Below the pieces are notes generated by a model. It was not told where the DNA came from and ran no database searches. It worked only from the letters and a program-made list of their open reading frames with translations. A stretch of DNA of 64,000 bases from Ancylomarina subtilis (GTDB lineage Bacteria; Bacteroidota; Bacteroidia; Bacteroidales; Marinifilaceae), in contig NZ_SHKN01000001.1 in NCBI RefSeq assembly GCF_004217115.1, positions 372,001 through 436,000 on the forward strand, given 5' to 3'. Made by a program: the position numbers and the translations under genes. This document shows, one piece after another, positions 1-64,000 of this stretch (the first letter of the stretch is position 1; each line of letters begins with the position of its first letter).

Positions 1-1209
1 TCCATTTTGCTATTATTTAGCATTTTTGCCTTTGCCGGGATTATATACACCTTTCGAATTAGTTCAATAATAGATGCCAGGCATATCAAGTTGGTTGAGT
101 ATTCTGAGAATGTAGAGGTTGAAGTTTTTAATGGTAGGATTCAGATGGATAACGTTCTGATTCAGAAAGATAGCTTGGCTTATGTTGGAATTAGAAAGAG
201 TTTTGATCAGGCTATTTTATATGTTAATCGATTGGCCGATATTGCTAATAAAACGAAAAGGGATGTACCCGACAGTAATCAGATTTTTGAACAAAAGTTG
301 TCCGAAACGAAAGAGTCGATAGAGCATTTGGATCAACTAATTATGTCGGGACATTATCTTAAGCAGCAAAGTTTGGATAGTACCATGTTGAGGGCTTATC
401 TTAATTTTAATCGCATATTTACTGAGTATGAAAAAACCCTTCAGAATTATATCAATGAGAGCAATTCAAGGCTTAAAAAAAAGATATTCCTTCTGCTGGG
501 AGCTATCTTTATTATTCTATTGGTGAGTTTGTTGCTTATAGCCAGATTAATGGATTCCCTGGTGAAAGCGGATAGACAAATTCTCAGCAATACCATGGAT
601 GTGGAACAAAGAGAACGACGACGAATTGCCATGGATTTACACGATGGTTTAGGTGCAATTCTTTCGAGTGTGGGCATGTATAGTAAAATTCTCCAGAAAG
701 AACTCGATGATAATAAGCAAGCCGGTGAAAAGCTGAAACATATCACAAATTTGTCTAATCAAGCCTTACAGGCAGTTGGTGAGATTATTAATAATTTGAA
801 TCCTTCTATCCTGAATCGGTATAATATTGTTGAATCATTGGAGAGGTTATGTTCCAAAATGAACAGTATTGGGGAAATGAAAGTTGAATTTGATAGCCGT
901 GAATTTTCTGGTGAAATGACCAAGAGTAAGGAGGTGATGCTTTATCGCATTTCAGGCGAATTATTAAATAATAGTTTGAAACATGCCAATGCTGATCATG
1001 CCAGAATTCAGCTTTCTCGAATTCGGGGTCATGTGATTCTTTCGTATCATGACAATGGTATTGGTTTTGAAATAAGTAAATTAGCCATGCATGGTAATGA
1101 TAAAATGGGACTATCGAATATTATTGAACGGGTTGAGTCTATAGGAGGGCATTGTGTTCTGGAGAGCTCGCCGGGGAATGGTTTTACGATAAGAATCGAA
1201 TTTAATTAG
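1..1209 (+). CDS. Sensor histidine kinase, LuxR/NarL two-component type (5' end cut off)
   Basis: The reading frame is open from the first base, so the true start lies upstream of the window; the first internal start-like codon is the TTG at 7. Numbering from that TTG, a short hydrophobic N-terminus is followed by a helical sensor region (about 15-157) and a second membrane segment (about 160-185). Next comes a HisKA_3 dimerisation helix, ERRRIAMDLHDGLG, with the phosphoacceptor His at about 212. The HATPase_c domain shows an N box (NNSLKHANA, near 320), a G1 box (DNGIGF, near 349) and GLSNIIERV. The family autophosphorylates on His and passes phosphate to a NarL-type regulator. That partner is encoded 22 bp downstream, so the two form an operon. 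The sensed signal cannot be told from the sequence. Confidence 0.93.
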   Translation, partial: SILLLFSIFAFAGIIYTFRISSIIDARHIKLVEYSENVEVEVFNGRIQMDNVLIQKDSLAYVGIRKSFDQAILYVNRLADIANKTKRDVPDSNQIFEQKLSETKESIEHLDQLIMSGHYLKQQSLDSTMLRAYLNFNRIFTEYEKTLQNYINESNSRLKKKIFLLLGAIFIILLVSLLLIARLMDSLVKADRQILSNTMDVEQRERRRIAMDLHDGLGAILSSVGMYSKILQKELDDNKQAGEKLKHITNLSNQALQAVGEIINNLNPSILNRYNIVESLERLCSKMNSIGEMKVEFDSREFSGEMTKSKEVMLYRISGELLNNSLKHANADHARIQLSRIRGHVILSYHDNGIGFEISKLAMHGNDKMGLSNIIERVESIGGHCVLESSPGNGFTIRIEFN

Positions 1210-1231
1210 GGGAATTTTAAAGAGCAATAAG

Positions 1232-1885
1232 ATGGAAAAGATAAAGATAGTTTTGGTAGACGATCATAAGATTTTTAGAGATGGGTTTCGTCTTTTGTTG
1301 CAGAGTTTCCCTTATGTAGAGATTATTGGGGAGGCATCAAATGGACAGGAATTTCTCGATTTACTAAAAACACAGGTCCCCGAAATTGTCTTTATGGATA
1401 TTAATATGCCTCAGGTTGATGGGGTTGAGGCCAGTAGACGAGCCGTTGAGCAATTCCCTGATATCAAGATTATTGCTCTTACGACCTTTCTCGATGAGGA
1501 TTATCTTGAACAAATGCTTATGGCAGGGGTAGAGGCTTATATGCTTAAGAATTCGGAATTGGATGAATTTGAAAAAGCGATTATGAAAGTTCATTCAGGT
1601 GGGAATTATTTCTCGGATGAAATTGTTAGCCTGTTATCGGATAAACTGAATCGTTTTAGAAAACGTAAGAAGGAACAAGCTGTTTTACCCGTATTCACCG
1701 AGAGAGAAAAGGAGATAATTGATTTGATTTGTAAAGGCTATGGTAATAAGGAAATTGCTGAGAAAACATTTTTAAGTACCAAAACCGTTGAAAAGCATAA
1801 GAGTAGTCTTTTTCAAAAAACCAATACGTTCAATACGGTTAATTTGGTCATTTATGCCTTCAAGAATCAGATTGTAAATCTGTAA
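1232..1885 (+). CDS. Response regulator, NarL/FixJ (LuxR) family
   Basis: This 217-residue protein has a receiver domain (1-120). It carries the acidic pair in VLVDDHKIF, the phosphoacceptor Asp56 in MDINMP, the conserved Thr in ALTTF and the Lys in MLKNS. A GerE/LuxR helix-turn-helix follows at about 150-212 (FTEREKEIIDLICKGYGNKE and KTVEKHKSSLF). It is the expected DNA-binding partner of the kinase immediately upstream. Length and domain order are standard. No target site can be assigned; the palindrome just downstream (1950-1981) is a candidate binding site but this is only a guess. Confidence 0.95.
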   Translation: MEKIKIVLVDDHKIFRDGFRLLLQSFPYVEIIGEASNGQEFLDLLKTQVPEIVFMDINMPQVDGVEASRRAVEQFPDIKIIALTTFLDEDYLEQMLMAGVEAYMLKNSELDEFEKAIMKVHSGGNYFSDEIVSLLSDKLNRFRKRKKEQAVLPVFTEREKEIIDLICKGYGNKEIAEKTFLSTKTVEKHKSSLFQKTNTFNTVNLVIYAFKNQIVNL

Positions 1886-1949
1886 TGAGGAATTCATTAT
1901 ATTTTTATAGTGAGGAAGCAATTTTTAAGCAGGCTTGCTTTGAAAAGGC

Positions 1950-1981
1950 CTTTCGAAGTAGGGGTTTCCCCCTTTCGAAAG
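1950..1981. repeat. Inverted repeat between response regulator and nhaA
   Basis: The arms CTTTCGAA (1950-1957) and TTCGAAAG (1974-1981) are perfect complements and enclose an inner GGGG/CCCC pair (1961-1964, 1968-1971). It could act as a weak terminator for the response regulator, but no T-run follows. It also overlaps the presumed -33 region of the nhaA promoter, so an operator is equally possible. Confidence 0.5.
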
Positions 1982-2003
1982 TTCGTTTAGCCTAGTAATT
2001 TTG
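1973..2003 (+). promoter_or_regulatory. Predicted Bacteroidota promoter for nhaA
   Basis: TAATTTTG at 1996-2003 matches the TAnnTTTG -7 element of Bacteroidota promoters exactly. TTTC at 1973-1976 sits 19 bp upstream, where TTTG is expected. This would start transcription near 2010 and leave a leader of about 100 nt before nhaA. Inferred from the motif alone. Confidence 0.45.
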
Positions 2004-2005
2004 CC

Positions 2006-2070
2006 GTGTACAGAGTGAGCATCCTTTTTATTTATCTCACGAAACAATTTGAAATTTCATCAAGTTACAC
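2006..2070 (+). promoter_or_regulatory. Possible structured 5' leader of nhaA
   Basis: GTGTA (2006-2010) can pair with TACAC (2066-2070), and GTGAG (2015-2019) with CTCAC (2036-2040), giving nested helices in the predicted leader. Ion-sensing leaders are known before nhaA genes in other phyla (nhaA-I/nhaA-II and DUF1646 RNA motifs). I cannot match this sequence to any of them, so it is recorded only as a candidate. Confidence 0.25.
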
Positions 2071-2107
2071 TGTATAGAAAACTGATTTTGACTAAAAAAG
2101 AATAATA

Positions 2108-3442
2108 ATGATACAATTTTTAAAAAAGAAGTTACCTCTCGATCGAATAAAAGATCCACTCGTTGAATTTGTTAAACTTGAAGCATTTGGAGGGATTGTT
2201 TTAATGACTTTCACTCTTTTGGCCTTGGGTCTGGCAAACTCAATTTTTGGAGATGCTTTTATAGCCCATTGGGAGAAGTATTTTGGGGTACATTTTGGCG
2301 ACTGGGAGCTGAGTAAAACATTAATTCATTGGATTAATGATGGCTTGATGGCTATTTTCTTCTTTGTTGTAGGACTGGAAATAAAAAGGGAAATGTTAAC
2401 CGGAGGGTTATCTTCGTTAAAAAATGCAACCCTTCCCATTTTTGCAGCTGTAGGTGGTATGTTGATACCTGCACTCATTTATGTTTTCTTTAATAGAGAA
2501 GGTGTAGGCACTCATGGTTGGGGAATCCCCATGGCTACTGATATTGCTTTTGCCTTGGGTATTTTGATTCTACTGGGTGATAGAATTCCAGTTTCCTTGA
2601 AACTTCTCTTAACTTCAATTGCAATTGTTGACGATATAGGTGCTGTTATTGTGATTGCTTTGTTTTACACTTCTGAGATCGATTGGATGTATCTGATTTA
2701 TGGAGGAGGGATATATGCGCTATTATGGGGGTTAAACATGTTGAAAATAAGAAGTATACCCGTTTATTTATTACTGGGGCTTTTGCTCTGGTACGTTTTA
2801 TTAAAATCAGGTGTGCATGCTACTTTAGCGGGTATCCTTTTGGCATTAACGATTCCTGCTCGCGCCAATTGCAATGTAATTGAATTTGTCAAGTCAGGCA
2901 CTTCGTTGCTAACACAGATGAGTAAAATTCCAGATAAGAGTACTGTTGCTGAGAAGGATAAGCATGTTCAGTCTTCGATTGAAACAATAGAGGACAATTG
3001 CAAGGAGGTTATTTCTCCGTTGCAGCGTTTGGAGCATGCACTGCATCCTTGGGTAGCTTATTTTATTGTGCCTTTATTTGCTTTCGCTAATGCAGGTATT
3101 TTTATCGATCATCAACTTTTAAATCAGGTTTTCGAACCCATATCTTTAGGAATTATATTGGGGCTTTTTCTAGGTAAACCTCTTGGTATATATCTTTTTG
3201 CCTTTGTGGGGGTTCGTTTGGGCTTTGCTCAGAAACCGATTGATGTCTGTTGGACACAAATCTTAGGAATTGGTTTCTTGGGTGGAATTGGTTTTACCAT
3301 GTCATTTTTTGTGTCACAATTAGCCTTTAGCGATGCTGCTGTATTGAGTCTTGCTAAAGTAGCTGTTCTGATTGCTTCAGTGCTGTCAGGGGTAATCGGC
3401 TTTTTAATTCTAAAATACTTTTCTAACAATCAAACGAATTAA
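2108..3442 (+). CDS. nhaA: Na+/H+ antiporter NhaA
   Basis: This 444-residue inner-membrane protein exchanges external H+ for internal Na+/Li+, supporting pH and sodium homeostasis. Diagnostic motifs are present: ATDIAFALGI with the conserved Asp, and the Asp-Asp pair of VDDIGAVIVIALFYT, which binds the ion in the E. coli enzyme. The C-terminal GIGFTMSFFVSQLAF segment is also typical. It is longer than E. coli NhaA (388 residues), mainly because of a charged loop around 275-305. It stands alone, with its own predicted promoter and a hairpin terminator. A second, NhaP-type antiporter is at 48782, which fits a marine lifestyle. Confidence 0.96.
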   Translation: MIQFLKKKLPLDRIKDPLVEFVKLEAFGGIVLMTFTLLALGLANSIFGDAFIAHWEKYFGVHFGDWELSKTLIHWINDGLMAIFFFVVGLEIKREMLTGGLSSLKNATLPIFAAVGGMLIPALIYVFFNREGVGTHGWGIPMATDIAFALGILILLGDRIPVSLKLLLTSIAIVDDIGAVIVIALFYTSEIDWMYLIYGGGIYALLWGLNMLKIRSIPVYLLLGLLLWYVLLKSGVHATLAGILLALTIPARANCNVIEFVKSGTSLLTQMSKIPDKSTVAEKDKHVQSSIETIEDNCKEVISPLQRLEHALHPWVAYFIVPLFAFANAGIFIDHQLLNQVFEPISLGIILGLFLGKPLGIYLFAFVGVRLGFAQKPIDVCWTQILGIGFLGGIGFTMSFFVSQLAFSDAAVLSLAKVAVLIASVLSGVIGFLILKYFSNNQTN

Positions 3443-3478
3443 TTTCAGATCAAGTTTAGTTTTTCAAGTTTAGTTTGT

Positions 3479-3507
3479 GGGCCGGGACGTCAGTTTCGGC
3501 CCTTGTT
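3479..3507 (+). terminator. Hairpin terminator after nhaA
   Basis: GGGCCG (3479-3484) pairs with CGGCCC (3497-3502), followed by TTGTT. It closes the nhaA transcript; the T-tract is short. Confidence 0.5.
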
Positions 3508-3540
3508 ATATGAATAAATGTAAAAAGAGTAAAAAATAAA

Positions 3541-3581
3541 AGTGAACGTTCATTCATTTTTAAAATATTTCTCTATATTTG
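3541..3581 (+). promoter_or_regulatory. Promoter with TetR-type operator for the detoxification cluster
   Basis: The perfect 10-bp palindrome TGAACGTTCA (3543-3552) lies within AGTGAACGTTCATT. TATATTTG (3574-3581) matches the -7 element TAnnTTTG, placing the palindrome over the -33 region, a classic repressor position. Nearly the same 14-mer (AATGAACATTCATT, 12 of 14 identical) occurs at 5319 before the second transcription block. The tetR gene between them is the likely source of the binding protein. Confidence 0.6.
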
Positions 3582-3626
3582 TATCGGTAAAGACAAAGAG
3601 ATGTATTAAAAAATAAATAAAGATTA

Positions 3627-4019
3627 ATGAAGAATCGTTTAAGTAAGATATGGGTGGCTGTGAGAATTCTATTTGCCATTTTCATGATAATGGGTGGGGT
3701 GCAGCATTTTCTAAAGCCAGACTTCTATTTGCCATTTGTTCCAGGATTTTTACCATTTCCAATGGCGATAATATACCTATCGGGTTTAGTTGAAATTTTG
3801 TTGGGAGCTTTACTTATTTTTTCAAGATATGCTAAGATTGCATCTTTGGGAATATTTATTCTGATGCTTGTGTTCTTGCCGATTCATCTTTGGGATGTGT
3901 TTGCTGATGCACCTGCAATAGGGAGTCATAAGGCCGCACTTATTCGTTTACCCGTACAATTCCTTTTTATGGCAATAGCCTGGAAAATTTATCAAGTCTC
4001 AACAAAGAAACAATTATAA
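3627..4019 (+). CDS. DoxX family membrane protein
   Basis: This 130-residue protein has four predicted transmembrane helices and a DoxX-like opening in which IMGGVQHFLKPDFYLPFVPG follows the first helix. DoxX-type proteins are small quinone- or redox-associated membrane proteins of poorly defined activity. It is the first gene of a co-directional cluster and is followed after 3 bp by a TetR regulator. A palindromic operator lies in its promoter, so it is probably repressed by that neighbour. The exact biochemical role is unknown. Confidence 0.8.
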   Translation: MKNRLSKIWVAVRILFAIFMIMGGVQHFLKPDFYLPFVPGFLPFPMAIIYLSGLVEILLGALLIFSRYAKIASLGIFILMLVFLPIHLWDVFADAPAIGSHKAALIRLPVQFLFMAIAWKIYQVSTKKQL

Positions 4020-4022
4020 AGC

Positions 4023-4601
4023 ATGGCAACACGAGTAAAAAGTATGGATAAGCGAAATGCCTTATTAAAAGCCACTTTAAGCTTGGTGAATAATAATGGT
4101 TTTCATGATGCGCCCATGTCTAAAATAGCCAAGATGGCTAAGGTTTCACCCGCAACCATTTATATTTATTTCGAAAACAAGCAAGATTTGATCAATCAGC
4201 TATACATGGAGGTTAAAATGGCCTTTACACAATATGCTTTTAAAGGGTATCGTCCTGAGATGCCTGTGAAGAAAGCTTTCGATCATATTTGGCACAATAT
4301 AGCAGACTACAAACTTAAAGAAGTTGAAGAAGCCTGGTTTCTATCCCAGTGTGATAACACCATCATGATTGATGAGACTAGTAGAGAGGAAGGTTTGAAA
4401 CAATTGCAACCTCTTCTTGATTTATGGGAAAGAGGCCAGAAGGAGGGAATTATCAAAAAGATGTCACCCTATTTATTATATGCCTATACCATTTATCCTT
4501 TGGCTTTTTTAATGAATAATCAAAAACGGGGGTATTATCAGTTGGATGATAAGAGCCTGGAACAAGCTTTGCAGGCGGCCTGGGATAGTATTCGAATTTA
4601 A
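4023..4601 (+). CDS. TetR/AcrR family transcriptional repressor
   Basis: The N-terminal 55 residues form a TetR helix-turn-helix (ISKIAKMAKVSPATIYIYFE and KQDLINQLY). The remaining helical part (to residue 192) is the ligand-binding and dimerisation region and is not conserved enough to name a ligand. It sits between two copies of a TGAAC(A/G)TTCA palindrome (3543 and 5321), the usual arrangement for autoregulation plus control of adjacent genes. The neighbours are carbonyl and aldehyde reductases, so the inducer may be a reactive electrophile. That is inference. Confidence 0.9.
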   Translation: MATRVKSMDKRNALLKATLSLVNNNGFHDAPMSKIAKMAKVSPATIYIYFENKQDLINQLYMEVKMAFTQYAFKGYRPEMPVKKAFDHIWHNIADYKLKEVEEAWFLSQCDNTIMIDETSREEGLKQLQPLLDLWERGQKEGIIKKMSPYLLYAYTIYPLAFLMNNQKRGYYQLDDKSLEQALQAAWDSIRI

Positions 4602-4612
4602 TGGATTGAATA

Positions 4613-5254
4613 ATGGGAAAAACAGCAATTATATTAGGCGCCACCGGGCTGACAGGAAAGCTGCTCTTGAATCGTTTACTGGCCGATGAAAGCTATGAAA
4701 CGGTTAAAGTGTTTTCACGAAGAGCTATGGGATTAGAACATCCTAAATTGGATGAGTATGTAGGCGATCTTTTTAAACTTGAACATTTTCAGTCCAATTT
4801 TACGGGGGACGAACTGTTCTGTTGTATAGGAACCACAGCTAAGAAAACCAGTGATAAAGCCATCTATAAGCAGATTGATTATGGTATCCCTGTTGCAGCT
4901 GCAAAACTTTGTAAGCAGAATGGTATTGAAAATTTCACAGTTGTATCTGCCTTAGGGGCAAATGCCAAAAGTTCGGTTTTTTACAACAGAACCAAGGGGG
5001 AGATGGAAGAAGAGGTTTTGAAACAGAAGATACAGCACACTTATATACTAAGACCTTCCTTAATTATTGGGCATCGAAATGAGAAGCGATTGGGTGAAGC
5101 CATTGCTTCGTGTTTTATGAATTTGATTCAGGTGTTTTTGGTAGGTAGATATAGAAAATATAGAGCTATTGAAGCAGAAACAATTGCTTCTGCGATGCAT
5201 CAGTTGAATCAAACGAAACCTGAAGATCAGATTTTTGAATCAGACCGGATATAG
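4613..5254 (+). CDS. NAD(P)-binding Rossmann protein, TIP30/atypical SDR-like
   Basis: This 213-residue protein opens with a beta strand and the dinucleotide-binding motif GATGLTG (8-14). A Y-x-x-x-K pair in FYNRTKGEMEEE lies about where extended SDR enzymes have their catalytic Tyr and Lys. The pattern (VVSALGANA, then SLIIGHR) matches the NAD(P)H-binding HTATIP2/YbjT group. It is probably an oxidoreductase or redox sensor; the substrate is unknown. It starts 11 bp after tetR, so it is probably in the same transcript. Confidence 0.8.
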   Translation: MGKTAIILGATGLTGKLLLNRLLADESYETVKVFSRRAMGLEHPKLDEYVGDLFKLEHFQSNFTGDELFCCIGTTAKKTSDKAIYKQIDYGIPVAAAKLCKQNGIENFTVVSALGANAKSSVFYNRTKGEMEEEVLKQKIQHTYILRPSLIIGHRNEKRLGEAIASCFMNLIQVFLVGRYRKYRAIEAETIASAMHQLNQTKPEDQIFESDRI

Positions 5255-5318
5255 GAATTAGGAAAAAGTATATAGATAATGATGACGTAAAGTCAGAACT
5301 TTTTTTGCTATAATAAAG

Positions 5319-5332
5319 AATGAACATTCATT
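5319..5332. promoter_or_regulatory. Second TetR-type operator
   Basis: AATGAACATTCATT is an inverted repeat with 6-bp half sites (AATGAA/TTCATT) around a 2-bp centre. It differs at only two positions from the site at 3541-3554. It lies 22 bp before the MDR oxidoreductase start, so that gene and those behind it probably form a second unit controlled by the same TetR protein. Confidence 0.6.
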
Positions 5333-5353
5333 AATAAAATAAAAAACGAAGAT

Positions 5354-6346
5354 ATGAAAACCATAAAGTTGAATAAAAGACCAGTTGGTACACCTCAGTT
5401 ATCCGATTTTAAATTAGAGACTGAAGAAAAACCTCAAATAAAAGCAGGCGAAATGCTTTTAAAGGCAACTTATATCTCAGTTGACCCTTATTTGCGAGGA
5501 CGTATGAGCGATGCAAAATCATATATCGCTCCTTTCGAATTGAATAAGGCTATGAGTTCAGGTATGATTGCCGAAGTGCTTGAATCGAATTTAGATAATT
5601 TCAGCAAAGGCGATTTTGTTTCAGGTATGCTGGAATGGAAAGAATACCAAAGCTCCAATGGTGAGGGACTGATTAAGGTGGATGCTCATCAGGCGCCTCT
5701 ATCAGCATATTTAGGCGTGTTGGGAATGACAGGTTTAACGGCTTATTTGGGTTTGACTGAAATTGGAAAGCCTAAAGCCGGAGAGACTGTTGTGGTTTCG
5801 GGTGCGGCTGGTGCAGTAGGCAGTATTGTAGGACAAATTGCAAAACTCTTAGGTTGTCGTGTTGTGGGTATCGCTGGTAGTGATGAGAAAGTGGAGCAGT
5901 TGAAGTCGGAATATGCATTCGATGAGGCGATTAATTACAACAGTACAACGAATATGAGTCAGGCTATTGCTGATGCTTGCCCCAATGGTGTGGATGTGTA
6001 TTTCGACAATGTGGGAGGTGAAATTTCGGATGCTGTGATGCTTAATGTGAATCGTTTTGCCAGAATTATAGTGTGTGGTGCCATCTCACTTTATAATGAA
6101 ACCTCGGTGCCTATGGGGCCTCGTGTACAGCCTATTCTGATCAAGAATTCTGTTTTGATGCAAGGTTTTATCGTTTCCAATTATATGGAAAAATTTGCTG
6201 AAGCAGTTCCTCAATTGGCCCAATGGCTAGGAGAAGGAAAATTAAAATTCACAGAAACGGTTGTAGAAGGTTTTGAGAATACACCTCAGGCATTTATCGA
6301 CCTTTTTGAAGGTAAGAATAAAGGCAAAATGATTGTGAAAATCTAA
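5354..6346 (+). CDS. NADP-dependent oxidoreductase, zinc-independent MDR family
   Basis: This 330-residue protein belongs to the medium-chain reductases of the leukotriene B4 dehydrogenase/CurA/YncB type, which reduce the C=C bond of alpha,beta-unsaturated carbonyls with NADPH. Visible are the N-terminal VDPYLRGRMSD segment, the nucleotide-binding SGAAGAVGSIVGQIAK motif and YFDNVGGE. The zinc-binding Cys cluster of alcohol dehydrogenases is absent. It follows a TetR-type operator and precedes an iron alcohol dehydrogenase, which suggests stepwise detoxification of reactive enals and aldehydes. Confidence 0.92.
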   Translation: MKTIKLNKRPVGTPQLSDFKLETEEKPQIKAGEMLLKATYISVDPYLRGRMSDAKSYIAPFELNKAMSSGMIAEVLESNLDNFSKGDFVSGMLEWKEYQSSNGEGLIKVDAHQAPLSAYLGVLGMTGLTAYLGLTEIGKPKAGETVVVSGAAGAVGSIVGQIAKLLGCRVVGIAGSDEKVEQLKSEYAFDEAINYNSTTNMSQAIADACPNGVDVYFDNVGGEISDAVMLNVNRFARIIVCGAISLYNETSVPMGPRVQPILIKNSVLMQGFIVSNYMEKFAEAVPQLAQWLGEGKLKFTETVVEGFENTPQAFIDLFEGKNKGKMIVKI

Positions 6347-6397
6347 GTAGATCATCTTATTGATGGTGAATTCTTATCAATTATTAAATATAAAAAA

Positions 6398-7558
6398 ATG
6401 AATCATTTCGAATATAAAAACCCAACCAAAATCATTTTTGGTCAAGACAAGATTACTGAATTGGCAAAAGAGATTCCTGCAAAGGCAAAGGTTCTGATTC
6501 TTTATGGAGGAGGAAGCATTAAAAGCAATGGTATTTACGATCAGGTTAAAACTGCTTTGGCTGATTTTAATGTGATGGAATTTGGTGGAATTCCTCCAAA
6601 TCCTGAGTACGCTGTTTTGATGGATGCATTGGATTTCATTAAATCGAATGAAATAAACTTTCTTTTAGCTGTTGGAGGGGGATCGGTTATCGATGGAACG
6701 AAATTTCTTGCGGCTGCAGCTTACCATGAAGGCGAAACACCCTGGGATATTTTAACGAGTAGAAAACCGGTAATGAAAGCCATGCCTTTTGCTTCTGTAT
6801 TGACACTTCCGGCAACGGGTTCGGAAATGAATTCCGGAGCTGTAGTAACCCGAAATGAGACCAGGGAAAAGCTAGCTATGGGTGGCCCTGCATTATTCCC
6901 TCAGTTCTCAATTCTCGATCCTCAGGTTATTCAATCCATTCCTGAGAGACAAATTGCCAATGGTTTGGCAGATGCTTTTACGCACGTTTTGGAGCAATAT
7001 CTGACCTATCCAACTGATGTTTTATTGCAAGATCGATTTGCTGAGAGCATCCTGCAAACTCTGATTGAAGTGGCACCAAAGATACTGAAGGATCCGAGTG
7101 ATTATAAGGCTGCATCCAATTTTATGTGGAGCTGTACTATGGCCTTAAATGGTCTGATTTCACAGGGCGTGCCTTCCGACTGGGCAGTGCATGCAATGGG
7201 CCATGAATTAACCGCTCTTTTTGGAATCGATCATGCCCGCACCTTAGCCATTATTGCCCCTAGTCATTACAAGTACAATATGGGAAGTAAAAAAGAGAAG
7301 CTGGCTCAATACGCCGAGCGAGTTTTTAACATCAGCGATGGCAGCATCGATGAGAAAGCACTTGCAGGTATCGATGCTACAGAATCGTTCTTCCATTCTT
7401 TGGGAATTCAAACAAAACTCTCAGAGTATACACAAGATTATAAAGGAACATCAGAATTAATTTCCGAACGCTTTACCGAACGTGGCTGGATGGGAATTGG
7501 TGAGCGAGGCAGTTTAAGTCCAGGTGATGTGGCGAAAATTGTCGAGATGGCTTATTAA
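6398..7558 (+). CDS. Iron-containing alcohol dehydrogenase, YqhD/BDH type
   Basis: This 386-residue group III alcohol dehydrogenase reduces aldehydes with NAD(P)H. It shows the nucleotide motif GGGSVIDGTKF and the metal ligands Asp and His in GLADAFTHVLEQY. Two more His ligands lie in the segment AMGHELTALFGIDHARTLAI. Similarity is closest to butanol dehydrogenase/YqhD, which scavenge short-chain and lipid-derived aldehydes. It lies 51 bp behind the MDR reductase in the same direction and is probably in that transcript. Confidence 0.93.
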   Translation: MNHFEYKNPTKIIFGQDKITELAKEIPAKAKVLILYGGGSIKSNGIYDQVKTALADFNVMEFGGIPPNPEYAVLMDALDFIKSNEINFLLAVGGGSVIDGTKFLAAAAYHEGETPWDILTSRKPVMKAMPFASVLTLPATGSEMNSGAVVTRNETREKLAMGGPALFPQFSILDPQVIQSIPERQIANGLADAFTHVLEQYLTYPTDVLLQDRFAESILQTLIEVAPKILKDPSDYKAASNFMWSCTMALNGLISQGVPSDWAVHAMGHELTALFGIDHARTLAIIAPSHYKYNMGSKKEKLAQYAERVFNISDGSIDEKALAGIDATESFFHSLGIQTKLSEYTQDYKGTSELISERFTERGWMGIGERGSLSPGDVAKIVEMAY

Positions 7559-7623
7559 GAGTTGGTGTTGACAGTAATAATTAATTATAAAATTTAATTC
7601 AGATGTTATTAAAAACAGGAATC

Positions 7624-8307
7624 ATGAATATTCTATTTGTATTAACCTCTCATTCGCAAATGGGAGATACAGGACATAAAACAGGTTTTTGGGTTGAAGA
7701 ATTTGCCAATCCATATTACGCGCTTCTTGATGCAGGAGCGAACATTACAATTGCGACCCCAAAAGGAGGGGCTGCCCCAATCGATCCAACTTCGGATTTG
7801 CCACAGAACAGCACGGAAGATACCCAACGATTTAAGAATGACGCAGCAACTCAGAAAAAGATCAATGAAACTCTGGCTTTAGCCGATATTAATTTTGAGG
7901 ATTACGATGCGGTATTTTACCCCGGAGGTCATGGACCGCTTTGGGATTTGGCAGAGGATCCTATTTCAGCAAAGCTGATTCAGGATTTTGATGCGGCTAA
8001 TAAACCCATTGCCTTTGTGTGTCATGCACCGGCTGCATTGCGCCACGTTAAGAATGCTGAAGGCGACTATCTAGTGAAGGGAAAGAAGGTCACAGGCTTT
8101 AGCAACGAGGAAGAAGAAGCGGTTCAGCTAAGCGCGATTGTTCCATTCCTGGTTGAGGATATGCTAAAAGCGAATGGTGGTATTTATTCAAGAGGCAAAG
8201 TATGGGAAGCTTATGCCCTTGAAGACGGCAACCTGATTACAGGCCAAAATCCAGCCTCATCGGCTCTTGTTGCTGAAATATTATTGAAGAAATTGCAAAA
8301 GAAATAA
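7624..8307 (+). CDS. DJ-1/PfpI family protein, Hsp31-like glyoxalase/deglycase candidate
   Basis: I place the start at the ATG of MNILFVLTSH (7624); an in-frame ATG at 7603 would add seven residues. The protein has the alpha/beta flavodoxin-like fold of the type 1 glutamine amidotransferase group. It has PGGHGPLWDL and the nucleophile elbow AFVCHAPAAL with the reactive Cys. Hsp31-like members act as glutathione-independent glyoxalases on methylglyoxal or as chaperones. Clustering with aldehyde and enal reductases fits carbonyl-stress defence. The activity is inferred from family and context. Confidence 0.88.
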   Translation: MNILFVLTSHSQMGDTGHKTGFWVEEFANPYYALLDAGANITIATPKGGAAPIDPTSDLPQNSTEDTQRFKNDAATQKKINETLALADINFEDYDAVFYPGGHGPLWDLAEDPISAKLIQDFDAANKPIAFVCHAPAALRHVKNAEGDYLVKGKKVTGFSNEEEEAVQLSAIVPFLVEDMLKANGGIYSRGKVWEAYALEDGNLITGQNPASSALVAEILLKKLQKK

Positions 8308-8331
8308 GTCGATTTGACTTTTTTATAAAAG

Positions 8332-8366
8332 GCCACAGTTTGAGTTTATCTTAAGCTGTGGCTTTA
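8332..8366. terminator. Terminator between convergent genes
   Basis: GCCACAG (8332-8338) pairs with CTGTGGC (8356-8362) across a 17-nt loop. It lies between the end of the detoxification cluster and the end of the convergent kinase gene, so it may serve both. Confidence 0.55.
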
Positions 8367-8386
8367 TCTATAACTGGCCATGGCTT

Positions 8387-10513
8387 TTAGTCAGCACTTG
8401 CTGTAACAAGTGAGAATTTAAATGTAGTCCCTTTTCCTTTTTCACTTTCAACCCAAATCTGGCCATCGTTTTTTTCAATGAATTCCTGACATAGGATCAG
8501 TCCTAATCCAGTACCTGTTTCTTTATGGGTTCCAAGGCTTGATTTGCTTTTGTCCAGTTTGAAAAGATTATTCATTTGTTCTTGAGTCATGCCCACACCG
8601 TTATCGTGGATAGAGATAATGATATTTTCATCCTTTTCTTCACTGGATATCTTTACCAAGCCACCTTCATTGGTAAACTTTAGGGCATTGTTAATCAGGT
8701 TTACAATAAGGGTTTTAATCATAAACCGATCAATGATGACCTTCGATTTTACATCTACTGTATTGACAATTGAAATGTTTTTGAGTTTTGCTGTAGCTTC
8801 GTGTGGTTCGATACTTTCTTTGATTAATAAAGAAATGTCTTCTTCTTGTTTCTGAATTTGAAGACTGCCTTGCTGTATCCTGGCCCAGGTTAATAGGTTG
8901 TCTAGCAGATTGAATGCACTCTCTGAAGCTGTATTTAAATCCTGAATGAAATTCTTTCGATCTTCGTCGCTAAGGTGATCATAGGATGAAGATAATAAGT
9001 TGCTAAGACCAATCAGGGCATTAAAAGGTGACCTTAAGTCGTGTGCGATGATTGAAAAGAATTTGTCCTTGGTTTTATTCAGAATCTCCAATTCCAATTT
9101 CTGAGCTTCGATAATCTGATGAGACTTCTTTTTTAGTCTACCCCTGTTGAGTAAGATGAAAATTAGACTGATAACAATGAGGGTGATGACAATTAAGAAA
9201 TCTCTAATTTGATTTTGTTTCTCTATTTGTAGTCTGTTGAGAGAGATATCCTTTCGTAGCGATTCATTTTCGATCTGCTTCTGCCGGGTCTCGAATTTTG
9301 TCTGTAATTCTGAAATTTGTTGCTGACGCGATTCATTGAAAATGCTGTCTTTTAAATTCAATTCTTTTTGTTTGTATTCCAGAGCTTGTTCAAATTGATT
9401 TCTTTCAGAAAAATAGTAGCTATAGGTTTGGTATAAATCACTTTTATTATAGTTGATATTGTATTCGTTTGCCAGGCTTAGGGCTTCATCCAAATTGTAT
9501 TTAGCCTGTCTGAAGTTTGAGTCTTCTATATTGAGTTTTGCAAGTAGAATTAAATTAACAATAAGCTGATTTTGGGATTGGTTCTGCCTGTTTAATCCGG
9601 TTGCTTTTTTTAAGTATTTTAATGCAAGTTCATTATTGTTAAGAAAATAATTAGATTGTCCCAAATTGGTGTAAACCTGGGCAATATAAAGTTTGTTGTT
9701 CAATTTTAAATAAGCGGGCAGAGCTTTTTCAAAATACACCAAAGCTTCTTTATGTTTTCCCATACGGCTGTAGCAAGACCCCATATTATTTAATGCTGAG
9801 GCATAGGCTATTGTTACATTTGTGGTATCAGAGCTGGTGATTACTTTTTCAAAATATTCTATTGCCTTATCCAGTTCTTCGTTGTACAGGAAGGTCGTTC
9901 CAATATTTAAAGATAGATTAATGAGTTTATCCTTCATCTTTAAACTATCTGCCAGATGGTAGGCTCGTGTAAATTTTTCCAGCGCCTCTTTATATTTGCC
10001 CTGATTTAAATAATTGGCAGCAATTGTGTTGAGGCATTTCAGCTGTAATTTGTTGTCCACATATTGTATGCTTTGTTCATAAGCCTGATTTAGGACTTTT
10101 AATGAACTATCAGATTGCCCTGTAGCGTAGAGAATGTAGCCTTTGTAATACTGAGATAAAGTCTTTTCTTTATTCAGACCTTTGGATTCGGAGATGTCTG
10201 TTGCTTTTTTATTGTAGGCAATGGCAGCATCGAGTCGGCCTGTATTGATGGCAGCATAAGATAAAAAATTGAGAGCATTAACACGTGTGCTGTCTATTTG
10301 AAAATGTTCAGCCAATGAGTCTGCCTTTTTGGAATAGGCTATGAGTTGATGTGTATCCTTATAAAAAACGTCCTTAGCCAATAAGAGGTATATATAAGCC
10401 TGATCTTTTTCATCAGATTTATCTAAAAGATTTTGTAGGCTATCCATTTTGTTTTGCCCAAAACTGAACTGCGTAAGAAGTAAGAAAAATATAAGTAGAT
10501 GACGATGTTTCAT
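8387..10513 (-). CDS. TPR-repeat sensor histidine kinase
   Basis: This 708-residue protein has a signal peptide (MKHRHLLIFFLLLTQFSFG) and a periplasmic array of tetratricopeptide repeats (about 30-400; for example YASALNNMGSCYSRMGKHKE). A coiled coil follows, then one transmembrane helix (about 440-458) and a cytoplasmic kinase. The HisKA motif is FFSIIAHDLRSPFNALIG with His491. The HATPase domain has NLINNALKF, HDNGVGM and GTGLGLILC. No receiver domain is fused and no regulator gene adjoins, so its partner lies elsewhere. This architecture is frequent in Bacteroidota and its ligands are unknown. Confidence 0.93.
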   Translation of the reverse strand: MKHRHLLIFFLLLTQFSFGQNKMDSLQNLLDKSDEKDQAYIYLLLAKDVFYKDTHQLIAYSKKADSLAEHFQIDSTRVNALNFLSYAAINTGRLDAAIAYNKKATDISESKGLNKEKTLSQYYKGYILYATGQSDSSLKVLNQAYEQSIQYVDNKLQLKCLNTIAANYLNQGKYKEALEKFTRAYHLADSLKMKDKLINLSLNIGTTFLYNEELDKAIEYFEKVITSSDTTNVTIAYASALNNMGSCYSRMGKHKEALVYFEKALPAYLKLNNKLYIAQVYTNLGQSNYFLNNNELALKYLKKATGLNRQNQSQNQLIVNLILLAKLNIEDSNFRQAKYNLDEALSLANEYNINYNKSDLYQTYSYYFSERNQFEQALEYKQKELNLKDSIFNESRQQQISELQTKFETRQKQIENESLRKDISLNRLQIEKQNQIRDFLIVITLIVISLIFILLNRGRLKKKSHQIIEAQKLELEILNKTKDKFFSIIAHDLRSPFNALIGLSNLLSSSYDHLSDEDRKNFIQDLNTASESAFNLLDNLLTWARIQQGSLQIQKQEEDISLLIKESIEPHEATAKLKNISIVNTVDVKSKVIIDRFMIKTLIVNLINNALKFTNEGGLVKISSEEKDENIIISIHDNGVGMTQEQMNNLFKLDKSKSSLGTHKETGTGLGLILCQEFIEKNDGQIWVESEKGKGTTFKFSLVTASAD

Positions 10514-10894
10514 AGTTGCTGATTTTTAGAAGTTTTGATCTCAAAACCTTTTGAATAGTCTATTTTATCAGTATAGATAAGCAATATATATCGAATCAAA
10601 GTACAAAAAATAATAGGATTTGAAATAGATTGTGAGATAAAATGTTCTTAAAGATTTTAGGCAGAAATATTTCGTCGAATATAAAAGTTTCTTTTAGTCT
10701 GGTAAGGTGAAATCTACAATAAACCTTAAGATTGAGTTTGTTATCTATTTTTCAAGAGTGCGAAAAACAGATGCGTATCTGTCAGAGTTAGATTGATAAT
10801 TTTATTTATCTGGTTGATGAAGAAGGATATATTTTTATTATATTTAAGATAATTTATTCATTATGTTATTTTATTGGTGCTGATTTTTTGCAAT
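10514..10894. other. Divergent intergenic region, no gene seen
   Basis: About 380 bp of AT-rich DNA between the divergent kinase and lipocalin genes. It must hold both promoters, but I find no exact TAnnTTTG match, no strong hairpin and no plausible small reading frame. Confidence 0.5.
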
Positions 10895-11458
10895 ATGAGA
10901 AGAATATTAAAATGTCGTTCAATTATAATTGTTGTAATCCTTATTGGCATCGCTTTTACAGGATGTAAAACTCAGAAGCGAATGGTTGACAATACAGTAG
11001 TCCGGGAATTAGATATTAACAGGTACCTGGGCACATGGTACGAAATTGCAAGATTCGATCATCGTTTTGAACGAGGGCTTGTTGGAGTTACAGCGAATTA
11101 CAGTATGCGCGATGATGGCAAAATACAGGTGATTAATAGTGGCTATAAAAATCGTTTAGATGGGGCGTTTTCAGAGGCAATAGGTAAGGCCAAGATTCCC
11201 GACCCTGAGAATGAGCCTGCCAAGTTAAAAGTGTCATTTTTCTTGTTTTTTTATGGTGATTACTTTGTTTTAGAATTAGATGATGATTACCAATGGGTCA
11301 TTATTGGGAGCAGTTCAGATAAATACCTTTGGATTTTGAGTCGTACGCCTCAAATTGAGAAAGACTTGTACACAGCTTTGCTTGAAAACCTGAAAAGGCG
11401 TGGCTATGATATTTCGAAATTATTGAAGGTTGAGCAACAAACCAATATTAAAGATTAA
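10895..11458 (+). CDS. blc: Outer-membrane lipoprotein of the bacterial lipocalin family (Blc-like)
   Basis: I choose the ATG at 10895 (MRRILKCRSI) over the upstream TTG at 10874 because it begins a clean lipoprotein signal ending in GIAFTGCKT, with Cys as the lipidated residue. The lipocalin signature RYLGTWYEIARFDHRFERG follows, then the strand pattern and WILSRTPQI, typical of Blc/apolipoprotein D. These small barrels bind lipids such as lysophospholipids at the outer membrane. It is followed after about 130 bp by a lipid-metabolism operon, possibly by functional association. Confidence 0.9.
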   Translation: MRRILKCRSIIIVVILIGIAFTGCKTQKRMVDNTVVRELDINRYLGTWYEIARFDHRFERGLVGVTANYSMRDDGKIQVINSGYKNRLDGAFSEAIGKAKIPDPENEPAKLKVSFFLFFYGDYFVLELDDDYQWVIIGSSSDKYLWILSRTPQIEKDLYTALLENLKRRGYDISKLLKVEQQTNIKD

Positions 11459-11587
11459 GAGTGTTTTTATAGGGCTTGAATATGTTTTGATTCTTTGGTT
11501 TGGTTGTATCGTTGAGTTTGTTTTACTCTAAGTTTATTTATAGTGTTGGTTTGAGAGGGGCCAAATTGTTTAATTAAGATTATATGT

Positions 11588-13387
11588 ATGTCTAAAATTG
11601 ACACTTTTGAAATAAATGGAAAATTTCTTTACTATGCTTTTGTTGCTGGTGGAAATCAAATTCTTCAAAATCAAGTCGAATTAAATGCGATAAATGTTTT
11701 CCCTGTAAATGATAATGATACAGGGACTAATCTTGCTTCTACGGTTCGTTCAGTTATTGATAATATCAAACCTCATAAGTCGTATAAAACAACTGTAAAT
11801 AATATTGCTGATGCCGCATTAACTGGGGCCAGAGGAAATTCGGGTGTTATCTTTGCCCAATTTTTACATGGCTTGAGTCGTGAAACTCAAAATAAAGCGA
11901 GTATTACCTTTTTTGAATTTGCTGAAAGTGTAAAGAAGTCGATCCCCTACATTTATGAAGCTATTGCCATTCCTATTGAGGGGACCATGTTGACTGTGAT
12001 TAAAGACTGGGCAGAATTCCTGACTTGTAAGAAAGGGATCATTTCTGATTTCAAGAAAATAATGATAGATTCTCTGGTTGTCCTGGAGAAATCATTGGCT
12101 GAAACGACTTTGAAATTGAAGGCTTTAAATAAAACGGGCTTTGTTGATGCGGGAGCAAAAGGTTTTGTTCTTTTTGTAAAAGGGATTATTGATTTCATAA
12201 GCGATTGGAATATTCGGACTTTGAAAGTTGAATTAACTGAAACGATTTCTCTTGTTCATTCTGAGAAGATGACGGACGAAGAAATAACTCACCGTTTTTG
12301 TACCGAAGCCATTTTAAAGAATATCAATATTACTAAAAAAGAACTTCAGGAGATATTGACTGATCGCGGTGATTCAGTTGTTGTTGCAGGGTCGGAAAGT
12401 ATTTGTAGAATTCATTTGCACACCAATCAACCAGCTGAACTTTTCCATCATTTGAAAGATATGGGAACGATCACATATCAAAAGGTGGATGATATGCTTC
12501 GTCAACACGAGGTGCTTACCAAACGTAAATGGAATATTGCTCTTGTTACGGATTCGACTTGTGATTTGTCGCAGGATCTAATCGATTATTATCAGATTCA
12601 TGTAGTGCCTCTTAATTTAAATTTTGGCGATTATTATTATTTGGATAAGGTCACCATTCAACCCAATCGATTCTACGATTTGCTTGAGTCCAGTTCAGAA
12701 TTTCCAAAAACATCTCAAATAAACGAACAGACATTTACCAATTTGTATTCGCATTTGGCTTCGCATTACGATGCTATTATCGCCTTACACCTAACCAGTG
12801 AGTTTAGTGGCACTTATTCGAATAGTTTAAAGGCAAGCGAGCGAATAAAAAAAGAATTTAATAAACCCGTTCATGTTATCAATTCGAAGAATTTATCAGG
12901 AGCACTCGGCTTATTGGTTCTGAAAACGGCTCAAAATATTGAAGCTGGAGAATCGCTTGAATCGATTATTGAATCGCTTGAGCGAGATGTTAGAACAACA
13001 AAAATTTTTGTCAGCGTAAGAGATTTAAAGCATATGATCAGGGGAGGACGCGTTTCCAAGCCCAAAGGTTTCATAGCCCGTTTGATTGGTTTAAATCCGA
13101 TTGTTTCGATGGATAAAAATGGAAAATCACTTCTATTTGGAAAAACGTTTAGCCAACAAGCCAGTTTGAGAAAAATATATTCACATATAAAACGAATCGG
13201 ACATGGAAAATCGGTTTGGAACTATATTATTCTTCACGCTCACAATCCTGAGGGGGGGCAAAATGCTGAGGACAAAATGTTTGAGATTACGGGAAAGAAA
13301 CCCGTTTCGGTAATGGATATTTCTCCGGTAATTGGTATGCATGCAGGAAATGGTGCCATTGCCATAGCCGTGTTGTTTAATCACTAA
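11588..13387 (+). CDS. Fused fatty-acid kinase: FakA-type kinase (DhaL and middle domain) joined to DegV/FakB fatty-acid-binding domain
   Basis: This 599-residue protein joins two parts that are separate proteins in Firmicutes. Residues 1-200 are a DhaL/DAK2 kinase domain: NVFPVNDNDTGTN carries the Mg/ATP-binding Asp42, Asp44 and Asn48, and GARGNSGVIF lies at 80-89. Residues about 225-310 match the FakA middle domain (GDSVVVAGSE, then IHLHTNQP with His276 and His278). Residues about 315-599 are a DegV fold: LVTDSTCDLS, the fatty-acid-contacting KTSQ, SEFSGTYSNS and MIRGGRVSK. The family phosphorylates DegV-bound fatty acid to acyl phosphate. PlsY, which consumes acyl phosphate, is encoded three genes downstream. 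The usual PDGDTG is NDNDTG here, with both Asp retained. Confidence 0.9.
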   Translation: MSKIDTFEINGKFLYYAFVAGGNQILQNQVELNAINVFPVNDNDTGTNLASTVRSVIDNIKPHKSYKTTVNNIADAALTGARGNSGVIFAQFLHGLSRETQNKASITFFEFAESVKKSIPYIYEAIAIPIEGTMLTVIKDWAEFLTCKKGIISDFKKIMIDSLVVLEKSLAETTLKLKALNKTGFVDAGAKGFVLFVKGIIDFISDWNIRTLKVELTETISLVHSEKMTDEEITHRFCTEAILKNINITKKELQEILTDRGDSVVVAGSESICRIHLHTNQPAELFHHLKDMGTITYQKVDDMLRQHEVLTKRKWNIALVTDSTCDLSQDLIDYYQIHVVPLNLNFGDYYYLDKVTIQPNRFYDLLESSSEFPKTSQINEQTFTNLYSHLASHYDAIIALHLTSEFSGTYSNSLKASERIKKEFNKPVHVINSKNLSGALGLLVLKTAQNIEAGESLESIIESLERDVRTTKIFVSVRDLKHMIRGGRVSKPKGFIARLIGLNPIVSMDKNGKSLLFGKTFSQQASLRKIYSHIKRIGHGKSVWNYIILHAHNPEGGQNAEDKMFEITGKKPVSVMDISPVIGMHAGNGAIAIAVLFNH

Positions 13388-13397
13388 TTTGAAACCC

Positions 13398-14174
13398 ATG
13401 TTAACTATCTTTTTACAAGGATCGCTTATTATTTTTATTCTGGTAACACTGCTATGGGTATTAAGTGTTATGCTAACAAATGCAAGTATTGTTGACCTGT
13501 TTTGGGGATTTGGTTTTGTAGTGGTAAATGCCTTCTATTTTTTGGTTTCTGAGGATTTTAATTTACGAAAAATACTATTACTGACTCTCGTGACAATTTG
13601 GGGTTTACGACTTTCCATTTACCTTTCGTGGCGGAATATTGGTAAGGGTGAAGATTTCAGATATCAAAAATTTAGGCAAGATTATGGCCCGAAACGCTAT
13701 TGGTGGTTTAGTTATTTTCAGGTTTTTATATTGCAAGGTGCTTTAATAATGCTTGTTTCATTACCCTTAATGGGTACTAATCTTTGGGAACAATCTGATA
13801 CGCTAATCTGGTTAGATTATTTGGGGATTGTGGTTTGGTGTATTGGTTTTCTTTTTGAGGCAGGAGGGGACTTTCAGTTGGCTAGGTTTAAAAAGAATCC
13901 TCAAAATAAAGGGAAGGTATTGAATACTGGGTTTTGGAAGTATACCCGTCATCCCAATTATTTTGGCGATTCGGCTGTTTGGTGGGCATATGCAATATTT
14001 TCAATAGCTGCCGGAGCTTATTGGCCTATTGTTGGTTCTGTTTTAATGACTGTGATTATTATTAAGATTTCCGGAGTTGCTTTGCTCGAAAAAACATTGA
14101 ATAATACGAAACCTGAATACTATGATTACATTAAAAAAACGAGCTCATTTTTCCCTTGGTTCCCCAAAAAATAA
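13398..14174 (+). CDS. DUF1295 membrane protein (steroid-reductase/ICMT-like fold)
   Basis: The ATG at 13398 (MLTIFLQGSL) is preferred to an upstream TTG at 13389. The protein has about six transmembrane helices. The C-terminal signature KYTRHPNYFGDSAVWWAY followed by PEYYDYIKKTSSFFPW marks DUF1295, related to 5-alpha-steroid reductases and isoprenylcysteine methyltransferases. Such enzymes act on lipids in the membrane with NADPH or SAM. It starts about 11 bp after the fatty-acid kinase and 4 bp before the next gene, so it is within the operon. The substrate is unknown. Confidence 0.88.
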   Translation: MLTIFLQGSLIIFILVTLLWVLSVMLTNASIVDLFWGFGFVVVNAFYFLVSEDFNLRKILLLTLVTIWGLRLSIYLSWRNIGKGEDFRYQKFRQDYGPKRYWWFSYFQVFILQGALIMLVSLPLMGTNLWEQSDTLIWLDYLGIVVWCIGFLFEAGGDFQLARFKKNPQNKGKVLNTGFWKYTRHPNYFGDSAVWWAYAIFSIAAGAYWPIVGSVLMTVIIIKISGVALLEKTLNNTKPEYYDYIKKTSSFFPWFPKK

Positions 14175-14177
14175 ATT

Positions 14178-14918
14178 ATGCTTGATTATTTGAGTTCGAA
14201 TATTTGGTTTGTGCTTTTCTTCGTTTGGGGGCTGCCCTTAGGTTTCTATCGAAGTAAGTTTCGTAAAATCGTATACCAAACCGATAGTTGGACAATCAAT
14301 ATCAAACCCGTTTTCATGAAAGAACTTAAAGGACTTTTCGGTAATATTTACCCCGATAATAAAAAATACAAGAAGTTTAGAAACTTCTATTTGTTTTATT
14401 TATCCATTTATTTTGTTTTGAGTACAAGCTTTGTAGTTTTTAAAGATAATCCTGAGAAGATGAAAAAAATTGAAATAGGAAGTTCAGTACCAGTTTTTGA
14501 ATTAAAGGATCAAAACGGGGAGTTGTTTCAGCTTATATCCGTATTGGGGAAGAAAAATTTGGTGATTTATTTTTACCCCAAAGATGATAGCCCGGGTTGT
14601 ACCAAGGAGGCTTGCGCTTTTCGAGATCAATTTGAAGTGTTTGAAGAAGCCGATGCTCTGATTATTGGAATTAGTGGGCAGTCGGTTGCGAGTCACCTGG
14701 ACTTTGCAACAAAATACAAGCTGAACTATACGCTACTTAGCGATAAGGGAAACAAAGTGCGTAAACTTTTTGGTGTTCCTGGTAATTTATTCGGATTGAT
14801 TCCCGGAAGAGTGACTTATCTCGTAAATAAGGAAGGGAAGGTGATTTATATGTTTAATTCTCAAATACAAGCTGAGAAACATGTTGATGAAGCCTTACGC
14901 ATATTACAAGAATTATGA
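14178..14918 (+). CDS. Membrane-anchored peroxiredoxin, BCP/PrxQ type
   Basis: This 246-residue protein has an unusual N-terminal extension (1-94) with two hydrophobic segments (8-22 and 70-88) around a basic loop. A complete BCP/PrxQ peroxiredoxin follows from Met95 (MKKIEIGSSVPVF). The active site DDSPGCTKEACAFRD contains the peroxidatic Cys and the resolving Cys five residues later, as in E. coli Bcp. The extension would place the thiol peroxidase at the membrane, fitting lipid hydroperoxide removal in a lipid operon. An internal start at 14460 could also give a soluble form. Its stop overlaps the plsY start (ATGA). Confidence 0.88.
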   Translation: MLDYLSSNIWFVLFFVWGLPLGFYRSKFRKIVYQTDSWTINIKPVFMKELKGLFGNIYPDNKKYKKFRNFYLFYLSIYFVLSTSFVVFKDNPEKMKKIEIGSSVPVFELKDQNGELFQLISVLGKKNLVIYFYPKDDSPGCTKEACAFRDQFEVFEEADALIIGISGQSVASHLDFATKYKLNYTLLSDKGNKVRKLFGVPGNLFGLIPGRVTYLVNKEGKVIYMFNSQIQAEKHVDEALRILQEL

Positions 14919-15517
14919 TGAGTTTAAGTCATGAAATATTATTCGTTTTATTTTCCTATTTACTAGGAGCAATACCTATGGGTTATCTATTAACTAAGCG
15001 ATTTGCAGGGAAGAATATACTCGAATTAGGTAGTGGGAATATCGGTTCAACAAATGTAAGGCGCATAGCCGGAAAAAGACTTTCGATTGTAACACAAGTT
15101 CTGGATATGATAAAAGGGCTTTTACCCATTGCTTTGTTTATGTGCTTTGATGATAAAGCGTCAGCTTCTTCAAATTTTATTTATTTTTTGGCTATAGCTG
15201 CGATTATGGGACACAATTTTAGTCTCTTTTTAAAATTCAGAGGAGGTAAGGGAGTTAATATTAGTTTGGGCGCATCCTTACTGCTTGCTCCTTATTCTGT
15301 TTTGATTTCGGTAATGGTGTATTTTCTTGTGAAATGGCAGTTTAAATATGTTTCGTTAGGTTCCATACTATTGGGAATTTCACTACCAATTACTGAACTT
15401 ATTATTCACGGTTTAACATCCACATTTTATTATTTATGCATTTGTTGTTTTCTGATTATCATGATGCATATCAAGAATATTGGTCGTTTATTAAAGAATA
15501 AAGAACTCATTTCATAA
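14915..15517 (+). CDS. plsY: Glycerol-3-phosphate acyltransferase PlsY
   Basis: PlsY transfers an acyl group from acyl phosphate to glycerol-3-phosphate, making lysophosphatidate, the first step of phospholipid synthesis. This 200-residue polytopic protein has all three family motifs: GSGNIGSTNVRRIAGKR (39-55), GHNFSLFLKFRGGKG (99-113) and MHIKNIGRLLKNKE near the C-terminus. The start overlaps the peroxiredoxin stop by 4 bp, suggesting translational coupling. Clustering with an acyl-phosphate-producing kinase is functionally coherent. Whether this is the only plsY of the genome cannot be told here. Confidence 0.94.
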   Translation: MMSLSHEILFVLFSYLLGAIPMGYLLTKRFAGKNILELGSGNIGSTNVRRIAGKRLSIVTQVLDMIKGLLPIALFMCFDDKASASSNFIYFLAIAAIMGHNFSLFLKFRGGKGVNISLGASLLLAPYSVLISVMVYFLVKWQFKYVSLGSILLGISLPITELIIHGLTSTFYYLCICCFLIIMMHIKNIGRLLKNKELIS

Positions 15518-15535
15518 GCCTTAAAACCTCAATAT

Positions 15536-15997
15536 ATGGGATTTTTTCAATTTCAGCGAGAACAGATCATTCATGCTTCCATGGACGAAGTTTGGGATTT
15601 TATAAGTTCACCTCAAAATTTAAAGAAAATTACTCCGGAGTATATGGGCTTCGATATTCGCACTCCCAATGCTGCAGACAAAATATACGAGGGAATGATC
15701 ATTCGTTATACGGTTCGGCCCTTATTAGGTATTAATACCAATTGGGTTACAGAGATCACGCACGTCGTTGATAAATCGTATTTTGTGGATGAGCAGCGAG
15801 TTGGTCCTTATGCCTTCTGGCACCATCAACATAGAATTGTACAGACTGAAGAGGGAGTGTTAATGAGAGATATTGTCAGTTATAAACCTCCATTGGGTTT
15901 TCTTGGTAGCATTGCCAATTCACTATTCATTGAAAAAATGTTAAAACAGATATTTGATCACAGAACCAAAGTGTTTGAAAAATTATTTCCATTATGA
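15536..15997 (+). CDS. SRPBCC (START/Bet v 1-like) family protein
   Basis: This 153-residue protein has the SRPBCC start pattern: ASMDEVWDFISSPQNLKKIT, then strands and a C-terminal helix (MLKQIFDHRTKVFEKLF). The fold binds hydrophobic ligands such as lipids, polyketides or quinones. It is the last intact gene of the lipid operon, 18 bp after plsY. A broken gene begins inside its stop codon (ATGA overlap). No catalytic residues can be assigned; a lipid-binding role is inferred from fold and neighbours. Confidence 0.82.
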   Translation: MGFFQFQREQIIHASMDEVWDFISSPQNLKKITPEYMGFDIRTPNAADKIYEGMIIRYTVRPLLGINTNWVTEITHVVDKSYFVDEQRVGPYAFWHHQHRIVQTEEGVLMRDIVSYKPPLGFLGSIANSLFIEKMLKQIFDHRTKVFEKLFPL

Positions 15998-16300
15998 GAA
16001 TTTGGTCTTTACATCCTAAATGCCTTGATTCGGAAGGTCTGGTCGCTTTGTAGCGTGAAGCCTTTTTTAGCCCCGAATGTACCGGAGGGCAAAATGAAGG
16101 GGTGTATCAATCATCTACGACTCATGTGTTTTCTAAATTTACCCCATTCCTTTGCTTATATCATTCAATATTTGGCTGCAGTTTATGAGGAATCTCTAAA
16201 CCGGGTATATAAATTTGACAAGGCAAAAAAAATGAATTGCAATTTAGACGTCCCCCTTACTACTGCTTGTCGATTTTGGAAACTTATAAGGAAATAATTT
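15994..16300 (+). pseudogene. Degraded pyrimidine-dimer DNA glycosylase (endonuclease V type, Pyr_excise)
   Basis: The frame from the ATG at 15994 reads MRIWSLHPKCLDSEGLVAL, the conserved opening of pyrimidine-dimer glycosylases, then hits TAG at 16051 where the family has Trp (LWRE). A run of six T at about 16062-16067 then shifts the frame. In the next frame one reads GKMKGCINHLRLMCF and IQYLAAVYEESLNRVYKFDK, both family-like, before further damage near 16265 and the TAA at about 16295. So at least one nonsense mutation and one homopolymer frameshift destroy it. The gene was once the end of the lipid operon. The function would have been UV-damage repair. Confidence 0.8.
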
Positions 16301-16387
16301 ATCTTGCAGCCTCAGTATTTTGATAAATGTATAAATGAAAAAGAGAGAACATATTGCTTAACAGTTGCAAATCTAAAACGAATCATA

Positions 16388-16999
16388 TTGGAAAATAATA
16401 TTTTAAAAATTGCAAAGCAAATACAGGCTATTTCACAAACCGGAATCCGATTTACAAAGGATCATTTTGATAAGCAACGTTTTGAAGAATTACGGGAATT
16501 AAGCGTTCAGTTAGTGGCTCAAGTAACCGATGCAGAGATTGAAAAAATAAAAGGCTTATTTACTTGTGAAACCGGATTTCAAACACCTAAAGTCGATGTG
16601 AGGGCTGTTGTGATTGAAAAGGGGGAAATTCTACTGACTAAAGAAAATTCGGATAACAAATGGTCCTTACCAGGAGGTTATGCTGATGTGAATTATTCAC
16701 CCAATGCCATTGCTGAGAAGGAAGTTTATGAAGAGACGGGTTTGCGAGTAAGAGCCAACCGAACCCTTGCAATTATTGATACCAATAAACACAATTTCCC
16801 CCCTCTTGAATACCATTTTTATAAAATTGTGATTTTGTGTGATAAAATCGATGGTGAATTACGGGGAAGTGACGAAACTCAAGAATCCCGTTTTTTTAGC
16901 TTTGAAAATTTACCCGAACTCTCAGTTAAAAGAAATACCTACGAACTCATTGATCTGATACGAGAGAAGCTAAAAGACAAGCAGACCTATTCTGACTAA
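16388..16999 (+). CDS. Nudix hydrolase (ADP-ribose pyrophosphatase-like, with N-terminal helical domain)
   Basis: I place the start at the TTG at 16388, because homologues of this group begin near LKIAKQIQAISQTGIRFTKD. The frame is open back to 16304, but that part looks like leftover of the adjacent pseudogene. The Nudix box GGYADVNYSPNAIAEKEVYE continuing into ETG (the GX5EX7REUXEE pattern, with K-E in place of R-E) hydrolyses nucleoside diphosphates linked to another moiety. The N-terminal helices resemble the NUDIX hydrolase domain of the YjhB/ADP-ribose type. The substrate is not determined. The start codon is uncertain. Confidence 0.85.
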   Translation: MENNILKIAKQIQAISQTGIRFTKDHFDKQRFEELRELSVQLVAQVTDAEIEKIKGLFTCETGFQTPKVDVRAVVIEKGEILLTKENSDNKWSLPGGYADVNYSPNAIAEKEVYEETGLRVRANRTLAIIDTNKHNFPPLEYHFYKIVILCDKIDGELRGSDETQESRFFSFENLPELSVKRNTYELIDLIREKLKDKQTYSD

Positions 17000-17163
17000 T
17001 CCAATACTTTTCCGTAATGGAAATGATGGAAGATTTTTCATCACATATCGATGGTGAAATTTTTATGCAAGGCTTCGTTTATAAATGTTTGATTGGGAGC
17101 TACCGTTGACTTTGGACAGAGAAAAGCTTATCTTACTGCTTATTCACTAAATGGAGGAAGAAA

Positions 17164-17529
17164 ATGAGTGAAATCTTGTATGAGAGATTAGGAGGAACCG
17201 AAGGAATTACAAAGATCGCGAGTGATGCTGTAGACTTTCATTTCTCTAATCCGCGAATAGCAACCCGCTTTAAGAATGCGAAGGCCAGTGTAGAAGAAAT
17301 GAAGCATGGTGCAGCAACTTTTTTTATTGTAGGGACAGGAGGTCCATCTGTTTATAAGGGGAAGGATATGATGGGTACACACAGGGGTATGAATATAAGC
17401 AATACCGAATTTGTTGAGGTTTTATCGGATGTATTGAAGGCGCTCAATAAGAATAATATTGCGCAGAGAGAGAAAGAAGAAGTACTCTATGTTCTTTTTA
17501 GTATGAAAGATGAGATTGTTTCAGTTTAG
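17164..17529 (+). CDS. Truncated hemoglobin, group 1-like
   Basis: This 121-residue globin has the short 2-on-2 fold signature: LYERLGGTEGITKIASDAVD at the N-terminus, HGAATFFIVGTGGPSVYKG and MMGTHRGMNIS, where His is the proximal heme ligand. Such proteins bind O2 or NO and often protect from nitrosative stress. It stands alone, about 165 bp after the Nudix gene, and ends at a strong bidirectional terminator. TGACTTTG near 17107 resembles a -7 element with one mismatch. The physiological ligand cannot be told from sequence. Confidence 0.9.
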   Translation: MSEILYERLGGTEGITKIASDAVDFHFSNPRIATRFKNAKASVEEMKHGAATFFIVGTGGPSVYKGKDMMGTHRGMNISNTEFVEVLSDVLKALNKNNIAQREKEEVLYVLFSMKDEIVSV

Positions 17530-17544
17530 TTGATGTAAATTTTA

Positions 17545-17580
17545 AAATAAATCCCAAGCCTAAAGGTTTGGGATTTATTT
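17545..17580. terminator. Bidirectional terminator between globin and AAA ATPase genes
   Basis: A 16-bp stem (17545-17560 with 17565-17580) closed by a TAAA loop, with one G-T pair, A-rich on the left and T-rich on the right. It can stop transcription from both convergent genes. Confidence 0.85.
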
Positions 17581-17586
17581 GTGTTA

Positions 17587-18318
17587 TTAATTCAGACAAG
17601 GATTTGTTTCCAGTTTGTCCTGTTTATTGAGTTCAGATACAATAATATTGTTCTTGACTGTTCGGAAGACAATATCCTGTGCCTCAGCATATGAAATATC
17701 GTATTGTCTGGTCATATGACGGTACTCTTCCGGATATTTTGAAAGTAGTTTATCGTAGAAATTGTCCAGCAATTCTTTGCTTGGATTTCTGAATTCCAAT
17801 TTCAATTCGAAACGACGAAGCAGAGCCGAATCAATCATATCAATTTGATTTGTAGCGGCAATAATAATAGAATGCTTTGGCAAGGAGTCAATCAACTGCA
17901 GCATGGTGTTAACCACACGTTTCATTTCGTTACTATCGGTATTGTCGTAATCACGTTCTTTTCCCAGCGAATCAAATTCATCGAAGAATAGAACGGCTTC
18001 CTGACTTTCTACCAAACGGAAAGCCGAAGCAATATTGGCTGAGGTTTCGCCCAATTTTGAAGAAACAATACCACCCAGATTGATGACCTTGATTTTCTTT
18101 CCCAGTTTACGGGCAATAGCACGTGCTGTCATGGTTTTACCGCAGCCACTTTTCCCGTGAAGCAGAAGCTTATTACTTAAAGGGAGATTGTATTTCGATA
18201 GAATATCGCAATGCTCATATTCGCGTAAGAATTGATTGATTTCAGCACCAAGCTTCTCATCAAAAACGATATCCTCAAAAACGACATGACCCCTGTTGGG
18301 AACATATAATCTTTCCAT
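17587..18318 (-). CDS. AAA family ATPase
   Basis: A single AAA domain protein of 243 residues with Walker A GKSGCGKT, Walker B LFFDEFDSLG, sensor 1 AATNQID and arginine finger ALLRRFE. The sequence is closest to the ATPase domains of FtsH/proteasome-type remodelling enzymes, but there is no protease domain and no membrane segment. The nucleotide cycle should be intact. Its client is unknown. It is monocistronic, convergent with the globin gene and about 155 bp downstream of the bio operon on the same strand. Confidence 0.85.
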   Translation of the reverse strand: MERLYVPNRGHVVFEDIVFDEKLGAEINQFLREYEHCDILSKYNLPLSNKLLLHGKSGCGKTMTARAIARKLGKKIKVINLGGIVSSKLGETSANIASAFRLVESQEAVLFFDEFDSLGKERDYDNTDSNEMKRVVNTMLQLIDSLPKHSIIIAATNQIDMIDSALLRRFELKLEFRNPSKELLDNFYDKLLSKYPEEYRHMTRQYDISYAEAQDIVFRTVKNNIIVSELNKQDKLETNPCLN

Positions 18319-18473
18319 TACTTATTGAGTTTTGTGTTGTTGTGTTTAGACTGCAAACCTAGTGTTTTTTCAGAATACGGTTTCAGTTTAACAACATCTT
18401 TTAACAAAATAGTCAAGTCATAAAAGTCTGAAAGGTCGAAATGTCAGGGATTATAAATCAGTACTTTTTTGAT

Positions 18474-19154
18474 TTAGACTTGAAATAAAGGCGAAAAATC
18501 AACATAGGGTGATTCACCTATCTTGAATTCAGGAATTTCGACGATTGGACATTTGTAACCAAATTTACTTAAGTAAGTTCTGAATACCTCGATGGAATCC
18601 TCCAGAATCAGATCGCTGTTGTTAGGGTAGTGGTTGTAGATCAGCCCCTGAATGGGCAGTTTTCTATGATAGGCCAATTCTAATGTCATTAAAGTATGGT
18701 TGATGCTCCCAAGCTTTGATGAGGTGATCAGAATCAGAGGGTGTTTCTTTTCCTCAAGATAATCCAGAAGAGAATATTCCAGCGTAATGGGCACGTGAAG
18801 ACCACCTACGCCTTCAATTAAAAGTGTTTCATACTGATCCTGAAGTTGCTTTGTTGAAGCATTTATGACATCCATATCGATTTCCTGTCCATCAATCTTG
18901 GCTGCCAAGTGCGGCGAAGCCGGATATGTAAATACGTAAGGACAAGTGGTTCCGTCCTTATCCACATCGTAGGGTTTAACTCCCATAATATCCCGATGAG
19001 CCAGTATATCTTCTGAAATACCAACGCAACCCGTTTGAGCAAACTTTTGGGTCATCACATTTACCTTTTTATTAAGAAGGTATTTTGCCATTAAACCCGT
19101 AGCGAATGTTTTTCCGGCATCCGTGTCAATTCCTGTAATAAAGTAAGTGCTCAT
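18474..19154 (-). CDS. bioD: Dethiobiotin synthetase BioD
   Basis: BioD closes the ureido ring of dethiobiotin from DAPA, CO2 and ATP. The start is set at MSTYFITG (19154), the usual family start; an open frame continues upstream but has no similarity. Motifs seen are the P-loop GIDTDAGKTFATG, LIEGVGGLHVPI and ILITSSKLGSINHT. Length (226) is normal. It is the last gene of a five-gene biotin operon in the order bioA-bioF-bioG-bioC-bioD. Confidence 0.94.
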   Translation of the reverse strand: MSTYFITGIDTDAGKTFATGLMAKYLLNKKVNVMTQKFAQTGCVGISEDILAHRDIMGVKPYDVDKDGTTCPYVFTYPASPHLAAKIDGQEIDMDVINASTKQLQDQYETLLIEGVGGLHVPITLEYSLLDYLEEKKHPLILITSSKLGSINHTLMTLELAYHRKLPIQGLIYNHYPNNSDLILEDSIEVFRTYLSKFGYKCPIVEIPEFKIGESPYVDFSPLFQV

Positions 19155-19212
19155 TATAATTAGTGATTTACAATTTGTGATTGAGGATTCAAGTTGAATA
19201 TCTTTATTTCCT

Positions 19213-19986
19213 TTAACCTTTAACCTTGACTTTCGGTTTTGCAATAAAATAGATGGGCTGGTAACTCAAGGGAACACCCAATTCGATACCAAAAAGATCC
19301 TTATAGCGTTCTTCAAAGTTTTTTAAATCGGTTTTGGTCCATACCTTTCCGGGTAAGCCATTCACGCCGGTTCGTTTCATATGATGCAGAACTTCGATCG
19401 GTTCAGGAAAATGTCGGGTGATGATTTCTTTCTCGCTCCAAATCACATCGAAATGTTTTTCGAGAAGTTTCAGATGTTCATTAAAGGACAGATAGTTAAG
19501 TCCACTGCCTTCAACAGCTCTAATTTCGCGGTAGTTTTCAGGGCCAAAACTGCTAAACGCCAGAAAACCATTTTTTGAAAGAGCGGTATGACATTTTTGA
19601 AGAAAAGCATCCAAATCGTGAAACCATTGAAAGGTTGAACCCGATAAAATGAGATCCAGATTTTGAGGCAATTCAGAGCTTTCAATATCTCCGCCCATAA
19701 ATTGAATTTTGGGATTTAGAGCTTCCAAAACGGGGGCGTATTCTTCTACAATGTCGTTTGCCAGGTAAGTATCAGCATCGAAGAATTGGAAAAACTTTTC
19801 AGTTAATACAGCAGGTCCGCAACCGATCTCCAAAACCGAATGATGATGCTCAGGACAACGCCACCTCATCTCAGCAATCAAACGAGAAGCAATGGCTTCC
19901 TGAACAATAGCGTGCTTGCGATAGGTTGTGATGCTCTTCACAAATCCTTTCTGAACCTTATCTTTATTTATTTTCTGGTTGCTCAC
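19213..19986 (-). CDS. bioC: Malonyl-ACP O-methyltransferase BioC
   Basis: A class I SAM methyltransferase of 257 residues with the SAM motif VLEIGCGPAVLT, the acidic loop SGSTFQWFHDLDAFL and the BioC-typical start KVQKGFVKSITTYRKHA. BioC methylates malonyl-ACP so that fatty-acid synthesis can build the pimeloyl chain. It lies between bioG and bioD. An alternative would be a generic methyltransferase, but the WFHDLDAFLQKC region and context support BioC. Confidence 0.93.
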   Translation of the reverse strand: MSNQKINKDKVQKGFVKSITTYRKHAIVQEAIASRLIAEMRWRCPEHHHSVLEIGCGPAVLTEKFFQFFDADTYLANDIVEEYAPVLEALNPKIQFMGGDIESSELPQNLDLILSGSTFQWFHDLDAFLQKCHTALSKNGFLAFSSFGPENYREIRAVEGSGLNYLSFNEHLKLLEKHFDVIWSEKEIITRHFPEPIEVLHHMKRTGVNGLPGKVWTKTDLKNFEERYKDLFGIELGVPLSYQPIYFIAKPKVKVKG

Positions 19987-20004
19987 CCTTTATTTATTGA
20001 CTTT

Positions 20005-20670
20005 TTAAGACTTTAATATCTCATCCCATTTATCCCAATGGTAAAAACAAAAATGAGGCAGGTCAAGAATCTGCTTGTTTGCTTTATTCTCCCAGGCTTT
20101 TTCCAGGTTATTAAATGGAAAAATTATATCTCGTGACGAAAGTAATACCTTATCGAAAATATCCCAAGTAATTGGCTGGCTCAAAATCATGTTTTGCAAA
20201 CAGATCAATTCTTCCTTTTGATCTTCAACCTGACGTTGAGGTAGCTGTTGGGCAAAGTCTGCGTATCCTGAACGACCTCCGCACATGCGCATGAAAAATT
20301 TGTCGCGGCCTTTTTCGTTTAGCCCATCAATGGTGCCCTGAAATATGGCTGGCGGAATGCCTTGTTCCTCATCAATGGGGGAAAGACTACCATTAATCGC
20401 AAGCTGACTTCTGAAAAGGTTTTTATCTTCTTTAAACAGATGTGAACTGACGAATACACCCAACGACCAGGCAATCAGATGGCACTCCTTATAGGATTTA
20501 ATTTCCTCCCTTAATTCCTGAACCTGGCTTAAATCACGATAATCGTAGCACATAAGGACGTCATATTCATTCGCCTTAATTTTAAGGAATGGCAGTTCGT
20601 CGCAGCCCCAACCGCTCATAAAGAGGATGAGTTTTGGTGAATTGTTTTTGTGTAAATATCTAAATTCCAT
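20005..20670 (-). CDS. bioG: Pimeloyl-ACP methyl ester esterase BioG (DUF452)
   Basis: An alpha/beta hydrolase of 221 residues. It has the DUF452 start (LILFMSGWGCDELPF), the nucleophile elbow LIAWSLGVF with catalytic Ser, and a C-terminal LPHFCFYHW with the catalytic His. BioG removes the methyl group added by BioC, ending pimeloyl-ACP synthesis, and replaces BioH. It is placed between bioF and bioC, 18 bp upstream of bioC in the reading direction. Function follows from family and context. Confidence 0.9.
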   Translation of the reverse strand: MEFRYLHKNNSPKLILFMSGWGCDELPFLKIKANEYDVLMCYDYRDLSQVQELREEIKSYKECHLIAWSLGVFVSSHLFKEDKNLFRSQLAINGSLSPIDEEQGIPPAIFQGTIDGLNEKGRDKFFMRMCGGRSGYADFAQQLPQRQVEDQKEELICLQNMILSQPITWDIFDKVLLSSRDIIFPFNNLEKAWENKANKQILDLPHFCFYHWDKWDEILKS

Positions 20671-20707
20671 TTCTTAATTGGCATTTGAATTAATTACTAA
20701 TCGATAA

Positions 20708-21835
20708 TCACGAATTGTATTTTGATTGTAAATTCTTAATCATGACTGGAAGTTCTTTTAAGTCTTCCCATTCCATATCAGCAGATAGTGATAGGCGAAG
20801 TCTGGCTGTGTTGGGTGGTACCGATGGGGGACGGATAGGGAAAACCAGATAGCCTAAGTTTTGTAGTTGTTCTGCCAGTTGTTTGCATTTTTCGCTATCA
20901 CCAATCATGATGGGAATAATATTGGAGTCACCACCAGTTTGTATGCCGAGTTCTTGCAAAGCGGTTCTGAATTGGTTTGAAAGCTCTTGCAAATGCAAGC
21001 GCTCTTTTTGCATGCCAAGGCTTTGTTTTAGAATTTGAAGGTTCCAAGCAATACTGATAGGAGGCAAAGCCGTTGTAAAAATCAGCGAACGCATCTTATT
21101 AATCAGGTAATCTTTGATAATCGCATTGCAAATGAGATAAGCCCCTACCGAATTCATGGCTTTCCCAAAGGTGCCCACCAAAAGATCGATTTGTGAGAGA
21201 CAGTTTTGTTCCTCGGCAATGCCCAATCCTTTTTCACCCCGGGTACCCAGGGCGTGAGCCTCATCCACATAAAGAAAACACTCGTATTTGGTTTTTATTT
21301 TGATGAGTTCGTGTAAATCGGCTATATCACCATCCATACTGAAAATGGATTCACTCACAATAAAAACCCGCTTGTAATTGCTGCGGTATTTTTTGAGTAA
21401 GCGTGTCAGGTGTTGGGTGTCGAGATGTTTGTAGCGATGGTAATCGGCATCACTCAGTTTTATACCATCGATAATACTGGCATGATTGAGTTTGTCGGAT
21501 AAAATGAGATCGCCCTTTTGTGCCAGGGCAGGCAGAATCCCAATATTGGCATGGTAACCCGAGTTGAAGAAGAGAGACGGAGATCCAAACTGTTTTTCCA
21601 GTTCATCTTCAAGTGCCTGATAGGCCTGAAAGTTGCCTGTAAGCAGACGGGAAGAACCCGATCCCATACCTGTTTCAGCAGGAAGAGATAAGCCCAGTTT
21701 GGCAATGCCCATATAGTCGTTTGAGGACAGGTTTAGCTTAAACTGACTTTCGTCAATCTGTTTTAAATAACGCAGATTGCCTGTCTGGTTTAGCTTTTCC
21801 AGCTCGTCCTGATAGGATTTTAGAATATCGCTCAT
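20708..21835 (-). CDS. bioF: 8-amino-7-oxononanoate synthase BioF
   Basis: A PLP-dependent alpha-oxoamine synthase of 375 residues that condenses pimeloyl-ACP with L-alanine. It shows LYVDEAHALGTRGEKG with the cofactor Asp and His. The PLP Lys is in LLVGTFGKAMNSVGAYL, and NSGYHANIGILPAL lies N-terminal. The length is a little shorter than E. coli BioF (384). It is the second gene of the operon, 53 bp after bioA. Confidence 0.94.
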   Translation of the reverse strand: MSDILKSYQDELEKLNQTGNLRYLKQIDESQFKLNLSSNDYMGIAKLGLSLPAETGMGSGSSRLLTGNFQAYQALEDELEKQFGSPSLFFNSGYHANIGILPALAQKGDLILSDKLNHASIIDGIKLSDADYHRYKHLDTQHLTRLLKKYRSNYKRVFIVSESIFSMDGDIADLHELIKIKTKYECFLYVDEAHALGTRGEKGLGIAEEQNCLSQIDLLVGTFGKAMNSVGAYLICNAIIKDYLINKMRSLIFTTALPPISIAWNLQILKQSLGMQKERLHLQELSNQFRTALQELGIQTGGDSNIIPIMIGDSEKCKQLAEQLQNLGYLVFPIRPPSVPPNTARLRLSLSADMEWEDLKELPVMIKNLQSKYNS

Positions 21836-21887
21836 TATATCAAGGAAAAAGTATAAAGGTTAAAGTCAAGATATAGTTTAAACTGAC

Positions 21888-23174
21888 CTACTGTTTTTTC
21901 ACAACTTCAATCATGGCCTGACATAAAGTTCGTAAATCCTTTTTAGAAATAACGAAAGGCGGCATGATATAAACCAGTTTGCCAAAAGGACGCACCCAAA
22001 TGCCGGCATCCACAAATTGTTTTTGAATTTGAGCCATATTCACTGCTTCTTTCATCTCAATCACACCAATGGCACCCAGTATTCTAACATCTGCCACTTG
22101 GGATAGCTTTTTGGCAGCCTTTAGTTCTTCACTCAGGATTTCCTCAATGGTATCAACCTTCTTTTTCCAATCCGATTCCAGTAACAAATTGACACTAGCC
22201 ACACCCACAGCACAAGCTAAAGGGGTGCCCATAAAAGTAGGGCCGTGCATGAAACAACCGGGAGCACCTTGCGAGATCCCATCGCTGACTTTTGTGTTGG
22301 CAAGTGTTGCTGCAAAACTCATGTAACCACCTGTAATGGCTTTTCCCACGCACATGATATCAGGCGAAATACCAGCATGCTCGCAGGCAAAGAGTTTGCC
22401 TGATCGGCCAAAGCCTGTTGCAATCTCATCAACAATCAGTAGAATATCATGCGCATCACAAAGCTGACGCACTTCTTTTAGATATTGAGGGTGATAGAAA
22501 CGCATGCCGCCGGCACCCTGAACGATGGGCTCCAATATGATGGCCGCTAATTCATTCTGATATTGCGTAATGGCTTCTTTCATTGGAAGAATATCTTTTT
22601 CATCCCAATCATCATAGAAACCGCATTGCGGTGCTGTAACAAAATGATTGATGGGTAGTACACCTGTGAAGATTTCGTGCATACCCGTAACCGGATCGCA
22701 AACCGACATGGCATTAAAGGTATCACCATGATAGCCTGAACGAATGCTCAGGAATTTGTTTTTTTTCTGTTGGCCTTTGGTAAACCAGTATTGCATGGCC
22801 ATTTTCATAGCCACCTCAACGGATACAGAACCCGAATCAGCAAAGAAAACCTTATCCAATCCTTCAGGACTAAGGTCCACCAGTAACTTGGCAAGTTCAA
22901 TAGCCGGTTTGTGGGTGATGCCTCCAAACATCACGTGCGACATGTCTTTGATTTGGTCTTTTACGGCTTTATTTAATACCGGATGATTATAACCATGCAC
23001 GGCACACCACCAGGATGACATGCCATCGATAAGCTCTTGTCCACTATTAAGTTTCAGACGCACGCCATCGGCTGACACAACCGGGTAAACCGGTAATGGG
23101 TTTTCCATTGAGGTATAAGGGTGCCAAATATGTTCTCTGTCGAATGAGAGATCTTCGTGTGTAATTTCTGCCAT
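21888..23174 (-). CDS. bioA: Adenosylmethionine-8-amino-7-oxononanoate aminotransferase BioA
   Basis: A class III PLP aminotransferase of 428 residues that makes DAPA using S-adenosylmethionine as amino donor. It opens with [15 protein letters not shown], the BioA-specific substrate-binding segment. It contains [33 protein letters not shown] and the PLP Lys in [12 protein letters not shown]. It is the first gene of the operon; no BirA box or other biotin operator is recognisable in the 82 bp before it. bioB is not in the window. Confidence 0.95.
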
Positions 23175-23256
23175 TTTATTCTTCCATAATAATTGGCATA
23201 AAGCTAATGTTTATAGCCTTATTTTGCTGCAAACAGAACTATGTTTTTGAATCGTT

Positions 23257-24555
23257 TTAGATCTCTTTATTTTTCGGTGGTTTTTCTGCATCCCATTTCT
23301 CTACAACTGCAGCACCCACACTGTCGCCCCAAACATTAATGCTGGTTCTAAAACGGTCGAGTAGCCAGTCTATACTTAGAAGTAGGCCAATGCCTTCGAT
23401 AGGTAAGTTGACGGCTCGCAATACGATAACCATAGTAACCAGACCAGCTTCGGGAATACCAGCAGCGCCTATTGCTGCAAGTGTTGCGGTGAGAATGACA
23501 ATGATTTGTTGTATCCATGTCAATTCAATACCATACAGTTGTGCGATGAATATGGCTGCAACGGCTTCGTAGAGGGCAGTTCCATCCATATTGATAGTGG
23601 CACCCAGAGGCAGAACAAAGTTGCTGATCTTTTCTGAAACTTTATTCTCTTCGTGAACGCCTTGTAGTGTTAAAGGGAGCGTGGCTGTACTCGAAGCGGT
23701 AGAAAAGGCATTCAGAAGGGCAGTACCCATACCTTTCAGGTAAGTGGAGATTGATCGTTTGCCCAAAATTCGTAGTAGCAGACTTAAAAAAAGAAACCCA
23801 TGCAGTGCGAGTCCCAACAGCACCGTCAGTGCATAAAGTCCCAGTGACAGGAGTTCGGGAATGAAAGCCTTAAAACCACCAGAATGGGCTATTCGTGCGG
23901 CAACTAAACCTAAGATCCCTATAGGCGCAAGGTACATCACCCAATGCACGAGTTTGAGTATGGCATCGTTCATGACGGAAAGAATCTGAATGCTTTTTTT
24001 TGCTTTTTTGCCCAAAGAAGAGAGGGCAGCACCAAAAAAGATGGAAAATAAAATGAGGGGTAGGATATCCATTTTTTCCATAGCAAGAAACAGGTTGTAG
24101 CCTATCAAGCCCTGTTGTTCTTTTTCTGGATTCCCCACCAACAGTTCTCTTAAGGCTGTAGAAATATCCGTAGTGATAAATTCCGTTTGATTGGGGAGTT
24201 CATTAACAGAGATGGTCTGATTGATGCCGGGTTGAATCAGGTTCACAAGAACAATACCGATACTTGCGGCAACAGCAGTTGTTATTAAATAATAGGCCAA
24301 TGTTTTACTGCCAAGTGTGCCCAGTTGACTTAAGTTTTGAATGCGGGAGATCCCAACAATCATGGATAAAACCACAATGGGAACAACCAGCAGCATCAGG
24401 ATATTGAGAAAGATCTGTCCGAAAATTTCGAGTTTGATACCGATGGAAGGGAAGAAGCCACCCAGAATAAATCCCAGCACGATTGCCGAAATAATCGCAA
24501 TCAGCAGAATCAAGCTTTCTTTCGACGCTTTGGGTTTTGTAAGGGGCTTATCCAT
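23257..24555 (-). CDS. Dicarboxylate/amino acid:cation symporter (DAACS/GltP family)
   Basis: A 432-residue inner-membrane transporter with about eight helices and two re-entrant loops. Family motifs are the Ser-rich loop FSTASSTATLPLTLQGV, the cation-binding NMDGTALYEAVAAIF and the C-terminal SIDWLLDRFRTSINVWGDS. It takes up glutamate, aspartate or C4-dicarboxylates with Na+ or H+; which one cannot be decided here. It is transcribed in the same direction as bioA, but the functions are unrelated and the 82-bp gap may hold the bio promoter. Confidence 0.93.
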   Translation of the reverse strand: MDKPLTKPKASKESLILLIAIISAIVLGFILGGFFPSIGIKLEIFGQIFLNILMLLVVPIVVLSMIVGISRIQNLSQLGTLGSKTLAYYLITTAVAASIGIVLVNLIQPGINQTISVNELPNQTEFITTDISTALRELLVGNPEKEQQGLIGYNLFLAMEKMDILPLILFSIFFGAALSSLGKKAKKSIQILSVMNDAILKLVHWVMYLAPIGILGLVAARIAHSGGFKAFIPELLSLGLYALTVLLGLALHGFLFLSLLLRILGKRSISTYLKGMGTALLNAFSTASSTATLPLTLQGVHEENKVSEKISNFVLPLGATINMDGTALYEAVAAIFIAQLYGIELTWIQQIIVILTATLAAIGAAGIPEAGLVTMVIVLRAVNLPIEGIGLLLSIDWLLDRFRTSINVWGDSVGAAVVEKWDAEKPPKNKEI

Positions 24556-24629
24556 AAGGGGAAAATTATTGGTTTCCCTTAAAAGTTACGAATTTTTGTT
24601 TTTATACCTGTCAGGATCGTTGCCTTAAA

Positions 24630-24680
24630 AAAAAGAAACCTGATAAATAGAGTCCCTGCAAGCGACCATATTATCAGGTT
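24630..24680 (-). terminator. Terminator of rluF
   Basis: AACCTGATAA (24637-24646) pairs with TTATCAGGTT (24671-24680). Read on the minus strand, the hairpin is followed by a run of eight T. It lies just behind the rluF stop. Confidence 0.75.
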
Positions 24681-24707
24681 ATAAATATTTGTAATTGTTT
24701 AAAAGAT

Positions 24708-25436
24708 CTATAAAGAAGCTTCCTCTGTTTTACTGGAATCCTCAATTAGAGCTTTCAACTCTTTCAGTTCGGGTCCGGTAAAGGAACGGTATTTTCCACG
24801 TTTCAAACTCCCCAGTTTGATGTTCATAATTCGAATGCGTTTCAATTCTTTAACCTCATAGTCAAGATAGTCGCACATGCGACGAATCTGACGATTTAAG
24901 CCTTGAGTCAGGATGATGTTAAAGGTGTATGCATCAATTTGTTTTACCTTGCATTTCTCGGTTACCGTATCCAGAATCGGAATTCCGTTGCTCATTCTTC
25001 GGATGAAATCAGGGGTGATCCGTTTGTTCACACGCACCACATATTCCTTCTCGTGATTGTTTTTCGCACGGAGAATTTTGTTCACGATGTCCCCGTCATT
25101 GGTCATAAAGATGAGACCTTCGCTGGGTTTATCAATTCGACCTACAGGGAAAATACGTTCAGGGTACCCAATAAAATCGATAATATTCCCCTTAATATTG
25201 GTGTCGGTTGTGCAGGTGATGCCCACCGGTTTGTTAAAAATCAAATAGATGTTGCCCACCTCTTTGGTAATCACTTCACCATCAACCGTAATTTTATCGG
25301 AAGCTGTTACTTTCAGCCCCATTTCAGCTGGCTGTCCGTTTACTTTAACTTTCCCTTCTTCAATCAGTCTGTCTGCAGCCCGACGTGAGCAGTAGCCTGT
25401 TTCGGATATGGCTTTATTGAGTCGTTTGTATTCCAT
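24708..25436 (-). CDS. rluF: 23S rRNA pseudouridine(2604) synthase RluF
   Basis: This 242-residue RsuA/RluB-type enzyme begins with an S4 RNA-binding domain (RLNKAISETGYCSRRAADRL, VKVNGQPAEMG). The catalytic domain has the active Asp in GRIDKPSEGLIFMTNDGD. The segment FNKPVGITCTTD and the C-terminal GLNRQIRRMCDYLDYEVKEL are characteristic of RluF, which modifies U2604 of 23S rRNA (and tRNA-Tyr U35 in E. coli). It is monocistronic with its own terminator. An RsuA or RluB relative is the only real alternative. Confidence 0.92.
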   Translation of the reverse strand: MEYKRLNKAISETGYCSRRAADRLIEEGKVKVNGQPAEMGLKVTASDKITVDGEVITKEVGNIYLIFNKPVGITCTTDTNIKGNIIDFIGYPERIFPVGRIDKPSEGLIFMTNDGDIVNKILRAKNNHEKEYVVRVNKRITPDFIRRMSNGIPILDTVTEKCKVKQIDAYTFNIILTQGLNRQIRRMCDYLDYEVKELKRIRIMNIKLGSLKRGKYRSFTGPELKELKALIEDSSKTEEASL

Positions 25437-25696
25437 TATTTAGTATCCCCGTAATTTTTTACAAAAAACGGACTATTACCGCTTCTTTGCAATTAATTCT
25501 GTGACTATTTCTCTTTGAAATATAAAAATCCTGTTCTCTTAGGAGAGTCAGGTGATGAGGTATTGGGTTGTTTGTCGTTTTCAGTTAATGTATTTTTTAT
25601 AAAAAAATAAGATTGATTTTAGATAAACGATGTTTAAATTAAATTCATATGCTAACTTCGTTCTAGAATGAAAAATTTAAATTAAGATATCAGGTG

Positions 25697-26779
25697 ATGA
25701 ATAAATGCTTGGGAATACTAGCTGTTATACTAATGCTGGGTAGTAGTTCGATTAAGGCACAAGTTTCGAATAAACGATTTATGATTAAGTCGGGACATGT
25801 GGAATATAAACTTGAGGGCATGACTAAAGGGACTCGTTCCATTTGGTTTGATGATTATGGGCGTTTGTATCGTGAAGAGATGAAAGCAACTACGACGACT
25901 AATATGTTTGGAATGAAAAGTGTGGAAGACGAACATACACTTGAGATTGTGGATGGTGTAGATTCTTATGATCTAGACCTGATTAATCAAACGGGAACCA
26001 AACACAGTTTCAAATTGCCTGCAGAATTTAAACAGCTTGTTGAAGGCCTGGATGATCAACAGAAAAAGCAATTAGCACAAGAAACTTTAAATGCTTTTGG
26101 AGGTGAAAAAAAGGGAACCGAAAAATTTATGGGGCGCGAGTGTGAGGTGATTAAGGTTATGGGGTCTACTCAGAGCATATACAAAGGCATTTCACTGAAA
26201 ACAAAGTCTGAGATTATGGGGCTTATATGCACTGAAACAGCAGATTTATTCGAGGAGAATATCCAGGTTGCTTCAAGTTTGTTTGAAGTGCCTGAGGGGA
26301 TTGAAATGATTGATTTAAATCAGGAAACCGATGCTATGGATATAGATCTTTCTGATGATATGATGGATGAAGATTCGGATGAGGAGGTTGTACCACTAAG
26401 TTATTCCTTTCAAAAGTTTGAAATGGCAATTGATAAGGTGGAATACCAAAGCTATAAAAAAAGCATGTGTATGCCATTGGAAGGCCAGTATATGGCTGCT
26501 TTTATGAAAGGTTTGGAAGAAAGTTTTATGATTGCTGCCCTTTCCAATCAAGGGTTTCATTCTGAGATGTTAAAAATTGAGTCTAACGAATACGAACGCT
26601 TCGAGAAGAATGGAAGAGAGATGTATTTTGGCAAGATGAGGGATGAGGAATCAGGTGATGAAGACGGGAATGTTTTGTTTATTGAATACCCCCAATACGA
26701 AATGGTGATCTCAATCATGAGTCCATCGGCCATGTCGAAAGAAAATCTGTTGCGTGTGGCTGATCAGTTGAAATTCTGA
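25697..26779 (+). CDS. Exported acidic protein of unknown function
   Basis: I start at the ATG at 25697; an adjacent GTG (25694) adds one residue. A signal peptide (MNKCLGILAVILMLGSSSIKAQ) is followed by about 335 residues rich in Glu, Asp and Met. It begins GHVEYKLEGMTKGTRSIWFD, somewhat like periplasmic DUF4412-type proteins. A very acidic stretch lies at about 215-230 (DAMDIDLSDDMMDEDSDEE), possibly a flexible or metal-binding linker between two halves. No catalytic motif is recognised. It is monocistronic and followed by a strong terminator. Confidence 0.8.
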   Translation: MNKCLGILAVILMLGSSSIKAQVSNKRFMIKSGHVEYKLEGMTKGTRSIWFDDYGRLYREEMKATTTTNMFGMKSVEDEHTLEIVDGVDSYDLDLINQTGTKHSFKLPAEFKQLVEGLDDQQKKQLAQETLNAFGGEKKGTEKFMGRECEVIKVMGSTQSIYKGISLKTKSEIMGLICTETADLFEENIQVASSLFEVPEGIEMIDLNQETDAMDIDLSDDMMDEDSDEEVVPLSYSFQKFEMAIDKVEYQSYKKSMCMPLEGQYMAAFMKGLEESFMIAALSNQGFHSEMLKIESNEYERFEKNGREMYFGKMRDEESGDEDGNVLFIEYPQYEMVISIMSPSAMSKENLLRVADQLKF

Positions 26780-26807
26780 TTTAACAACAATAGAATCAGG
26801 TTATGAA

Positions 26808-26832
26808 AACAGCCCTAAGGCTGTTTTTTTTT
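26808..26832 (+). terminator. Strong intrinsic terminator
   Basis: AACAGCC (26808-26814), loop CTAA, GGCTGTT (26819-26825), then a long T-run. It ends the transcript of the exported acidic protein and separates it from the transposase gene. Confidence 0.85.
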
Positions 26833-26895
26833 AGTTTGATTTCAAATGGGATGAGGTGAGAATTATTTATTATCTTTAATAGAAAATTATTCGAC

Positions 26896-27348
26896 ATGCC
26901 TCAATCTCTGGTTCAAAACTATGTCCATATTTGTTTTAGCACGAAAGGTCGTTTGCCTTTAATTCAGGATTCAATTCAGGAAGAGTTGTTTGCGTATTTG
27001 GGAGGTGTTTGTAAAAATTTAGAATCGCAACCTATAATTGTTGGAGGAACAAATGATCATGTTCATCTGCTGGTGAAGCTTTCCCGTAAGATGGCTTTAA
27101 TGGATTTGGTTGAAAAAGTAAAAACACATTCCTCGAAATGGATTAAATCGAAGGATCCTAAATTTTCAAATTTCTATTGGCAGCATGGTTATGGTGGTTT
27201 CTCAGTTAATCCCCGTCAGGTTGATCGCGTGGTTGCCTATATTAAAAATCAGAGAGAACATCATCGTAAGGTTTCATTTCAAGAGGAATACAGGCGAGTC
27301 TTAAGAAAGTATAAGATGAATTTTGATGAGCGCTTTTTGTGGGATTAG
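26896..27348 (+). CDS. IS200/RAYT-type Y1 transposase (REP-associated tyrosine transposase candidate)
   Basis: This 150-residue HUH nuclease of the Y1_Tnp family has the metal-binding HUH motif in NDHVHLLVKL and the catalytic Tyr in VVAYIKNQREHH. The C-terminal FQEEYRRVLRKYKMNFDERF is typical of IS200-like proteins of Bacteroidota. No TnpB is present. It is followed at once by about 680 bp of palindromic, REP-like repeats. This is the arrangement of domesticated RAYT enzymes rather than of a mobile IS200, which carries only terminal hairpins. It probably nicks single-stranded REP hairpins. Confidence 0.88.
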   Translation: MPQSLVQNYVHICFSTKGRLPLIQDSIQEELFAYLGGVCKNLESQPIIVGGTNDHVHLLVKLSRKMALMDLVEKVKTHSSKWIKSKDPKFSNFYWQHGYGGFSVNPRQVDRVVAYIKNQREHHRKVSFQEEYRRVLRKYKMNFDERFLWD

Positions 27349-27356
27349 TTAGAGAT

Positions 27357-28035
27357 GACTGCGCACCTTTGGCGCTCATAGCCTTGACGGACTATGTTGA
27401 GTGACGATGCACCTTTGGCGCGCATAGCCTTGACAGGCTATGTTATGTGATGATGCGCCTTTGGCGCTCATAGCCCTTGCTGACTATGTTATGTGATTGC
27501 GCACCTTTGGTACTATCGTATATGTAGCACCAAAGGTGCGGTGTTCTTTAGCCTTGTCATCTTGGACAAGGCTAAAGAGTATGCATGTTCGATTAAGCTC
27601 CGAAGGAGCGGAATCATCGGTGAGTGCTCGGGTGGTGATGTAATCAGTTTTTTTTATGCCTGTGCACCTTGGCGCGCATGGCCCTTACTGACTATGTTAT
27701 GTGATTGCGCACCTTTGGTGCTATGGTATATATAGCACCAAGGGTGCGGTGTTCTTTAGCCTTGTCATCTTGGACAAGGCTAAAGAGTATGCATGTTCGA
27801 TTAAGCTCCCAAGGAGCGGAATCATCGGTGAGTGCTCGGGTGGTGATGTAATCAGTTTTTTTTATGCCTGCGCGCCTTTGGCGCGCATGGCCCTTACTGA
27901 CTATGTTATGTGATTGCGCACCTTTGGTGCTATGGTATATATAGCACCAAAGGTGCGTGTTCTTTAGCCTTGTCAGATAAGACAAGGCTAAATTGTATCG
28001 GCGTTTGGTTTAGCTCCGAAGGAGCGGAATCATCA
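27357..28035. repeat. REP/BIME-like palindromic repeat cluster next to the transposase
   Basis: Three tandem 46-bp units (27357-27402, 27403-27448, 27449-27494) share GCGC-type CCTTTGGCGC palindromes and end in CTATGTTATGT-like tails. Two composite units of 208 and 209 bp (27495-27702, 27703-27911) and a partial third (27912-28035) follow. Each composite unit holds four hairpins: GCACCTTTGGTGC with its mirror at the unit's start, TTTAGCCTTGTC/GACAAGGCTAAA, GCTCCGAAGGAGC, and a closing 46-bp element with CGCCTTTGGCG. Copies are nearly identical, so amplification is recent. Several short overlapping reading frames here are repeat artefacts. Array bounds are accurate to a few bases; the right edge is diffuse. 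Confidence 0.9.
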
Positions 28036-28156
28036 GGAAGCCCCAGGTTGATAATAGGGAGGAGGTGCATTTTCGTGTATAACATACCGGATGCTTTGAC
28101 GCAAATCTTTATCTTTACTCCCTATTATAAAAGACAACAAACCAGAATTGAATCTT

Positions 28157-28417
28157 ATGTCAGAACATTATAAGTTTTTCCAGAATACCCAGTGCGAATA
28201 TTTCCCTTGTCATAAAGTAGAAAATGAGGCGGATTTTAATTGTCTGTTTTGTTTTTGTCCCTTATACATGCTAAAAGATAAGTGCGGGGGGAATTTTAAA
28301 TACACCAATGGTTTTAAAAATTGTGCCGATTGCACCATCCCTCATACCCGAAAATCTCATGAATACATGATGAGCAAGATGGGAGAAGTTTGTAAAGTTG
28401 CAAGCGAGAAGGAGTAA
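28157..28417 (+). CDS. Cysteine-rich small domain protein (PF04071-like)
   Basis: The ATG at 28157 (MSEHYKFFQNTQCEYFPCHK) is preferred to the TTG at 28148. The 86-residue protein has nine Cys in the family pattern: CEYFPCH, DFNCLFCFCPLYML, KCGGNFKYT, and KNCADCTIPH. The spacing suggests a metal-binding (zinc or Fe-S) fold. Such proteins are often found next to cobalamin or anaerobic metabolism genes, but here the neighbours are repeats. The function is unknown. Confidence 0.85.
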   Translation: MSEHYKFFQNTQCEYFPCHKVENEADFNCLFCFCPLYMLKDKCGGNFKYTNGFKNCADCTIPHTRKSHEYMMSKMGEVCKVASEKE

Positions 28418-28558
28418 TTTTTTGTGACCAGCTACTTTGCTGATGCCACCAATCTGACTCCAAATACCGATTATTATTTTAGACCTTACGCCAAGTATGC
28501 TGATGGCAGCACAAGTTATGGCGGCACCCATACAATTGTTATACGTACAAGAAGTTAG
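28418..28558 (+). pseudogene. Orphan C-terminal fragment of a fibronectin-III-like protein
   Basis: Directly after the TAA of the Cys-rich gene, and in the same frame, 46 codons read FFVTSYFADATNL, then TPNTDYYFRPYAKYADG, and end at TAG (28556-28558). The pattern L-TPNT-YYFR-YA is the F and G strand region of an Fn3 domain from a secreted repeat protein. There is no proper start and nothing of the rest of the gene, so it is probably a remnant left by a deletion or insertion. A chance reading frame is less likely given the clean Fn3 signature. Confidence 0.55.
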
Positions 28559-28707
28559 TTTTTTCTCCCTTTTAGGGGAGACACAGAGGGGTGTTTGAAA
28601 CCTAATTCCTTGCAGCAGCCCAACGAGTAAGCTCACAATTGTATTTTTTTTTCGCTCAAGCCGTTGGACTTCAATTTTGTGAGCTCGTGAGAGAGCTTAA
28701 ATTATAA
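28559..28707. other. Intergenic stretch with several inverted repeats
   Basis: TCTCCC/GGGGAGA forms a small hairpin at 28564-28581. AGCTCACAA (28630-28638) is complementary to TTGTGAGCT (28677-28685). CCAACG and CGTTGG are interleaved with these, so the order would allow a pseudoknot-like fold. I see no gene. Confidence 0.35.
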
Positions 28708-28750
28708 AACAAGCCTCGCAGTGTTTTTCGCATTGCGGGGCTTGTTTCTT
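28708..28750. terminator. Terminator, probably for the minus-strand gene
   Basis: AACAAGCC...GCA (28708-28720) pairs with TGC...GGCTTGTT (28733-28746), a 13-bp stem with one bulge or wobble. It lies 20 bp beyond the stop of the 28768-29400 gene and could work on both strands. Confidence 0.75.
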
Positions 28751-28767
28751 TTCGCCACTCATCATCA

Positions 28768-29400
28768 TTATTCTATTGGACTCAGAACCACTCTAACAAT
28801 TTCCGATTGCTTACCCACCTTTACACCATTGTGAATATAATAGGCATAGTATTCTCTAATCTCAGTCAGTTTGGGATTTTTGCGCGGACGGGTGTCATTG
28901 AAACCCGATGTTTTCACCGTGGTTTGAAAATCGTATTCCCCATCGTTGATTTTTCCGAATAGAATAATGCCATTCAAAGGATATTTTGTAAAGCTGATGT
29001 GGGGGATACCACCCACTTCTTTTACTTTTAAATCGGGTTTTTTATTGTTTGTCGACTCATTTTTGGTTTCGTTAACCAAACCCAGATCCAGTTGCGTTTC
29101 AGGACTAATACTTGGCATATCGTCAATTAGTTTTTTATACCCCCTCAAAGCTTTTTCAACCGGAGGATGCCCCTGAGTAAAGATAATTCGGGAATCATGA
29201 GCCGTTTGTTGGTCCATGTTTTTTTGCTCGTATCGCGACTTATCTCCCTGAAGTAGTTGAATTAAGTTTTCTGTAGCTTCTTTAGGTAAAACGCCATCAG
29301 CGACGAGTTGAGGTGCTTTATCGAGAAAATTATCTCGTTTTCTGGCAAAGCCTGTTTCACTGCTTTCAATGAAACTTTTTTTTACAGGTATTTGTACCAT
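28768..29400 (-). CDS. Hypothetical protein
   Basis: This 210-residue protein has no signal peptide or membrane segment and I do not recognise its family. The N-terminal half is helical and charged (FARKRDNFLDKAPQLVADGV). The C-terminal half looks like a beta domain (GIPHISFTKYPLNGIILFGK ... YYAYYIHNGVKVGKQSEIVR), reminiscent of an Fn3-like fold with a YxAYY strand. It has a hairpin terminator behind it and about 1 kb of non-coding DNA upstream. Similar helical-plus-beta proteins occur as paralogues in Bacteroidota, but I cannot name one. Confidence 0.7.
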   Translation of the reverse strand: MVQIPVKKSFIESSETGFARKRDNFLDKAPQLVADGVLPKEATENLIQLLQGDKSRYEQKNMDQQTAHDSRIIFTQGHPPVEKALRGYKKLIDDMPSISPETQLDLGLVNETKNESTNNKKPDLKVKEVGGIPHISFTKYPLNGIILFGKINDGEYDFQTTVKTSGFNDTRPRKNPKLTEIREYYAYYIHNGVKVGKQSEIVRVVLSPIE

Positions 29401-30376
29401 GTCTTCAAAATTTAAATTGAACGTATTAATCAGGATTGTATAATAAAGTTATTAAAGAAGTTTTTATGGAAATAAATTTTTCATGAAATAATTTAACTTT
29501 GAGCAACTTAACACCCCTTAAATACTGGGCTTGTAGAATGAAATTTTTTTTGTCTAACGAGGGGCATTTCAAGGTATTTTTGCCTGTTTTTTATTTTACA
29601 TTTTGTAAATGCGCGTTTTGTTAAATTGTGAAAGGCCCGTAAACAGGGAAAATGCCAAGGATTAATGAAGATGGACAGCTTCCGTTTAGGCCCGTAAAAA
29701 TAGGTGGTTGAGCACTTTTGGTAGTAATGCTTTGAAAAATGACGTTTTGCTCGTTTTAAATATTTAGTTAATTAATAGTATTTCTTAATAATCTCTATAT
29801 AGCTTGGATTTATTGATGTTTTATTCAATTTGAGCTTTTTCTGAAAAAAACGCAGTGAAAGTCTTTTTTTTGAGAATTCCATTAATTTACAATTTGTAAA
29901 ACGCAGTTTAGGATTTATAAAATGCATTTTAGGATTTGTAAAACGCAGTTTTGAAATTAATTTGGGTCATTTTGGAGCTGTAAATTGACCAAACTGAGTC
30001 GATTTTGCCTCAGGACAATTTGTAACATGCTGTTTGAGAATTGTAAAATGCAGTTTGAAAATTGTCAGAGGGTCAAATTGAAAGCTAAAATGCTCTATAT
30101 TTTCTGATTTTCCCCCTTCCCAATTTGACAAAAACGCTTTTATTATGAAGAGTGATTCTATTTTACATCCGTTTATAGTTTTACTTCCTGTCAGAATACT
30201 GTTTAATTCAGATAATTTTTAATTTTAGTGAGCCAAATTCATAGGTGTTCTTATCCCTCCAATTGGGTGGTGTAACAACACCTTTTCAAAAGATATATAA
30301 AAGAAATAACATCCATATTGATGTTATACAATTGTTAGGCGCAATTAAACCCTAAAACAACCATAAAATAATATAT
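29401..30376. other. Non-coding AT-rich region upstream of the Hachiman genes
   Basis: Nearly 1 kb without a convincing gene on either strand. It contains a degenerate 21-bp repeat (29892-30101, listed separately) and a related single copy near 29593. The hairpins AGGTGTT/AACACCT (30243-30283) and TAACATC/GATGTTA (30307-30326) lie further right. A GTTAGGC box (30334-30340) that resembles the right end of an attC site sits 37 bp before hamA. The hamA promoter should be in the last part but no exact TAnnTTTG is seen. Confidence 0.6.
29892..30101. repeat. Degenerate 21-bp periodic repeat array
   Basis: Three clear tandem units start at 29892, 29913 and 29934 (consensus ATTTGTAAAACGCAGTTTAG). 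Two more start at 30018 and 30039 (as in AATTGTAAAATGCAGTTTGA). The gap between the groups is 84 bp, exactly four units, and decayed copies can be traced there and on to 30101. Read on the minus strand each unit is a heptad such as PKLRFTN or PKMHFIN, so a decayed coding repeat is one explanation. Protein-binding iterons phased at two helical turns are another. Confidence 0.65.
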
Positions 30377-31195
30377 ATGCCATGGAGCTCGGAACATACA
30401 AATTGGTTTTCAAGAATTGATTCTGATTTAAAATCTAAAGATGGAAAAGAGATTTGTCTGTTGGAATACAATCACGACCTAACTGATAAAGCCATATTAT
30501 CAAAATGGGCTAAGCACTTTAGAAATCATTATTGTTTTGATAACGAAATTGATTTTTTGAGGGATGGAACAGGCTTGTCTAGGAAAGAATTTTTGGTTCA
30601 ATTAAAATTCCCAACAGAAGCAAGAGGTTTTGGCCCAGGTATAAGGTCCGGAGATTTTAGTGAAATTTTAGTGGCTGATTATATAGAGTATATCTTAGGT
30701 TATTGGGTTCCACGTACACGCTATGGGAATAAAACAATTCGAGATGAATCAACTAAAGGAACTGATTTAATAGGCTTTAAGCTCTATGATGAAAATAAAA
30801 CCCCCAAAGATATTCTTAAAATGTTTGAGGTTAAAGCTCAATATTCAGGCAACGAAGCTAATCCAAGATTACAGGATGCAATTGATGATTCTATTAAAGA
30901 TGATTTAAGAAAAGCTGAATCCTTAAATGCTATAAAACAAAGGTTATTCGATAAAGGAAAAACTGAAGAAGCCCAAAAAATAGCAAGATTTCAAAACAAA
31001 GTTGATACTCCATATACTTTAGAATATGGTGTTGCAGCTTTATATTCGAATGATATTTATGATGAAGATGTCATAATAAATTCAGATACATCTGCTCATC
31101 CATTTAATTCAGCACTTTTCCTTATTGTAATAAAAGGAGATGATATGATGAAATTAGTGCATAAACTTTATGAAATTGCAGCTGATGAATCCTAG
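30377..31195 (+). CDS. hamA: HamA, DUF1837 nuclease-like effector of the Hachiman defence system
   Basis: This 272-residue DUF1837 protein is encoded directly before, and overlapping, a large helicase, the defining pair of Hachiman anti-phage systems. A PD-(D/E)xK-like core is visible: Glu96 in GDFSEILVADYIEYILG, Asp130 in KGTDLIGF and E151-V-K153 in FEVKAQ, so the nuclease should be active. In the known system HamA is held inactive by HamB and degrades DNA when HamB detects aberrant DNA. The C-terminus (YGVAALYSNDIYDED) is the usual DUF1837 end. The region is more AT-rich than the flanking core genes, which supports horizontal origin. Confidence 0.88.
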   Translation: MPWSSEHTNWFSRIDSDLKSKDGKEICLLEYNHDLTDKAILSKWAKHFRNHYCFDNEIDFLRDGTGLSRKEFLVQLKFPTEARGFGPGIRSGDFSEILVADYIEYILGYWVPRTRYGNKTIRDESTKGTDLIGFKLYDENKTPKDILKMFEVKAQYSGNEANPRLQDAIDDSIKDDLRKAESLNAIKQRLFDKGKTEEAQKIARFQNKVDTPYTLEYGVAALYSNDIYDEDVIINSDTSAHPFNSALFLIVIKGDDMMKLVHKLYEIAADES

Positions 31196-34100
31196 AACTC
31201 AATCATATAATTTACTTGGTGTAACACGTTCAAAGGCAAAAATGTTTGAATTTGATATTCCTGAACGCTATCATTTAGAGCTAACCCGTAATCCTTCTGA
31301 GTTACTATCCTTAACAATAGGGTTGATTGGAGATTATGGAAAGATAAAAAAAAGTGAATTAACTGAGTCTATTGTCAAAAATTACATGAAGAATTTAATT
31401 TTTTCTGCTCAATTCTTTGATTCATTTGTAGAAACTAGACTTGATGATAAAAATTCTAATTATTTTCTTTTAATTGGTGCTGCATCTTATTATTTGGCGG
31501 ATTTTCAGGGGAACGCGAAAGTATTATCTAATAAAATAGTTGAGTCCGAACTTGATTTAGGATGTGAGGGGTTAGAACACCTACTTTATAATATCTTAAA
31601 TGATTCTTTAGAATCCTATTCAGTTTCAAAATCCGCTTTTTTCTCTATCATTAATGATTTTAAAGCTCAATTAATATCATTTTTTACTAGCGGAAATAAT
31701 CGTAAACAAATTTTAGAAACACTTGATAATTTATGTCATTTAATTTACGAAGGAGGAACAGATAGGCAATTATTACTAGTCGATATATTACGTGCAGTTG
31801 TAAAGAAAAGCCTTTACAATTCATCGTGGAGTAGTCTTCAGAGGTATACAAATATTAACAAAGATAAATGGAGTAGTACCATACAAAATGGAGACTTCAT
31901 AAAGGAGTTTTGGCCATCTCAAAAATTACTCGGAGAAAAGGGTATTTATAAAGGTAAATCGGCTGTTATTCAAATGCCAACAAGTGCAGGAAAAACAAAG
32001 TCCCTTGAAATTATTATACGCAGTAGCTTTTATTCGGGAAGAACAAAAATGGCCGTAATTGTTGCTCCATTTAGGGCACTTTGTTCTGAGATAAAAAACA
32101 GTCTCCAAGATACTTTCAAAAATGAAAACATCAATATTGACGAACCTTCTGATGCTTTACAGAATGATTTTAGCTTTATAGAAGATTTTGATTTTGAAGA
32201 ATCAAACCTCGTCCTAGTATTAACTCCTGAGAAGTTTATATATATAATTAGAAATAGTCCAGAGTTAGTTCAACAAATTGGTCTTCTAATCTATGATGAA
32301 GGCCACCAATTTGATAATGGAATTAGAGGTGTAACATATGAGTTACTTTTATCATCGCTAAAGAATAAGGTAAAAGAAGATACTCAAGTTATTTTGATTT
32401 CTGCTGTGATAAATAATGCATCTGCTATCGGGGATTGGTTAATTGAACGTGATAAAGAGATAATTACTGGATTTGATTTACTTCCGACCTACAGAACGGT
32501 AAGCTTTGCCAATTGGACAACACGCCTTGGCAGGTTGCAATATGTCCATAGTGATAATGCAAATAAAGTTGAGTTTTATGTTCCAAGAGTTATTGAACAA
32601 ACAACTTTTCCGCTGAGAGGTCGTGAAAGAAATCAGCGCATGTTTCCTGAGAAGAATGATGGTAAATCTATCGCTTTATATTTAGCCTTGAAGCTTGTAA
32701 AGAATGGTGCTGTAGCTATCTTCTGTGGTTCTAAACTTTCAGTAAAATCAATATCGGAGAAAGTTTTGGATATTACAGAAAGGGGGTTTGATACAGGAAA
32801 ACCTATACTTGCATCAAGTATGGATGAAGTAGAGAAATTAACATATCTTCATCAGAAGCACTTAGGTAATGACCATTATATGACCCGTTGTTCTAAATTA
32901 GGAATATACTCTCATAGTGGCTTTACTTCTGAGGGGTTGAGGCTAGCAATTGAATTCGCTATGCAAGAAGACAAAATTAAATTTGTTATATGCACATCGA
33001 CGCTTGCTCAAGGAGTGAATTTACCAATCAGATATCTCATGATTACAAGCTTTTATCAAGCCGATTCGAAAATTAAAACACGAGATTTTCACAATCTTAT
33101 TGGAAGAGCAGGAAGAGCAGGAATGCATACTGAAGGGAGTATAATATTTACTGATACAGAACTGTTTGATAAGAGAAACAATAATAGAGAAAAGTGGAAA
33201 TGGGAAAACGCTATTGATATGCTCGACCCAGTAAATTCAGAGCCTTGTGGTAGTACATTGCTGACTATATTTGAACCACTTTACAGCGACGACAAGAATT
33301 ATAGTGTTGCTATAAGTCCATTGGAATTAGTGAGTGCATACGTAGATAGTCCAGAAGCAATTCATAAGCTTCCTAAAGATTTTGCAGAAGAACACTCTGA
33401 ATCAAATTTCTCAGTTAATGGCCTGAATAAACAACTTAGTAATAAACTTGACATTATCGCTGCTATTGAAAGTTATTTAATGGCATATTGGATTGATTTC
33501 GGGCTTGGTACTGATTCGGATATAATTGAAAAAGTTGCAATGGGTACTTTGGCATATAGTATATCAGATGACAAACAGAAGGAACAATTAAAAGAATTAT
33601 TTAGAGTTTTAGCCGAAAATATAAGTAAGAAGGTCACTTCAGATGAGAAAAGGATATCTTTTGGTCGTACATTATTAGGTGTAGAAGATATTCTTCAAAT
33701 AGAGGCATGGACTTTTGAAAATATTGACAAACTAATAGAATCTGAAACTGATGACGAATTATTTGAAGTTTTGTGGACGATATTATACGAAAAGGCGCCT
33801 GTCAGTATAAAAAAATTAACACCAGCCGATTCAGCTTTTGAATTGACAAACCATTGGCTAAAAGGATACACGTTTAACGAATTACTTGCTTCTATATCAG
33901 CCAATGTTAAATATAAGGCTGGTAAACAAAGAAGGACTGTAACAATGGAGCATATAATTGACATTTGTCACAATACTTATTCCTTTGGATTGACTTTGAT
34001 AATTGGTGCAATTTCTGAGGTCATCAAACTCATGAAAAATGATGAATATGATAATATTTTAAAAAAATTGGACTTAATTCAAAAAATGATGAAGTATGGG

Positions 34101-34310
34101 TTACCTAGTAGATTATCAATTTCATTATATGAATTAGGGTTTGCAGACAGGGTTGTTGCTTCTGAGCTTGCCAGTAAATTTGATTATTTCTCATATTATA
34201 GAACTGAATTAAAAGATAATTTAAAAGCAAATAAAAGTGAGGTTGAAGCATTTTTAAGTAAATACCCTTCTTATTTTACAGCGGTGAATAATATAATTTG
34301 TAATGAATAA
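31170..34310 (+). CDS. hamB: HamB, superfamily 2 helicase of the Hachiman defence system
   Basis: This 1046-residue DExH helicase has Walker A PTSAGKT (270-276), Walker B DEGH (376-379) and motif III-like ISAVINNA. It also has ICTSTLAQGVNLPIRYLMIT and motif VI IGRAGRAG (644-651). The N-terminal 250 residues and the long C-terminal part are helical. The first ATG (31170) overlaps hamA by 26 bp; another ATG at 31185 is equally good, since conservation begins near YNLLGVTRSKAKMFEF. HamB loads on DNA ends or single strands and releases HamA. The stop is 4 bp before an attC-like GCCTAAC box. Confidence 0.9.
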   Translation: MKLQLMNPRTQSYNLLGVTRSKAKMFEFDIPERYHLELTRNPSELLSLTIGLIGDYGKIKKSELTESIVKNYMKNLIFSAQFFDSFVETRLDDKNSNYFLLIGAASYYLADFQGNAKVLSNKIVESELDLGCEGLEHLLYNILNDSLESYSVSKSAFFSIINDFKAQLISFFTSGNNRKQILETLDNLCHLIYEGGTDRQLLLVDILRAVVKKSLYNSSWSSLQRYTNINKDKWSSTIQNGDFIKEFWPSQKLLGEKGIYKGKSAVIQMPTSAGKTKSLEIIIRSSFYSGRTKMAVIVAPFRALCSEIKNSLQDTFKNENINIDEPSDALQNDFSFIEDFDFEESNLVLVLTPEKFIYIIRNSPELVQQIGLLIYDEGHQFDNGIRGVTYELLLSSLKNKVKEDTQVILISAVINNASAIGDWLIERDKEIITGFDLLPTYRTVSFANWTTRLGRLQYVHSDNANKVEFYVPRVIEQTTFPLRGRERNQRMFPEKNDGKSIALYLALKLVKNGAVAIFCGSKLSVKSISEKVLDITERGFDTGKPILASSMDEVEKLTYLHQKHLGNDHYMTRCSKLGIYSHSGFTSEGLRLAIEFAMQEDKIKFVICTSTLAQGVNLPIRYLMITSFYQADSKIKTRDFHNLIGRAGRAGMHTEGSIIFTDTELFDKRNNNREKWKWENAIDMLDPVNSEPCGSTLLTIFEPLYSDDKNYSVAISPLELVSAYVDSPEAIHKLPKDFAEEHSESNFSVNGLNKQLSNKLDIIAAIESYLMAYWIDFGLGTDSDIIEKVAMGTLAYSISDDKQKEQLKELFRVLAENISKKVTSDEKRISFGRTLLGVEDILQIEAWTFENIDKLIESETDDELFEVLWTILYEKAPVSIKKLTPADSAFELTNHWLKGYTFNELLASISANVKYKAGKQRRTVTMEHIIDICHNTYSFGLTLIIGAISEVIKLMKNDEYDNILKKLDLIQKMMKYGLPSRLSISLYELGFADRVVASELASKFDYFSYYRTELKDNLKANKSEVEAFLSKYPSYFTAVNNIICNE

Positions 34311-34312
34311 AA

Positions 34313-34448
34313 GCGCCTAACATTTTGTATAAGTAATGGCAGGCAAAGTGCTATATATTAAGGTTTGTAGTCCGCTCAAACTGCATAGCGGTTTGACAGA
34401 AAAGTGCCACGCAATCTGCCACTACTCATACAAGTGGCCGTTATGCAC
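34313..34448. repeat. attC-like long inverted repeat after hamB
   Basis: It begins with GCCTAAC (34315-34321), 4 bp after the hamB stop, and ends with GTTATGC (34440-34446). Within it TTGTATAAGTAATGGCAG near the left matches the complement of CTGCCACTACTCATACAA near the right at 16 of 18 positions. The layout (R''-L''-centre-L'-R', about 130 bp, right after a stop codon) is that of an integron attC site, though the right box deviates from GTTRRRY at one base. Confidence 0.5.
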
Positions 34449-34465
34449 AATTAATAATAACAACT

Positions 34466-35590
34466 ATGAAATACATTATTTTTCTTTTCTTCCTTCAACT
34501 TGGATTTTATTCATATTCGCAAGAATATTATAAAGGAACTTTAAATTATAAAATCAGCCTGTCTTTTAATAAGGCATCGGATAGTATTAAGTATTATGGA
34601 GACTGGGAAAAGTATAGTCCAGAGCTTCTAAAAATATTCTCGTCACCAGTATCTGAGAAATATCTAGTGAAAAAGGACACAGTCTTGATTTACCAGTTTT
34701 TAAAAGAAGATGTTCAAGCGCAATACATTTTAATTTCTACTAAGAATAAACTTGATAGATTAGATGTTACTTCTGGTCAGATAAACAAATGGGGTGATTT
34801 TTCACCCAAGAAGTATTTAAAATTTAATAGCTATAAGAGAATAGCTGATGAAGATGAAATTATATTGCAAAAGGAGTGCTCGGTCTGGCTTTCAACTTCG
34901 AAAAATGGTTGGCGAAAAGTTTGGTTAACTAATATTGATGAAAAGCTACCTTCAACTGAAGGATCACAGATATTTTTAGATGGGAAATTAATTCTAAAAC
35001 AAGTAAGCTTTTTCAATGATGGGCGAATAATAACAAAACAAATTGCTAATAGGGGAAGCCTATCAGAAAGTAATTTTGGTAAGCTAATTGGTGCTCACAA
35101 TAAAATTGATATTAAATCGAAATACCTTCCTATTGCAGATAATTCGGAATATCATGATAAAGCACTTAAAAAAGGAGATTTAGCACCCAATTTGCATTAC
35201 AGGAATATTTTTGAAAACAAGTTGAGTTGTCTTTATGAATCAACCCAAAAGAGTAAGTATACAATTATAGAACTTTGGGGTACTTGGTGTGTGCCATGTT
35301 TGCTCGCTACCGAGAAAATAAAAATGTTGAGGAAGAAATTTAAAGCTGAACATTTAAGTATCATTTCTCTAAACTGTAGGGACAGAAACATTGAAAAGGT
35401 GAAATCTGTTATTGAGAAGAAGGATATGAAATGGGAACATGGTTATACAACTGAAAAATTGACTTCAATTTTTAATAAAAAAAGATCCTATCCTAAATTA
35501 CTAATCTTGGATAATAATAACAAAGTATTATTCATTGGAAATCCACAGACTGATATTGATGAAATTGAAGCAATTATTGCAGGAAAGTAA
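34466..35590 (+). CDS. Exported thioredoxin-like (TlpA/ResA-type) protein with unknown N-terminal domain
   Basis: A signal peptide (MKYIIFLFFLQLGFYSYSQ) precedes about 220 residues of unrecognised beta-rich sequence. A C-terminal thioredoxin fold (about 240-374) then shows the redox motif WGTWCVPCLLATEKI and the cis-Pro region RSYPKLLILD. Such proteins reduce or exchange disulfides in the periplasm. It is a single gene flanked on both sides by long inverted repeats, unlike a normal operon member. The substrate is unknown. Confidence 0.85.
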   Translation: MKYIIFLFFLQLGFYSYSQEYYKGTLNYKISLSFNKASDSIKYYGDWEKYSPELLKIFSSPVSEKYLVKKDTVLIYQFLKEDVQAQYILISTKNKLDRLDVTSGQINKWGDFSPKKYLKFNSYKRIADEDEIILQKECSVWLSTSKNGWRKVWLTNIDEKLPSTEGSQIFLDGKLILKQVSFFNDGRIITKQIANRGSLSESNFGKLIGAHNKIDIKSKYLPIADNSEYHDKALKKGDLAPNLHYRNIFENKLSCLYESTQKSKYTIIELWGTWCVPCLLATEKIKMLRKKFKAEHLSIISLNCRDRNIEKVKSVIEKKDMKWEHGYTTEKLTSIFNKKRSYPKLLILDNNNKVLFIGNPQTDIDEIEAIIAGK

Positions 35591-35592
35591 AA

Positions 35593-35760
35593 GTGCATAA
35601 CATACGCTATATACCATAGGCGGGTAGTGGGTTTCGAAGGTTTTATGCTTTTAATGAGCAACGGCAAGGGAACCATTTTAGAATAGTTATAGTTAAATGT
35701 AATCCTAAAATAGCTTTATATATAATTCAACTAAGGGTTACATAGCTCCATTCGTTAGGC
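35593..35760. repeat. attC-like long inverted repeat
   Basis: GCATAAC (35595-35601), 5 bp after the previous stop, and GTTAGGC (35754-35760), 46 bp before the next start, mark the ends. GCTATATACC on the left corresponds to the complement of GGTTACATAGC on the right with small gaps. ATACCATAGGC (35611-35621) recurs in the element at 40451. Confidence 0.45.
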
Positions 35761-35805
35761 TTCATGCAAAGAAATCAAGTCAATAAAATATTAAAACTTA
35801 AAATA

Positions 35806-36042
35806 ATGAGTCTATCAAACGAGACAAACAGCAAGATTTCAAGATTAGTAAGTGTTGTGTTCGCACTATTTATTCTCTCATTTATCTATTCACTAGTCGA
35901 TAACTATCCTAATTACAATTCAGCATTTGATTTCGGTAGATCGACTGGAGCCATGTTTGGTCATTTGCTTAAAATATTAGGGACGATTGTTTTATTGGCA
36001 TTGTCAGTTAGAAGTGTTAAAACGGTTTTGTTAAAAGAGTAA
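35806..36042 (+). CDS. Small membrane protein of unknown function
   Basis: The ATG at 35806 (MSLSNETNSK) is preferred to an upstream one at 35764, which lies in the repeat. The 78-residue protein has two predicted transmembrane helices (about 13-31 and 54-72) joined by a short loop, FGRSTGAMFGHLLK. I do not recognise a family. It is followed after about 48 bp by a larger membrane protein with no repeat between, so the two may function together. Confidence 0.65.
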   Translation: MSLSNETNSKISRLVSVVFALFILSFIYSLVDNYPNYNSAFDFGRSTGAMFGHLLKILGTIVLLALSVRSVKTVLLKE

Positions 36043-36090
36043 GGACACGAAGGGCTTTAAAATTATTATTTCACAATTAAATAAAAATTA

Positions 36091-37416
36091 ATGCAGAACG
36101 ATTATACAAAACCGGAATTTAAAAAGTTATTACACAAACTCCAGGAAGAAAGTTGGCAGCTAGAACTACTCATCTCTGGTTTTGCAATTTTTGGTTTAGT
36201 TACAGCAATCCCATCCGTTAGGGAGAGCCTAATAGAAGCTGAAAACAATCACCAAATATATTCGTTTGTAATTTCACTAGTAGCAACCATATCGTGTTAT
36301 ATATTAATTTTCAACCTATTACTTCATGTCTTATTGCGCGGATTATGGATCGGTGCTTTGGGCTTGCGTTATGTATCTGGGGATATCGATTATGATAGTT
36401 TAAAATACAGTGAAAAATTTACTAAATACTTAAAGAAGAGAGTTGGCTCTTTCGATAAATATATTGGCACATTAGAAAACTATTGTAGCGTGATATTTGC
36501 CGTTTCTTTTTTGCTCATTTTTTATGTTTTAGCAATAACATTCACCATACTCGCTATTTCTTTAATTGGAAGCCAAATAATTGGTAACGAAGATTTACCA
36601 GGATGGCTGTCTAAAGGTTTCGGTATCACACTTATGGTGTTTATCACTTTTGGAATGTTTTTCACCTTAATTGACTTTTTAACGCTAGGCTTTCTTAAAA
36701 AGAAAAAATGGCTATCTACCTTTTATTTCCCTGTATATTGGGTCTTTGGATTTATCACCTTGTCTTTTTTGTATAGACCATTGGTTTATAATTTTCTCGA
36801 CAATAAGTTTGGTAAACGATTAAGTTTAGCATTGGTACCCTTCTATATAATAATAGCATTAGCCACAACTCTCAAATACAATGTTTCAAATTTTTTACAA
36901 GACGACATGACTTCGACTGAATATGTTGCTAACAATAATAACTATGAAGATTTATTATGTGATAGCGATGGATTTATTGATCATGTGGCCATCCAATCAA
37001 AAGTCATCTCCGATAACTATGTAAAGGTTTTTGTCTTGTTTTCTGAAAATATAGAAAACAGGATATTTAAGTTTAATCCGGAATTGGAGCCAGATGAAGA
37101 TAGTCGTGGATTGAAATCAGGTGTTACAATTGGTAATGGGCGTAGACTTAAAAGAGGAAAAAGAGATAGTCTAAGACGTGTCTACTTAAAAACATTTAAT
37201 GAAATGTATTCAGTAAAAATCGATACCATTCAGTATGATTCTGATTTTATTATATCCAAAAGTCAAAAAGGTGATTTAGGTTTTGAAACTTTCCTTAGTA
37301 CGAAAGATTTAATAGAAGGCAAACACATATTAAAAGTTGACCGTTTAAGAATCAAAAAAGGGGATACGACAAATTTGAATGTGTCTAAAATTCCATTTTG
37401 GTATTACAAAGATTAA
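36091..37416 (+). CDS. Multi-pass membrane protein of unknown function
   Basis: This 441-residue protein has about seven transmembrane helices in residues 25-280. A soluble, probably periplasmic, C-terminal domain follows (about 285-441), rich in Asp and Lys. The N-terminus (KLLHKLQEESWQLELLISGF) is cytoplasmic and amphipathic. No transporter or enzyme motif is recognised. It pairs with the small membrane protein upstream. An envelope or stress function is possible but unsupported. Confidence 0.75.
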   Translation: MQNDYTKPEFKKLLHKLQEESWQLELLISGFAIFGLVTAIPSVRESLIEAENNHQIYSFVISLVATISCYILIFNLLLHVLLRGLWIGALGLRYVSGDIDYDSLKYSEKFTKYLKKRVGSFDKYIGTLENYCSVIFAVSFLLIFYVLAITFTILAISLIGSQIIGNEDLPGWLSKGFGITLMVFITFGMFFTLIDFLTLGFLKKKKWLSTFYFPVYWVFGFITLSFLYRPLVYNFLDNKFGKRLSLALVPFYIIIALATTLKYNVSNFLQDDMTSTEYVANNNNYEDLLCDSDGFIDHVAIQSKVISDNYVKVFVLFSENIENRIFKFNPELEPDEDSRGLKSGVTIGNGRRLKRGKRDSLRRVYLKTFNEMYSVKIDTIQYDSDFIISKSQKGDLGFETFLSTKDLIEGKHILKVDRLRIKKGDTTNLNVSKIPFWYYKD

Positions 37417-37496
37417 GTAACACTAGCTTCCTAAAAATATAGGACAGAGGGTGGATAGAAGTGTATTTTATAATGCCCAATATTCAAAACGTTACT
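37416..37496. repeat. Short attC-like inverted repeat
   Basis: AGTAAC (37416-37421) overlaps the stop codon of the membrane protein gene and is complementary to GTTACT (37491-37496). Inside, AATATAGGAC on the left resembles the complement of GCCCAATATT on the right. It is weaker than the two elements upstream. Confidence 0.35.
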
Positions 37497-37514
37497 AACA
37501 ACAGCTAAGGATTA

Positions 37515-38306
37515 ATGGATAATTTTGAACACAATAGAGAAAGTTGGAATGAATTAACAGCTTTACACGCAGAATCAAGTTTTTATGATCTTGAAGGTTT
37601 TAAAAAAGGTAAAACATCATTGAATCATATTGAGATTGAGGAATTGGGAGATATAAAGGGGAAGAAGCTGCTTCACCTGCAGTGTCATTTTGGAATGGAT
37701 ACATTATCATTAGCCAGACAAGGAGCTGAAGTCGTGGGTGTTGATATTTCCGATGCTTCAATCCAAAAAGCGAGAGAAATGTCTGCTGAATTAAAAATCC
37801 CGGCAAAGTTTGTGCGTTCAAATGTATATGACATTGAGAATGTCTTAAATGAGACTTTTGATATTGTTTACGTTTCTTATGGCGCAATTAACTGGTTGGA
37901 TGACCTTGACAAATGGGCGAAAATTATAAGTCGATATTTGAAACCCAATGGCACTTTTTACATGGTTGAATTTCATCCATTCAGATACATGTTTAATGAT
38001 CAGTCTGAAATTTCTTATAGTTATTTCAAATCAAAGCCATATGAAACAGTTGTCGATAAATCTTACACCGAGGAATCTGAAATTTCAAATAAGGATTTAA
38101 AACACATTGAATGGCATCATAGTTTAAGTGAAGTTATTAATAGCTTAATCACTAATGGATTGAAAATAGAATTTTTTAATGAATTTCCTTATCAGGTTTA
38201 TAATTGTTTTCCTAATTTGATTGAAGATGAAAAAGGAAAATGGGTTTCTAAAAAATATGGTGATAAGATTCCTCTGATGTATTCTATTAAAGCAAGAAAA
38301 GTATGA
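37515..38306 (+). CDS. Class I SAM-dependent methyltransferase
   Basis: This 263-residue protein has the SAM-binding motif I LLHLQCHFGMDTLSLARQG, the acidic end of strand 2 in VVGVDISD, and DIVYVSYGAINWLDDL for the later motifs. It resembles the UbiE/Methyltransf_11 group. The acceptor substrate is unknown. It is a stand-alone gene between inverted repeats in the accessory segment. Confidence 0.88.
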   Translation: MDNFEHNRESWNELTALHAESSFYDLEGFKKGKTSLNHIEIEELGDIKGKKLLHLQCHFGMDTLSLARQGAEVVGVDISDASIQKAREMSAELKIPAKFVRSNVYDIENVLNETFDIVYVSYGAINWLDDLDKWAKIISRYLKPNGTFYMVEFHPFRYMFNDQSEISYSYFKSKPYETVVDKSYTEESEISNKDLKHIEWHHSLSEVINSLITNGLKIEFFNEFPYQVYNCFPNLIEDEKGKWVSKKYGDKIPLMYSIKARKV

Positions 38307-38314
38307 ACAAACGA

Positions 38315-38359
38315 TTGGGCTCAATGCAGGTTCGAAAGCCTATACGGCCATTAGCCCAA
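38315..38359. repeat. Hairpin-forming inverted repeat
   Basis: TTGGGCT (38315-38321) pairs with AGCCCAA (38353-38359), with an AATG/CATT extension. GCCCAAC at its right end fits an attC R'' box, but in reverse orientation. GAAAGC and TAGCCCA also occur in the elements at 40485 and 42823. Confidence 0.4.
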
Positions 38360-38380
38360 CCCTAAAAAAGGAGATAAGAA

Positions 38381-39448
38381 ATGAAACTTGAAGATTTAGG
38401 CTATCATACAGAATTGGAAAACTACCGAAAGGATCAAAATCTTGATTCGTTTGGGGTGGGAAGAGTCATTTCCGAGCATAAGGAAAGATACGTTGTGAAA
38501 ACAACTGAAAAAGAATACGATGGTGAAATCATAGGAAACCTGCGTTTTTTGGCAAGTAAGAGGTCTGATTTTCCTGCTGTTGGCGATTGGGTGGCAATTT
38601 CGGAGTACGATGAGGATAAAGTGCTTATTCATGCCGTTTTTCCAAGACAGACCATCATCGAACGACAATCTGTTGGTAAGCAAGGGGAGAAACAAATTAT
38701 AGCAAGCAATATTGATTACGCCTTTATTGTGCAGGCTGTCGACCGGGATTTTAGTATTAACAGAATAGAACGATATCTGACCATTTGCAACACGTCAAAG
38801 GTCAAACCAATTGTCATTCTCAACAAAATAGACCTGGTAAGCGAGGCCGAATTAACAAAGATGATTAGCAGCCTTCGCGAACGGGTACATACAGCGCCCA
38901 TATTGGCAATTAGTAATGCATCTCATAAAGGGATTGAAGAACTGAAACAGATTATAGAAAAAGCTAAAACCTATTGTTTGCTGGGCTCATCGGGAGTCGG
39001 CAAATCGACCCTCTTGAATCATCTTTTGGGTAAAGACCTGATGCGTACAGATGCCATAAGTGAAAGCTCAAACAGAGGCAAACATGTTACCAGTCATCGG
39101 GAGATGCATATCCTGGAAAATGGTGGGATTATAATTGATAATCCAGGAATGAGAGAAGTTGGAATTGCCGATTCGGCCAGTGGCTTAGAAATTACATTTG
39201 AAACCATAGTCGCATTAGCGAAGCGATGCAAGTTTAAGGACTGTACACATACAACTGAAACCGGCTGTGTGATTGTGACAGCCCTCGAAAGTGGGGAGAT
39301 AGATACCTTGTCCTACGAAAACTACTTGAAAATGGAACGGGAAAAAGAGCACTTTGAATCGACTGTTGCTGAAAGGCGTAAAAAAGACAAAGATTTTGGT
39401 AAGATGATTAAGAACTATAAAAAAGACAAAAAAAATAAGAAGAATTGA
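38381..39448 (+). CDS. rsgA: RsgA-type circularly permuted GTPase (accessory paralogue candidate)
   Basis: This 355-residue protein has an N-terminal OB fold, then the permuted G motifs G4 (ILNKIDLV), G1 (GSSGVGKS, 202-209) and G3 (DNPGM). A C-terminal zinc motif follows, CKFKDCTHTTETGCVI, and a Lys-rich tail. RsgA proteins act in late 30S ribosomal subunit maturation and are involved in stress dormancy. It is longer than the usual Bacteroidota RsgA of about 310 residues and lies among accessory genes, so it may be a second copy. Whether a core rsgA exists elsewhere is not visible. Confidence 0.9.
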   Translation: MKLEDLGYHTELENYRKDQNLDSFGVGRVISEHKERYVVKTTEKEYDGEIIGNLRFLASKRSDFPAVGDWVAISEYDEDKVLIHAVFPRQTIIERQSVGKQGEKQIIASNIDYAFIVQAVDRDFSINRIERYLTICNTSKVKPIVILNKIDLVSEAELTKMISSLRERVHTAPILAISNASHKGIEELKQIIEKAKTYCLLGSSGVGKSTLLNHLLGKDLMRTDAISESSNRGKHVTSHREMHILENGGIIIDNPGMREVGIADSASGLEITFETIVALAKRCKFKDCTHTTETGCVIVTALESGEIDTLSYENYLKMEREKEHFESTVAERRKKDKDFGKMIKNYKKDKKNKKN

Positions 39449-39588
39449 GTACAATCATATAACTAAAAGAACAGGCCTGAATTCAGATGAAGCCTCGCTG
39501 GCGAGTGGTAGGACTTTGTTGTAATTGGTGACGAAGCTTAGAAAGAATATTATAACACATTTTATTAAAAATATAAACGATCAAACAG

Positions 39589-40407
39589 ATGAAGAAAGAA
39601 ATTAAATATTCGGTCATTTTTATTGTGATTGTACTCATTCTTAGTTGGAGTCTCACGATGTTCTTTTTTTCAAAACCGGAAACAGTGCAATTATTTCCTT
39701 TAGTGATGTTTATTCCTGCAATCGTGGGCATCATTATAAATTCGATACGCTATAAGTCGTTTAAATTGGTTTTTAAACCTATAACGACTAGGATAAACCT
39801 GAAATCAATTTTATTCTCACTCATTTATCCTTTATTATTTATTGGATTAGTGGCTATCGTCCTTTCTTTAACAGGTATCGGTAAATTTAATTCAGACAAA
39901 CTATCGGAATTAAGTAATTTCCCTTCAATTGAGATGATAATCATTGGATTTCTCTTAATGTTTGGTGAAGAATATGGCTGGAGAGGTTTTTTATTGAAAG
40001 AATTAGCGACAGCTAAAGGGAAAATATACAGTGCAATAGTTGTAGGTATCGTTTGGGCGTTATGGCATGGGCCAGTTGTATTTGGATTAGCTAATCAGAC
40101 AAATATGGAAAACCCACTTTTGATTTCAGTTATACAGATGGGGGCAGTCTTTGTTTTCTCACTACCATTTGCATATTCGTATTTTTTAACAAACAATATA
40201 TTACCTCCTATGATATTTCATTTTGTCTGGAACTTTTATAACCCAATGATACTTGGTAATATCTACCAGAATCAGCCAGGAATTATAGAGGGAAATATGA
40301 TTTATATTAATGGTGAGGGCCTGGCGGGAATAATTTTTGGCTCAATATTTATAATATGGTATATCAATACATTTAAAAAGAGCTCAATTAAGAGCATTAC
40401 GAGTTAA
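39589..40407 (+). CDS. CPBP family intramembrane glutamic protease (CAAX-type)
   Basis: This 272-residue polytopic protein has the three Abi/CPBP motifs: EEYGWRGFLLKEL (EExxxR), ALWHGPVVF (FxxxH type) and FHFVWNFYNP (HxxxN type). Members cleave within membranes or protect against bacteriocins and phage. It is a single gene in the accessory segment. The catalytic Glu pair, Arg and both His are present, so it should be active. The target is unknown. Confidence 0.9.
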   Translation: MKKEIKYSVIFIVIVLILSWSLTMFFFSKPETVQLFPLVMFIPAIVGIIINSIRYKSFKLVFKPITTRINLKSILFSLIYPLLFIGLVAIVLSLTGIGKFNSDKLSELSNFPSIEMIIIGFLLMFGEEYGWRGFLLKELATAKGKIYSAIVVGIVWALWHGPVVFGLANQTNMENPLLISVIQMGAVFVFSLPFAYSYFLTNNILPPMIFHFVWNFYNPMILGNIYQNQPGIIEGNMIYINGEGLAGIIFGSIFIIWYINTFKKSSIKSITS

Positions 40408-40423
40408 ATATGGTCAGAAATAC

Positions 40424-40530
40424 AAGCTGCCATAACAACTATGCGTTCATATACCATAGGCAGTAGTCCCTATGGGGTGGGACTGAAAGCTTAGTTAAAT
40501 TGATGAATACCTGCAAGCCCATTTGAAATC
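40424..40530. repeat. attC-like repeat element, copy with shared 39-bp segment
   Basis: It starts with CCATAAC near 40424-40432 and contains ATACCATAGGC (40451-40461), also found in the element at 35611. Its segment 40485-40523 matches 42823-42861 at 33 of 39 positions without gaps. AGTCCC/GGGACT (40465-40470, 40480-40485) gives an inner hairpin. A right-hand GTTRRRY box is not evident, so it may be a partial copy. Confidence 0.5.
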
Positions 40531-40597
40531 ACGAACGTCTTTAAAATCGACTTCGAAATTTTGCAAAACCATTAGACCTAATATTTTAGAAACTACG

Positions 40598-41950
40598 ATG
40601 CAAAAACTACATTTGAGTCTGATATTAATTTTTCTTGCCGGAACGCTCTTTGGACAAAAGAATTTTAGTGCAAAGGAAATTCAAGAGGATATTGATTTTT
40701 TTCAGAAAACACTGGTTGAAGTTCATCCTAATCCTTTTAAAACATTATCAGAAACCTCCTTTAATCATCAATTAGAACTTGTAATAAATCAGTTAAACTA
40801 TCCTTGTTCGCAAAAGGATTTTTATCTTATGTTTTCCCCAATAGTGGCAAAACTTGGTGACGCACACACGGGTGTATATTATTATCCTCAGAATATTCTA
40901 TTATTTCCTTTAGAATTAAAAAAAGTCCAAAATAGGATTATTATTTCATGCAATTTTACCGACAACAAAAGCATCCAGCCGGGAACGGAATTAGTTGCAA
41001 TAAATGACATTAGTACGATAGAAATTATCGATAGCTTGACCAATTATGAATCAGGTGAAGTTAGGTCATTGAGAGAAGATTTCTTACTATCATCAGACTT
41101 CCCCTATCTACTTTACACAGTATATGGTTTCAAAGACACTTTCAAACTAACATTGAGAGTAAAAGATGAAGTATTTACCAGCACAACAAAAATAAATGGC
41201 CTTTTGTCAGACTCTCTTGATGTTAAAAAAGAAAGCTTAGCCAAACAACCCTTCAGTATGTTTATTAATGAAAATATGAACTTGGCTCTATTAACCATTA
41301 ATACCTTTGAATACGGTTATTTAGATGAATTTAAAATGTTTTTGAAGAATTCAATTCATAAAATAAAAGGAAAATCTATTTCTAATTTAATTATAGATAT
41401 AAGGGAGAATGATGGAGGAAGTTCATCTTTAGGTGATGAGTTATTAAGGTATATTTCAGACAAAGAGTTTTGTCAAGAATCAAAAGAAATATTAAAAGTT
41501 AGTCAATCATACTTAAATCAAAACGACAGCAAGTTAAAAGATCGTATTGGGAGTATAAAAACAACGATTACAGGATTAAATCATTTAATCAAACCATATC
41601 CTTGCAATAAACGATTTAGTGGACAAGTCTATATTCTTATTGGTCCTCATACATTTTCTGCAGGCTCTGAATTTGCAGTTGCAGTTAAAGATTATGGTTT
41701 AGGTATTTTTATTGGTGAAGAAACAGGAGGAAGGGCAACTTCATTTGGTGAAATGCAAGGTTTTTTTCTTCCTAATACTAGGCTGCGTTTTGGAATATCT
41801 TGTAAGAAATTCTTTAGACCCAATCAAACGGATGATGGAAAAGGAGTAATGCCTGATTTTTATGTTCCTCGAAATTTTGAAGACCTCTGTCATAATATTG
41901 ACACTGTTTTGAATTTTACGAAGAATTTAATTTTAGATAATGGGCAATGA
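40598..41950 (+). CDS. Exported S41 family peptidase
   Basis: The ATG at 40598 starts a signal peptide (MQKLHLSLILIFLAGTLFGQ); an open frame upstream to 40523 has no similarity. The 450-residue protein has an S41 (C-terminal processing peptidase) core: NLIIDIRENDGG, the nucleophile Ser in GPHTFSAGSEFAVA, and GEETGGRATSFG. A helical N-terminal domain precedes it; there is no clear PDZ. It probably cleaves periplasmic proteins or peptides. It stands alone between repeats. Confidence 0.9.
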   Translation: MQKLHLSLILIFLAGTLFGQKNFSAKEIQEDIDFFQKTLVEVHPNPFKTLSETSFNHQLELVINQLNYPCSQKDFYLMFSPIVAKLGDAHTGVYYYPQNILLFPLELKKVQNRIIISCNFTDNKSIQPGTELVAINDISTIEIIDSLTNYESGEVRSLREDFLLSSDFPYLLYTVYGFKDTFKLTLRVKDEVFTSTTKINGLLSDSLDVKKESLAKQPFSMFINENMNLALLTINTFEYGYLDEFKMFLKNSIHKIKGKSISNLIIDIRENDGGSSSLGDELLRYISDKEFCQESKEILKVSQSYLNQNDSKLKDRIGSIKTTITGLNHLIKPYPCNKRFSGQVYILIGPHTFSAGSEFAVAVKDYGLGIFIGEETGGRATSFGEMQGFFLPNTRLRFGISCKKFFRPNQTDDGKGVMPDFYVPRNFEDLCHNIDTVLNFTKNLILDNGQ

Positions 41951-42082
41951 TGAAAAAATGACATACGATAAGGAAAAATACAAAATTTGGGATTGGAAAA
42001 GCCCTGGGATTATCCAAAATGTGACTTATGGGGAATGATCTAATTTTTGAAACTGTTAGTAATTAATAAGACAATTGTGATT

Positions 42083-42772
42083 ATGGATAAGAAAAAAGGA
42101 AAACTCAAGAAGATTATATTCGGTATTGTTGGAACAATAATTCTTTTTATAATAGTTGTGATTGCCAACTTAATAATTTTTGAAAAGCGAGCATCGGTTG
42201 TTTCAAAAGGGCAACCCATAGAAAATTATAAGGGGTCGAATTGTGCGCTTTTAGTCGTAGATATCCAAGAAGCGACAACAGGAGAAGTTTCAACGAATCC
42301 TTTCTATTCGATGAACTCTGACTCTTTAATAAAAAATATCAACCGTATAACTGATACTTTTAAGAACAGAGATTTCTTAGTTGTATACATCAGAAGTGAA
42401 ATTTCGGATCCATTAATAAATCTATTAAATAATTCATTTGCAAAGGGGAGTTTGGGAGCCAAATTTGATAAGCGGATGAAATTCGATTCAGGTTTGGAAG
42501 TTATTAAAAGTAGAAATGATGCCTTTATTGATACGGAACTTGATCGTATTTTGACGGGTAATAGAATAAGTGAATTATATCTTGTTGGCTTAGATGCTGC
42601 TTATTGCATAAATATAACCTCTGAAGCTGCGCAGAATAGAAATTATACGGTTAAACTTATCGATGAAGCAATTTTATCAGAATCAGAAACCATGAAAGAT
42701 AGTATGATGGTAGATTTTAAAGAAAGAGGAATTAAGATTATAAGCATAGACAGCATCAATATAATGAAATAG
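42083..42772 (+). CDS. Membrane-anchored isochorismatase-like cysteine hydrolase
   Basis: The start at 42083 (MDKKKGKLKK) gives a basic N-terminus and one transmembrane helix (about 10-30). The hydrolase domain has the conserved Asp in CALLVVDIQEA, the Lys/Ser-Ala-Phe-like region KSRNDAFIDTEL and the catalytic Cys in GLDAAYCINITSEAA. The triad Asp, Lys, Cys therefore seems intact. The family includes nicotinamidases and isochorismatases. The membrane anchor is unusual, and the substrate unknown. Confidence 0.87.
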   Translation: MDKKKGKLKKIIFGIVGTIILFIIVVIANLIIFEKRASVVSKGQPIENYKGSNCALLVVDIQEATTGEVSTNPFYSMNSDSLIKNINRITDTFKNRDFLVVYIRSEISDPLINLLNNSFAKGSLGAKFDKRMKFDSGLEVIKSRNDAFIDTELDRILTGNRISELYLVGLDAAYCINITSEAAQNRNYTVKLIDEAILSESETMKDSMMVDFKERGIKIISIDSINIMK

Positions 42773-42778
42773 AAAATA

Positions 42779-42870
42779 CGAAAGCCTCACCTTATATATA
42801 CATGGCCGTTGACGTGCAGTTTGAAAGCTTAGTTCAATAAATGAACACCAGCTAGCCCATTAAAATGACT
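42779..42870. repeat. Repeat element related to that at 40424
   Basis: Segment 42823-42861 matches 40485-40523 at 33 of 39 positions. The left part has ACATGGCCGTTG, similar to ACAAGTGGCCGTTATGC at the right end of the element behind hamB. It probably is a truncated or rearranged member of the same family. Confidence 0.45.
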
Positions 42871-42928
42871 CACGCGCTTTATTTTGAGATTTAATAATTT
42901 GAAAAAAATAGATCAAAGTTATTTGATA

Positions 42929-43372
42929 ATGAATGATAATGCTCGTACAAGCAATTGGATAAATAAAAATTTGAAAGAGCTTTCGCAGCTTAGTGGTAAA
43001 CAAGGGATTGAAATCCTGCATAAATGTGGCGGAGCTTGTTGCGAATCGTCCGATCTTTACCAGGGGGCTTGTCAAGTCAGAAATGAAAATGCCTCTGAAA
43101 CGGATATGGATGTTCTTTTTAATGCTTTTAAAGCGGACTATTGCAATTCAGACGATCTTACAAAAGAAGGGAATACAATAAGTTTGATATTTGAATCCTG
43201 TACCTGTCCTATGGTCAAAAATGGAGTGAAGGATGCATTTCTGTGCAACTGTACAGTTGGCTACTCTAAAAACTTATTCGAGACCTTATTTGATAGAAAA
43301 GTGAGAGTCGATTTGGAAAAATCGATTTTAAGAGGAGACTCTATTTGCAAGCAAATCATCACTGTTATTTAA
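42929..43372 (+). CDS. Cysteine-rich protein of unknown function (DUF6144-like)
   Basis: The ATG at 42929 (MNDNARTSNW) is chosen; a TTG at 42884 lies in the repeat. The 147-residue protein has ten Cys, in HKCGGACCESS, QGACQVR, SCTCPM and FLCNCTVGYSK, and ends DLEKSILRGDSICKQIITV. The last segment resembles V4R/ATC-hydrolase-like domains in which a Cys closes a metal or heme pocket. Family assignment is tentative. It is a single gene in the accessory segment, followed by small membrane proteins. Confidence 0.75.
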   Translation: MNDNARTSNWINKNLKELSQLSGKQGIEILHKCGGACCESSDLYQGACQVRNENASETDMDVLFNAFKADYCNSDDLTKEGNTISLIFESCTCPMVKNGVKDAFLCNCTVGYSKNLFETLFDRKVRVDLEKSILRGDSICKQIITVI

Positions 43373-43432
43373 AATAATCTTTCTGTGCCAATACTACAGA
43401 TTTTTAAAGTATAATAATAAAATTTAAGAATA

Positions 43433-43669
43433 ATGAATCAACCAAATCCATCAGCAGCTTTTTTGCCATTAATTTTAATCTTTCTGGTAATTGCCATAGC
43501 TGTATATAAACTCGCAAAAGAAAAAGGAAAAAATGTTGCCCTATGGACAATGCTAGCATGTATTCCTATAGTAAATATCATAAGTGTTATATATATAGTG
43601 GGTGCGACAAATTCAAGGCTCGAAGCTAAAATTGACAGGTTGTTAAAAGAGTTGGATAGGGAAGAGTAA
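43433..43669 (+). CDS. Small membrane protein
   Basis: A 78-residue protein with two hydrophobic segments (9-25 and about 36-58, NVALWTMLACIPIVNIISVI) and a charged helical C-terminus. It resembles small PLDc_N-like or superinfection-immunity-like membrane proteins but no certain family is recognised. It is 41 bp before another small membrane protein and may be co-transcribed with it. Confidence 0.6.
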   Translation: MNQPNPSAAFLPLILIFLVIAIAVYKLAKEKGKNVALWTMLACIPIVNIISVIYIVGATNSRLEAKIDRLLKELDREE

Positions 43670-43710
43670 GTTAAAGAAGGGGTTATTTGATCGTTAAAGA
43701 ATAAAAACAT

Positions 43711-43989
43711 ATGGGCGGATCGGGTAGTTTATTGAATATGATAGTAAGCATGAGACAGAATCGTGCTAACAGGCCATCGAATAGACAAAAGTTTAGATCG
43801 GATACTGGTGATATTCATTATAAAAATCATGCTAAAGTTCTACATTTTAAAGAAGTCCCTAAAGAGGAATTGGAGCGGATAAAAAAAGATATCAGAGAGA
43901 AATCGCGAGCAGAACAAAGGAAGTTGACTGTAGTCTTTATTGTTGTTGCTGTACTGGTATGTACTTTAATGTTTATTCTTTTTTATTGA
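43711..43989 (+). CDS. Small conserved single-pass membrane protein
   Basis: This 92-residue protein begins MGGSGSLLNMIVSMRQNR, an opening shared by short Bacteroidota proteins of unknown function. A charged middle part (PKEELERIKKDIREKSRAE) and a C-terminal transmembrane helix (about 72-91) follow. It may be tail-anchored. No function can be given. It lies directly behind another small membrane protein gene. Confidence 0.65.
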   Translation: MGGSGSLLNMIVSMRQNRANRPSNRQKFRSDTGDIHYKNHAKVLHFKEVPKEELERIKKDIREKSRAEQRKLTVVFIVVAVLVCTLMFILFY

Positions 43990-44086
43990 AAGAAGAATCA
44001 TGCCAGCATGCAGCTCGTGCTTTTGTGAATTAATATACTAAACTGACCAAACTATTTTTAAACAGACTGAAAGAGTTGGATTTATA

Positions 44087-44203
44087 ATGTTTGAGGTAAA
44101 TAATAAAAACGGCTTGAGCCCTGAGGATCTAATTGTTCCGATGAAGTTCACTTTTTTATTACAATTAAAACATTACTCAAGTCTTATAATTGACCTTTCC
44201 TGA
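44087..44203 (+). CDS. Possible 38-residue peptide
   Basis: An ATG at 44087 opens a frame of 38 codons (MFEVNNKNGLSPEDLIVPMK, then a hydrophobic part) ending at TGA (44201-44203). NGLSPEDLIVP looks protein-like, but there is no homologue I know and no operon support. It may be a remnant. The rest of the 285-bp gap 43990-44274 shows nothing. Confidence 0.2.
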   Translation: MFEVNNKNGLSPEDLIVPMKFTFLLQLKHYSSLIIDLS

Positions 44204-44274
44204 TACACATCTTACAAATGATGGTGAGATTTTAAATAATTAATACGGTAATATTAAATGTGACAAAATATTTT

Positions 44275-44856
44275 ATGAGAAAAAAAATCATCAACAAAAG
44301 AGTCCTTTTTGAATTTGTATCAATAAGCTTTGCGGTATTTTTAGGTATGATGTTGAATACATGGAAAGAAGCAAGAGATAACTCTGAACTTGCCGAAAAA
44401 TCAGTGCAAAATATAAAGACTGAAATATTAAATAACAAAGAAGAAGTTGCTGAACTTTTACAAGCTCATAGGGGGCATCTGATAACTGTGGATAGTTTAA
44501 TACTCGAAATGGAGGACTCAATAAAGGTGACAAACCGAAGTGTAAGTTTGAAATTCAGATTAATCAATTCGACCTCCTGGGAGACAGCCAAACTCACGCA
44601 AGCTGTAGCCTATATGAATATAGATCTGGTAACAAAGGTTTCCGGAACATACAAATATCAAGACTATTACGATGATTTGGTAAGAAAATATGCACAAGAG
44701 AGAATGACATCTGTTCCCGAAGCATATAATAAAAGTACACTGGAAAAGTTGCAAGTTTTTATTGCATCAATAATAGACATAGAAGATAATTTGCTTGAAT
44801 ATTACGACGATATTTTAAAGTCAGATCTTTTGCCTGAGATGGATACTAAGAGCTAG
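44275..44856 (+). CDS. Single-pass membrane protein of unknown function (DUF6090-like)
   Basis: The ATG at 44275 (MRKKIINKRV) follows a GTG at 44260; either is possible. A basic N-terminus leads into one transmembrane helix (VSISFAVFLGMMLNTWKEAR). The rest is a helical, probably periplasmic region of about 160 residues (EKSVQNIKTEILNNKEEVAE). The arrangement resembles small DUF6090-type Bacteroidota proteins. The function is unknown. It is the last gene of the plus-strand accessory block. Confidence 0.7.
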   Translation: MRKKIINKRVLFEFVSISFAVFLGMMLNTWKEARDNSELAEKSVQNIKTEILNNKEEVAELLQAHRGHLITVDSLILEMEDSIKVTNRSVSLKFRLINSTSWETAKLTQAVAYMNIDLVTKVSGTYKYQDYYDDLVRKYAQERMTSVPEAYNKSTLEKLQVFIASIIDIEDNLLEYYDDILKSDLLPEMDTKS

Positions 44857-45102
44857 GAAAGTTTGATGAGCTAGGAATAGAGACGCAATTATTGTGACTC
44901 TATTTTTTTTAGAATACGATTTATTATGGTGATAGGCCTGTAATATATCGCGTATAACGAGAAAGACATAATGGATATAGAATAGAATTGAAATGCTGGA
45001 ATAATTAGTCTAATTTGGGTTTTTGATTGTAACCAAAAAAATATTTTTATTGTCTAATAAATGCTTTGATTAGGAATCATATACAAACCAAAATTAATTA
45101 AT

Positions 45103-48100
45103 ATGAATGACAATTATTCGAAGAAGCTAAGTGCGCTTCTTGTTTGTTTTTTATTGCTTTCGGCCTATGTCCGGGCGCAGGGCACGCGACTTTTGCGTCA
45201 GCCCACACTATCTGAAACACATATTGCTTATACCTATGCAGGCGATTTGTGGGTATCTGATATCAGTGGCGCCCAAACCTTACGTTTAACCAGTACACCA
45301 GCCGTTGAAAGCGATCCGCATTTTTCTCCCGATGGTCAGACCATTGCTTTTACATCGAATCGTTCGGGGGTGAATGCCGTTTATACGGTTTCAGTTAAGG
45401 GAGGCGATGTGAAGCGTTTGACCTGGTATCCTGCTTCTGCTAATGCACGCGGCTGGACTCCTGATGGGAAACGGGTATTGTACGCTTCAACTCGTGAAAC
45501 AGCACCATCTAACTTCGATCGTTTATGGACCGTATCACGCGATGGCGGCGTATCGACAATGCTAAATGCACAGTGGGGAACCAAAGCTTCATTTGCTGCT
45601 GATGGCAAGCAGATTGTGATTGATAAGGTTCGTCGTTGGGATTGGGAATGGCGCGCCTACCGGGGTGGACAAAATACGCCACTGATTATTCTGAATCTTG
45701 AGGATTCAAGTGAGAAATTGCTTCCCAATGAATCGACAACTGATGTTCAGCCTGTTTGGATAGGCGATAAGATCTATTTCCTTTCGGACAGAGACTGGGC
45801 GATGAATATTTGGATGTATGACACCAAGACCAGTGAATTAAAGCAAATCACGACATTCAAGGATATTGATATCAAATCGCTTTCGGGTTATAAGGATAAA
45901 CTTGTTTTCGAAAGAGATGGTTATTTGCAAACTTATGATTTGGCTTCAGGAAAAACAACACAGCTTGATATTGAGCTTAGTGGTGATTTCCCTTGGGCAA
46001 GAACCAAGTGGGAAGATGTGAGTGATCGTATTGCATCGGCGTCACTATCTCCAACGGGTAAGCGAGCCATAATGTCGGCACGTGGAGAAGTGTTTACCGT
46101 GCCGGTTGAGCATGGCGATGCGAGAAACATCACCAATAATTCAGCTGCAGCTGATCGCGCTCCTATTTGGTCACCCAAAGGGGATAAAATTGCATGGTTT
46201 TCGGATGTGAATGGAAAAGGCTATCAATTGATGATTGCCAATCAGGATGGGCTATCAGAGCCTGAAGCCATATCGATTGAAGAATCGAAAATGGCCTGGG
46301 AGCCAGCCTGGTCACCTGATGGGAAGTTTATTGTGTTTACTGACGATGATGTGCGTATTCGTTTGGTTGATATCGAAGCTAAGCGTATCAAGACCATTGA
46401 TGTAGGGGGTAATAATTTTGAGCGTGGCGATCTGGGCCTAACCTGGTCGAAAGATTCTAAGTGGATTGCTTATGCGAAATCGGGAGCCAATAATTTCCGA
46501 CGTATTTGTATCTGGTCGATGGCTGATGATCGGGTGAGACCGGTTACCAACGAATTGGCAGATGCTTTTTCACCTGCCTGGGATGCCGATACGCATCATC
46601 TTTATTTTCTGGCAAGTACTGATTTAGCCTTGTTTTCGGGTTATGTGAATACCTCAGTCATGGGAGCAAAGGCACCCAACTACGAGGCTTATGTTGTGAA
46701 TTTGCGTAAGAAAGATGCTTCGCCTTTTGAACCAAGAAGCGATGAAGAAAAGGCGCCAAAAAAAGAGGATAAAAAAGAAGCTAAGGATAAGAAAAAGGAT
46801 GATAAATCAGCGAAAGTCAAGGAAAAAGCCGATAGCCTGATGCAGATTGATTTTGATGGTATTGAGCGAAGAATTATTCCTCTACCTATGGAAAAAGGGA
46901 AATATCGTTACATCTTGGCTGGAACCAAAGGCATTGTATTTATTGCTGAAGCCAGTCCTAAAGGGAGAACCTCTACGCTACATAAATTCGATTTAAAAGA
47001 GAGAGAAGCAAAGGAGTTTGTTTCCGGTGTTCGATCTGTTTCGATTTCGGCGGATGGAAATCAGATGTTAGCTAAAATGGGATCGGCCTGGAAAGTGATT
47101 GGAACGAAAGGTCCCAATGGAAAAAGTGCGAAGGTTTTAAAGGTAAATTTGAAAACACAGCTCGATCGTATGGCTGAATGGAATCAGATGTTTGAAGAAG
47201 CATGGCGATACCAGCGCGACTATTTTTATGATCCCAATATGCACGGCAGAGATTGGAACGAGGTTTACGAACGTTATACACCTCTTGTACCTTACATCAA
47301 ACATCGCAGTGATTTAAATTATGTACTCGATCAGGTGAATGGTGAACTTTCGGTAGGTCATAGTTTTGTTTTTGGTGGCGATTTCCCTAAAACCGATAGT
47401 CCGTCGGTGGGTTTATTGGGAGCTGATCTGGTGGCCGATGGCAAGCATTGGAAGATTCAGCGCATTTATACCTCAGAGAGTTGGAACCCTGACTTGTCTA
47501 GTCCGTTGGATCGTCCAGGAATGAAAGTGGAAGAGGGGAATTATATCGTTGGCGTTAATGGTAAGGAAATCAGCAATAAACAAGACTTTTATAAGGCTCT
47601 TGATGGAACAGCCGGTCAGCAAACGGTTCTTCATATCAATAACAAGTCTGATTTTAAAGGTTCCTGGAAAATAACGGTGAAACCTATAAGTAGCGAAAGA
47701 GCCCTTCGTCAACGCGCCTGGGTTGAAGACAACCGACGTTTGGTTGATAAGCTTTCCGGCGGACGATTGGCTTACATTTGGGTGCCGAATACTTCAAATA
47801 ATGGCTTTATCTCCTTCAATCGCTACTATTTTGCTCAGCAAGATAAGGAAGGAGCTGTGATTGATGAACGTTTTAATGGCGGCGGATTATTGGATGACTA
47901 TATGGTTGATTTGATGAGACGCGAAACAAGAGCTTGTTTAACCAACGAGGTGCCGAATGGCGATCCGATTCGTTTGCCTGCCGGAATTGTTGGTCCAAAA
48001 GTCTTAATCATTAATGAGCTAGCCGGATCGGGAGGTGATTTCTTCCCATGGGTATTCAAGCATCAGAAAATTGGCCCAGTGGTTGGTGCACGTACCTGGG

Positions 48101-48375
48101 GTGGTTTGGTTAAATCGTCAGTACATTATCCCTTGGTAGATGGGGGTGCACTAACGGCTCCTGATAATGCCGTATTTGATCCAAACAAAAACGAATGGGT
48201 TGGCGAGAATAAAGGTATTTCTCCAACAATAGAGGTTCGTCAGGATGCACAATCCTTAAACAAGGGTATCGATCCTCAGTTGGAGCGTGCTGTTAAGGAG
48301 GCGCTTTCTCGTTTGTCTAAGACAAAAAGAAAAATAACCCCACCACCATTTTCAACACCTGCACTTAAGAAGTAG
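45103..48375 (+). CDS. Tricorn-type S41 peptidase with beta-propeller
   Basis: An exported protein of 1090 residues. After a signal peptide (to YVRAQG) come TolB/WD40-like PD40 repeats such as DPHFSPDGQTIAFTSNRSG (about 30-540). A highly charged Lys/Glu/Asp linker (about 545-580), a second beta domain, a helical and PDZ region (about 690-860) and an S41 protease core follow. The nucleophile is Ser976 in NELAGSGGDFFPW, and GARTWGGLVKSS shapes the site. Tricorn homologues degrade oligopeptides. Location should be periplasmic. It is monocistronic with a strong terminator. Confidence 0.94.
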   Translation: MNDNYSKKLSALLVCFLLLSAYVRAQGTRLLRQPTLSETHIAYTYAGDLWVSDISGAQTLRLTSTPAVESDPHFSPDGQTIAFTSNRSGVNAVYTVSVKGGDVKRLTWYPASANARGWTPDGKRVLYASTRETAPSNFDRLWTVSRDGGVSTMLNAQWGTKASFAADGKQIVIDKVRRWDWEWRAYRGGQNTPLIILNLEDSSEKLLPNESTTDVQPVWIGDKIYFLSDRDWAMNIWMYDTKTSELKQITTFKDIDIKSLSGYKDKLVFERDGYLQTYDLASGKTTQLDIELSGDFPWARTKWEDVSDRIASASLSPTGKRAIMSARGEVFTVPVEHGDARNITNNSAAADRAPIWSPKGDKIAWFSDVNGKGYQLMIANQDGLSEPEAISIEESKMAWEPAWSPDGKFIVFTDDDVRIRLVDIEAKRIKTIDVGGNNFERGDLGLTWSKDSKWIAYAKSGANNFRRICIWSMADDRVRPVTNELADAFSPAWDADTHHLYFLASTDLALFSGYVNTSVMGAKAPNYEAYVVNLRKKDASPFEPRSDEEKAPKKEDKKEAKDKKKDDKSAKVKEKADSLMQIDFDGIERRIIPLPMEKGKYRYILAGTKGIVFIAEASPKGRTSTLHKFDLKEREAKEFVSGVRSVSISADGNQMLAKMGSAWKVIGTKGPNGKSAKVLKVNLKTQLDRMAEWNQMFEEAWRYQRDYFYDPNMHGRDWNEVYERYTPLVPYIKHRSDLNYVLDQVNGELSVGHSFVFGGDFPKTDSPSVGLLGADLVADGKHWKIQRIYTSESWNPDLSSPLDRPGMKVEEGNYIVGVNGKEISNKQDFYKALDGTAGQQTVLHINNKSDFKGSWKITVKPISSERALRQRAWVEDNRRLVDKLSGGRLAYIWVPNTSNNGFISFNRYYFAQQDKEGAVIDERFNGGGLLDDYMVDLMRRETRACLTNEVPNGDPIRLPAGIVGPKVLIINELAGSGGDFFPWVFKHQKIGPVVGARTWGGLVKSSVHYPLVDGGALTAPDNAVFDPNKNEWVGENKGISPTIEVRQDAQSLNKGIDPQLERAVKEALSRLSKTKRKITPPPFSTPALKK

Positions 48376-48400
48376 AACGGAAATGTGTATTGAACAGTTA

Positions 48401-48438
48401 GCCGAATCTGAAATGCGTTTCAGATTCGGCTTTTTTTT
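48401..48438 (+). terminator. Strong intrinsic terminator of the Tricorn gene
   Basis: A perfect 13-bp stem (48401-48413 with 48418-48430) closed by TGCG and followed by eight T. Confidence 0.93.
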
Positions 48439-48572
48439 ATGGGGAATCTGTTCTTTCATATTTGATATGATTCTAATATTCTGATAACATGATAAGTGTA
48501 TCTGCGATCTTAGGTTTGTGCTACAGAGTTTCGAAGACAGATAAATTTAGGTGTAAATAAACAGATCACATT

Positions 48573-48605
48573 ATTGTTATCTTTTCTATAGTTTTCCTAC
48601 TTTCG
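48573..48605 (+). promoter_or_regulatory. Candidate promoter of the NhaP-type antiporter
   Basis: TACTTTCG (48598-48605) differs at one base from TAnnTTTG and is followed by CACTCCC, as often seen downstream of such elements. ATTG (48573-48576) lies 21 bp upstream as a -33 element. The resulting leader would be about 170 nt. The remaining 48439-48781 region shows nothing else. Confidence 0.35.
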
Positions 48606-48781
48606 CACTCCCAATCCAAAGAAATCAGAACTCCTATTAGATCAAGTGAAGAGCGTTTCGTTCATTGACTCGTCGTATCTGGTTAAAGCGTCCTGTTTTC
48701 AGATTATGCTAACATTCCATTGCATGTCTATCTGAATCCCATTCGAGGATTCTCAATATAACTAATATTAATTAATTTAAA

Positions 48782-50038
48782 ATGTTTGATTCTTTTGTCA
48801 TCGTTCTTGCCTTTTCGGCACTTTTTAGTCTTATCAATACCAAATATCTGAAGTTAAGTCCGACCATTGGGATGATGATATTGGCACTTGTTATGTCTGT
48901 TTTTATTCTTTTAGTTAAGGAATTTGCACCTTCGGTTTACCAATTTATTCCAACTTTTGAAAGAGATATTCACTTTAGAGAGTTTCTGCTGGAGATTATA
49001 CTGAGTTTTTTGCTCTTTGCGGGGGCTATGCACATTAACATTAAAGATTTACAAAAGCAGAGAAAAGCCGTTTTTGTTTTTGCGATTTTCGGAACCCTTA
49101 TTTCAACATTTTTGGTTGGCACACTAACTTTCTATGCAGCTCATTTGTTTTCATTGAACATCCCTTATGTTTATTCTCTATTATTTGGGGCACTCATTTC
49201 ACCTACCGACCCGATTGCGGTACTTAGTATTTTGAAGAATTACAGTGTGAGAAAAGATCTTCAAATGAATATTGAGGGGGAATCTCTGTTTAATGATGGT
49301 GTGGGTATGGTTCTTTTTGTTGTGATCCTGCAAGTTATCAATAGGGGGTATATGAATGTACAGTTTGATGAGGTGATCTTTCTTTTTCTGAGAGAGGCTC
49401 TTGGAGGGATTGCTTTTGGTTTGTTAATTGGATTTTTAGGCTTTCAGATTCTTAAAAGAACCGAAAACAATGCGAAGACTCATGTCATGCTAACCATAGT
49501 TATGGCATCGGGAGGGTATTCATTAGCTGAAAATATTCATGTTTCACCAGCTTTGGCCATGGTTGCTGCCGGATTATATCTTGGAAACATGATACATAGT
49601 AAGTCGTATTCAAAAAAGAATCTGATGCAATTGGTGACATTTTGGGACGTTTTGGATGAAATTTTAAATGGGGTGTTGTTTGTACTGCTTGGATTTTTTA
49701 TAACATTAATAAACCCTTCAGTTGTTCATATCCCATTTGCCATCGTCACGATACTTGTTGTTTTAATAGCGAGGTATATTTCAGTTTTAGTTCCTTTCCA
49801 GCTTATCAAACATTCCAATAAAAAGGTGAACCGAAAAACGATTTTAATCCTGACTTGGGGTGGTTTGAGAGGGGCCTTGGGAATTGCACTAGCCTTATCC
49901 GTTCCTCCGGAACATTTTGGTGACTTATTTGTTTTTCTGATGTATTCCGTGGCCTTGTTTTCAATTATTATTCAAGGATTAACAATTGGTAAGTTGGTGA
50001 AAAAGCTGGATCTGGTTAATCTGAAGGATGTTAAGTAA
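48782..50038 (+). CDS. Cation:proton antiporter, CPA1 (NhaP) type
   Basis: This 418-residue inner-membrane protein has about twelve helices. Signatures are FLLFAGAMHINIKDL, the ion-binding GALISPTDPIAVLSILK, NIEGESLFNDGVGMVLF with the ND motif, and TWGGLRGALGIALALSV. CPA1 proteins exchange Na+ (or K+) for H+. No long cytoplasmic C-terminal regulatory domain follows. It is monocistronic and ends at a perfect palindromic terminator. Confidence 0.93.
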   Translation: MFDSFVIVLAFSALFSLINTKYLKLSPTIGMMILALVMSVFILLVKEFAPSVYQFIPTFERDIHFREFLLEIILSFLLFAGAMHINIKDLQKQRKAVFVFAIFGTLISTFLVGTLTFYAAHLFSLNIPYVYSLLFGALISPTDPIAVLSILKNYSVRKDLQMNIEGESLFNDGVGMVLFVVILQVINRGYMNVQFDEVIFLFLREALGGIAFGLLIGFLGFQILKRTENNAKTHVMLTIVMASGGYSLAENIHVSPALAMVAAGLYLGNMIHSKSYSKKNLMQLVTFWDVLDEILNGVLFVLLGFFITLINPSVVHIPFAIVTILVVLIARYISVLVPFQLIKHSNKKVNRKTILILTWGGLRGALGIALALSVPPEHFGDLFVFLMYSVALFSIIIQGLTIGKLVKKLDLVNLKDVK

Positions 50039-50086
50039 CCAATTAGGCTTATTGAATCAGAGTAAACAACCTTCTTTACGATCAAT

Positions 50087-50120
50087 AAAAAATCCGAACT
50101 CATATGAGTTCGGATTTTTT
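50087..50120. terminator. Perfectly palindromic bidirectional terminator
   Basis: The 34 bases 50087-50120 form one perfect palindrome, six A at the left end and six T at the right, with core TCCGAACTCAT and its complement. It separates two convergent genes and works on both strands. Confidence 0.92.
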
Positions 50121-50150
50121 ATATCTGTCTCTTTTAAGAAGAAAGACGAT

Positions 50151-52064
50151 TTATTTCTCTGTGAAATTATAAAGCTTATTATGGAAGAGGTAACTCGCCG
50201 TTTGGTAATACGTAATGGCGTCGCGTAATTCCTCTTGATTGAGTTGCGTTACGTGCTGTTCCAAATTGTCAACCTGAAAGGCTTCGGTTCTTTTAGTTGG
50301 GACTTGGACCGTTAGTTGATTGTGTTGTAACAAACCAATTTTTTGATAGGTTCCCAGAAGGGCACGATCAGGCTGATCCAACAGAATATCCTTACCAAAG
50401 AATTTCGATTTGTAATCCATATTCAACAGCCCCAGAATTGTAGGTGCAAAATCGATTTGTGAAGCCAATGTGGCGTTTTCACCTGGCTTAATAATAGCTG
50501 GAGCATACACGATTAGAGGAATGTGGTATTTCTTGACCGGAAGCGATGTTTTTCCTGCACTCGATGCACAATGGTCTGCGACCACAACAAAGATGGTATT
50601 CTCAAACCAGGGATGTTTTTTAGCCTCGCGAAAGAATTTAGCAATGGCATAATCGGTGTATTTTACAGCGCCCTTTCTTCCCGAATGAGATGGAATATCA
50701 ATACGACCCTCAGGATAGGTATAAGGGCGGTGATTGGAAGTGGTCATGATGAAGTTGTGGAAAGGCTGTCCTTTTTTATATAAGCTATCCGCTACTTGTG
50801 TCGCTTTTGCAAATAAGTCTTCATCACAAACTCCCCAGGCATTTTCAAACGTAATTTCATCGCTTGAGAAATCTTTGTGATCGATAATATCATACCCGCT
50901 ATTACCAAAGAAATAGTTCATATTATCGAAATAACCATTACCCGCATAAATAAAATTGTTGGCATAGCCTTTCGATTTTAGAACATTACCTAAGGTGAAC
51001 ATGTTTTCGTTATGCGGACGCTTTACGATAGAAAAACCAGGTGTTGGCGGTAAAGACAGGGTCAGAGCCTCCATACCTCGAACGGTACGTGTCCCTGTTG
51101 CATAAAAGTTGGTGAAAAATAAGGATTGCTGGGCAATGGTATCCAAATTAGGCGTGATGTTGTTTGTGTTACCAAAGCGTTTAAAAAAAGAACCACTTAA
51201 ACTTTCAACTGTAATCAGCATTACATTATAATGTTTATCCTCACCTGGATAGGTAATCTGACGGGTCACATCAAGAACATCCTCGCTGGTAAAGGTACTG
51301 TTTGGGGTCTTGATAAGCTCACGCAGATGAGTGAAGGCCTCTTTGTTGTCGATGTCCTTATAAAAGGCTTTATAATCCAACTCATTGTTTCTGAAAGCAG
51401 AAAAAATCTGATAGATTCCGTTGTGAGCGAGTTCATTGGAATAGGTGTTATCCATAATCTCAGCTGTGCTTTTATTAACCGAATAGAAAGCCAGTAGGGG
51501 TAAAAGCCACAGAATAAGGCTGAGTTTTAAACGGGAAACAAAGCGAGATTCCGAGTTGATACTTTTATCGAAATGTTTTTTTACCAAAGCGAAAATAGCT
51601 GCTGAAAGCAGCAACATGCCAAGAATAATGATGGGCATTGGGTAAGACTCTCGTATATTTGAGATGACTTCGTGTGTATACACCAGGTAGTCAACGGCAA
51701 TAAAATTGTAACGAACACTAAATTCTTCCCAAAAGAACCACTCACCAATTCCTGAAAATACTAGAATACCTATGGTGATAATGAAAAATACATAAGAAAT
51801 CCATTTGTGTATTTTCGTACTAAAAATACGATCCGGAACGATTAGTAGGTAGAATACAAAGGGAATTATGAAGTACGAAATGGTTACCAAATCGTAGAAT
51901 AAACCATACAGATAAATTTGGAAGATGTGAATCAAACCGGGATCTGAATTTTGAAAATCACCAATCAGGAGTATCGTTCGAATAAGAAAAGAGAGGGTTA
52001 TAAATATCAGACTGAATAGGAGCAGACCTCCGTAGCGTGATTGCAGAATACTTTTAAATCTCAT
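50151..52064 (-). CDS. LTA-synthase-family membrane sulfatase (phosphoglycerol/phosphoethanolamine transferase-like)
   Basis: This 637-residue protein has five N-terminal transmembrane helices (about 10-190). The extracellular sulfatase/alkaline-phosphatase domain (about 270-560) begins VMLITVESLSGSFFKRFG and has ATGTRTVRGMEALTLSLPPT. Its metal-binding segment is VVADHCA. In Gram-negatives such LtaS-like enzymes decorate periplasmic glucans or lipids with phosphoglycerol or phosphoethanolamine. The actual acceptor is unknown. The C-terminal 70 residues are helical. Confidence 0.9.
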   Translation of the reverse strand: MRFKSILQSRYGGLLLFSLIFITLSFLIRTILLIGDFQNSDPGLIHIFQIYLYGLFYDLVTISYFIIPFVFYLLIVPDRIFSTKIHKWISYVFFIITIGILVFSGIGEWFFWEEFSVRYNFIAVDYLVYTHEVISNIRESYPMPIIILGMLLLSAAIFALVKKHFDKSINSESRFVSRLKLSLILWLLPLLAFYSVNKSTAEIMDNTYSNELAHNGIYQIFSAFRNNELDYKAFYKDIDNKEAFTHLRELIKTPNSTFTSEDVLDVTRQITYPGEDKHYNVMLITVESLSGSFFKRFGNTNNITPNLDTIAQQSLFFTNFYATGTRTVRGMEALTLSLPPTPGFSIVKRPHNENMFTLGNVLKSKGYANNFIYAGNGYFDNMNYFFGNSGYDIIDHKDFSSDEITFENAWGVCDEDLFAKATQVADSLYKKGQPFHNFIMTTSNHRPYTYPEGRIDIPSHSGRKGAVKYTDYAIAKFFREAKKHPWFENTIFVVVADHCASSAGKTSLPVKKYHIPLIVYAPAIIKPGENATLASQIDFAPTILGLLNMDYKSKFFGKDILLDQPDRALLGTYQKIGLLQHNQLTVQVPTKRTEAFQVDNLEQHVTQLNQEELRDAITYYQTASYLFHNKLYNFTEK

Positions 52065-52236
52065 ACTGTATAATTTGTATTTATATTATAGGGGCCAAAT
52101 ATACATTGTCTTTTTGATAAAAACCTAATATTTATACCTGCTGAAGTTAAAAAAGACAAACAACTCTTAATATTAGTCATTCTAATTAGATGTCTTATAG
52201 GTCTGAAATATTAAGTCAATAATCAACTGATATGAT

Positions 52237-52281
52237 AGAGCTCTGTATTGAATTTTATATTCATTACAGAGCTCTTTTTTT
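52237..52281 (+). terminator. Orphan intrinsic terminator in a divergent intergenic region
   Basis: AGAGCTCTGTA (52237-52247) pairs perfectly with TACAGAGCTCT (52265-52275), followed by a run of T. The flanking genes diverge (minus up to 52064, plus from 52610), so no annotated plus-strand gene ends here. It may terminate a small RNA transcribed from about 52080-52230. The rest of 52065-52609 shows no gene. Confidence 0.6.
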
Positions 52282-52609
52282 GCTTCACGATAAGTCGTGT
52301 TGAAAAAGTTAATTTGACTGAATTTTGTTTGGTGGAATTTAATGATTGAGTCAATTATTTCAAGATTATAATGTCCCTTAGACCTTATTTTTGCTGTGTT
52401 ATAGATATAAATATCGATTTTGAATTTGTGTGTGTCCAGTTGTTAAAAATACATAAGAGCATTATATGCTTAACTTATTATTTTAATTTTTTGATAAGTT
52501 TATGATGAATTTATGAGGGCGATTTTGTAAAACATATAAAGTTTGATCTAATCTGTAACTTTTTTAGCGCTCATTCGTTTTGATATCATAAAAAAACAAT
52601 AAATCGATT

Positions 52610-55243
52610 ATGACAAGAAATCTACTTAGTATTCTTTTACTCTTCTGCTCATTATGGGGGCATGCACAGCAATTATCAGGGCTTATCAGCAATTCCGAGG
52701 GTAAGCCTATTTCTTTTGCCAACATTTATATCAAGGAACTCGCCACAGGAACCACTTCGAATATCGACGGGGAATACCAGTTGCCTTTGCCTGAGGGAAA
52801 GTGGCATCTTTCTTATCGTTATTTGGGTTATAAAACCAAAGAGGTGATAGTGAATATGTCGAAGAATGATTTGGAGATGAATGTCTCACTTGCTTCACAA
52901 ACCTACCAACTGAAAGAGGTTAAGGTTTTGGCTAGTGGTGAGGATCCTGCTTATTTTGTGATGAGAAAGGCCATAGCCATGGGGGACTATTACAGTAAGC
53001 AGGTGAGTGAATACAGCAATATGGTTTATCTAAAAGGTTCGGGTAAAGTGACCAAGGTGCCGGGCCTTTTTAAAAAGAAGCTGGCCGAGGAGGGCATTAC
53101 AGCCAACAAAACCTTTGTGACAGAGAATATTTCTAAAATCCATTTTCTTTTACCCAATAAGGTTGAGGAAGAAGTGATTTCAATCCGATCTTCGGGTTTG
53201 GATAATGAGGCTAACCCGATGCAATTTATCACAACCAATTTGTATAATACCCGTGATGATGGTTTTATCTCGCCATTGGACAAATCGGCTTTCACGGTTT
53301 ATAAGTTTCGACTGGAATCGGTGTTCGAAGATCAGGGACGGACAATAAACCGGATTAAGATCACGCCAAAGCGAAAAGGGAGGGATTTGTTTAAGGGCTA
53401 TTTGAATATTGCGGAAGATTATTGGAACATTCACTCTGCCGATTTAAAATTGAAACTGCCTATGACTGATGTGCACATGCGTCAAATGTATGCGCCCGTG
53501 AGCGAGGATGTTTGGATGCCCATGAGTTTTGATTTTAGTATTAAGTTTGAGGGAATGGGTTTTGGTATGAACGGGATGTATGTGGCTTCGATTAAGGATT
53601 ATAAAGTGACATTGAATCCAGATTTGGATCATGACTATTTGAAACAAGCGGAGCTTGCCAAAAAACAGGAAGCCGCAGCAGTTGCTGAATTGACTAACCA
53701 AGCTGAATCGAAAGTTTTATCGGTGAAGGAGAAAAAGCGGAAAGATGAGATTCAGAGCTTATTGGATAAAAATGATATGAGCAATGCCGAGATGCGCAAA
53801 CTCTATCGTTTAATGGAAAAAGATAATCAGAAAGAGAAAAAAATAAAGGTGAAGGAGCCTTTGGAAATTAAGATTGAAAAGGTGAAAATGGCTAAGGATG
53901 CCAAAGAGAAAGATTCTTTGTATTGGGCTGAGATGCGTCCGATACCCTTGTCAAGCGATGAAAAAATCAGTTTTATAAAAAAGGATTCCATCAGCCTGAT
54001 TCGAAATAGTCCTGAGTATAAGGATTCAGTCCGTCAGGCCAATCGGAAGTTTAAGTTCAAGCATATACTCTTCGGAAAAACGTATAAGTACAAAGAGAGT
54101 CAGTCCCAATTGTCGACTCCGGGTTTGCTAAGTTTTGATAAGATTTCCTTCAATACGGTGCAGGGGATTACATTTAATGCGCCATTTTCCTATACCAAGA
54201 AGGATACCCTGGGACACTACTTTGATATCAATACCGATTTCACCTATGGGTTCTCAAGAGAACATCTTGATTTTTCAGTGGGAGGCCGATACCGTTACAA
54301 TGGGATGAAGCGGGCCTGGCTTGGTTTTGAAGCCGGAAGTAAAGCGGTTGATTTTAACGGACAAACGGGGATCGATCCCATGCTGAATGCGATGGCTTCG
54401 CTTTATTTTAAGGATAATTACCTGAAGCTTTACGATAAGAATTTTGTGAACATATGGCATCAGACTGATTTAGCCAATGGGTTAAACCTATCCACCAAGC
54501 TGGAATATGCAAATAGAAAACACTTGGTTAACCATTCAAATCTTTCTATAACTAATCCCGATCATAAGTCATATAGTCCAAATATCCCGGAGGGCGTAGC
54601 GACCAATTTAGTTGGAGATAACAAAGCTTTAACTTTTATGGCCAGGTTGGAGTACACGCCACGCCATCGTTATTCAATAGTTAAGGGTACAAAACGAATG
54701 ACTTCATTTCATCAACAACCAACTTTTGCTTTAGCATATCGGATGGGAGTTAAAAATCTTTTGGATTCGGATGCCGATTATGCTTTGTTGCAGGCTTCTG
54801 TCAAACAAGAATTGCCTTTGGGTTTCAACGATTATTTGTCTTACTCTGTTAAAGCCGGGCGTTTTCTGAATAAAAACAAAGTGTTCTTTGCCGACTATCA
54901 TCATTTTAATACCAGTAAACCAACATTGATGTTGGGTGGAGGTTTGAGCACCTTTCGCCTGTTGGATTACTACAAAAACTCAAGTACAAACGATTATGCT
55001 GAGGCACATGTCCAATATACTTCGGATCGGTTTATATTGAAGCGTTTGCCGATTCTTAACAATGCTTTGGCGGTACAGGAAAGGGTGTTTGCCAATTATT
55101 TAACTCAAGCAGGACGGAAGAACTATTGGGAAGTGGGCTATGGTTTGTCGCAGATTTTCTTGTTACTTGATCTCGAAGTGGTTTGGAGTTTTGATGGCAA
55201 TCAACATCAGGACACGGGTCTTAAAATTAAGTTGAATTTTTAA
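52610..55243 (+). CDS. DUF5686 outer-membrane protein with carboxypeptidase-like regulatory domain
   Basis: An 877-residue exported protein with a signal peptide (MTRNLLSILLLFCSLWGHAQ). A CarboxypepD_reg-like beta sandwich (20-100; SGLISNSEGKPISFANIYIK) comes next. A DUF5686 region then ends in a beta-rich C-terminus (about 500-877) that looks like an outer-membrane barrel ending in Phe. A Lys/Glu-rich helical insert lies at about 345-460. The family is common in Bacteroidota and is upregulated with surface glycan or protein uptake functions; its exact role is not known. It is monocistronic with a terminator. Confidence 0.9.
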   Translation: MTRNLLSILLLFCSLWGHAQQLSGLISNSEGKPISFANIYIKELATGTTSNIDGEYQLPLPEGKWHLSYRYLGYKTKEVIVNMSKNDLEMNVSLASQTYQLKEVKVLASGEDPAYFVMRKAIAMGDYYSKQVSEYSNMVYLKGSGKVTKVPGLFKKKLAEEGITANKTFVTENISKIHFLLPNKVEEEVISIRSSGLDNEANPMQFITTNLYNTRDDGFISPLDKSAFTVYKFRLESVFEDQGRTINRIKITPKRKGRDLFKGYLNIAEDYWNIHSADLKLKLPMTDVHMRQMYAPVSEDVWMPMSFDFSIKFEGMGFGMNGMYVASIKDYKVTLNPDLDHDYLKQAELAKKQEAAAVAELTNQAESKVLSVKEKKRKDEIQSLLDKNDMSNAEMRKLYRLMEKDNQKEKKIKVKEPLEIKIEKVKMAKDAKEKDSLYWAEMRPIPLSSDEKISFIKKDSISLIRNSPEYKDSVRQANRKFKFKHILFGKTYKYKESQSQLSTPGLLSFDKISFNTVQGITFNAPFSYTKKDTLGHYFDINTDFTYGFSREHLDFSVGGRYRYNGMKRAWLGFEAGSKAVDFNGQTGIDPMLNAMASLYFKDNYLKLYDKNFVNIWHQTDLANGLNLSTKLEYANRKHLVNHSNLSITNPDHKSYSPNIPEGVATNLVGDNKALTFMARLEYTPRHRYSIVKGTKRMTSFHQQPTFALAYRMGVKNLLDSDADYALLQASVKQELPLGFNDYLSYSVKAGRFLNKNKVFFADYHHFNTSKPTLMLGGGLSTFRLLDYYKNSSTNDYAEAHVQYTSDRFILKRLPILNNALAVQERVFANYLTQAGRKNYWEVGYGLSQIFLLLDLEVVWSFDGNQHQDTGLKIKLNF

Positions 55244-55296
55244 GTTGATTGTATAAGTATATCTATACGTTAGCTGTGTATTTAAAGAAGTATTAG

Positions 55297-55328
55297 AGGC
55301 TTGGACTTTTATAGTCTAAGCCTTTTTA
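55297..55328 (+). terminator. Terminator of the DUF5686 gene
   Basis: AGGCTTGGAC (55297-55306) pairs with GTCTAAGCCT (55314-55323), with one G-T pair, followed by TTTT. Confidence 0.8.
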
Positions 55329-55388
55329 TGATAGAATTTTTTCTCCAAATTGTTGATTTTATAATGCTTCCAGACTGTGTTTTGTGAA

Positions 55389-57263
55389 TTATTTCCTTAA
55401 GTCGTATTCATCGATTAACTCCAGCGTATCAGGATTCTTGACTCTAACATGAATTTTAGAGCCCTCCACATCGATAAGGACAAGAGCATTCTGGGTGGAG
55501 AAATTTCGAACATGCTTCATCCATGGTGTTTTTTCCTGTGCATAATAGGGCGCACCGGCTGCACCGTTGTTGATTTGGTAAAATGTTCTTGACAGTTTCA
55601 CTTTCTCATGATTATAGGTTTCCGGATAGCGATCCATTTCTTCGGTAATGGTCAGCATGTTGTAGTTGTGCTCATCACCCGTAAGTGCGGCTACAGTTTT
55701 TGTGCTTTTATTTACAATGATATCCAGTAGTTTGTCCCTGCGTTCAATAATACCTTCATCGTATGTTTTTCCATTGACCGTAGGTCTCATTCGATTATCT
55801 CCATTATACCACATATCATCCTTTACATGGCCTCCGTTGGGGAAGAAGGGGGTGTGTACTGTCACAAATACATGATCAATGTTTTCGTCTTTCTCTAAAC
55901 GTTTCAAGGTTTTTTCAAGCCATTTCATTTGATTGTCCATGATGTAGGCATGCAGGTTGCCACTGACAATGCTTAAGCCTTGTGGGCTGTACCAGTAGTC
56001 AGAATTCATCACAACCATGGCTACATTGTCGTAAGTGTACCAAAAAACAGATTCCTTATAGGACGGAAAATCATCTTTACTCTTATCGGGATCGTATTTC
56101 GAATTGTCTTCGCTTCGGGGGCCATTCTCAGGCAATACAAAATTATCCTGGAAAAGAGACTCCCCCGAATCATTTGCAAAGGGGAAATGATCGATCAGAT
56201 AATTAAAATCCCTGATGGTATCATGAAAGATGTAGTTGTAGGCTTCATGATTTCCAAATCCCGGTATAAAAGGGATATAATGCCAATAGGCTTCTACTGC
56301 GTGTTTCCAGTTGGCATACTGCAGATTCATGCGTTCTCGGCTCACTTCGTAACCATCGATCAGGTCGCCAGTAAATTGTACAAATTTGGCTCCTTCTGCC
56401 ATACTGAGCGAGGCAATGCGTTTCATAATATAGGCATTGGTGCCAAAAATATCTCGTTCGCCACCACCTTGTCCCGATCGGGAATCACTGCCATAGGCAA
56501 AGGTGAACTTTTTACGACTTCCGGGCGTGGGGGAGGTTTCAAATTTAAAATCGTATTCAAATTCTCCAAGTGTCAACTGATAGTTGTATTGGGTTCCAGC
56601 TTCAAGTCTGTTGATTTCTATTTCGTGTTTTATGCTGGCTTTTTTATCGGTAAATGTTTTGTTGTTTGTTTTTATACTTGCCTTCACCTCTTGAGAAGTA
56701 ACAAAGGAAATAACGCAGCTCTTGTGGGTCAATTTATTTATAAATGGTCCTTCGATGACTGTAGGTACTGCTGTAAATAAAGTGTCTTGATGAATAAACG
56801 CAGCTTTGCCATCATATAGAATAAGGCCTTTGTCAGTCATTATTCTGTAACCCAGTATGCCCTTGCCGGATTTTTCCCAACCAATCATGTCATATCTACC
56901 TGATAGATTACGTGCAATGGGAATGACGGTTTTTCCATTTACGATGGGAGAACTTTCCCTGAAATAAACCGGTTGTGGAAAGCTGCCATCCTTATAATTG
57001 ATAAAACCATAGTAGAGCGTTCCGTTTAGATCGGGAATTTTAAAATCGAATTCCAGTCCTGCTTCTGTTCCTGTTATATTGTTGTAAAAGTCGGAGAAAT
57101 GGAAGTAATCTCCAGCAGCTTGTGCATATATCTTCTGATTGGACATCTGTAGAAAAACGCCATTTTCATCTGATCCTATGTTGGAATAAACTTCCGGAAC
57201 CTCTTGAGCCTTTAGGGGGAATACAAAGAGTAGGCTGCAAGCCCAAGTCAATACTTGTTTCAT
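55389..57263 (-). CDS. Exported metallophosphoesterase, purple acid phosphatase-like
   Basis: A 624-residue protein with a signal peptide (MKQVLTWACSLLFVFPLKAQ). An N-terminal beta domain and an Fn3-like purple-phosphatase domain (about 170-250; GPFINKLTHKSCVISFVTSQ) are followed by a calcineurin-like phosphoesterase. Metal-binding blocks are seen in order: AYGSDSRSG, FTGDLIDG, GFGNHEAYN, VTVHTPFFPNGGH and LTGDEHNY. It should hydrolyse phosphate esters in the periplasm or outside. The substrate is not clear. It is monocistronic. Confidence 0.9.
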   Translation of the reverse strand: MKQVLTWACSLLFVFPLKAQEVPEVYSNIGSDENGVFLQMSNQKIYAQAAGDYFHFSDFYNNITGTEAGLEFDFKIPDLNGTLYYGFINYKDGSFPQPVYFRESSPIVNGKTVIPIARNLSGRYDMIGWEKSGKGILGYRIMTDKGLILYDGKAAFIHQDTLFTAVPTVIEGPFINKLTHKSCVISFVTSQEVKASIKTNNKTFTDKKASIKHEIEINRLEAGTQYNYQLTLGEFEYDFKFETSPTPGSRKKFTFAYGSDSRSGQGGGERDIFGTNAYIMKRIASLSMAEGAKFVQFTGDLIDGYEVSRERMNLQYANWKHAVEAYWHYIPFIPGFGNHEAYNYIFHDTIRDFNYLIDHFPFANDSGESLFQDNFVLPENGPRSEDNSKYDPDKSKDDFPSYKESVFWYTYDNVAMVVMNSDYWYSPQGLSIVSGNLHAYIMDNQMKWLEKTLKRLEKDENIDHVFVTVHTPFFPNGGHVKDDMWYNGDNRMRPTVNGKTYDEGIIERRDKLLDIIVNKSTKTVAALTGDEHNYNMLTITEEMDRYPETYNHEKVKLSRTFYQINNGAAGAPYYAQEKTPWMKHVRNFSTQNALVLIDVEGSKIHVRVKNPDTLELIDEYDLRK

Positions 57264-57430
57264 GGTATCTTATTTTTTTTTTTGGTTTAATGTCTTGATT
57301 TCATTAAAGATACAACATGAAGGGGAGTGATGCAGATTTTTTAGATGAATTTGATGTTAATTCTATTGAAGATGTATGATAAGAAGGGATTCGGCTTTGT
57401 TTTAAATTGTTGAGGTGTGTGTAAAAATAA

Positions 57431-57450
57431 AGGAGCCCCTACGGGCTCCT
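57431..57450 (-). terminator. Terminator of the M16 peptidase gene
   Basis: AGGAGCCC (57431-57438) and GGGCTCCT (57443-57450) form a perfect 8-bp stem. Read on the minus strand, T-rich sequence follows. It lies 25 bp behind the peptidase stop. Confidence 0.8.
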
Positions 57451-57475
57451 TTGCTTTAAATATATAAACAATTAC

Positions 57476-60463
57476 TTACTCTTTAAGGCTGATAACTTTG
57501 CCAAAAAGTTTTGCATTTTCGTTTACTTTTGTTTCGTTACCATACACACAAATAGCATTTTGTGCTAAAATGTCTTCCACCATTTTTTTCATTTCTTTAA
57601 TATCTTCAGGTGTAGTTGACAAAACGGCAGCACGCTCAGTTTTTAACTCTTCGGGTGTTGTTTTCTCGAAGTAATACTGAATCGCACGTTTTCCTCTTTG
57701 TGAAGCTGTCATCGGGCCATCCATACGAGAAATTGTACCAATAATATAACGGGTCATCTCTTTTGCATCGGCATCAAACTTTTCCAAATACTCCGGAGTT
57801 TTGTTATAATTATTGATGGTTTCTGATAAATTCGGATCGCGGTAAGAAGCGAAATAAACATTACCGCTATTCGAAATGCCGGCAAAACCGCCATAAGCAC
57901 CACCAATAACTCGTATCTGCTTTTGTAGCCAGTCGGTTGAAAGCACTTGGTTTAGAACTCTCATTTTACCATTGTATTCGTATCCCAGCTTTTTCAAGTC
58001 ATAACCTTTAACTACATACTGTACCTTTGATGCCGTTTTTAAACCTTCGTTTTTCTTTTTGAAATCGAATTTCCAATTGTTTAAACTAACTGGCTCATCT
58101 TTAAGATTTGAAGTAAGGGTTTTAATGCCTGTAGTGTAAGCCATAAAATCTTTTTCATCACAGGTTACAGAACCAATCGTATTTTTTTTGGTGAAAAGTA
58201 AAGCAGCTGTTTTTTCAAGATTTGCAATAAGCTCGTCGCTTTTAGTATCGAAATTCTCCGATAAATCAGTCACGAAGCGGTAGTAGTCCAAGCCACTTGT
58301 TTTCTCGCTGTACGCACCATATGTTGAGTAATACGAACGAAGGCGAGTCATGGCATAACCTAAACCGTAATTTTTAATGTTAGACTCAACTCTCGATTGG
58401 TGACGGGTAAGCAGTTCTTTCAAACGATCTTTATCGTTTAGTTTTGAATGATTAATGATTTCATTAGCCAATTCAAACATTTTCCCAGCCTTTTCAGCTG
58501 TAGCCTTAGTATAAACGGCAAATTTTGGAATGATCTTATCATCAGAGTGATTTTCAAGGAAAGTGGTTGTGTATGTGCTGAAACCACCTGTTTGAATATT
58601 CAACGCATTATCCAGTTCACCGTAGGTGTAATTTTCTGTATTTAATTTTCCTAAGAATGAAGATAAGAGTTCTGCATAAGGAATAAGCTCCTTAGGCAAT
58701 GTGCGGATATCGAAATACAAGTTGCTATATAGAATATTGTTAGTGAAGGTGTTGTGGTGTAAGACCTCTACGTCAGAAATATTCTTTTTATCGATGTCAA
58801 ACCACTCAATATCACTACTGATATCTGCCAATTCAAGCATTGGGACAGTAGCCATTGCTTCAGGTGTATCCTCTTTTTTCTGGTGTGCAATCAATTCTTT
58901 AGTCTGCTCAATTAGCTTTTCCTTTTCTTCTTCGCTTAAGCCATCTTTAAACGCTTTTAACTCTGCTTTTGTTTCAGCAGTTAATTTCGCTTGTAAACCA
59001 GGTTCAGGCTTTAAAACCATCAATAAGGCATGTGGGTTGTTTACCAGATATTTGGTTGTGGTTGTTTCAAGAATATTTGTAGTCAGTGCTTTTTTAGCTT
59101 CTTCCAAAGGTTTATTATATTCCAGGCCTGGGAATGGATTATCGGCAAACATCCAGCTTTGATAGGATTGTAATAAATACATCATCCCTTTTTGTGGCGT
59201 ATTGCCTTCTTTCATGTTGAATTCCATACGATTCAGAATGCCTTCAACCATGGTTTTATCAAACCCTTTTTCGGCAACGGTTTTCATGGTAGAAAAAACG
59301 ATCTCTTTGAATTTGTCTTTATCCTCAGGGTTCGCATTTTCTACTGTAATGTCGAAAACACCTTGTTTAGCTGAATTGTAATAAGCACTCACGTCTCGTC
59401 CAATTCCAGCTTCTTGTAAAGCCAGGCGTAGAGGAGCTGATTCATGGTTAACCAAAGCATCGGCTAAAACATCGAAGGTTAAGCTTAAAGCAATATCGGT
59501 ACCTTCGCCAGCTACAAAACTCATATTTAAGAATGTTTTATCTTTAGTTGAGGCTCCATCAGCTACAGCATAGGTTTTCTCAGCTTCCTTCATTTTATCA
59601 AATGGCTTTTGCATAGGAATCTCAATTTTCTCATTTGATAAATTGTAGTTCGCCAAGTACTCTTTGTCGATAAACTGTAGCTCCTTGTCTAAATCAGCAT
59701 TACCATATAATAAAATGTAGCTGTTGCCTGGGTGGTAATACTTTTTGTGAAAGTTTACAAAAGCTTCCTGAGTAAGTTGAGGAATCGCTTTAGGGTAACC
59801 TCCTGATGAAACACCATAGGTATTATCCGGGAAAAGGATTTTATTAATCTGGTAACCCAATTCTCTGCCTGGGTTTGAGAAAGCTCCCTTCATTTCGTTA
59901 TAAACCACACCCTTGTACACAACTTCATCGTCCTTGCTTGCCAACTCGTGGTGCCAGCCTTCTTGCTGAAGAATTTTAGGATCGGTAAGAAGATTTGGGT
60001 TAAAAACCGCATCAAGATAAACATGCATCAGGTTGAAATAATCCTTATCGTTCATACTTGCTACCGGAAAGGTGGTGAAATCAGCACCTGTCATGGCATT
60101 CAGAAAGGTATTTAAGGAACCTTTTATCAGAATATCAAAAGGACTTTTTACAGGGAAATTCTTTGAGCCATTCAATACGGAGTGCTCCATGATATGTGGC
60201 GTGCCACAATCGTTTTGAGGGGTTGTTTTAAATGCGATATTAAACAACTTATTCTGATCGTCGGCAGCAATTTTAAGCAATCGAGCCCCGCTTTTGTCAT
60301 GTTTAAACAGCAGGCAGTTGGCATTGACTTCTTCCACAAATTTTTTCTCAACCAGAGTAAATCCATGGTATTTCTCGCCTGATTGAAATTTCTCTTTGGG
60401 GCTACAGGCTGTAAATACAGCGAATACTGCCACAAGAAAGAAATATGCAATGTTTCTTTTCAT
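57476..60463 (-). CDS. M16C metallopeptidase lipoprotein, PreP-like
   Basis: The start at 60463 (MKRNIAYFFLVAVFAVFTAC) gives a lipoprotein signal with Cys20; an open frame continues upstream to 60520 without a signal. The 995-residue enzyme has the inverted zinc motif HxxEH in CGTPHIMEHSVLNGS and the distal Glu in YNEMKGAFSNPGRELG. The second, non-catalytic half follows, as in presequence proteases. PreP-type enzymes degrade small unstructured peptides. Being a lipoprotein, it should face the periplasm, where it could finish peptides released by other peptidases. Confidence 0.93.
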   Translation of the reverse strand: MKRNIAYFFLVAVFAVFTACSPKEKFQSGEKYHGFTLVEKKFVEEVNANCLLFKHDKSGARLLKIAADDQNKLFNIAFKTTPQNDCGTPHIMEHSVLNGSKNFPVKSPFDILIKGSLNTFLNAMTGADFTTFPVASMNDKDYFNLMHVYLDAVFNPNLLTDPKILQQEGWHHELASKDDEVVYKGVVYNEMKGAFSNPGRELGYQINKILFPDNTYGVSSGGYPKAIPQLTQEAFVNFHKKYYHPGNSYILLYGNADLDKELQFIDKEYLANYNLSNEKIEIPMQKPFDKMKEAEKTYAVADGASTKDKTFLNMSFVAGEGTDIALSLTFDVLADALVNHESAPLRLALQEAGIGRDVSAYYNSAKQGVFDITVENANPEDKDKFKEIVFSTMKTVAEKGFDKTMVEGILNRMEFNMKEGNTPQKGMMYLLQSYQSWMFADNPFPGLEYNKPLEEAKKALTTNILETTTTKYLVNNPHALLMVLKPEPGLQAKLTAETKAELKAFKDGLSEEEKEKLIEQTKELIAHQKKEDTPEAMATVPMLELADISSDIEWFDIDKKNISDVEVLHHNTFTNNILYSNLYFDIRTLPKELIPYAELLSSFLGKLNTENYTYGELDNALNIQTGGFSTYTTTFLENHSDDKIIPKFAVYTKATAEKAGKMFELANEIINHSKLNDKDRLKELLTRHQSRVESNIKNYGLGYAMTRLRSYYSTYGAYSEKTSGLDYYRFVTDLSENFDTKSDELIANLEKTAALLFTKKNTIGSVTCDEKDFMAYTTGIKTLTSNLKDEPVSLNNWKFDFKKKNEGLKTASKVQYVVKGYDLKKLGYEYNGKMRVLNQVLSTDWLQKQIRVIGGAYGGFAGISNSGNVYFASYRDPNLSETINNYNKTPEYLEKFDADAKEMTRYIIGTISRMDGPMTASQRGKRAIQYYFEKTTPEELKTERAAVLSTTPEDIKEMKKMVEDILAQNAICVYGNETKVNENAKLFGKVISLKE

Positions 60464-60921
60464 GTTAAATGTTTTAGTGATTGTTATTTTGATTAGTATT
60501 TGAGTTTGTAAAATGTGCAATTTTACAAATTGTAGTAAATATAGTAAAATTCAAATTGGCCTAATCATTGGCTTGTGATGATTTATATGTTAATACATAT
60601 GTTTGTTTAAATAATGCCTGCTAAGACTTGAATTTAAAGCCATTTTTATAATTGTTAAAAAAACATAAGATAAAAATATTTGTTTCATTAAGGAGGGAGT
60701 AAGAAGCATATTGGAATAATCAAAGGTGATTTTTTGCTTTTTTAAATGATGATTGCGGGGGAGTGTATTAAATGGATAAGGAAGCGTTAATTTACAATTT
60801 CATCTTTTGGTTCAATATTTTGATTTTCATTAAAATTTGAACGAAAGTAGGAGGGATTCCGATTTTCTCGATGAATTATGATGGAATGGAAGCAATTTAT
60901 TGAGCGAGCTGTATAGGAAAT
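60464..60921. other. AT-rich intergenic region, no gene seen
   Basis: About 450 bp between two minus-strand genes. It should contain the promoter of the M16C peptidase. TTTTACAAATTGTA near 60520-60534 is a small inverted repeat (TTTACAAATTGTAAA-like). No terminator behind the anti-sigma gene and no small gene is convincing. Confidence 0.45.
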
Positions 60922-61185
60922 TTATACATTTCTCATTTTGATAATAATCCGCTCTTCCAGTTTCTTAAAATCAAGAGAGAGGGCTTTTTTGCTCTTTAAA
61001 TCACGAATGCATTGTTCTATTAATAAACTTTGTTTGTGGTATTGTTTACATTTATTACACACTAGTTTGTGTGTTTTTAGTTGAAGTTTTTCTTTAAGGT
61101 TTAATTTTAAATGTATATCTCTTTCAATAAGTTCGCTTGCCTTAAGACAAGACAGGAAAAACAGGTGTTTTATTTTTGTTATCAT
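60922..61185 (-). CDS. Small soluble zinc-finger anti-sigma-like protein
   Basis: This 87-residue, very basic protein has the anti-sigma zinc motif HxxxCxxC (HKLVCNKCKQYHKQ) and a C-terminal helix. There is no transmembrane segment, so it would be a cytoplasmic anti-sigma factor. It begins 3 bp after the ECF sigma gene, a typical sigma/anti-sigma operon. Its binding to the sigma factor is inferred from context and motif. Confidence 0.75.
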   Translation of the reverse strand: MITKIKHLFFLSCLKASELIERDIHLKLNLKEKLQLKTHKLVCNKCKQYHKQSLLIEQCIRDLKSKKALSLDFKKLEERIIIKMRNV

Positions 61186-61188
61186 TCT

Positions 61189-61740
61189 TTATTTTTTTAG
61201 CCAGTGGGTTTCAATACAATTTCTCAGTTTTAGTTTGGCTCGATGAACGATTTGCCAAAAATGAGTCGTGTTTATTCCCATTTCCTGCCAAATATTCTCA
61301 CCTTTTTTTTCTGATAGATATTTAAGTTTTACACAGGTTTGCCAATTTTCGGGTAAAGTCTCAAGGCATCTTGTAAGAATAAATTGGAATTCTTCATCCT
61401 TAAGAACGTCCTTTTCATTTTGATGCCAAAATTGTGGTTTCTTGTGAGAATACCAGGTCTTCTGTTGATTAAAGAAAATGGGTAGTTCGTTGGTTTGGGG
61501 TAAACCGTTTGAGTTGAGTTTCGTGCGATAAAAATCGATGATTTTAAGGTCTAGTATTGAGAATAACCAGGTTTTGGACGAACTATCCTCTTTAAGCTGG
61601 TCAATTTTTTCTAAAGCGGTCAGAAAGGTTTCTTGCACCAGATCTTCTGCAATATCAGTTCGCAGCGTATTATAAAAGGCCCAAGAGTAGAGGTCCTTAG
61701 TATGAAGATAAACCAGTGTTTCTAAAAACGCTTTGTCCAT
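61189..61740 (-). CDS. ECF-type RNA polymerase sigma factor
   Basis: This 183-residue protein has region 2 (YSWAFYNTLRTDIAEDLVQE, then TFLTALEKIDQL and SSKTWLFSILDLKIIDFYR). Region 4 follows (LETLPENWQTCVKLKYL, then GENIWQEMGINTTHFWQIVH, with RAKLKLRNCI as recognition-helix end). A linker of about 50 residues with NQQKTWYSHKKPQFW lies between them. It probably directs a small regulon and is controlled by the adjacent zinc-finger protein. The signal is unknown. Confidence 0.9.
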   Translation of the reverse strand: MDKAFLETLVYLHTKDLYSWAFYNTLRTDIAEDLVQETFLTALEKIDQLKEDSSSKTWLFSILDLKIIDFYRTKLNSNGLPQTNELPIFFNQQKTWYSHKKPQFWHQNEKDVLKDEEFQFILTRCLETLPENWQTCVKLKYLSEKKGENIWQEMGINTTHFWQIVHRAKLKLRNCIETHWLKK

Positions 61741-61966
61741 GAGTATCGGCTAGATAAACTTTAGTCATTAAAAAATGAGAGTAGCAGTTTTTAGTGTGTG
61801 TAGGTGTACTCTAAGATAAGAATAAAATACCAAAAACTCTTTTATTTTTCATTTTGATTCTATTAGCTTGTTATTTAGGATTATATTCCATTTTTACATC
61901 TGGCTGGATTCATATTTTTATTGTATATTAAGAATCGAAATATGCTATTAACCAAAGCAAATATCT

Positions 61967-64000
61967 ATGTATACACCCCAAAATAAAATTCGAATTGTGA
62001 CCACAGCCTCCTTATTCGATGGTCATGATGCTTCCATTAATATCATGCGGCGTATTCTCCAGGCTTCAGGAGCGGAAGTGATTCATCTTGGACACAATCG
62101 TTCGGTTCAGGAGATAGTCGATTGTGCTATTCAAGAAGATGTTCAGTCAATCGCTGTAACATCTTATCAGGGAGGGCATAATGAGTTTTTTAAATACATG
62201 AGAGATTTATTGCTTGAGCGAGATTCCGGACATATTCGAATCTTTGGCGGCGGCGGTGGTGTGATTCTCCCTTCTGAAATTGAAGAACTGGAAGCTTATG
62301 GTATTTCTAAGATTTATTCACCTGATGATGGGCGTGTATTAGGTTTACAGGGGATGATCGATCATTTGCTTGAGAACTGTGATTATCCTACGGGTAAAGA
62401 GGTCGGTTTTTCTCTTGATGAGTTAAATAAAACCAATCATTCTTCTTTGGCCAAGATGATCTCTGCTGTAGAGAATTATCCGGAAATGGTTTTTGATTTA
62501 ATGGAGAAGCTGAGAGTCGAAGAAAAGAAATCCAATTCTGTAATTCTTGGTATTACAGGCACAGGAGGCGCAGGGAAGTCTTCATTGATAGATGAGATCA
62601 TTCGTCGTTTTTTGGAGGTTTATCCCGATAAGGAACTGGCTATTATATCGGTGGATCCTTCGCGTCGTCGTACAGGTGGGGCACTTCTGGGAGATCGTAT
62701 TCGGATGAATTCGGTGCATTCCCATCGGGTTTACATGCGTTCTCTAAGTACGCGTCAATCCAATCTTGCCTTATCCAAACACATTAAGGATGTGCTTTGT
62801 ATCACGAAGCATGCCGGTTTCGATCTGATTATTCTGGAAACTTCGGGTATTGGTCAGTCTGATACAGAGATTATCGATCATTCGGATTGTTCACTTTATG
62901 TGATGACGCCTGAGTTTGGTGCGGCCACCCAGCTTGAGAAAATTGATATGCTGGACTATGCCGATTTAATAGCCATTAATAAATCGGATAAGCGGGGGGC
63001 TTTGGATGCTTTACGCGATGTGAGAAAGCAGTATCAACGGAATCATTTATTATGGGAATCTGAGCTTGAGAGTATGCCTGTTTATGGAACGGTCGCTTCC
63101 CAATTTAACGACCCTGGTGTAAATGAACTTTTCATATCCATTTGTGAGAAATTGAATGCGATTAGCTCGGGTAAATTTGATCTGAGTGGAGCAAATAAAT
63201 TGGGCGTTAGTGAAAAGATTCAAGTGATTCCTCCATCGCGTGTGCGTTATCTTTCAGAGATCTCAGAAACGGTTCGATTGTATAATAAACGCAGCGAAGA
63301 GCAATCAAAAATAGCTGATAAATTGTATTCGCTACAAAAATCAAGAGAAACCATTCATTCGAGAGGTAAAGAAGAGAAGCATTTGTTCGGAAAATTAGAT
63401 CATTTAATTGGAGAATATGAAGAGAAACTGGACAGAGAAAACCTGAAGATATTAAACAATTGGCCAGAGAAGGTGAAACGGTTTTCGAATGATTATTATA
63501 CCTACCAGGTGAGAGGAAAAGATTTTAAGATTGAAACAAAAGGGGAAACCTTATCTCATAATAAAATACCTAAAATTACTTTACCCAAATACCGTTCGTG
63601 GGGGGATATTCTGAAATGGAATTTAAGAGAAAATGTGCCCGGTGAATTTCCGTATGCTGCAGGTGTTTTCCCGTTTAAGCGTGAGGGAGAAGATCCGACG
63701 AGGATGTTTGCTGGTGAAGGTGGTCCCGAAAGAACCAATAAGCGATTTCATTATCTTTCAAAAGGGATGCCGGCCATTCGTTTGTCAACTGCCTTTGATT
63801 CGGTGACCCTTTATGGAGAAGATCCACACGCACGTCCTGATATTTATGGGAAGATTGGGAATGCTGGCGTTTCTATAGCTTGTCTGGATGATGCGAAAAA
63901 ATTGTATTCCGGTTTTGATTTGATGTCACCCATCACTTCTGTATCGATGACCATTAATGGTCCTTCGGCAGCAATGGTTGCCTATTTTATGAATGCAGCT
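61967..64000 (+). CDS. icmF: Fused isobutyryl-CoA mutase IcmF (3' end outside window)
   Basis: The ATG at 61967 opens a frame that stays open to the last base (678 codons). Order of domains: cobalamin-binding Rossmann domain (8-135; LFDGHDAS with the lower-ligand His20, then GGGGGVILP). A MeaI/ArgK-type G-protein chaperone follows (P-loop GTGGAGKSS near 196-204; [25 protein letters not shown]), then a linker. The substrate-binding mutase TIM barrel begins at about 540 ([35 protein letters not shown]). IcmF interconverts isobutyryl-CoA and n-butyryl-CoA (or related pairs) with adenosylcobalamin. It diverges from the sigma factor gene, with 226 bp between. Confidence 0.95.

Follow-up and report, generated by a model that had tools for sequence, protein, structure and literature searches.

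The window, by which we mean the whole stretch of 64,000 nucleotides of Ancylomarina subtilis DNA that was analysed, carries a putative one-chain fatty-acid kinase followed on the same strand by genes for a DUF1295 membrane protein, a peroxiredoxin, the acyltransferase PlsY and an SRPBCC protein (Table 1). From the kinase to the SRPBCC gene the spacings are 1 bp, 3 bp, a 4-bp overlap (peroxiredoxin and PlsY) and 18 bp, in agreement with the tight operon with PlsY and the 4-bp overlap described in the first-pass annotation. Promoter and terminator scans gave counts no different from those in shuffled sequence, and the domain search recognised no fatty-acid importer in the operon. The SRPBCC protein follows PlsY in loci L040–L044 and L146 only. 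A lipocalin precedes the kinase in four of the nine host-family loci read, and also in L152; the upstream lipocalin is possibly a member of the kinase–PlsY unit. The peroxiredoxin had been called membrane-anchored: the enzyme assignment holds, while the anchoring depends on one predicted hydrophobic segment.

Table 1 Genes and domains of the kinase locus, with positions counted from the first letter of the window
Feature	Coordinates	Strand	Evidence or remark
Blc-like lipocalin lipoprotein	10874..11458	+	129 bp upstream of kinase
Putative one-chain fatty-acid kinase (FakA kinase + FakA middle + FakB/DegV)	11588..13387	+	599 aa
DAK2/DhaL-type kinase domain, residues 39–201	11702..12190	+	Pfam Dak2 E 3.8e-28
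FakA-like middle domain, residues 235–308, with C238, H276, H278	12290..12511	+	Pfam FakA-like_M E 3.1e-18
Complete DegV/FakB domain, residues 317–596	12536..13375	+	Pfam DegV E 4.1e-72
DUF1295 integral membrane protein, RHPNYFGD motif (probable steroid-reductase/ICMT superfamily)	13389..14174	+	DUF1295 E 1.7e-69
PrxQ/Bcp-type peroxiredoxin, N-terminal extension with predicted hydrophobic segment (residues 70–88)	14178..14918	+	AhpC-TSA E 6.4e-31
PlsY acyl-phosphate:glycerol-3-phosphate acyltransferase	14915..15517	+	TIGR00023 148 bits vs equivalog cut-off 137
SRPBCC (polyketide cyclase/lipid transport superfamily) protein	15536..15997	+	Polyketide_cyc E 5.2e-6

The 599-residue protein appears to be a one-chain fatty-acid kinase, with an activity and a substrate that we infer from its sequence and model. 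The open frame and the Pfam matches to Dak2, FakA-like_M and DegV agree with its earlier description as FakA kinase and middle domains joined to a complete DegV fold. The motifs listed with that description (D42/D44, HLHT, TSQ, SGTY and GGR) were all located in the translation, and we take D42 and D44 to be the Mg-binding aspartates of DhaL and FakA. Residues 317–596 cover positions 2–278 of the 280 in the DegV profile, and we assume that a match of this extent also spans the insertions shaping the predicted fatty-acid tunnel. That DegV stands in place of the C-terminal part of FakA also holds, but this part is itself already a tunnel-less FakB relative according to the available text of PMC9136124. 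An assembly or frame artefact as the source of the fusion was rejected, because open frames of about 600 residues with the same domains occur in 24 and 39 further loci. The 24 are other loci from genome-search matches and the 39 are among 80 from genome contigs; six of these 80 were excluded from the trees and residue counts (two are split into two frames, and four are cut by a contig end or lack a full frame).

The AlphaFold model of the protein has a pLDDT of 90.0 and a pTM of 0.85. Comparison of a predicted structure with FakA and FakB had been proposed in the first-pass annotation, and in the model each half matches its solved counterpart. The kinase half aligns with the FakA N-terminal domain (8vit) at a VIA-align Z of 33.6, and the DegV half with the seven best DegV/FakB chains at Z 33.7–34.7 over 265–282 residues; the fold of the DegV half matches FakBs crystallised with fatty acid. 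Superposition of the whole chain on S. suis FakA is poor (TM 0.33–0.37, rmsd 24.8), and the domain arrangement is thus not confirmed.

Residue conservation places the kinase site, whose loss on alignment would have spoken against the assignment, among the intact features. D42, D44, H276, H278, S407, G487 and R488 are invariant across 37 aligned one-chain proteins, and C238 is kept in at least 90% of these rows. C238, H276 and H278 align with identical residues in S. suis FakA (7w7h) and correspond by motif to Cys240, His282 and His284, the triad of the S. aureus FakA middle domain (PMC9136124, available text). With positions counted along the alignment, R488 is the catalytic arginine, Arg173 of FakB1, and is arginine in 64 of 64 one-chain proteins; His585 aligns with a histidine in four of four solved FakBs and is kept in only 47 of the 64. 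F521, counted in the same way, occupies the position of FakB1 Arg205. This wedge position is hydrophobic in 56 of the 64 one-chain proteins; 10 of the 12 standalone DegVs have Arg or Lys there. In FakB, Arg205 docks the protein to FakA, and the basic wedge also binds membranes, as the same source describes (PMC9136124). Replacement of the docking arginine by a hydrophobic residue is expected if kinase and binding protein form one chain. The loss of a basic wedge that FakB uses on membranes we nevertheless count, with regard to fatty-acid loading, against our preferred explanation. As F521 replaces the wedge arginine and the DegV domain replaces the FakA C-terminal domain with its groove, the docking pair is absent, which keeps the protein out of the split FakA/FakB type. 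It has every other Fak feature that we tested.

The claimed link with PlsY was borne out and proved tighter than claimed, as the genome has no second PF02660 match and no PlsX was found in it. Its residues S40, T46, R50, H100, K112, S150, H185 and N188, counted along the alignment, are the eight substrate-binding residues of aaPlsY, reported as Ser35, Thr41, Arg45, His92, Lys104, Ser142, His177 and Asn180 (PMC5700162, available text). Each of the eight is kept in 12 of 12 own-lineage PlsYs, in a residue table made without L190, L170 and the second PlsYs of L100–L102. In a quick tree made without L040, L042 and L043, the PlsY falls on a separate branch from the PlsYs of other Bacteroidota (SH-aLRT 99). 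Among 56 host-family genomes, PlsY is present in 17, and both the FakA middle domain and full-length DUF1295 (232–250 bits) occur in exactly these 17; in all of them the kinase and PlsY genes are no more than about 3 kb apart. Presence is patchy inside three genera (g1, g126 and g134). This all-or-none pattern of kinase and PlsY could come from nothing more than physical linkage; only DUF1295 in host-family genome G258 breaks linkage, lying about 181 kb from the kinase, yet both are present. PlsX (PF02504) was matched in none of the 56 host-family genomes and in 17 of 18 other Bacteroidota genomes, which leaves the kinase as the only identifiable source of acyl-phosphate for PlsY. The control Bacteroides ihuae gave no match to PlsX or PlsY, so that lack of the two is not peculiar to the host family.

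The DUF1295 protein scores 35.7 bits against PF02544 (cut-off 22.6) and 22.8 bits against ICMT, under the cut-off of 24. R187, H188, P189, N190, Y191 and G193 are conserved in 26 of 26 DUF1295 proteins, and the RHPNYxGD motif is presumably tied to sterol reductases. A PDB sequence search at E 0.1 returned no solved relative. DUF1295 lies within 350 bp downstream of the kinase in 22 of 63 one-chain loci and in none of 36 split-FakA loci. That it always accompanies the kinase was rejected: in an even sample of 247 genomes of the phylum, a match at E ≤1e-25 was found in only 6 of 15 one-chain genomes, versus 17 of 232 others (Fisher p about 0.001, kinship ignored), and in none of the fusion-bearing f13 and f29 genomes. 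We count DUF1295 as part of the module; our guess for its reaction is a reduction, in the membrane, of the acyl chain or of the lipid.

The fusion itself is not rare; it is widespread across phyla. By record titles the one-chain architecture occurs in about 15, and specificity to Bacteroidota is thereby ruled out. The separation of kinase and binding protein described earlier for Firmicutes is not universal, since Vagococcus, Enterococcus, Halanaerobium and Clostridiales have one-chain loci. Across phyla, DUF1295 or PlsY lies within 350 bp after the kinase in 33 of 63 one-chain loci and in 0 of 36 split-FakA loci; PlsY rather than DUF1295 comes next in 11 of the 63, and neither is found within this distance downstream in 30. 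In this count L183 is scored as "other" although PlsY follows (its frame start was called too early), as is L170, where DUF1295 and PlsY are divergent just upstream. The neighbourhood, whose absence from related genomes would have refuted the first-pass proposal, is conserved in relatives. The coupling of kinase and PlsY loosens outside the host family: in 15 other fusion-bearing Bacteroidota genomes, PlsX is present in 14 and PlsY in all 15, and PlsY lies beside the kinase in only three, all of f19. The DegV tree was built from the DegV domains of 34 one-chain proteins, 12 standalone DegVs and the C-terminal domains of 8 FakAs; for the kinase tree the 64 one-chain rows were reduced to 54 by leaving out nine close relatives and L187 (divergent Thermoleophilia). 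Fused DegV domains do not form one group (three label changes for the 34 rows, with four deep-phylum rows outside), so that the tree does not establish one fusion event for all. Descent of the FakA C-terminal domain from a fused DegV was also considered and dropped, as the eight domains share a single, very long branch (2.31) and the tree is unreadable on this point.

These observations argue for a PlsX-independent salvage or recycling shunt, which we consider probable, in which the one-chain kinase and PlsY would lead from free fatty acid to lysophosphatidate. The kinase would convert free fatty acid to acyl-phosphate, and PlsY from the same tight operon would pass the acyl group to glycerol-3-phosphate. 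With no PlsX found in the genome, there would be no exchange between acyl-phosphate and acyl-ACP. The cassette may thus act as an accessory shunt feeding position 1 of glycerophospholipids, with the housekeeping first acylation carried out by another enzyme. A Fak-to-PlsY route without PlsX has been described for Firmicutes (PMC13245860, available text). This proposal is built on the architecture, the predicted fold, the residues and the patterns of conservation and co-occurrence, from which the enzyme activity, the substrate, the flux direction and the physiological role are deduced. The dedicated salvage route of the first-pass annotation is upheld as to the one-chain kinase, its intact residues, the FakB-like fold and the PlsY link, but not as to "repair".

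Recovery of fatty acids that thioesterases or lipid turnover set free inside the cell, external acids having no particular part in it, is a possible reading that we hold somewhat short of even. Recycling of endogenous chains by Fak is described in Enterococcus faecalis (PMC12594616, available text), a thioesterase with Fak is able to replace PlsX in some Firmicutes (PMC13245860), and the operon has no recognised importer; the Blc-like lipocalin upstream, in the window and in four host-family relatives, points weakly outward. A broader proposal, tentative and on the unlikely side, makes one-chain kinase, DUF1295 and PlsY the core of a cross-phylum, mainly Gram-negative salvage module, PlsX-independent in the host family, in which DUF1295 would edit the same acyl chain (for example by reduction) before or after phosphorylation.

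The association of DUF1295 with the kinase can also be read differently. Its tracking of the kinase across phyla, its identical host-family profile and its probable membership of the steroid-reductase/ICMT superfamily would fit a DegV half that binds another lipid, such as an isoprenoid or modified acid, in an operon for making or editing a special lipid, where DUF1295 would be the key reductase or methyltransferase. We regard this as unlikely, as fold and catalytic arginine match fatty-acid FakBs and the 11 further loci have PlsY instead of DUF1295 after the kinase. More doubtful still is an oxidative-stress operon in which peroxiredoxin and DUF1295 reduce damaged chains and kinase and PlsY restore them. 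A PrxQ-type peroxiredoxin does lie between DUF1295 and PlsY in eight of the nine host-family loci read and in L146 and L147, and one comes after DUF1295 in L055 and after the kinase in L152. The neighbourhoods in G258, G228 and the three f19 loci lack a peroxiredoxin, despite a kinase with PlsY or DUF1295 there, and the repair role once claimed for it is speculation. The patchiness within the three genera and the constant proximity of kinase and PlsY could come from a recently moved, marginal island whose genes share only their travel, an explanation to which we give little credence: DUF1295 is unlinked in G258 yet co-occurs, the kinase–DUF1295 pair is found in other phyla too, and the 12 own-lineage PlsYs compared all retain their active-site residues.

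Fak has been assigned to Gram-positives and acyl-thioester synthetases to Gram-negatives (review PMC10146087; research paper PMC12594616; available text of both). A one-chain kinase in many Gram-negative phyla, coupled to PlsY without PlsX in one family, would change this Gram-positive-only picture. A literature search of titles and abstract openings, mainly of openly accessible journal papers, returned no description of a one-chain Fak. Such a kinase would offer a one-protein system for acyl-phosphate chemistry and a testable hypothesis for DUF1295. If true, the distinct-module reading would give a function to the uncharacterised DUF1295 and overturn acyl-phosphate activation as a Gram-positive trait. 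The finding also sharpens the question of where lysophosphatidate comes from in relatives without detected PlsX and PlsY. Three size classes of PF01553 protein, present in each of six genomes inspected, are the first candidates for the acyltransferase concerned.

With the split FakA and FakB of Staphylococcus aureus and Streptococcus suis (7w7h) the 599-residue protein shares the kinase domain, the Cys-His-His middle domain, the FakB fold and the catalytic arginine. It differs in being one chain, in which a full FakB replaces the tunnel-less FakB-like C-terminal domain of FakA (PMC9136124), and in having Phe for the docking Arg205. With the PlsX/PlsY route the locus has in common a PlsY in which all eight reported substrate-binding residues are kept, whereas PlsX was not found in this genome. 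Gram-negative acyl-CoA and acyl-ACP synthetases likewise activate free fatty acids, but their product is a thioester and not an acyl-phosphate. Also close are the one-chain DAK2–DegV proteins of Labilibaculum, Neomarinimicrobiota, Aminicenantes, Vagococcus, Lysobacter and others, which have the same domain order and a similar length; the 36 aligned are 24–71% identical to the 599-residue protein, and their loci vary in having DUF1295, PlsY, both or neither as neighbours.

The 599-residue ORF of the window joins a FakA kinase and middle domain to a DegV domain in a single chain, as the first-pass annotation had proposed and as its Pfam matches confirm. The claim that PlsY belongs to the kinase's tightly packed cluster also stands, given the short gaps and the overlap that lead down to it (table). 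Profile and motif comparison tentatively groups DUF1295, a membrane protein bearing the motif RHPNYFGD, with the steroid-reductase/ICMT superfamily; in a literature search the name DUF1295 turned up in 14 papers, a single time in each. Inspection by eye elsewhere in the window suggests, at 6398-8307, a DJ-1/PfpI-like protein and an iron-type alcohol dehydrogenase, possibly for aldehyde detoxification, which have a counterpart in only one (L040) of 33 loci read, and, on the minus strand (18474-20670), BioD-like, BioC-like and BioG-like hydrolase genes for biotin synthesis.

The putative one-chain kinase, its domains and its neighbouring genes in the window
Feature	Position	Strand	Basis
Probable one-chain fatty-acid kinase, 599 aa	11588-13387	+	ORF; Pfam domains
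DUF1295	1 bp after one-chain kinase	+	gene order
PrxQ-type peroxiredoxin	3 bp after DUF1295	+	gene order
PlsY	4-bp overlap with peroxiredoxin	+	gene order
SRPBCC protein	18 bp after PlsY	+	gene order
Blc-like lipocalin	129 bp upstream of one-chain kinase		gene order
Dak2	residues 39-201 of 599-aa ORF		Pfam
FakA-like_M	residues 235-308 of 599-aa ORF		Pfam
DegV	residues 317-596 of 599-aa ORF		Pfam

By sequence, the first half is closest among solved proteins to FakA of the Streptococcus suis FakA-FakB2 complex (7w7h), and the second half to DegV/FakB chains. An AlphaFold model built from 37 one-chain sequences (the window protein and 36 loci of a contig scan) reaches a mean pLDDT of 90.0 and a pTM of 0.85; its linker at 214-229 is predicted poorly. 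Structure comparison of this predicted model matches each half to its expected counterpart: the kinase half to FakA (Z 33.6) and the DegV half to the seven best DegV/FakB chains (Z 33.7-34.7), other chains among the matches having been crystallised with a named fatty acid. The 7w7h FakA chain is also the top Foldseek match, yet the two superpose badly over the whole chain (TM 0.33-0.37, rmsd 24.8), which leaves the domain arrangement of the model unconfirmed.

PMC9136124 divides FakA into a domain for nucleotide binding, a linker domain that carries Cys240, His282 and His284, and a C-terminal domain related to FakB in which the three insertions shaping the fatty-acid tunnel are missing. FakB docks on this C-terminal domain through its Arg205 wedge, which also serves membrane binding, and catalysis requires FakB Arg173 (same source). 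The FakA triad corresponds to C238, H276 and H278 of the window protein; across the 37 aligned one-chain sequences both histidines are invariant and C238 is kept in at least 90%. Arg173 and Arg205 correspond to R488 and F521, as assigned by hand count along the sequence alignment with solved structures. Arginine is kept in the R488 column in 64/64 one-chain proteins, and the alignment gave no sign of the kinase-site loss that was looked for. The Arg205 position is hydrophobic in 56/64 one-chain proteins and arginine in eight (loci L051, L060-L063, L176, L180 and L187); it is arginine or lysine in 10/12 standalone DegVs and arginine in 4/4 solved FakBs. The one-chain enzymes thus retain the catalytic parts and have mostly lost the surface for docking between FakA and a separate FakB, as expected with the binding protein built in. 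The histidine aligned with H585 speaks less clearly (4/4 solved FakBs, 47/64 one-chain proteins, 6/12 standalone DegVs). Five standalone DegVs of families f29 and f16 (L064, L065, L066, L069 and L070) have lysine in the catalytic-arginine column and are probably not kinase partners; the FakA middle domain was not found in f16 genomes.

The fusion is widespread and no local oddity. Of 247 genomes sampled evenly from the window's phylum, 17 contain a DegV domain, and 15 of these a one-chain frame of 605-657 codons; nine of the 15 have a standalone DegV besides, and two of the 17 have a standalone DegV alone. The contig scan, queried with 14 aligned one-chain proteins, yielded among its best 80 loci 39 with a one-chain protein, 35 with a split FakA and 6 that are broken or cut. 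Record titles assign the one-chain proteins of these 80 to some 15 phyla, many as MAGs, including Bacteroidota (Labilibaculum filiforme, 71-72% identical to the window protein), Chlorobiota, Neomarinimicrobiota, Aminicenantes, Calditrichota, Acidobacteriota, Gemmatimonadota, Spirochaetota and Gammaproteobacteria. The form also occurs there in Bacillota (Vagococcus, Enterococcus, Halanaerobium), so the earlier statement that Firmicutes keep kinase and binding protein separate fails for these genera. In a kinase-half tree one branch, with low support (53), separates 54 one-chain rows, three of them very long, from 36 split FakA rows; in the DegV-half tree the one-chain rows do not form a single group.

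We counted neighbours at 63 one-chain loci besides the window (nine from its own family, Marinifilaceae), taking whichever of DUF1295 or PlsY comes first on the kinase's strand in the 350 bp downstream. DUF1295 is the partner in 22 and PlsY in 11, and 30 have neither; at 36 split FakA loci neither gene was found. One of the two partners thus follows the kinase in 33/63 loci, and the proposed conservation of the neighbourhood holds in relatives. Against a general kinase-partner pairing stand the other 30, and also families f13 and f29, whose genomes have the fusion and no strong DUF1295. Pairing with DUF1295 occurs in Bacteroidota, Aminicenantes and Bacillota, and with PlsY in Bacteroidota, Neomarinimicrobiota, Calditrichota, Gammaproteobacteria and one MAG of Parcubacteria. 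In L170, from a Spirochaetales MAG, the two genes sit directly upstream of the kinase in divergent orientation. In the Enterococcaceae loci L163, L172 and L179 (Vagococcus, Enterococcus) DUF1295 follows the kinase directly. Peroxiredoxin accompanies the kinase in 12 loci (L040-L045, L047, L048, L055, L146, L147, L152) and an SRPBCC gene lies inside the operon in six (L040-L044, L146), which makes these two the least certain members of the unit. Lipocalin genes lie by one-chain kinases or cut pieces in L152, L158 and L151 (Neomarinimicrobiota, Cloacimonadota and Bacteroidales MAGs), and given these the lipocalin may be a real member. Three loci (L041, L042, L043) have an extra 135-aa ORF, absent from the window, between lipocalin and kinase; scanned in L041, it proves to be a DUF2177 membrane protein.

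Among 56 own-family genomes (42 passing and 14 failing a quality cut), PlsY (PF02660) occurs in 17. The same 17 have the FakA middle domain, each in a frame of 597-614 codons and, by coordinates, within ~3 kb of PlsY, and exactly these have full-length DUF1295 (232-250 bits; other matches at most 36 bits). The cassette set is present in 16 of the 42 quality-passing genomes. In genome G258 DUF1295 lies ~181 kb from the kinase, with no match to other cassette proteins in the 16 kb around it. Kinase and PlsY are present in some genomes and absent in others within three genera (g1, g126, g134); physical linkage alone can explain their joint loss, and a cassette only a few kb long could be missed in draft assemblies, a caveat on these absences. 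PlsX (PF02504) was found in 0/56, by a search that finds it in 17/18 other Bacteroidota genomes, and profile searches found neither PlsX nor PlsY in 39/56 (e.g. G249, G285, G314). The control Bacteroides ihuae also matched neither, so this lack is not unique to the family. PF01553 proteins of three size classes (frames of ~600, 380-400 and 190-216 aa), present in all six own-family genomes examined, are candidates only for the first acyltransferase of such relatives. The own-lineage PlsYs branch apart from other Bacteroidota PlsYs (SH-aLRT 99, stem 1.88, in a quick tree with other long rows) and retain each of the eight substrate-binding residues of aaPlsY named in PMC5700162.

PlsX was not found in the window genome, which leaves the putative one-chain kinase as the sole source of acyl-phosphate for PlsY identified there. 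It would convert free fatty acid to acyl-phosphate, from which PlsY would make lysophosphatidate with PlsX not involved. On these grounds we read the cassette as a likely shunt that salvages or recycles free fatty acid into lysophosphatidate independently of PlsX, and as accessory, because 39/56 own-family genomes yielded neither kinase nor PlsY. The PlsX-independent reading is limited to the own family by the 15 other Bacteroidota genomes with the fusion: PlsX is present in 14 (all but G125) and PlsY in 15, adjoining the kinase only in three f19 genomes. In these other genomes the kinase may pass its product to PlsX, as happens in Firmicutes.

In Firmicutes, according to PMC13245860, Fak supplies acyl-phosphate to PlsY without PlsX. 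The review PMC10146087 and the paper PMC12594616 present Fak as a Gram-positive trait and assign the acyl-thioester route to Gram-negative bacteria. No one-chain Fak is described in the titles or abstract openings of the papers found, most subscription papers lying outside the reach of this search. Compared with split Fak, the window protein has each feature examined except the docking surfaces, and we file it as a probable Fak, a one-chain variation on a known enzyme type.
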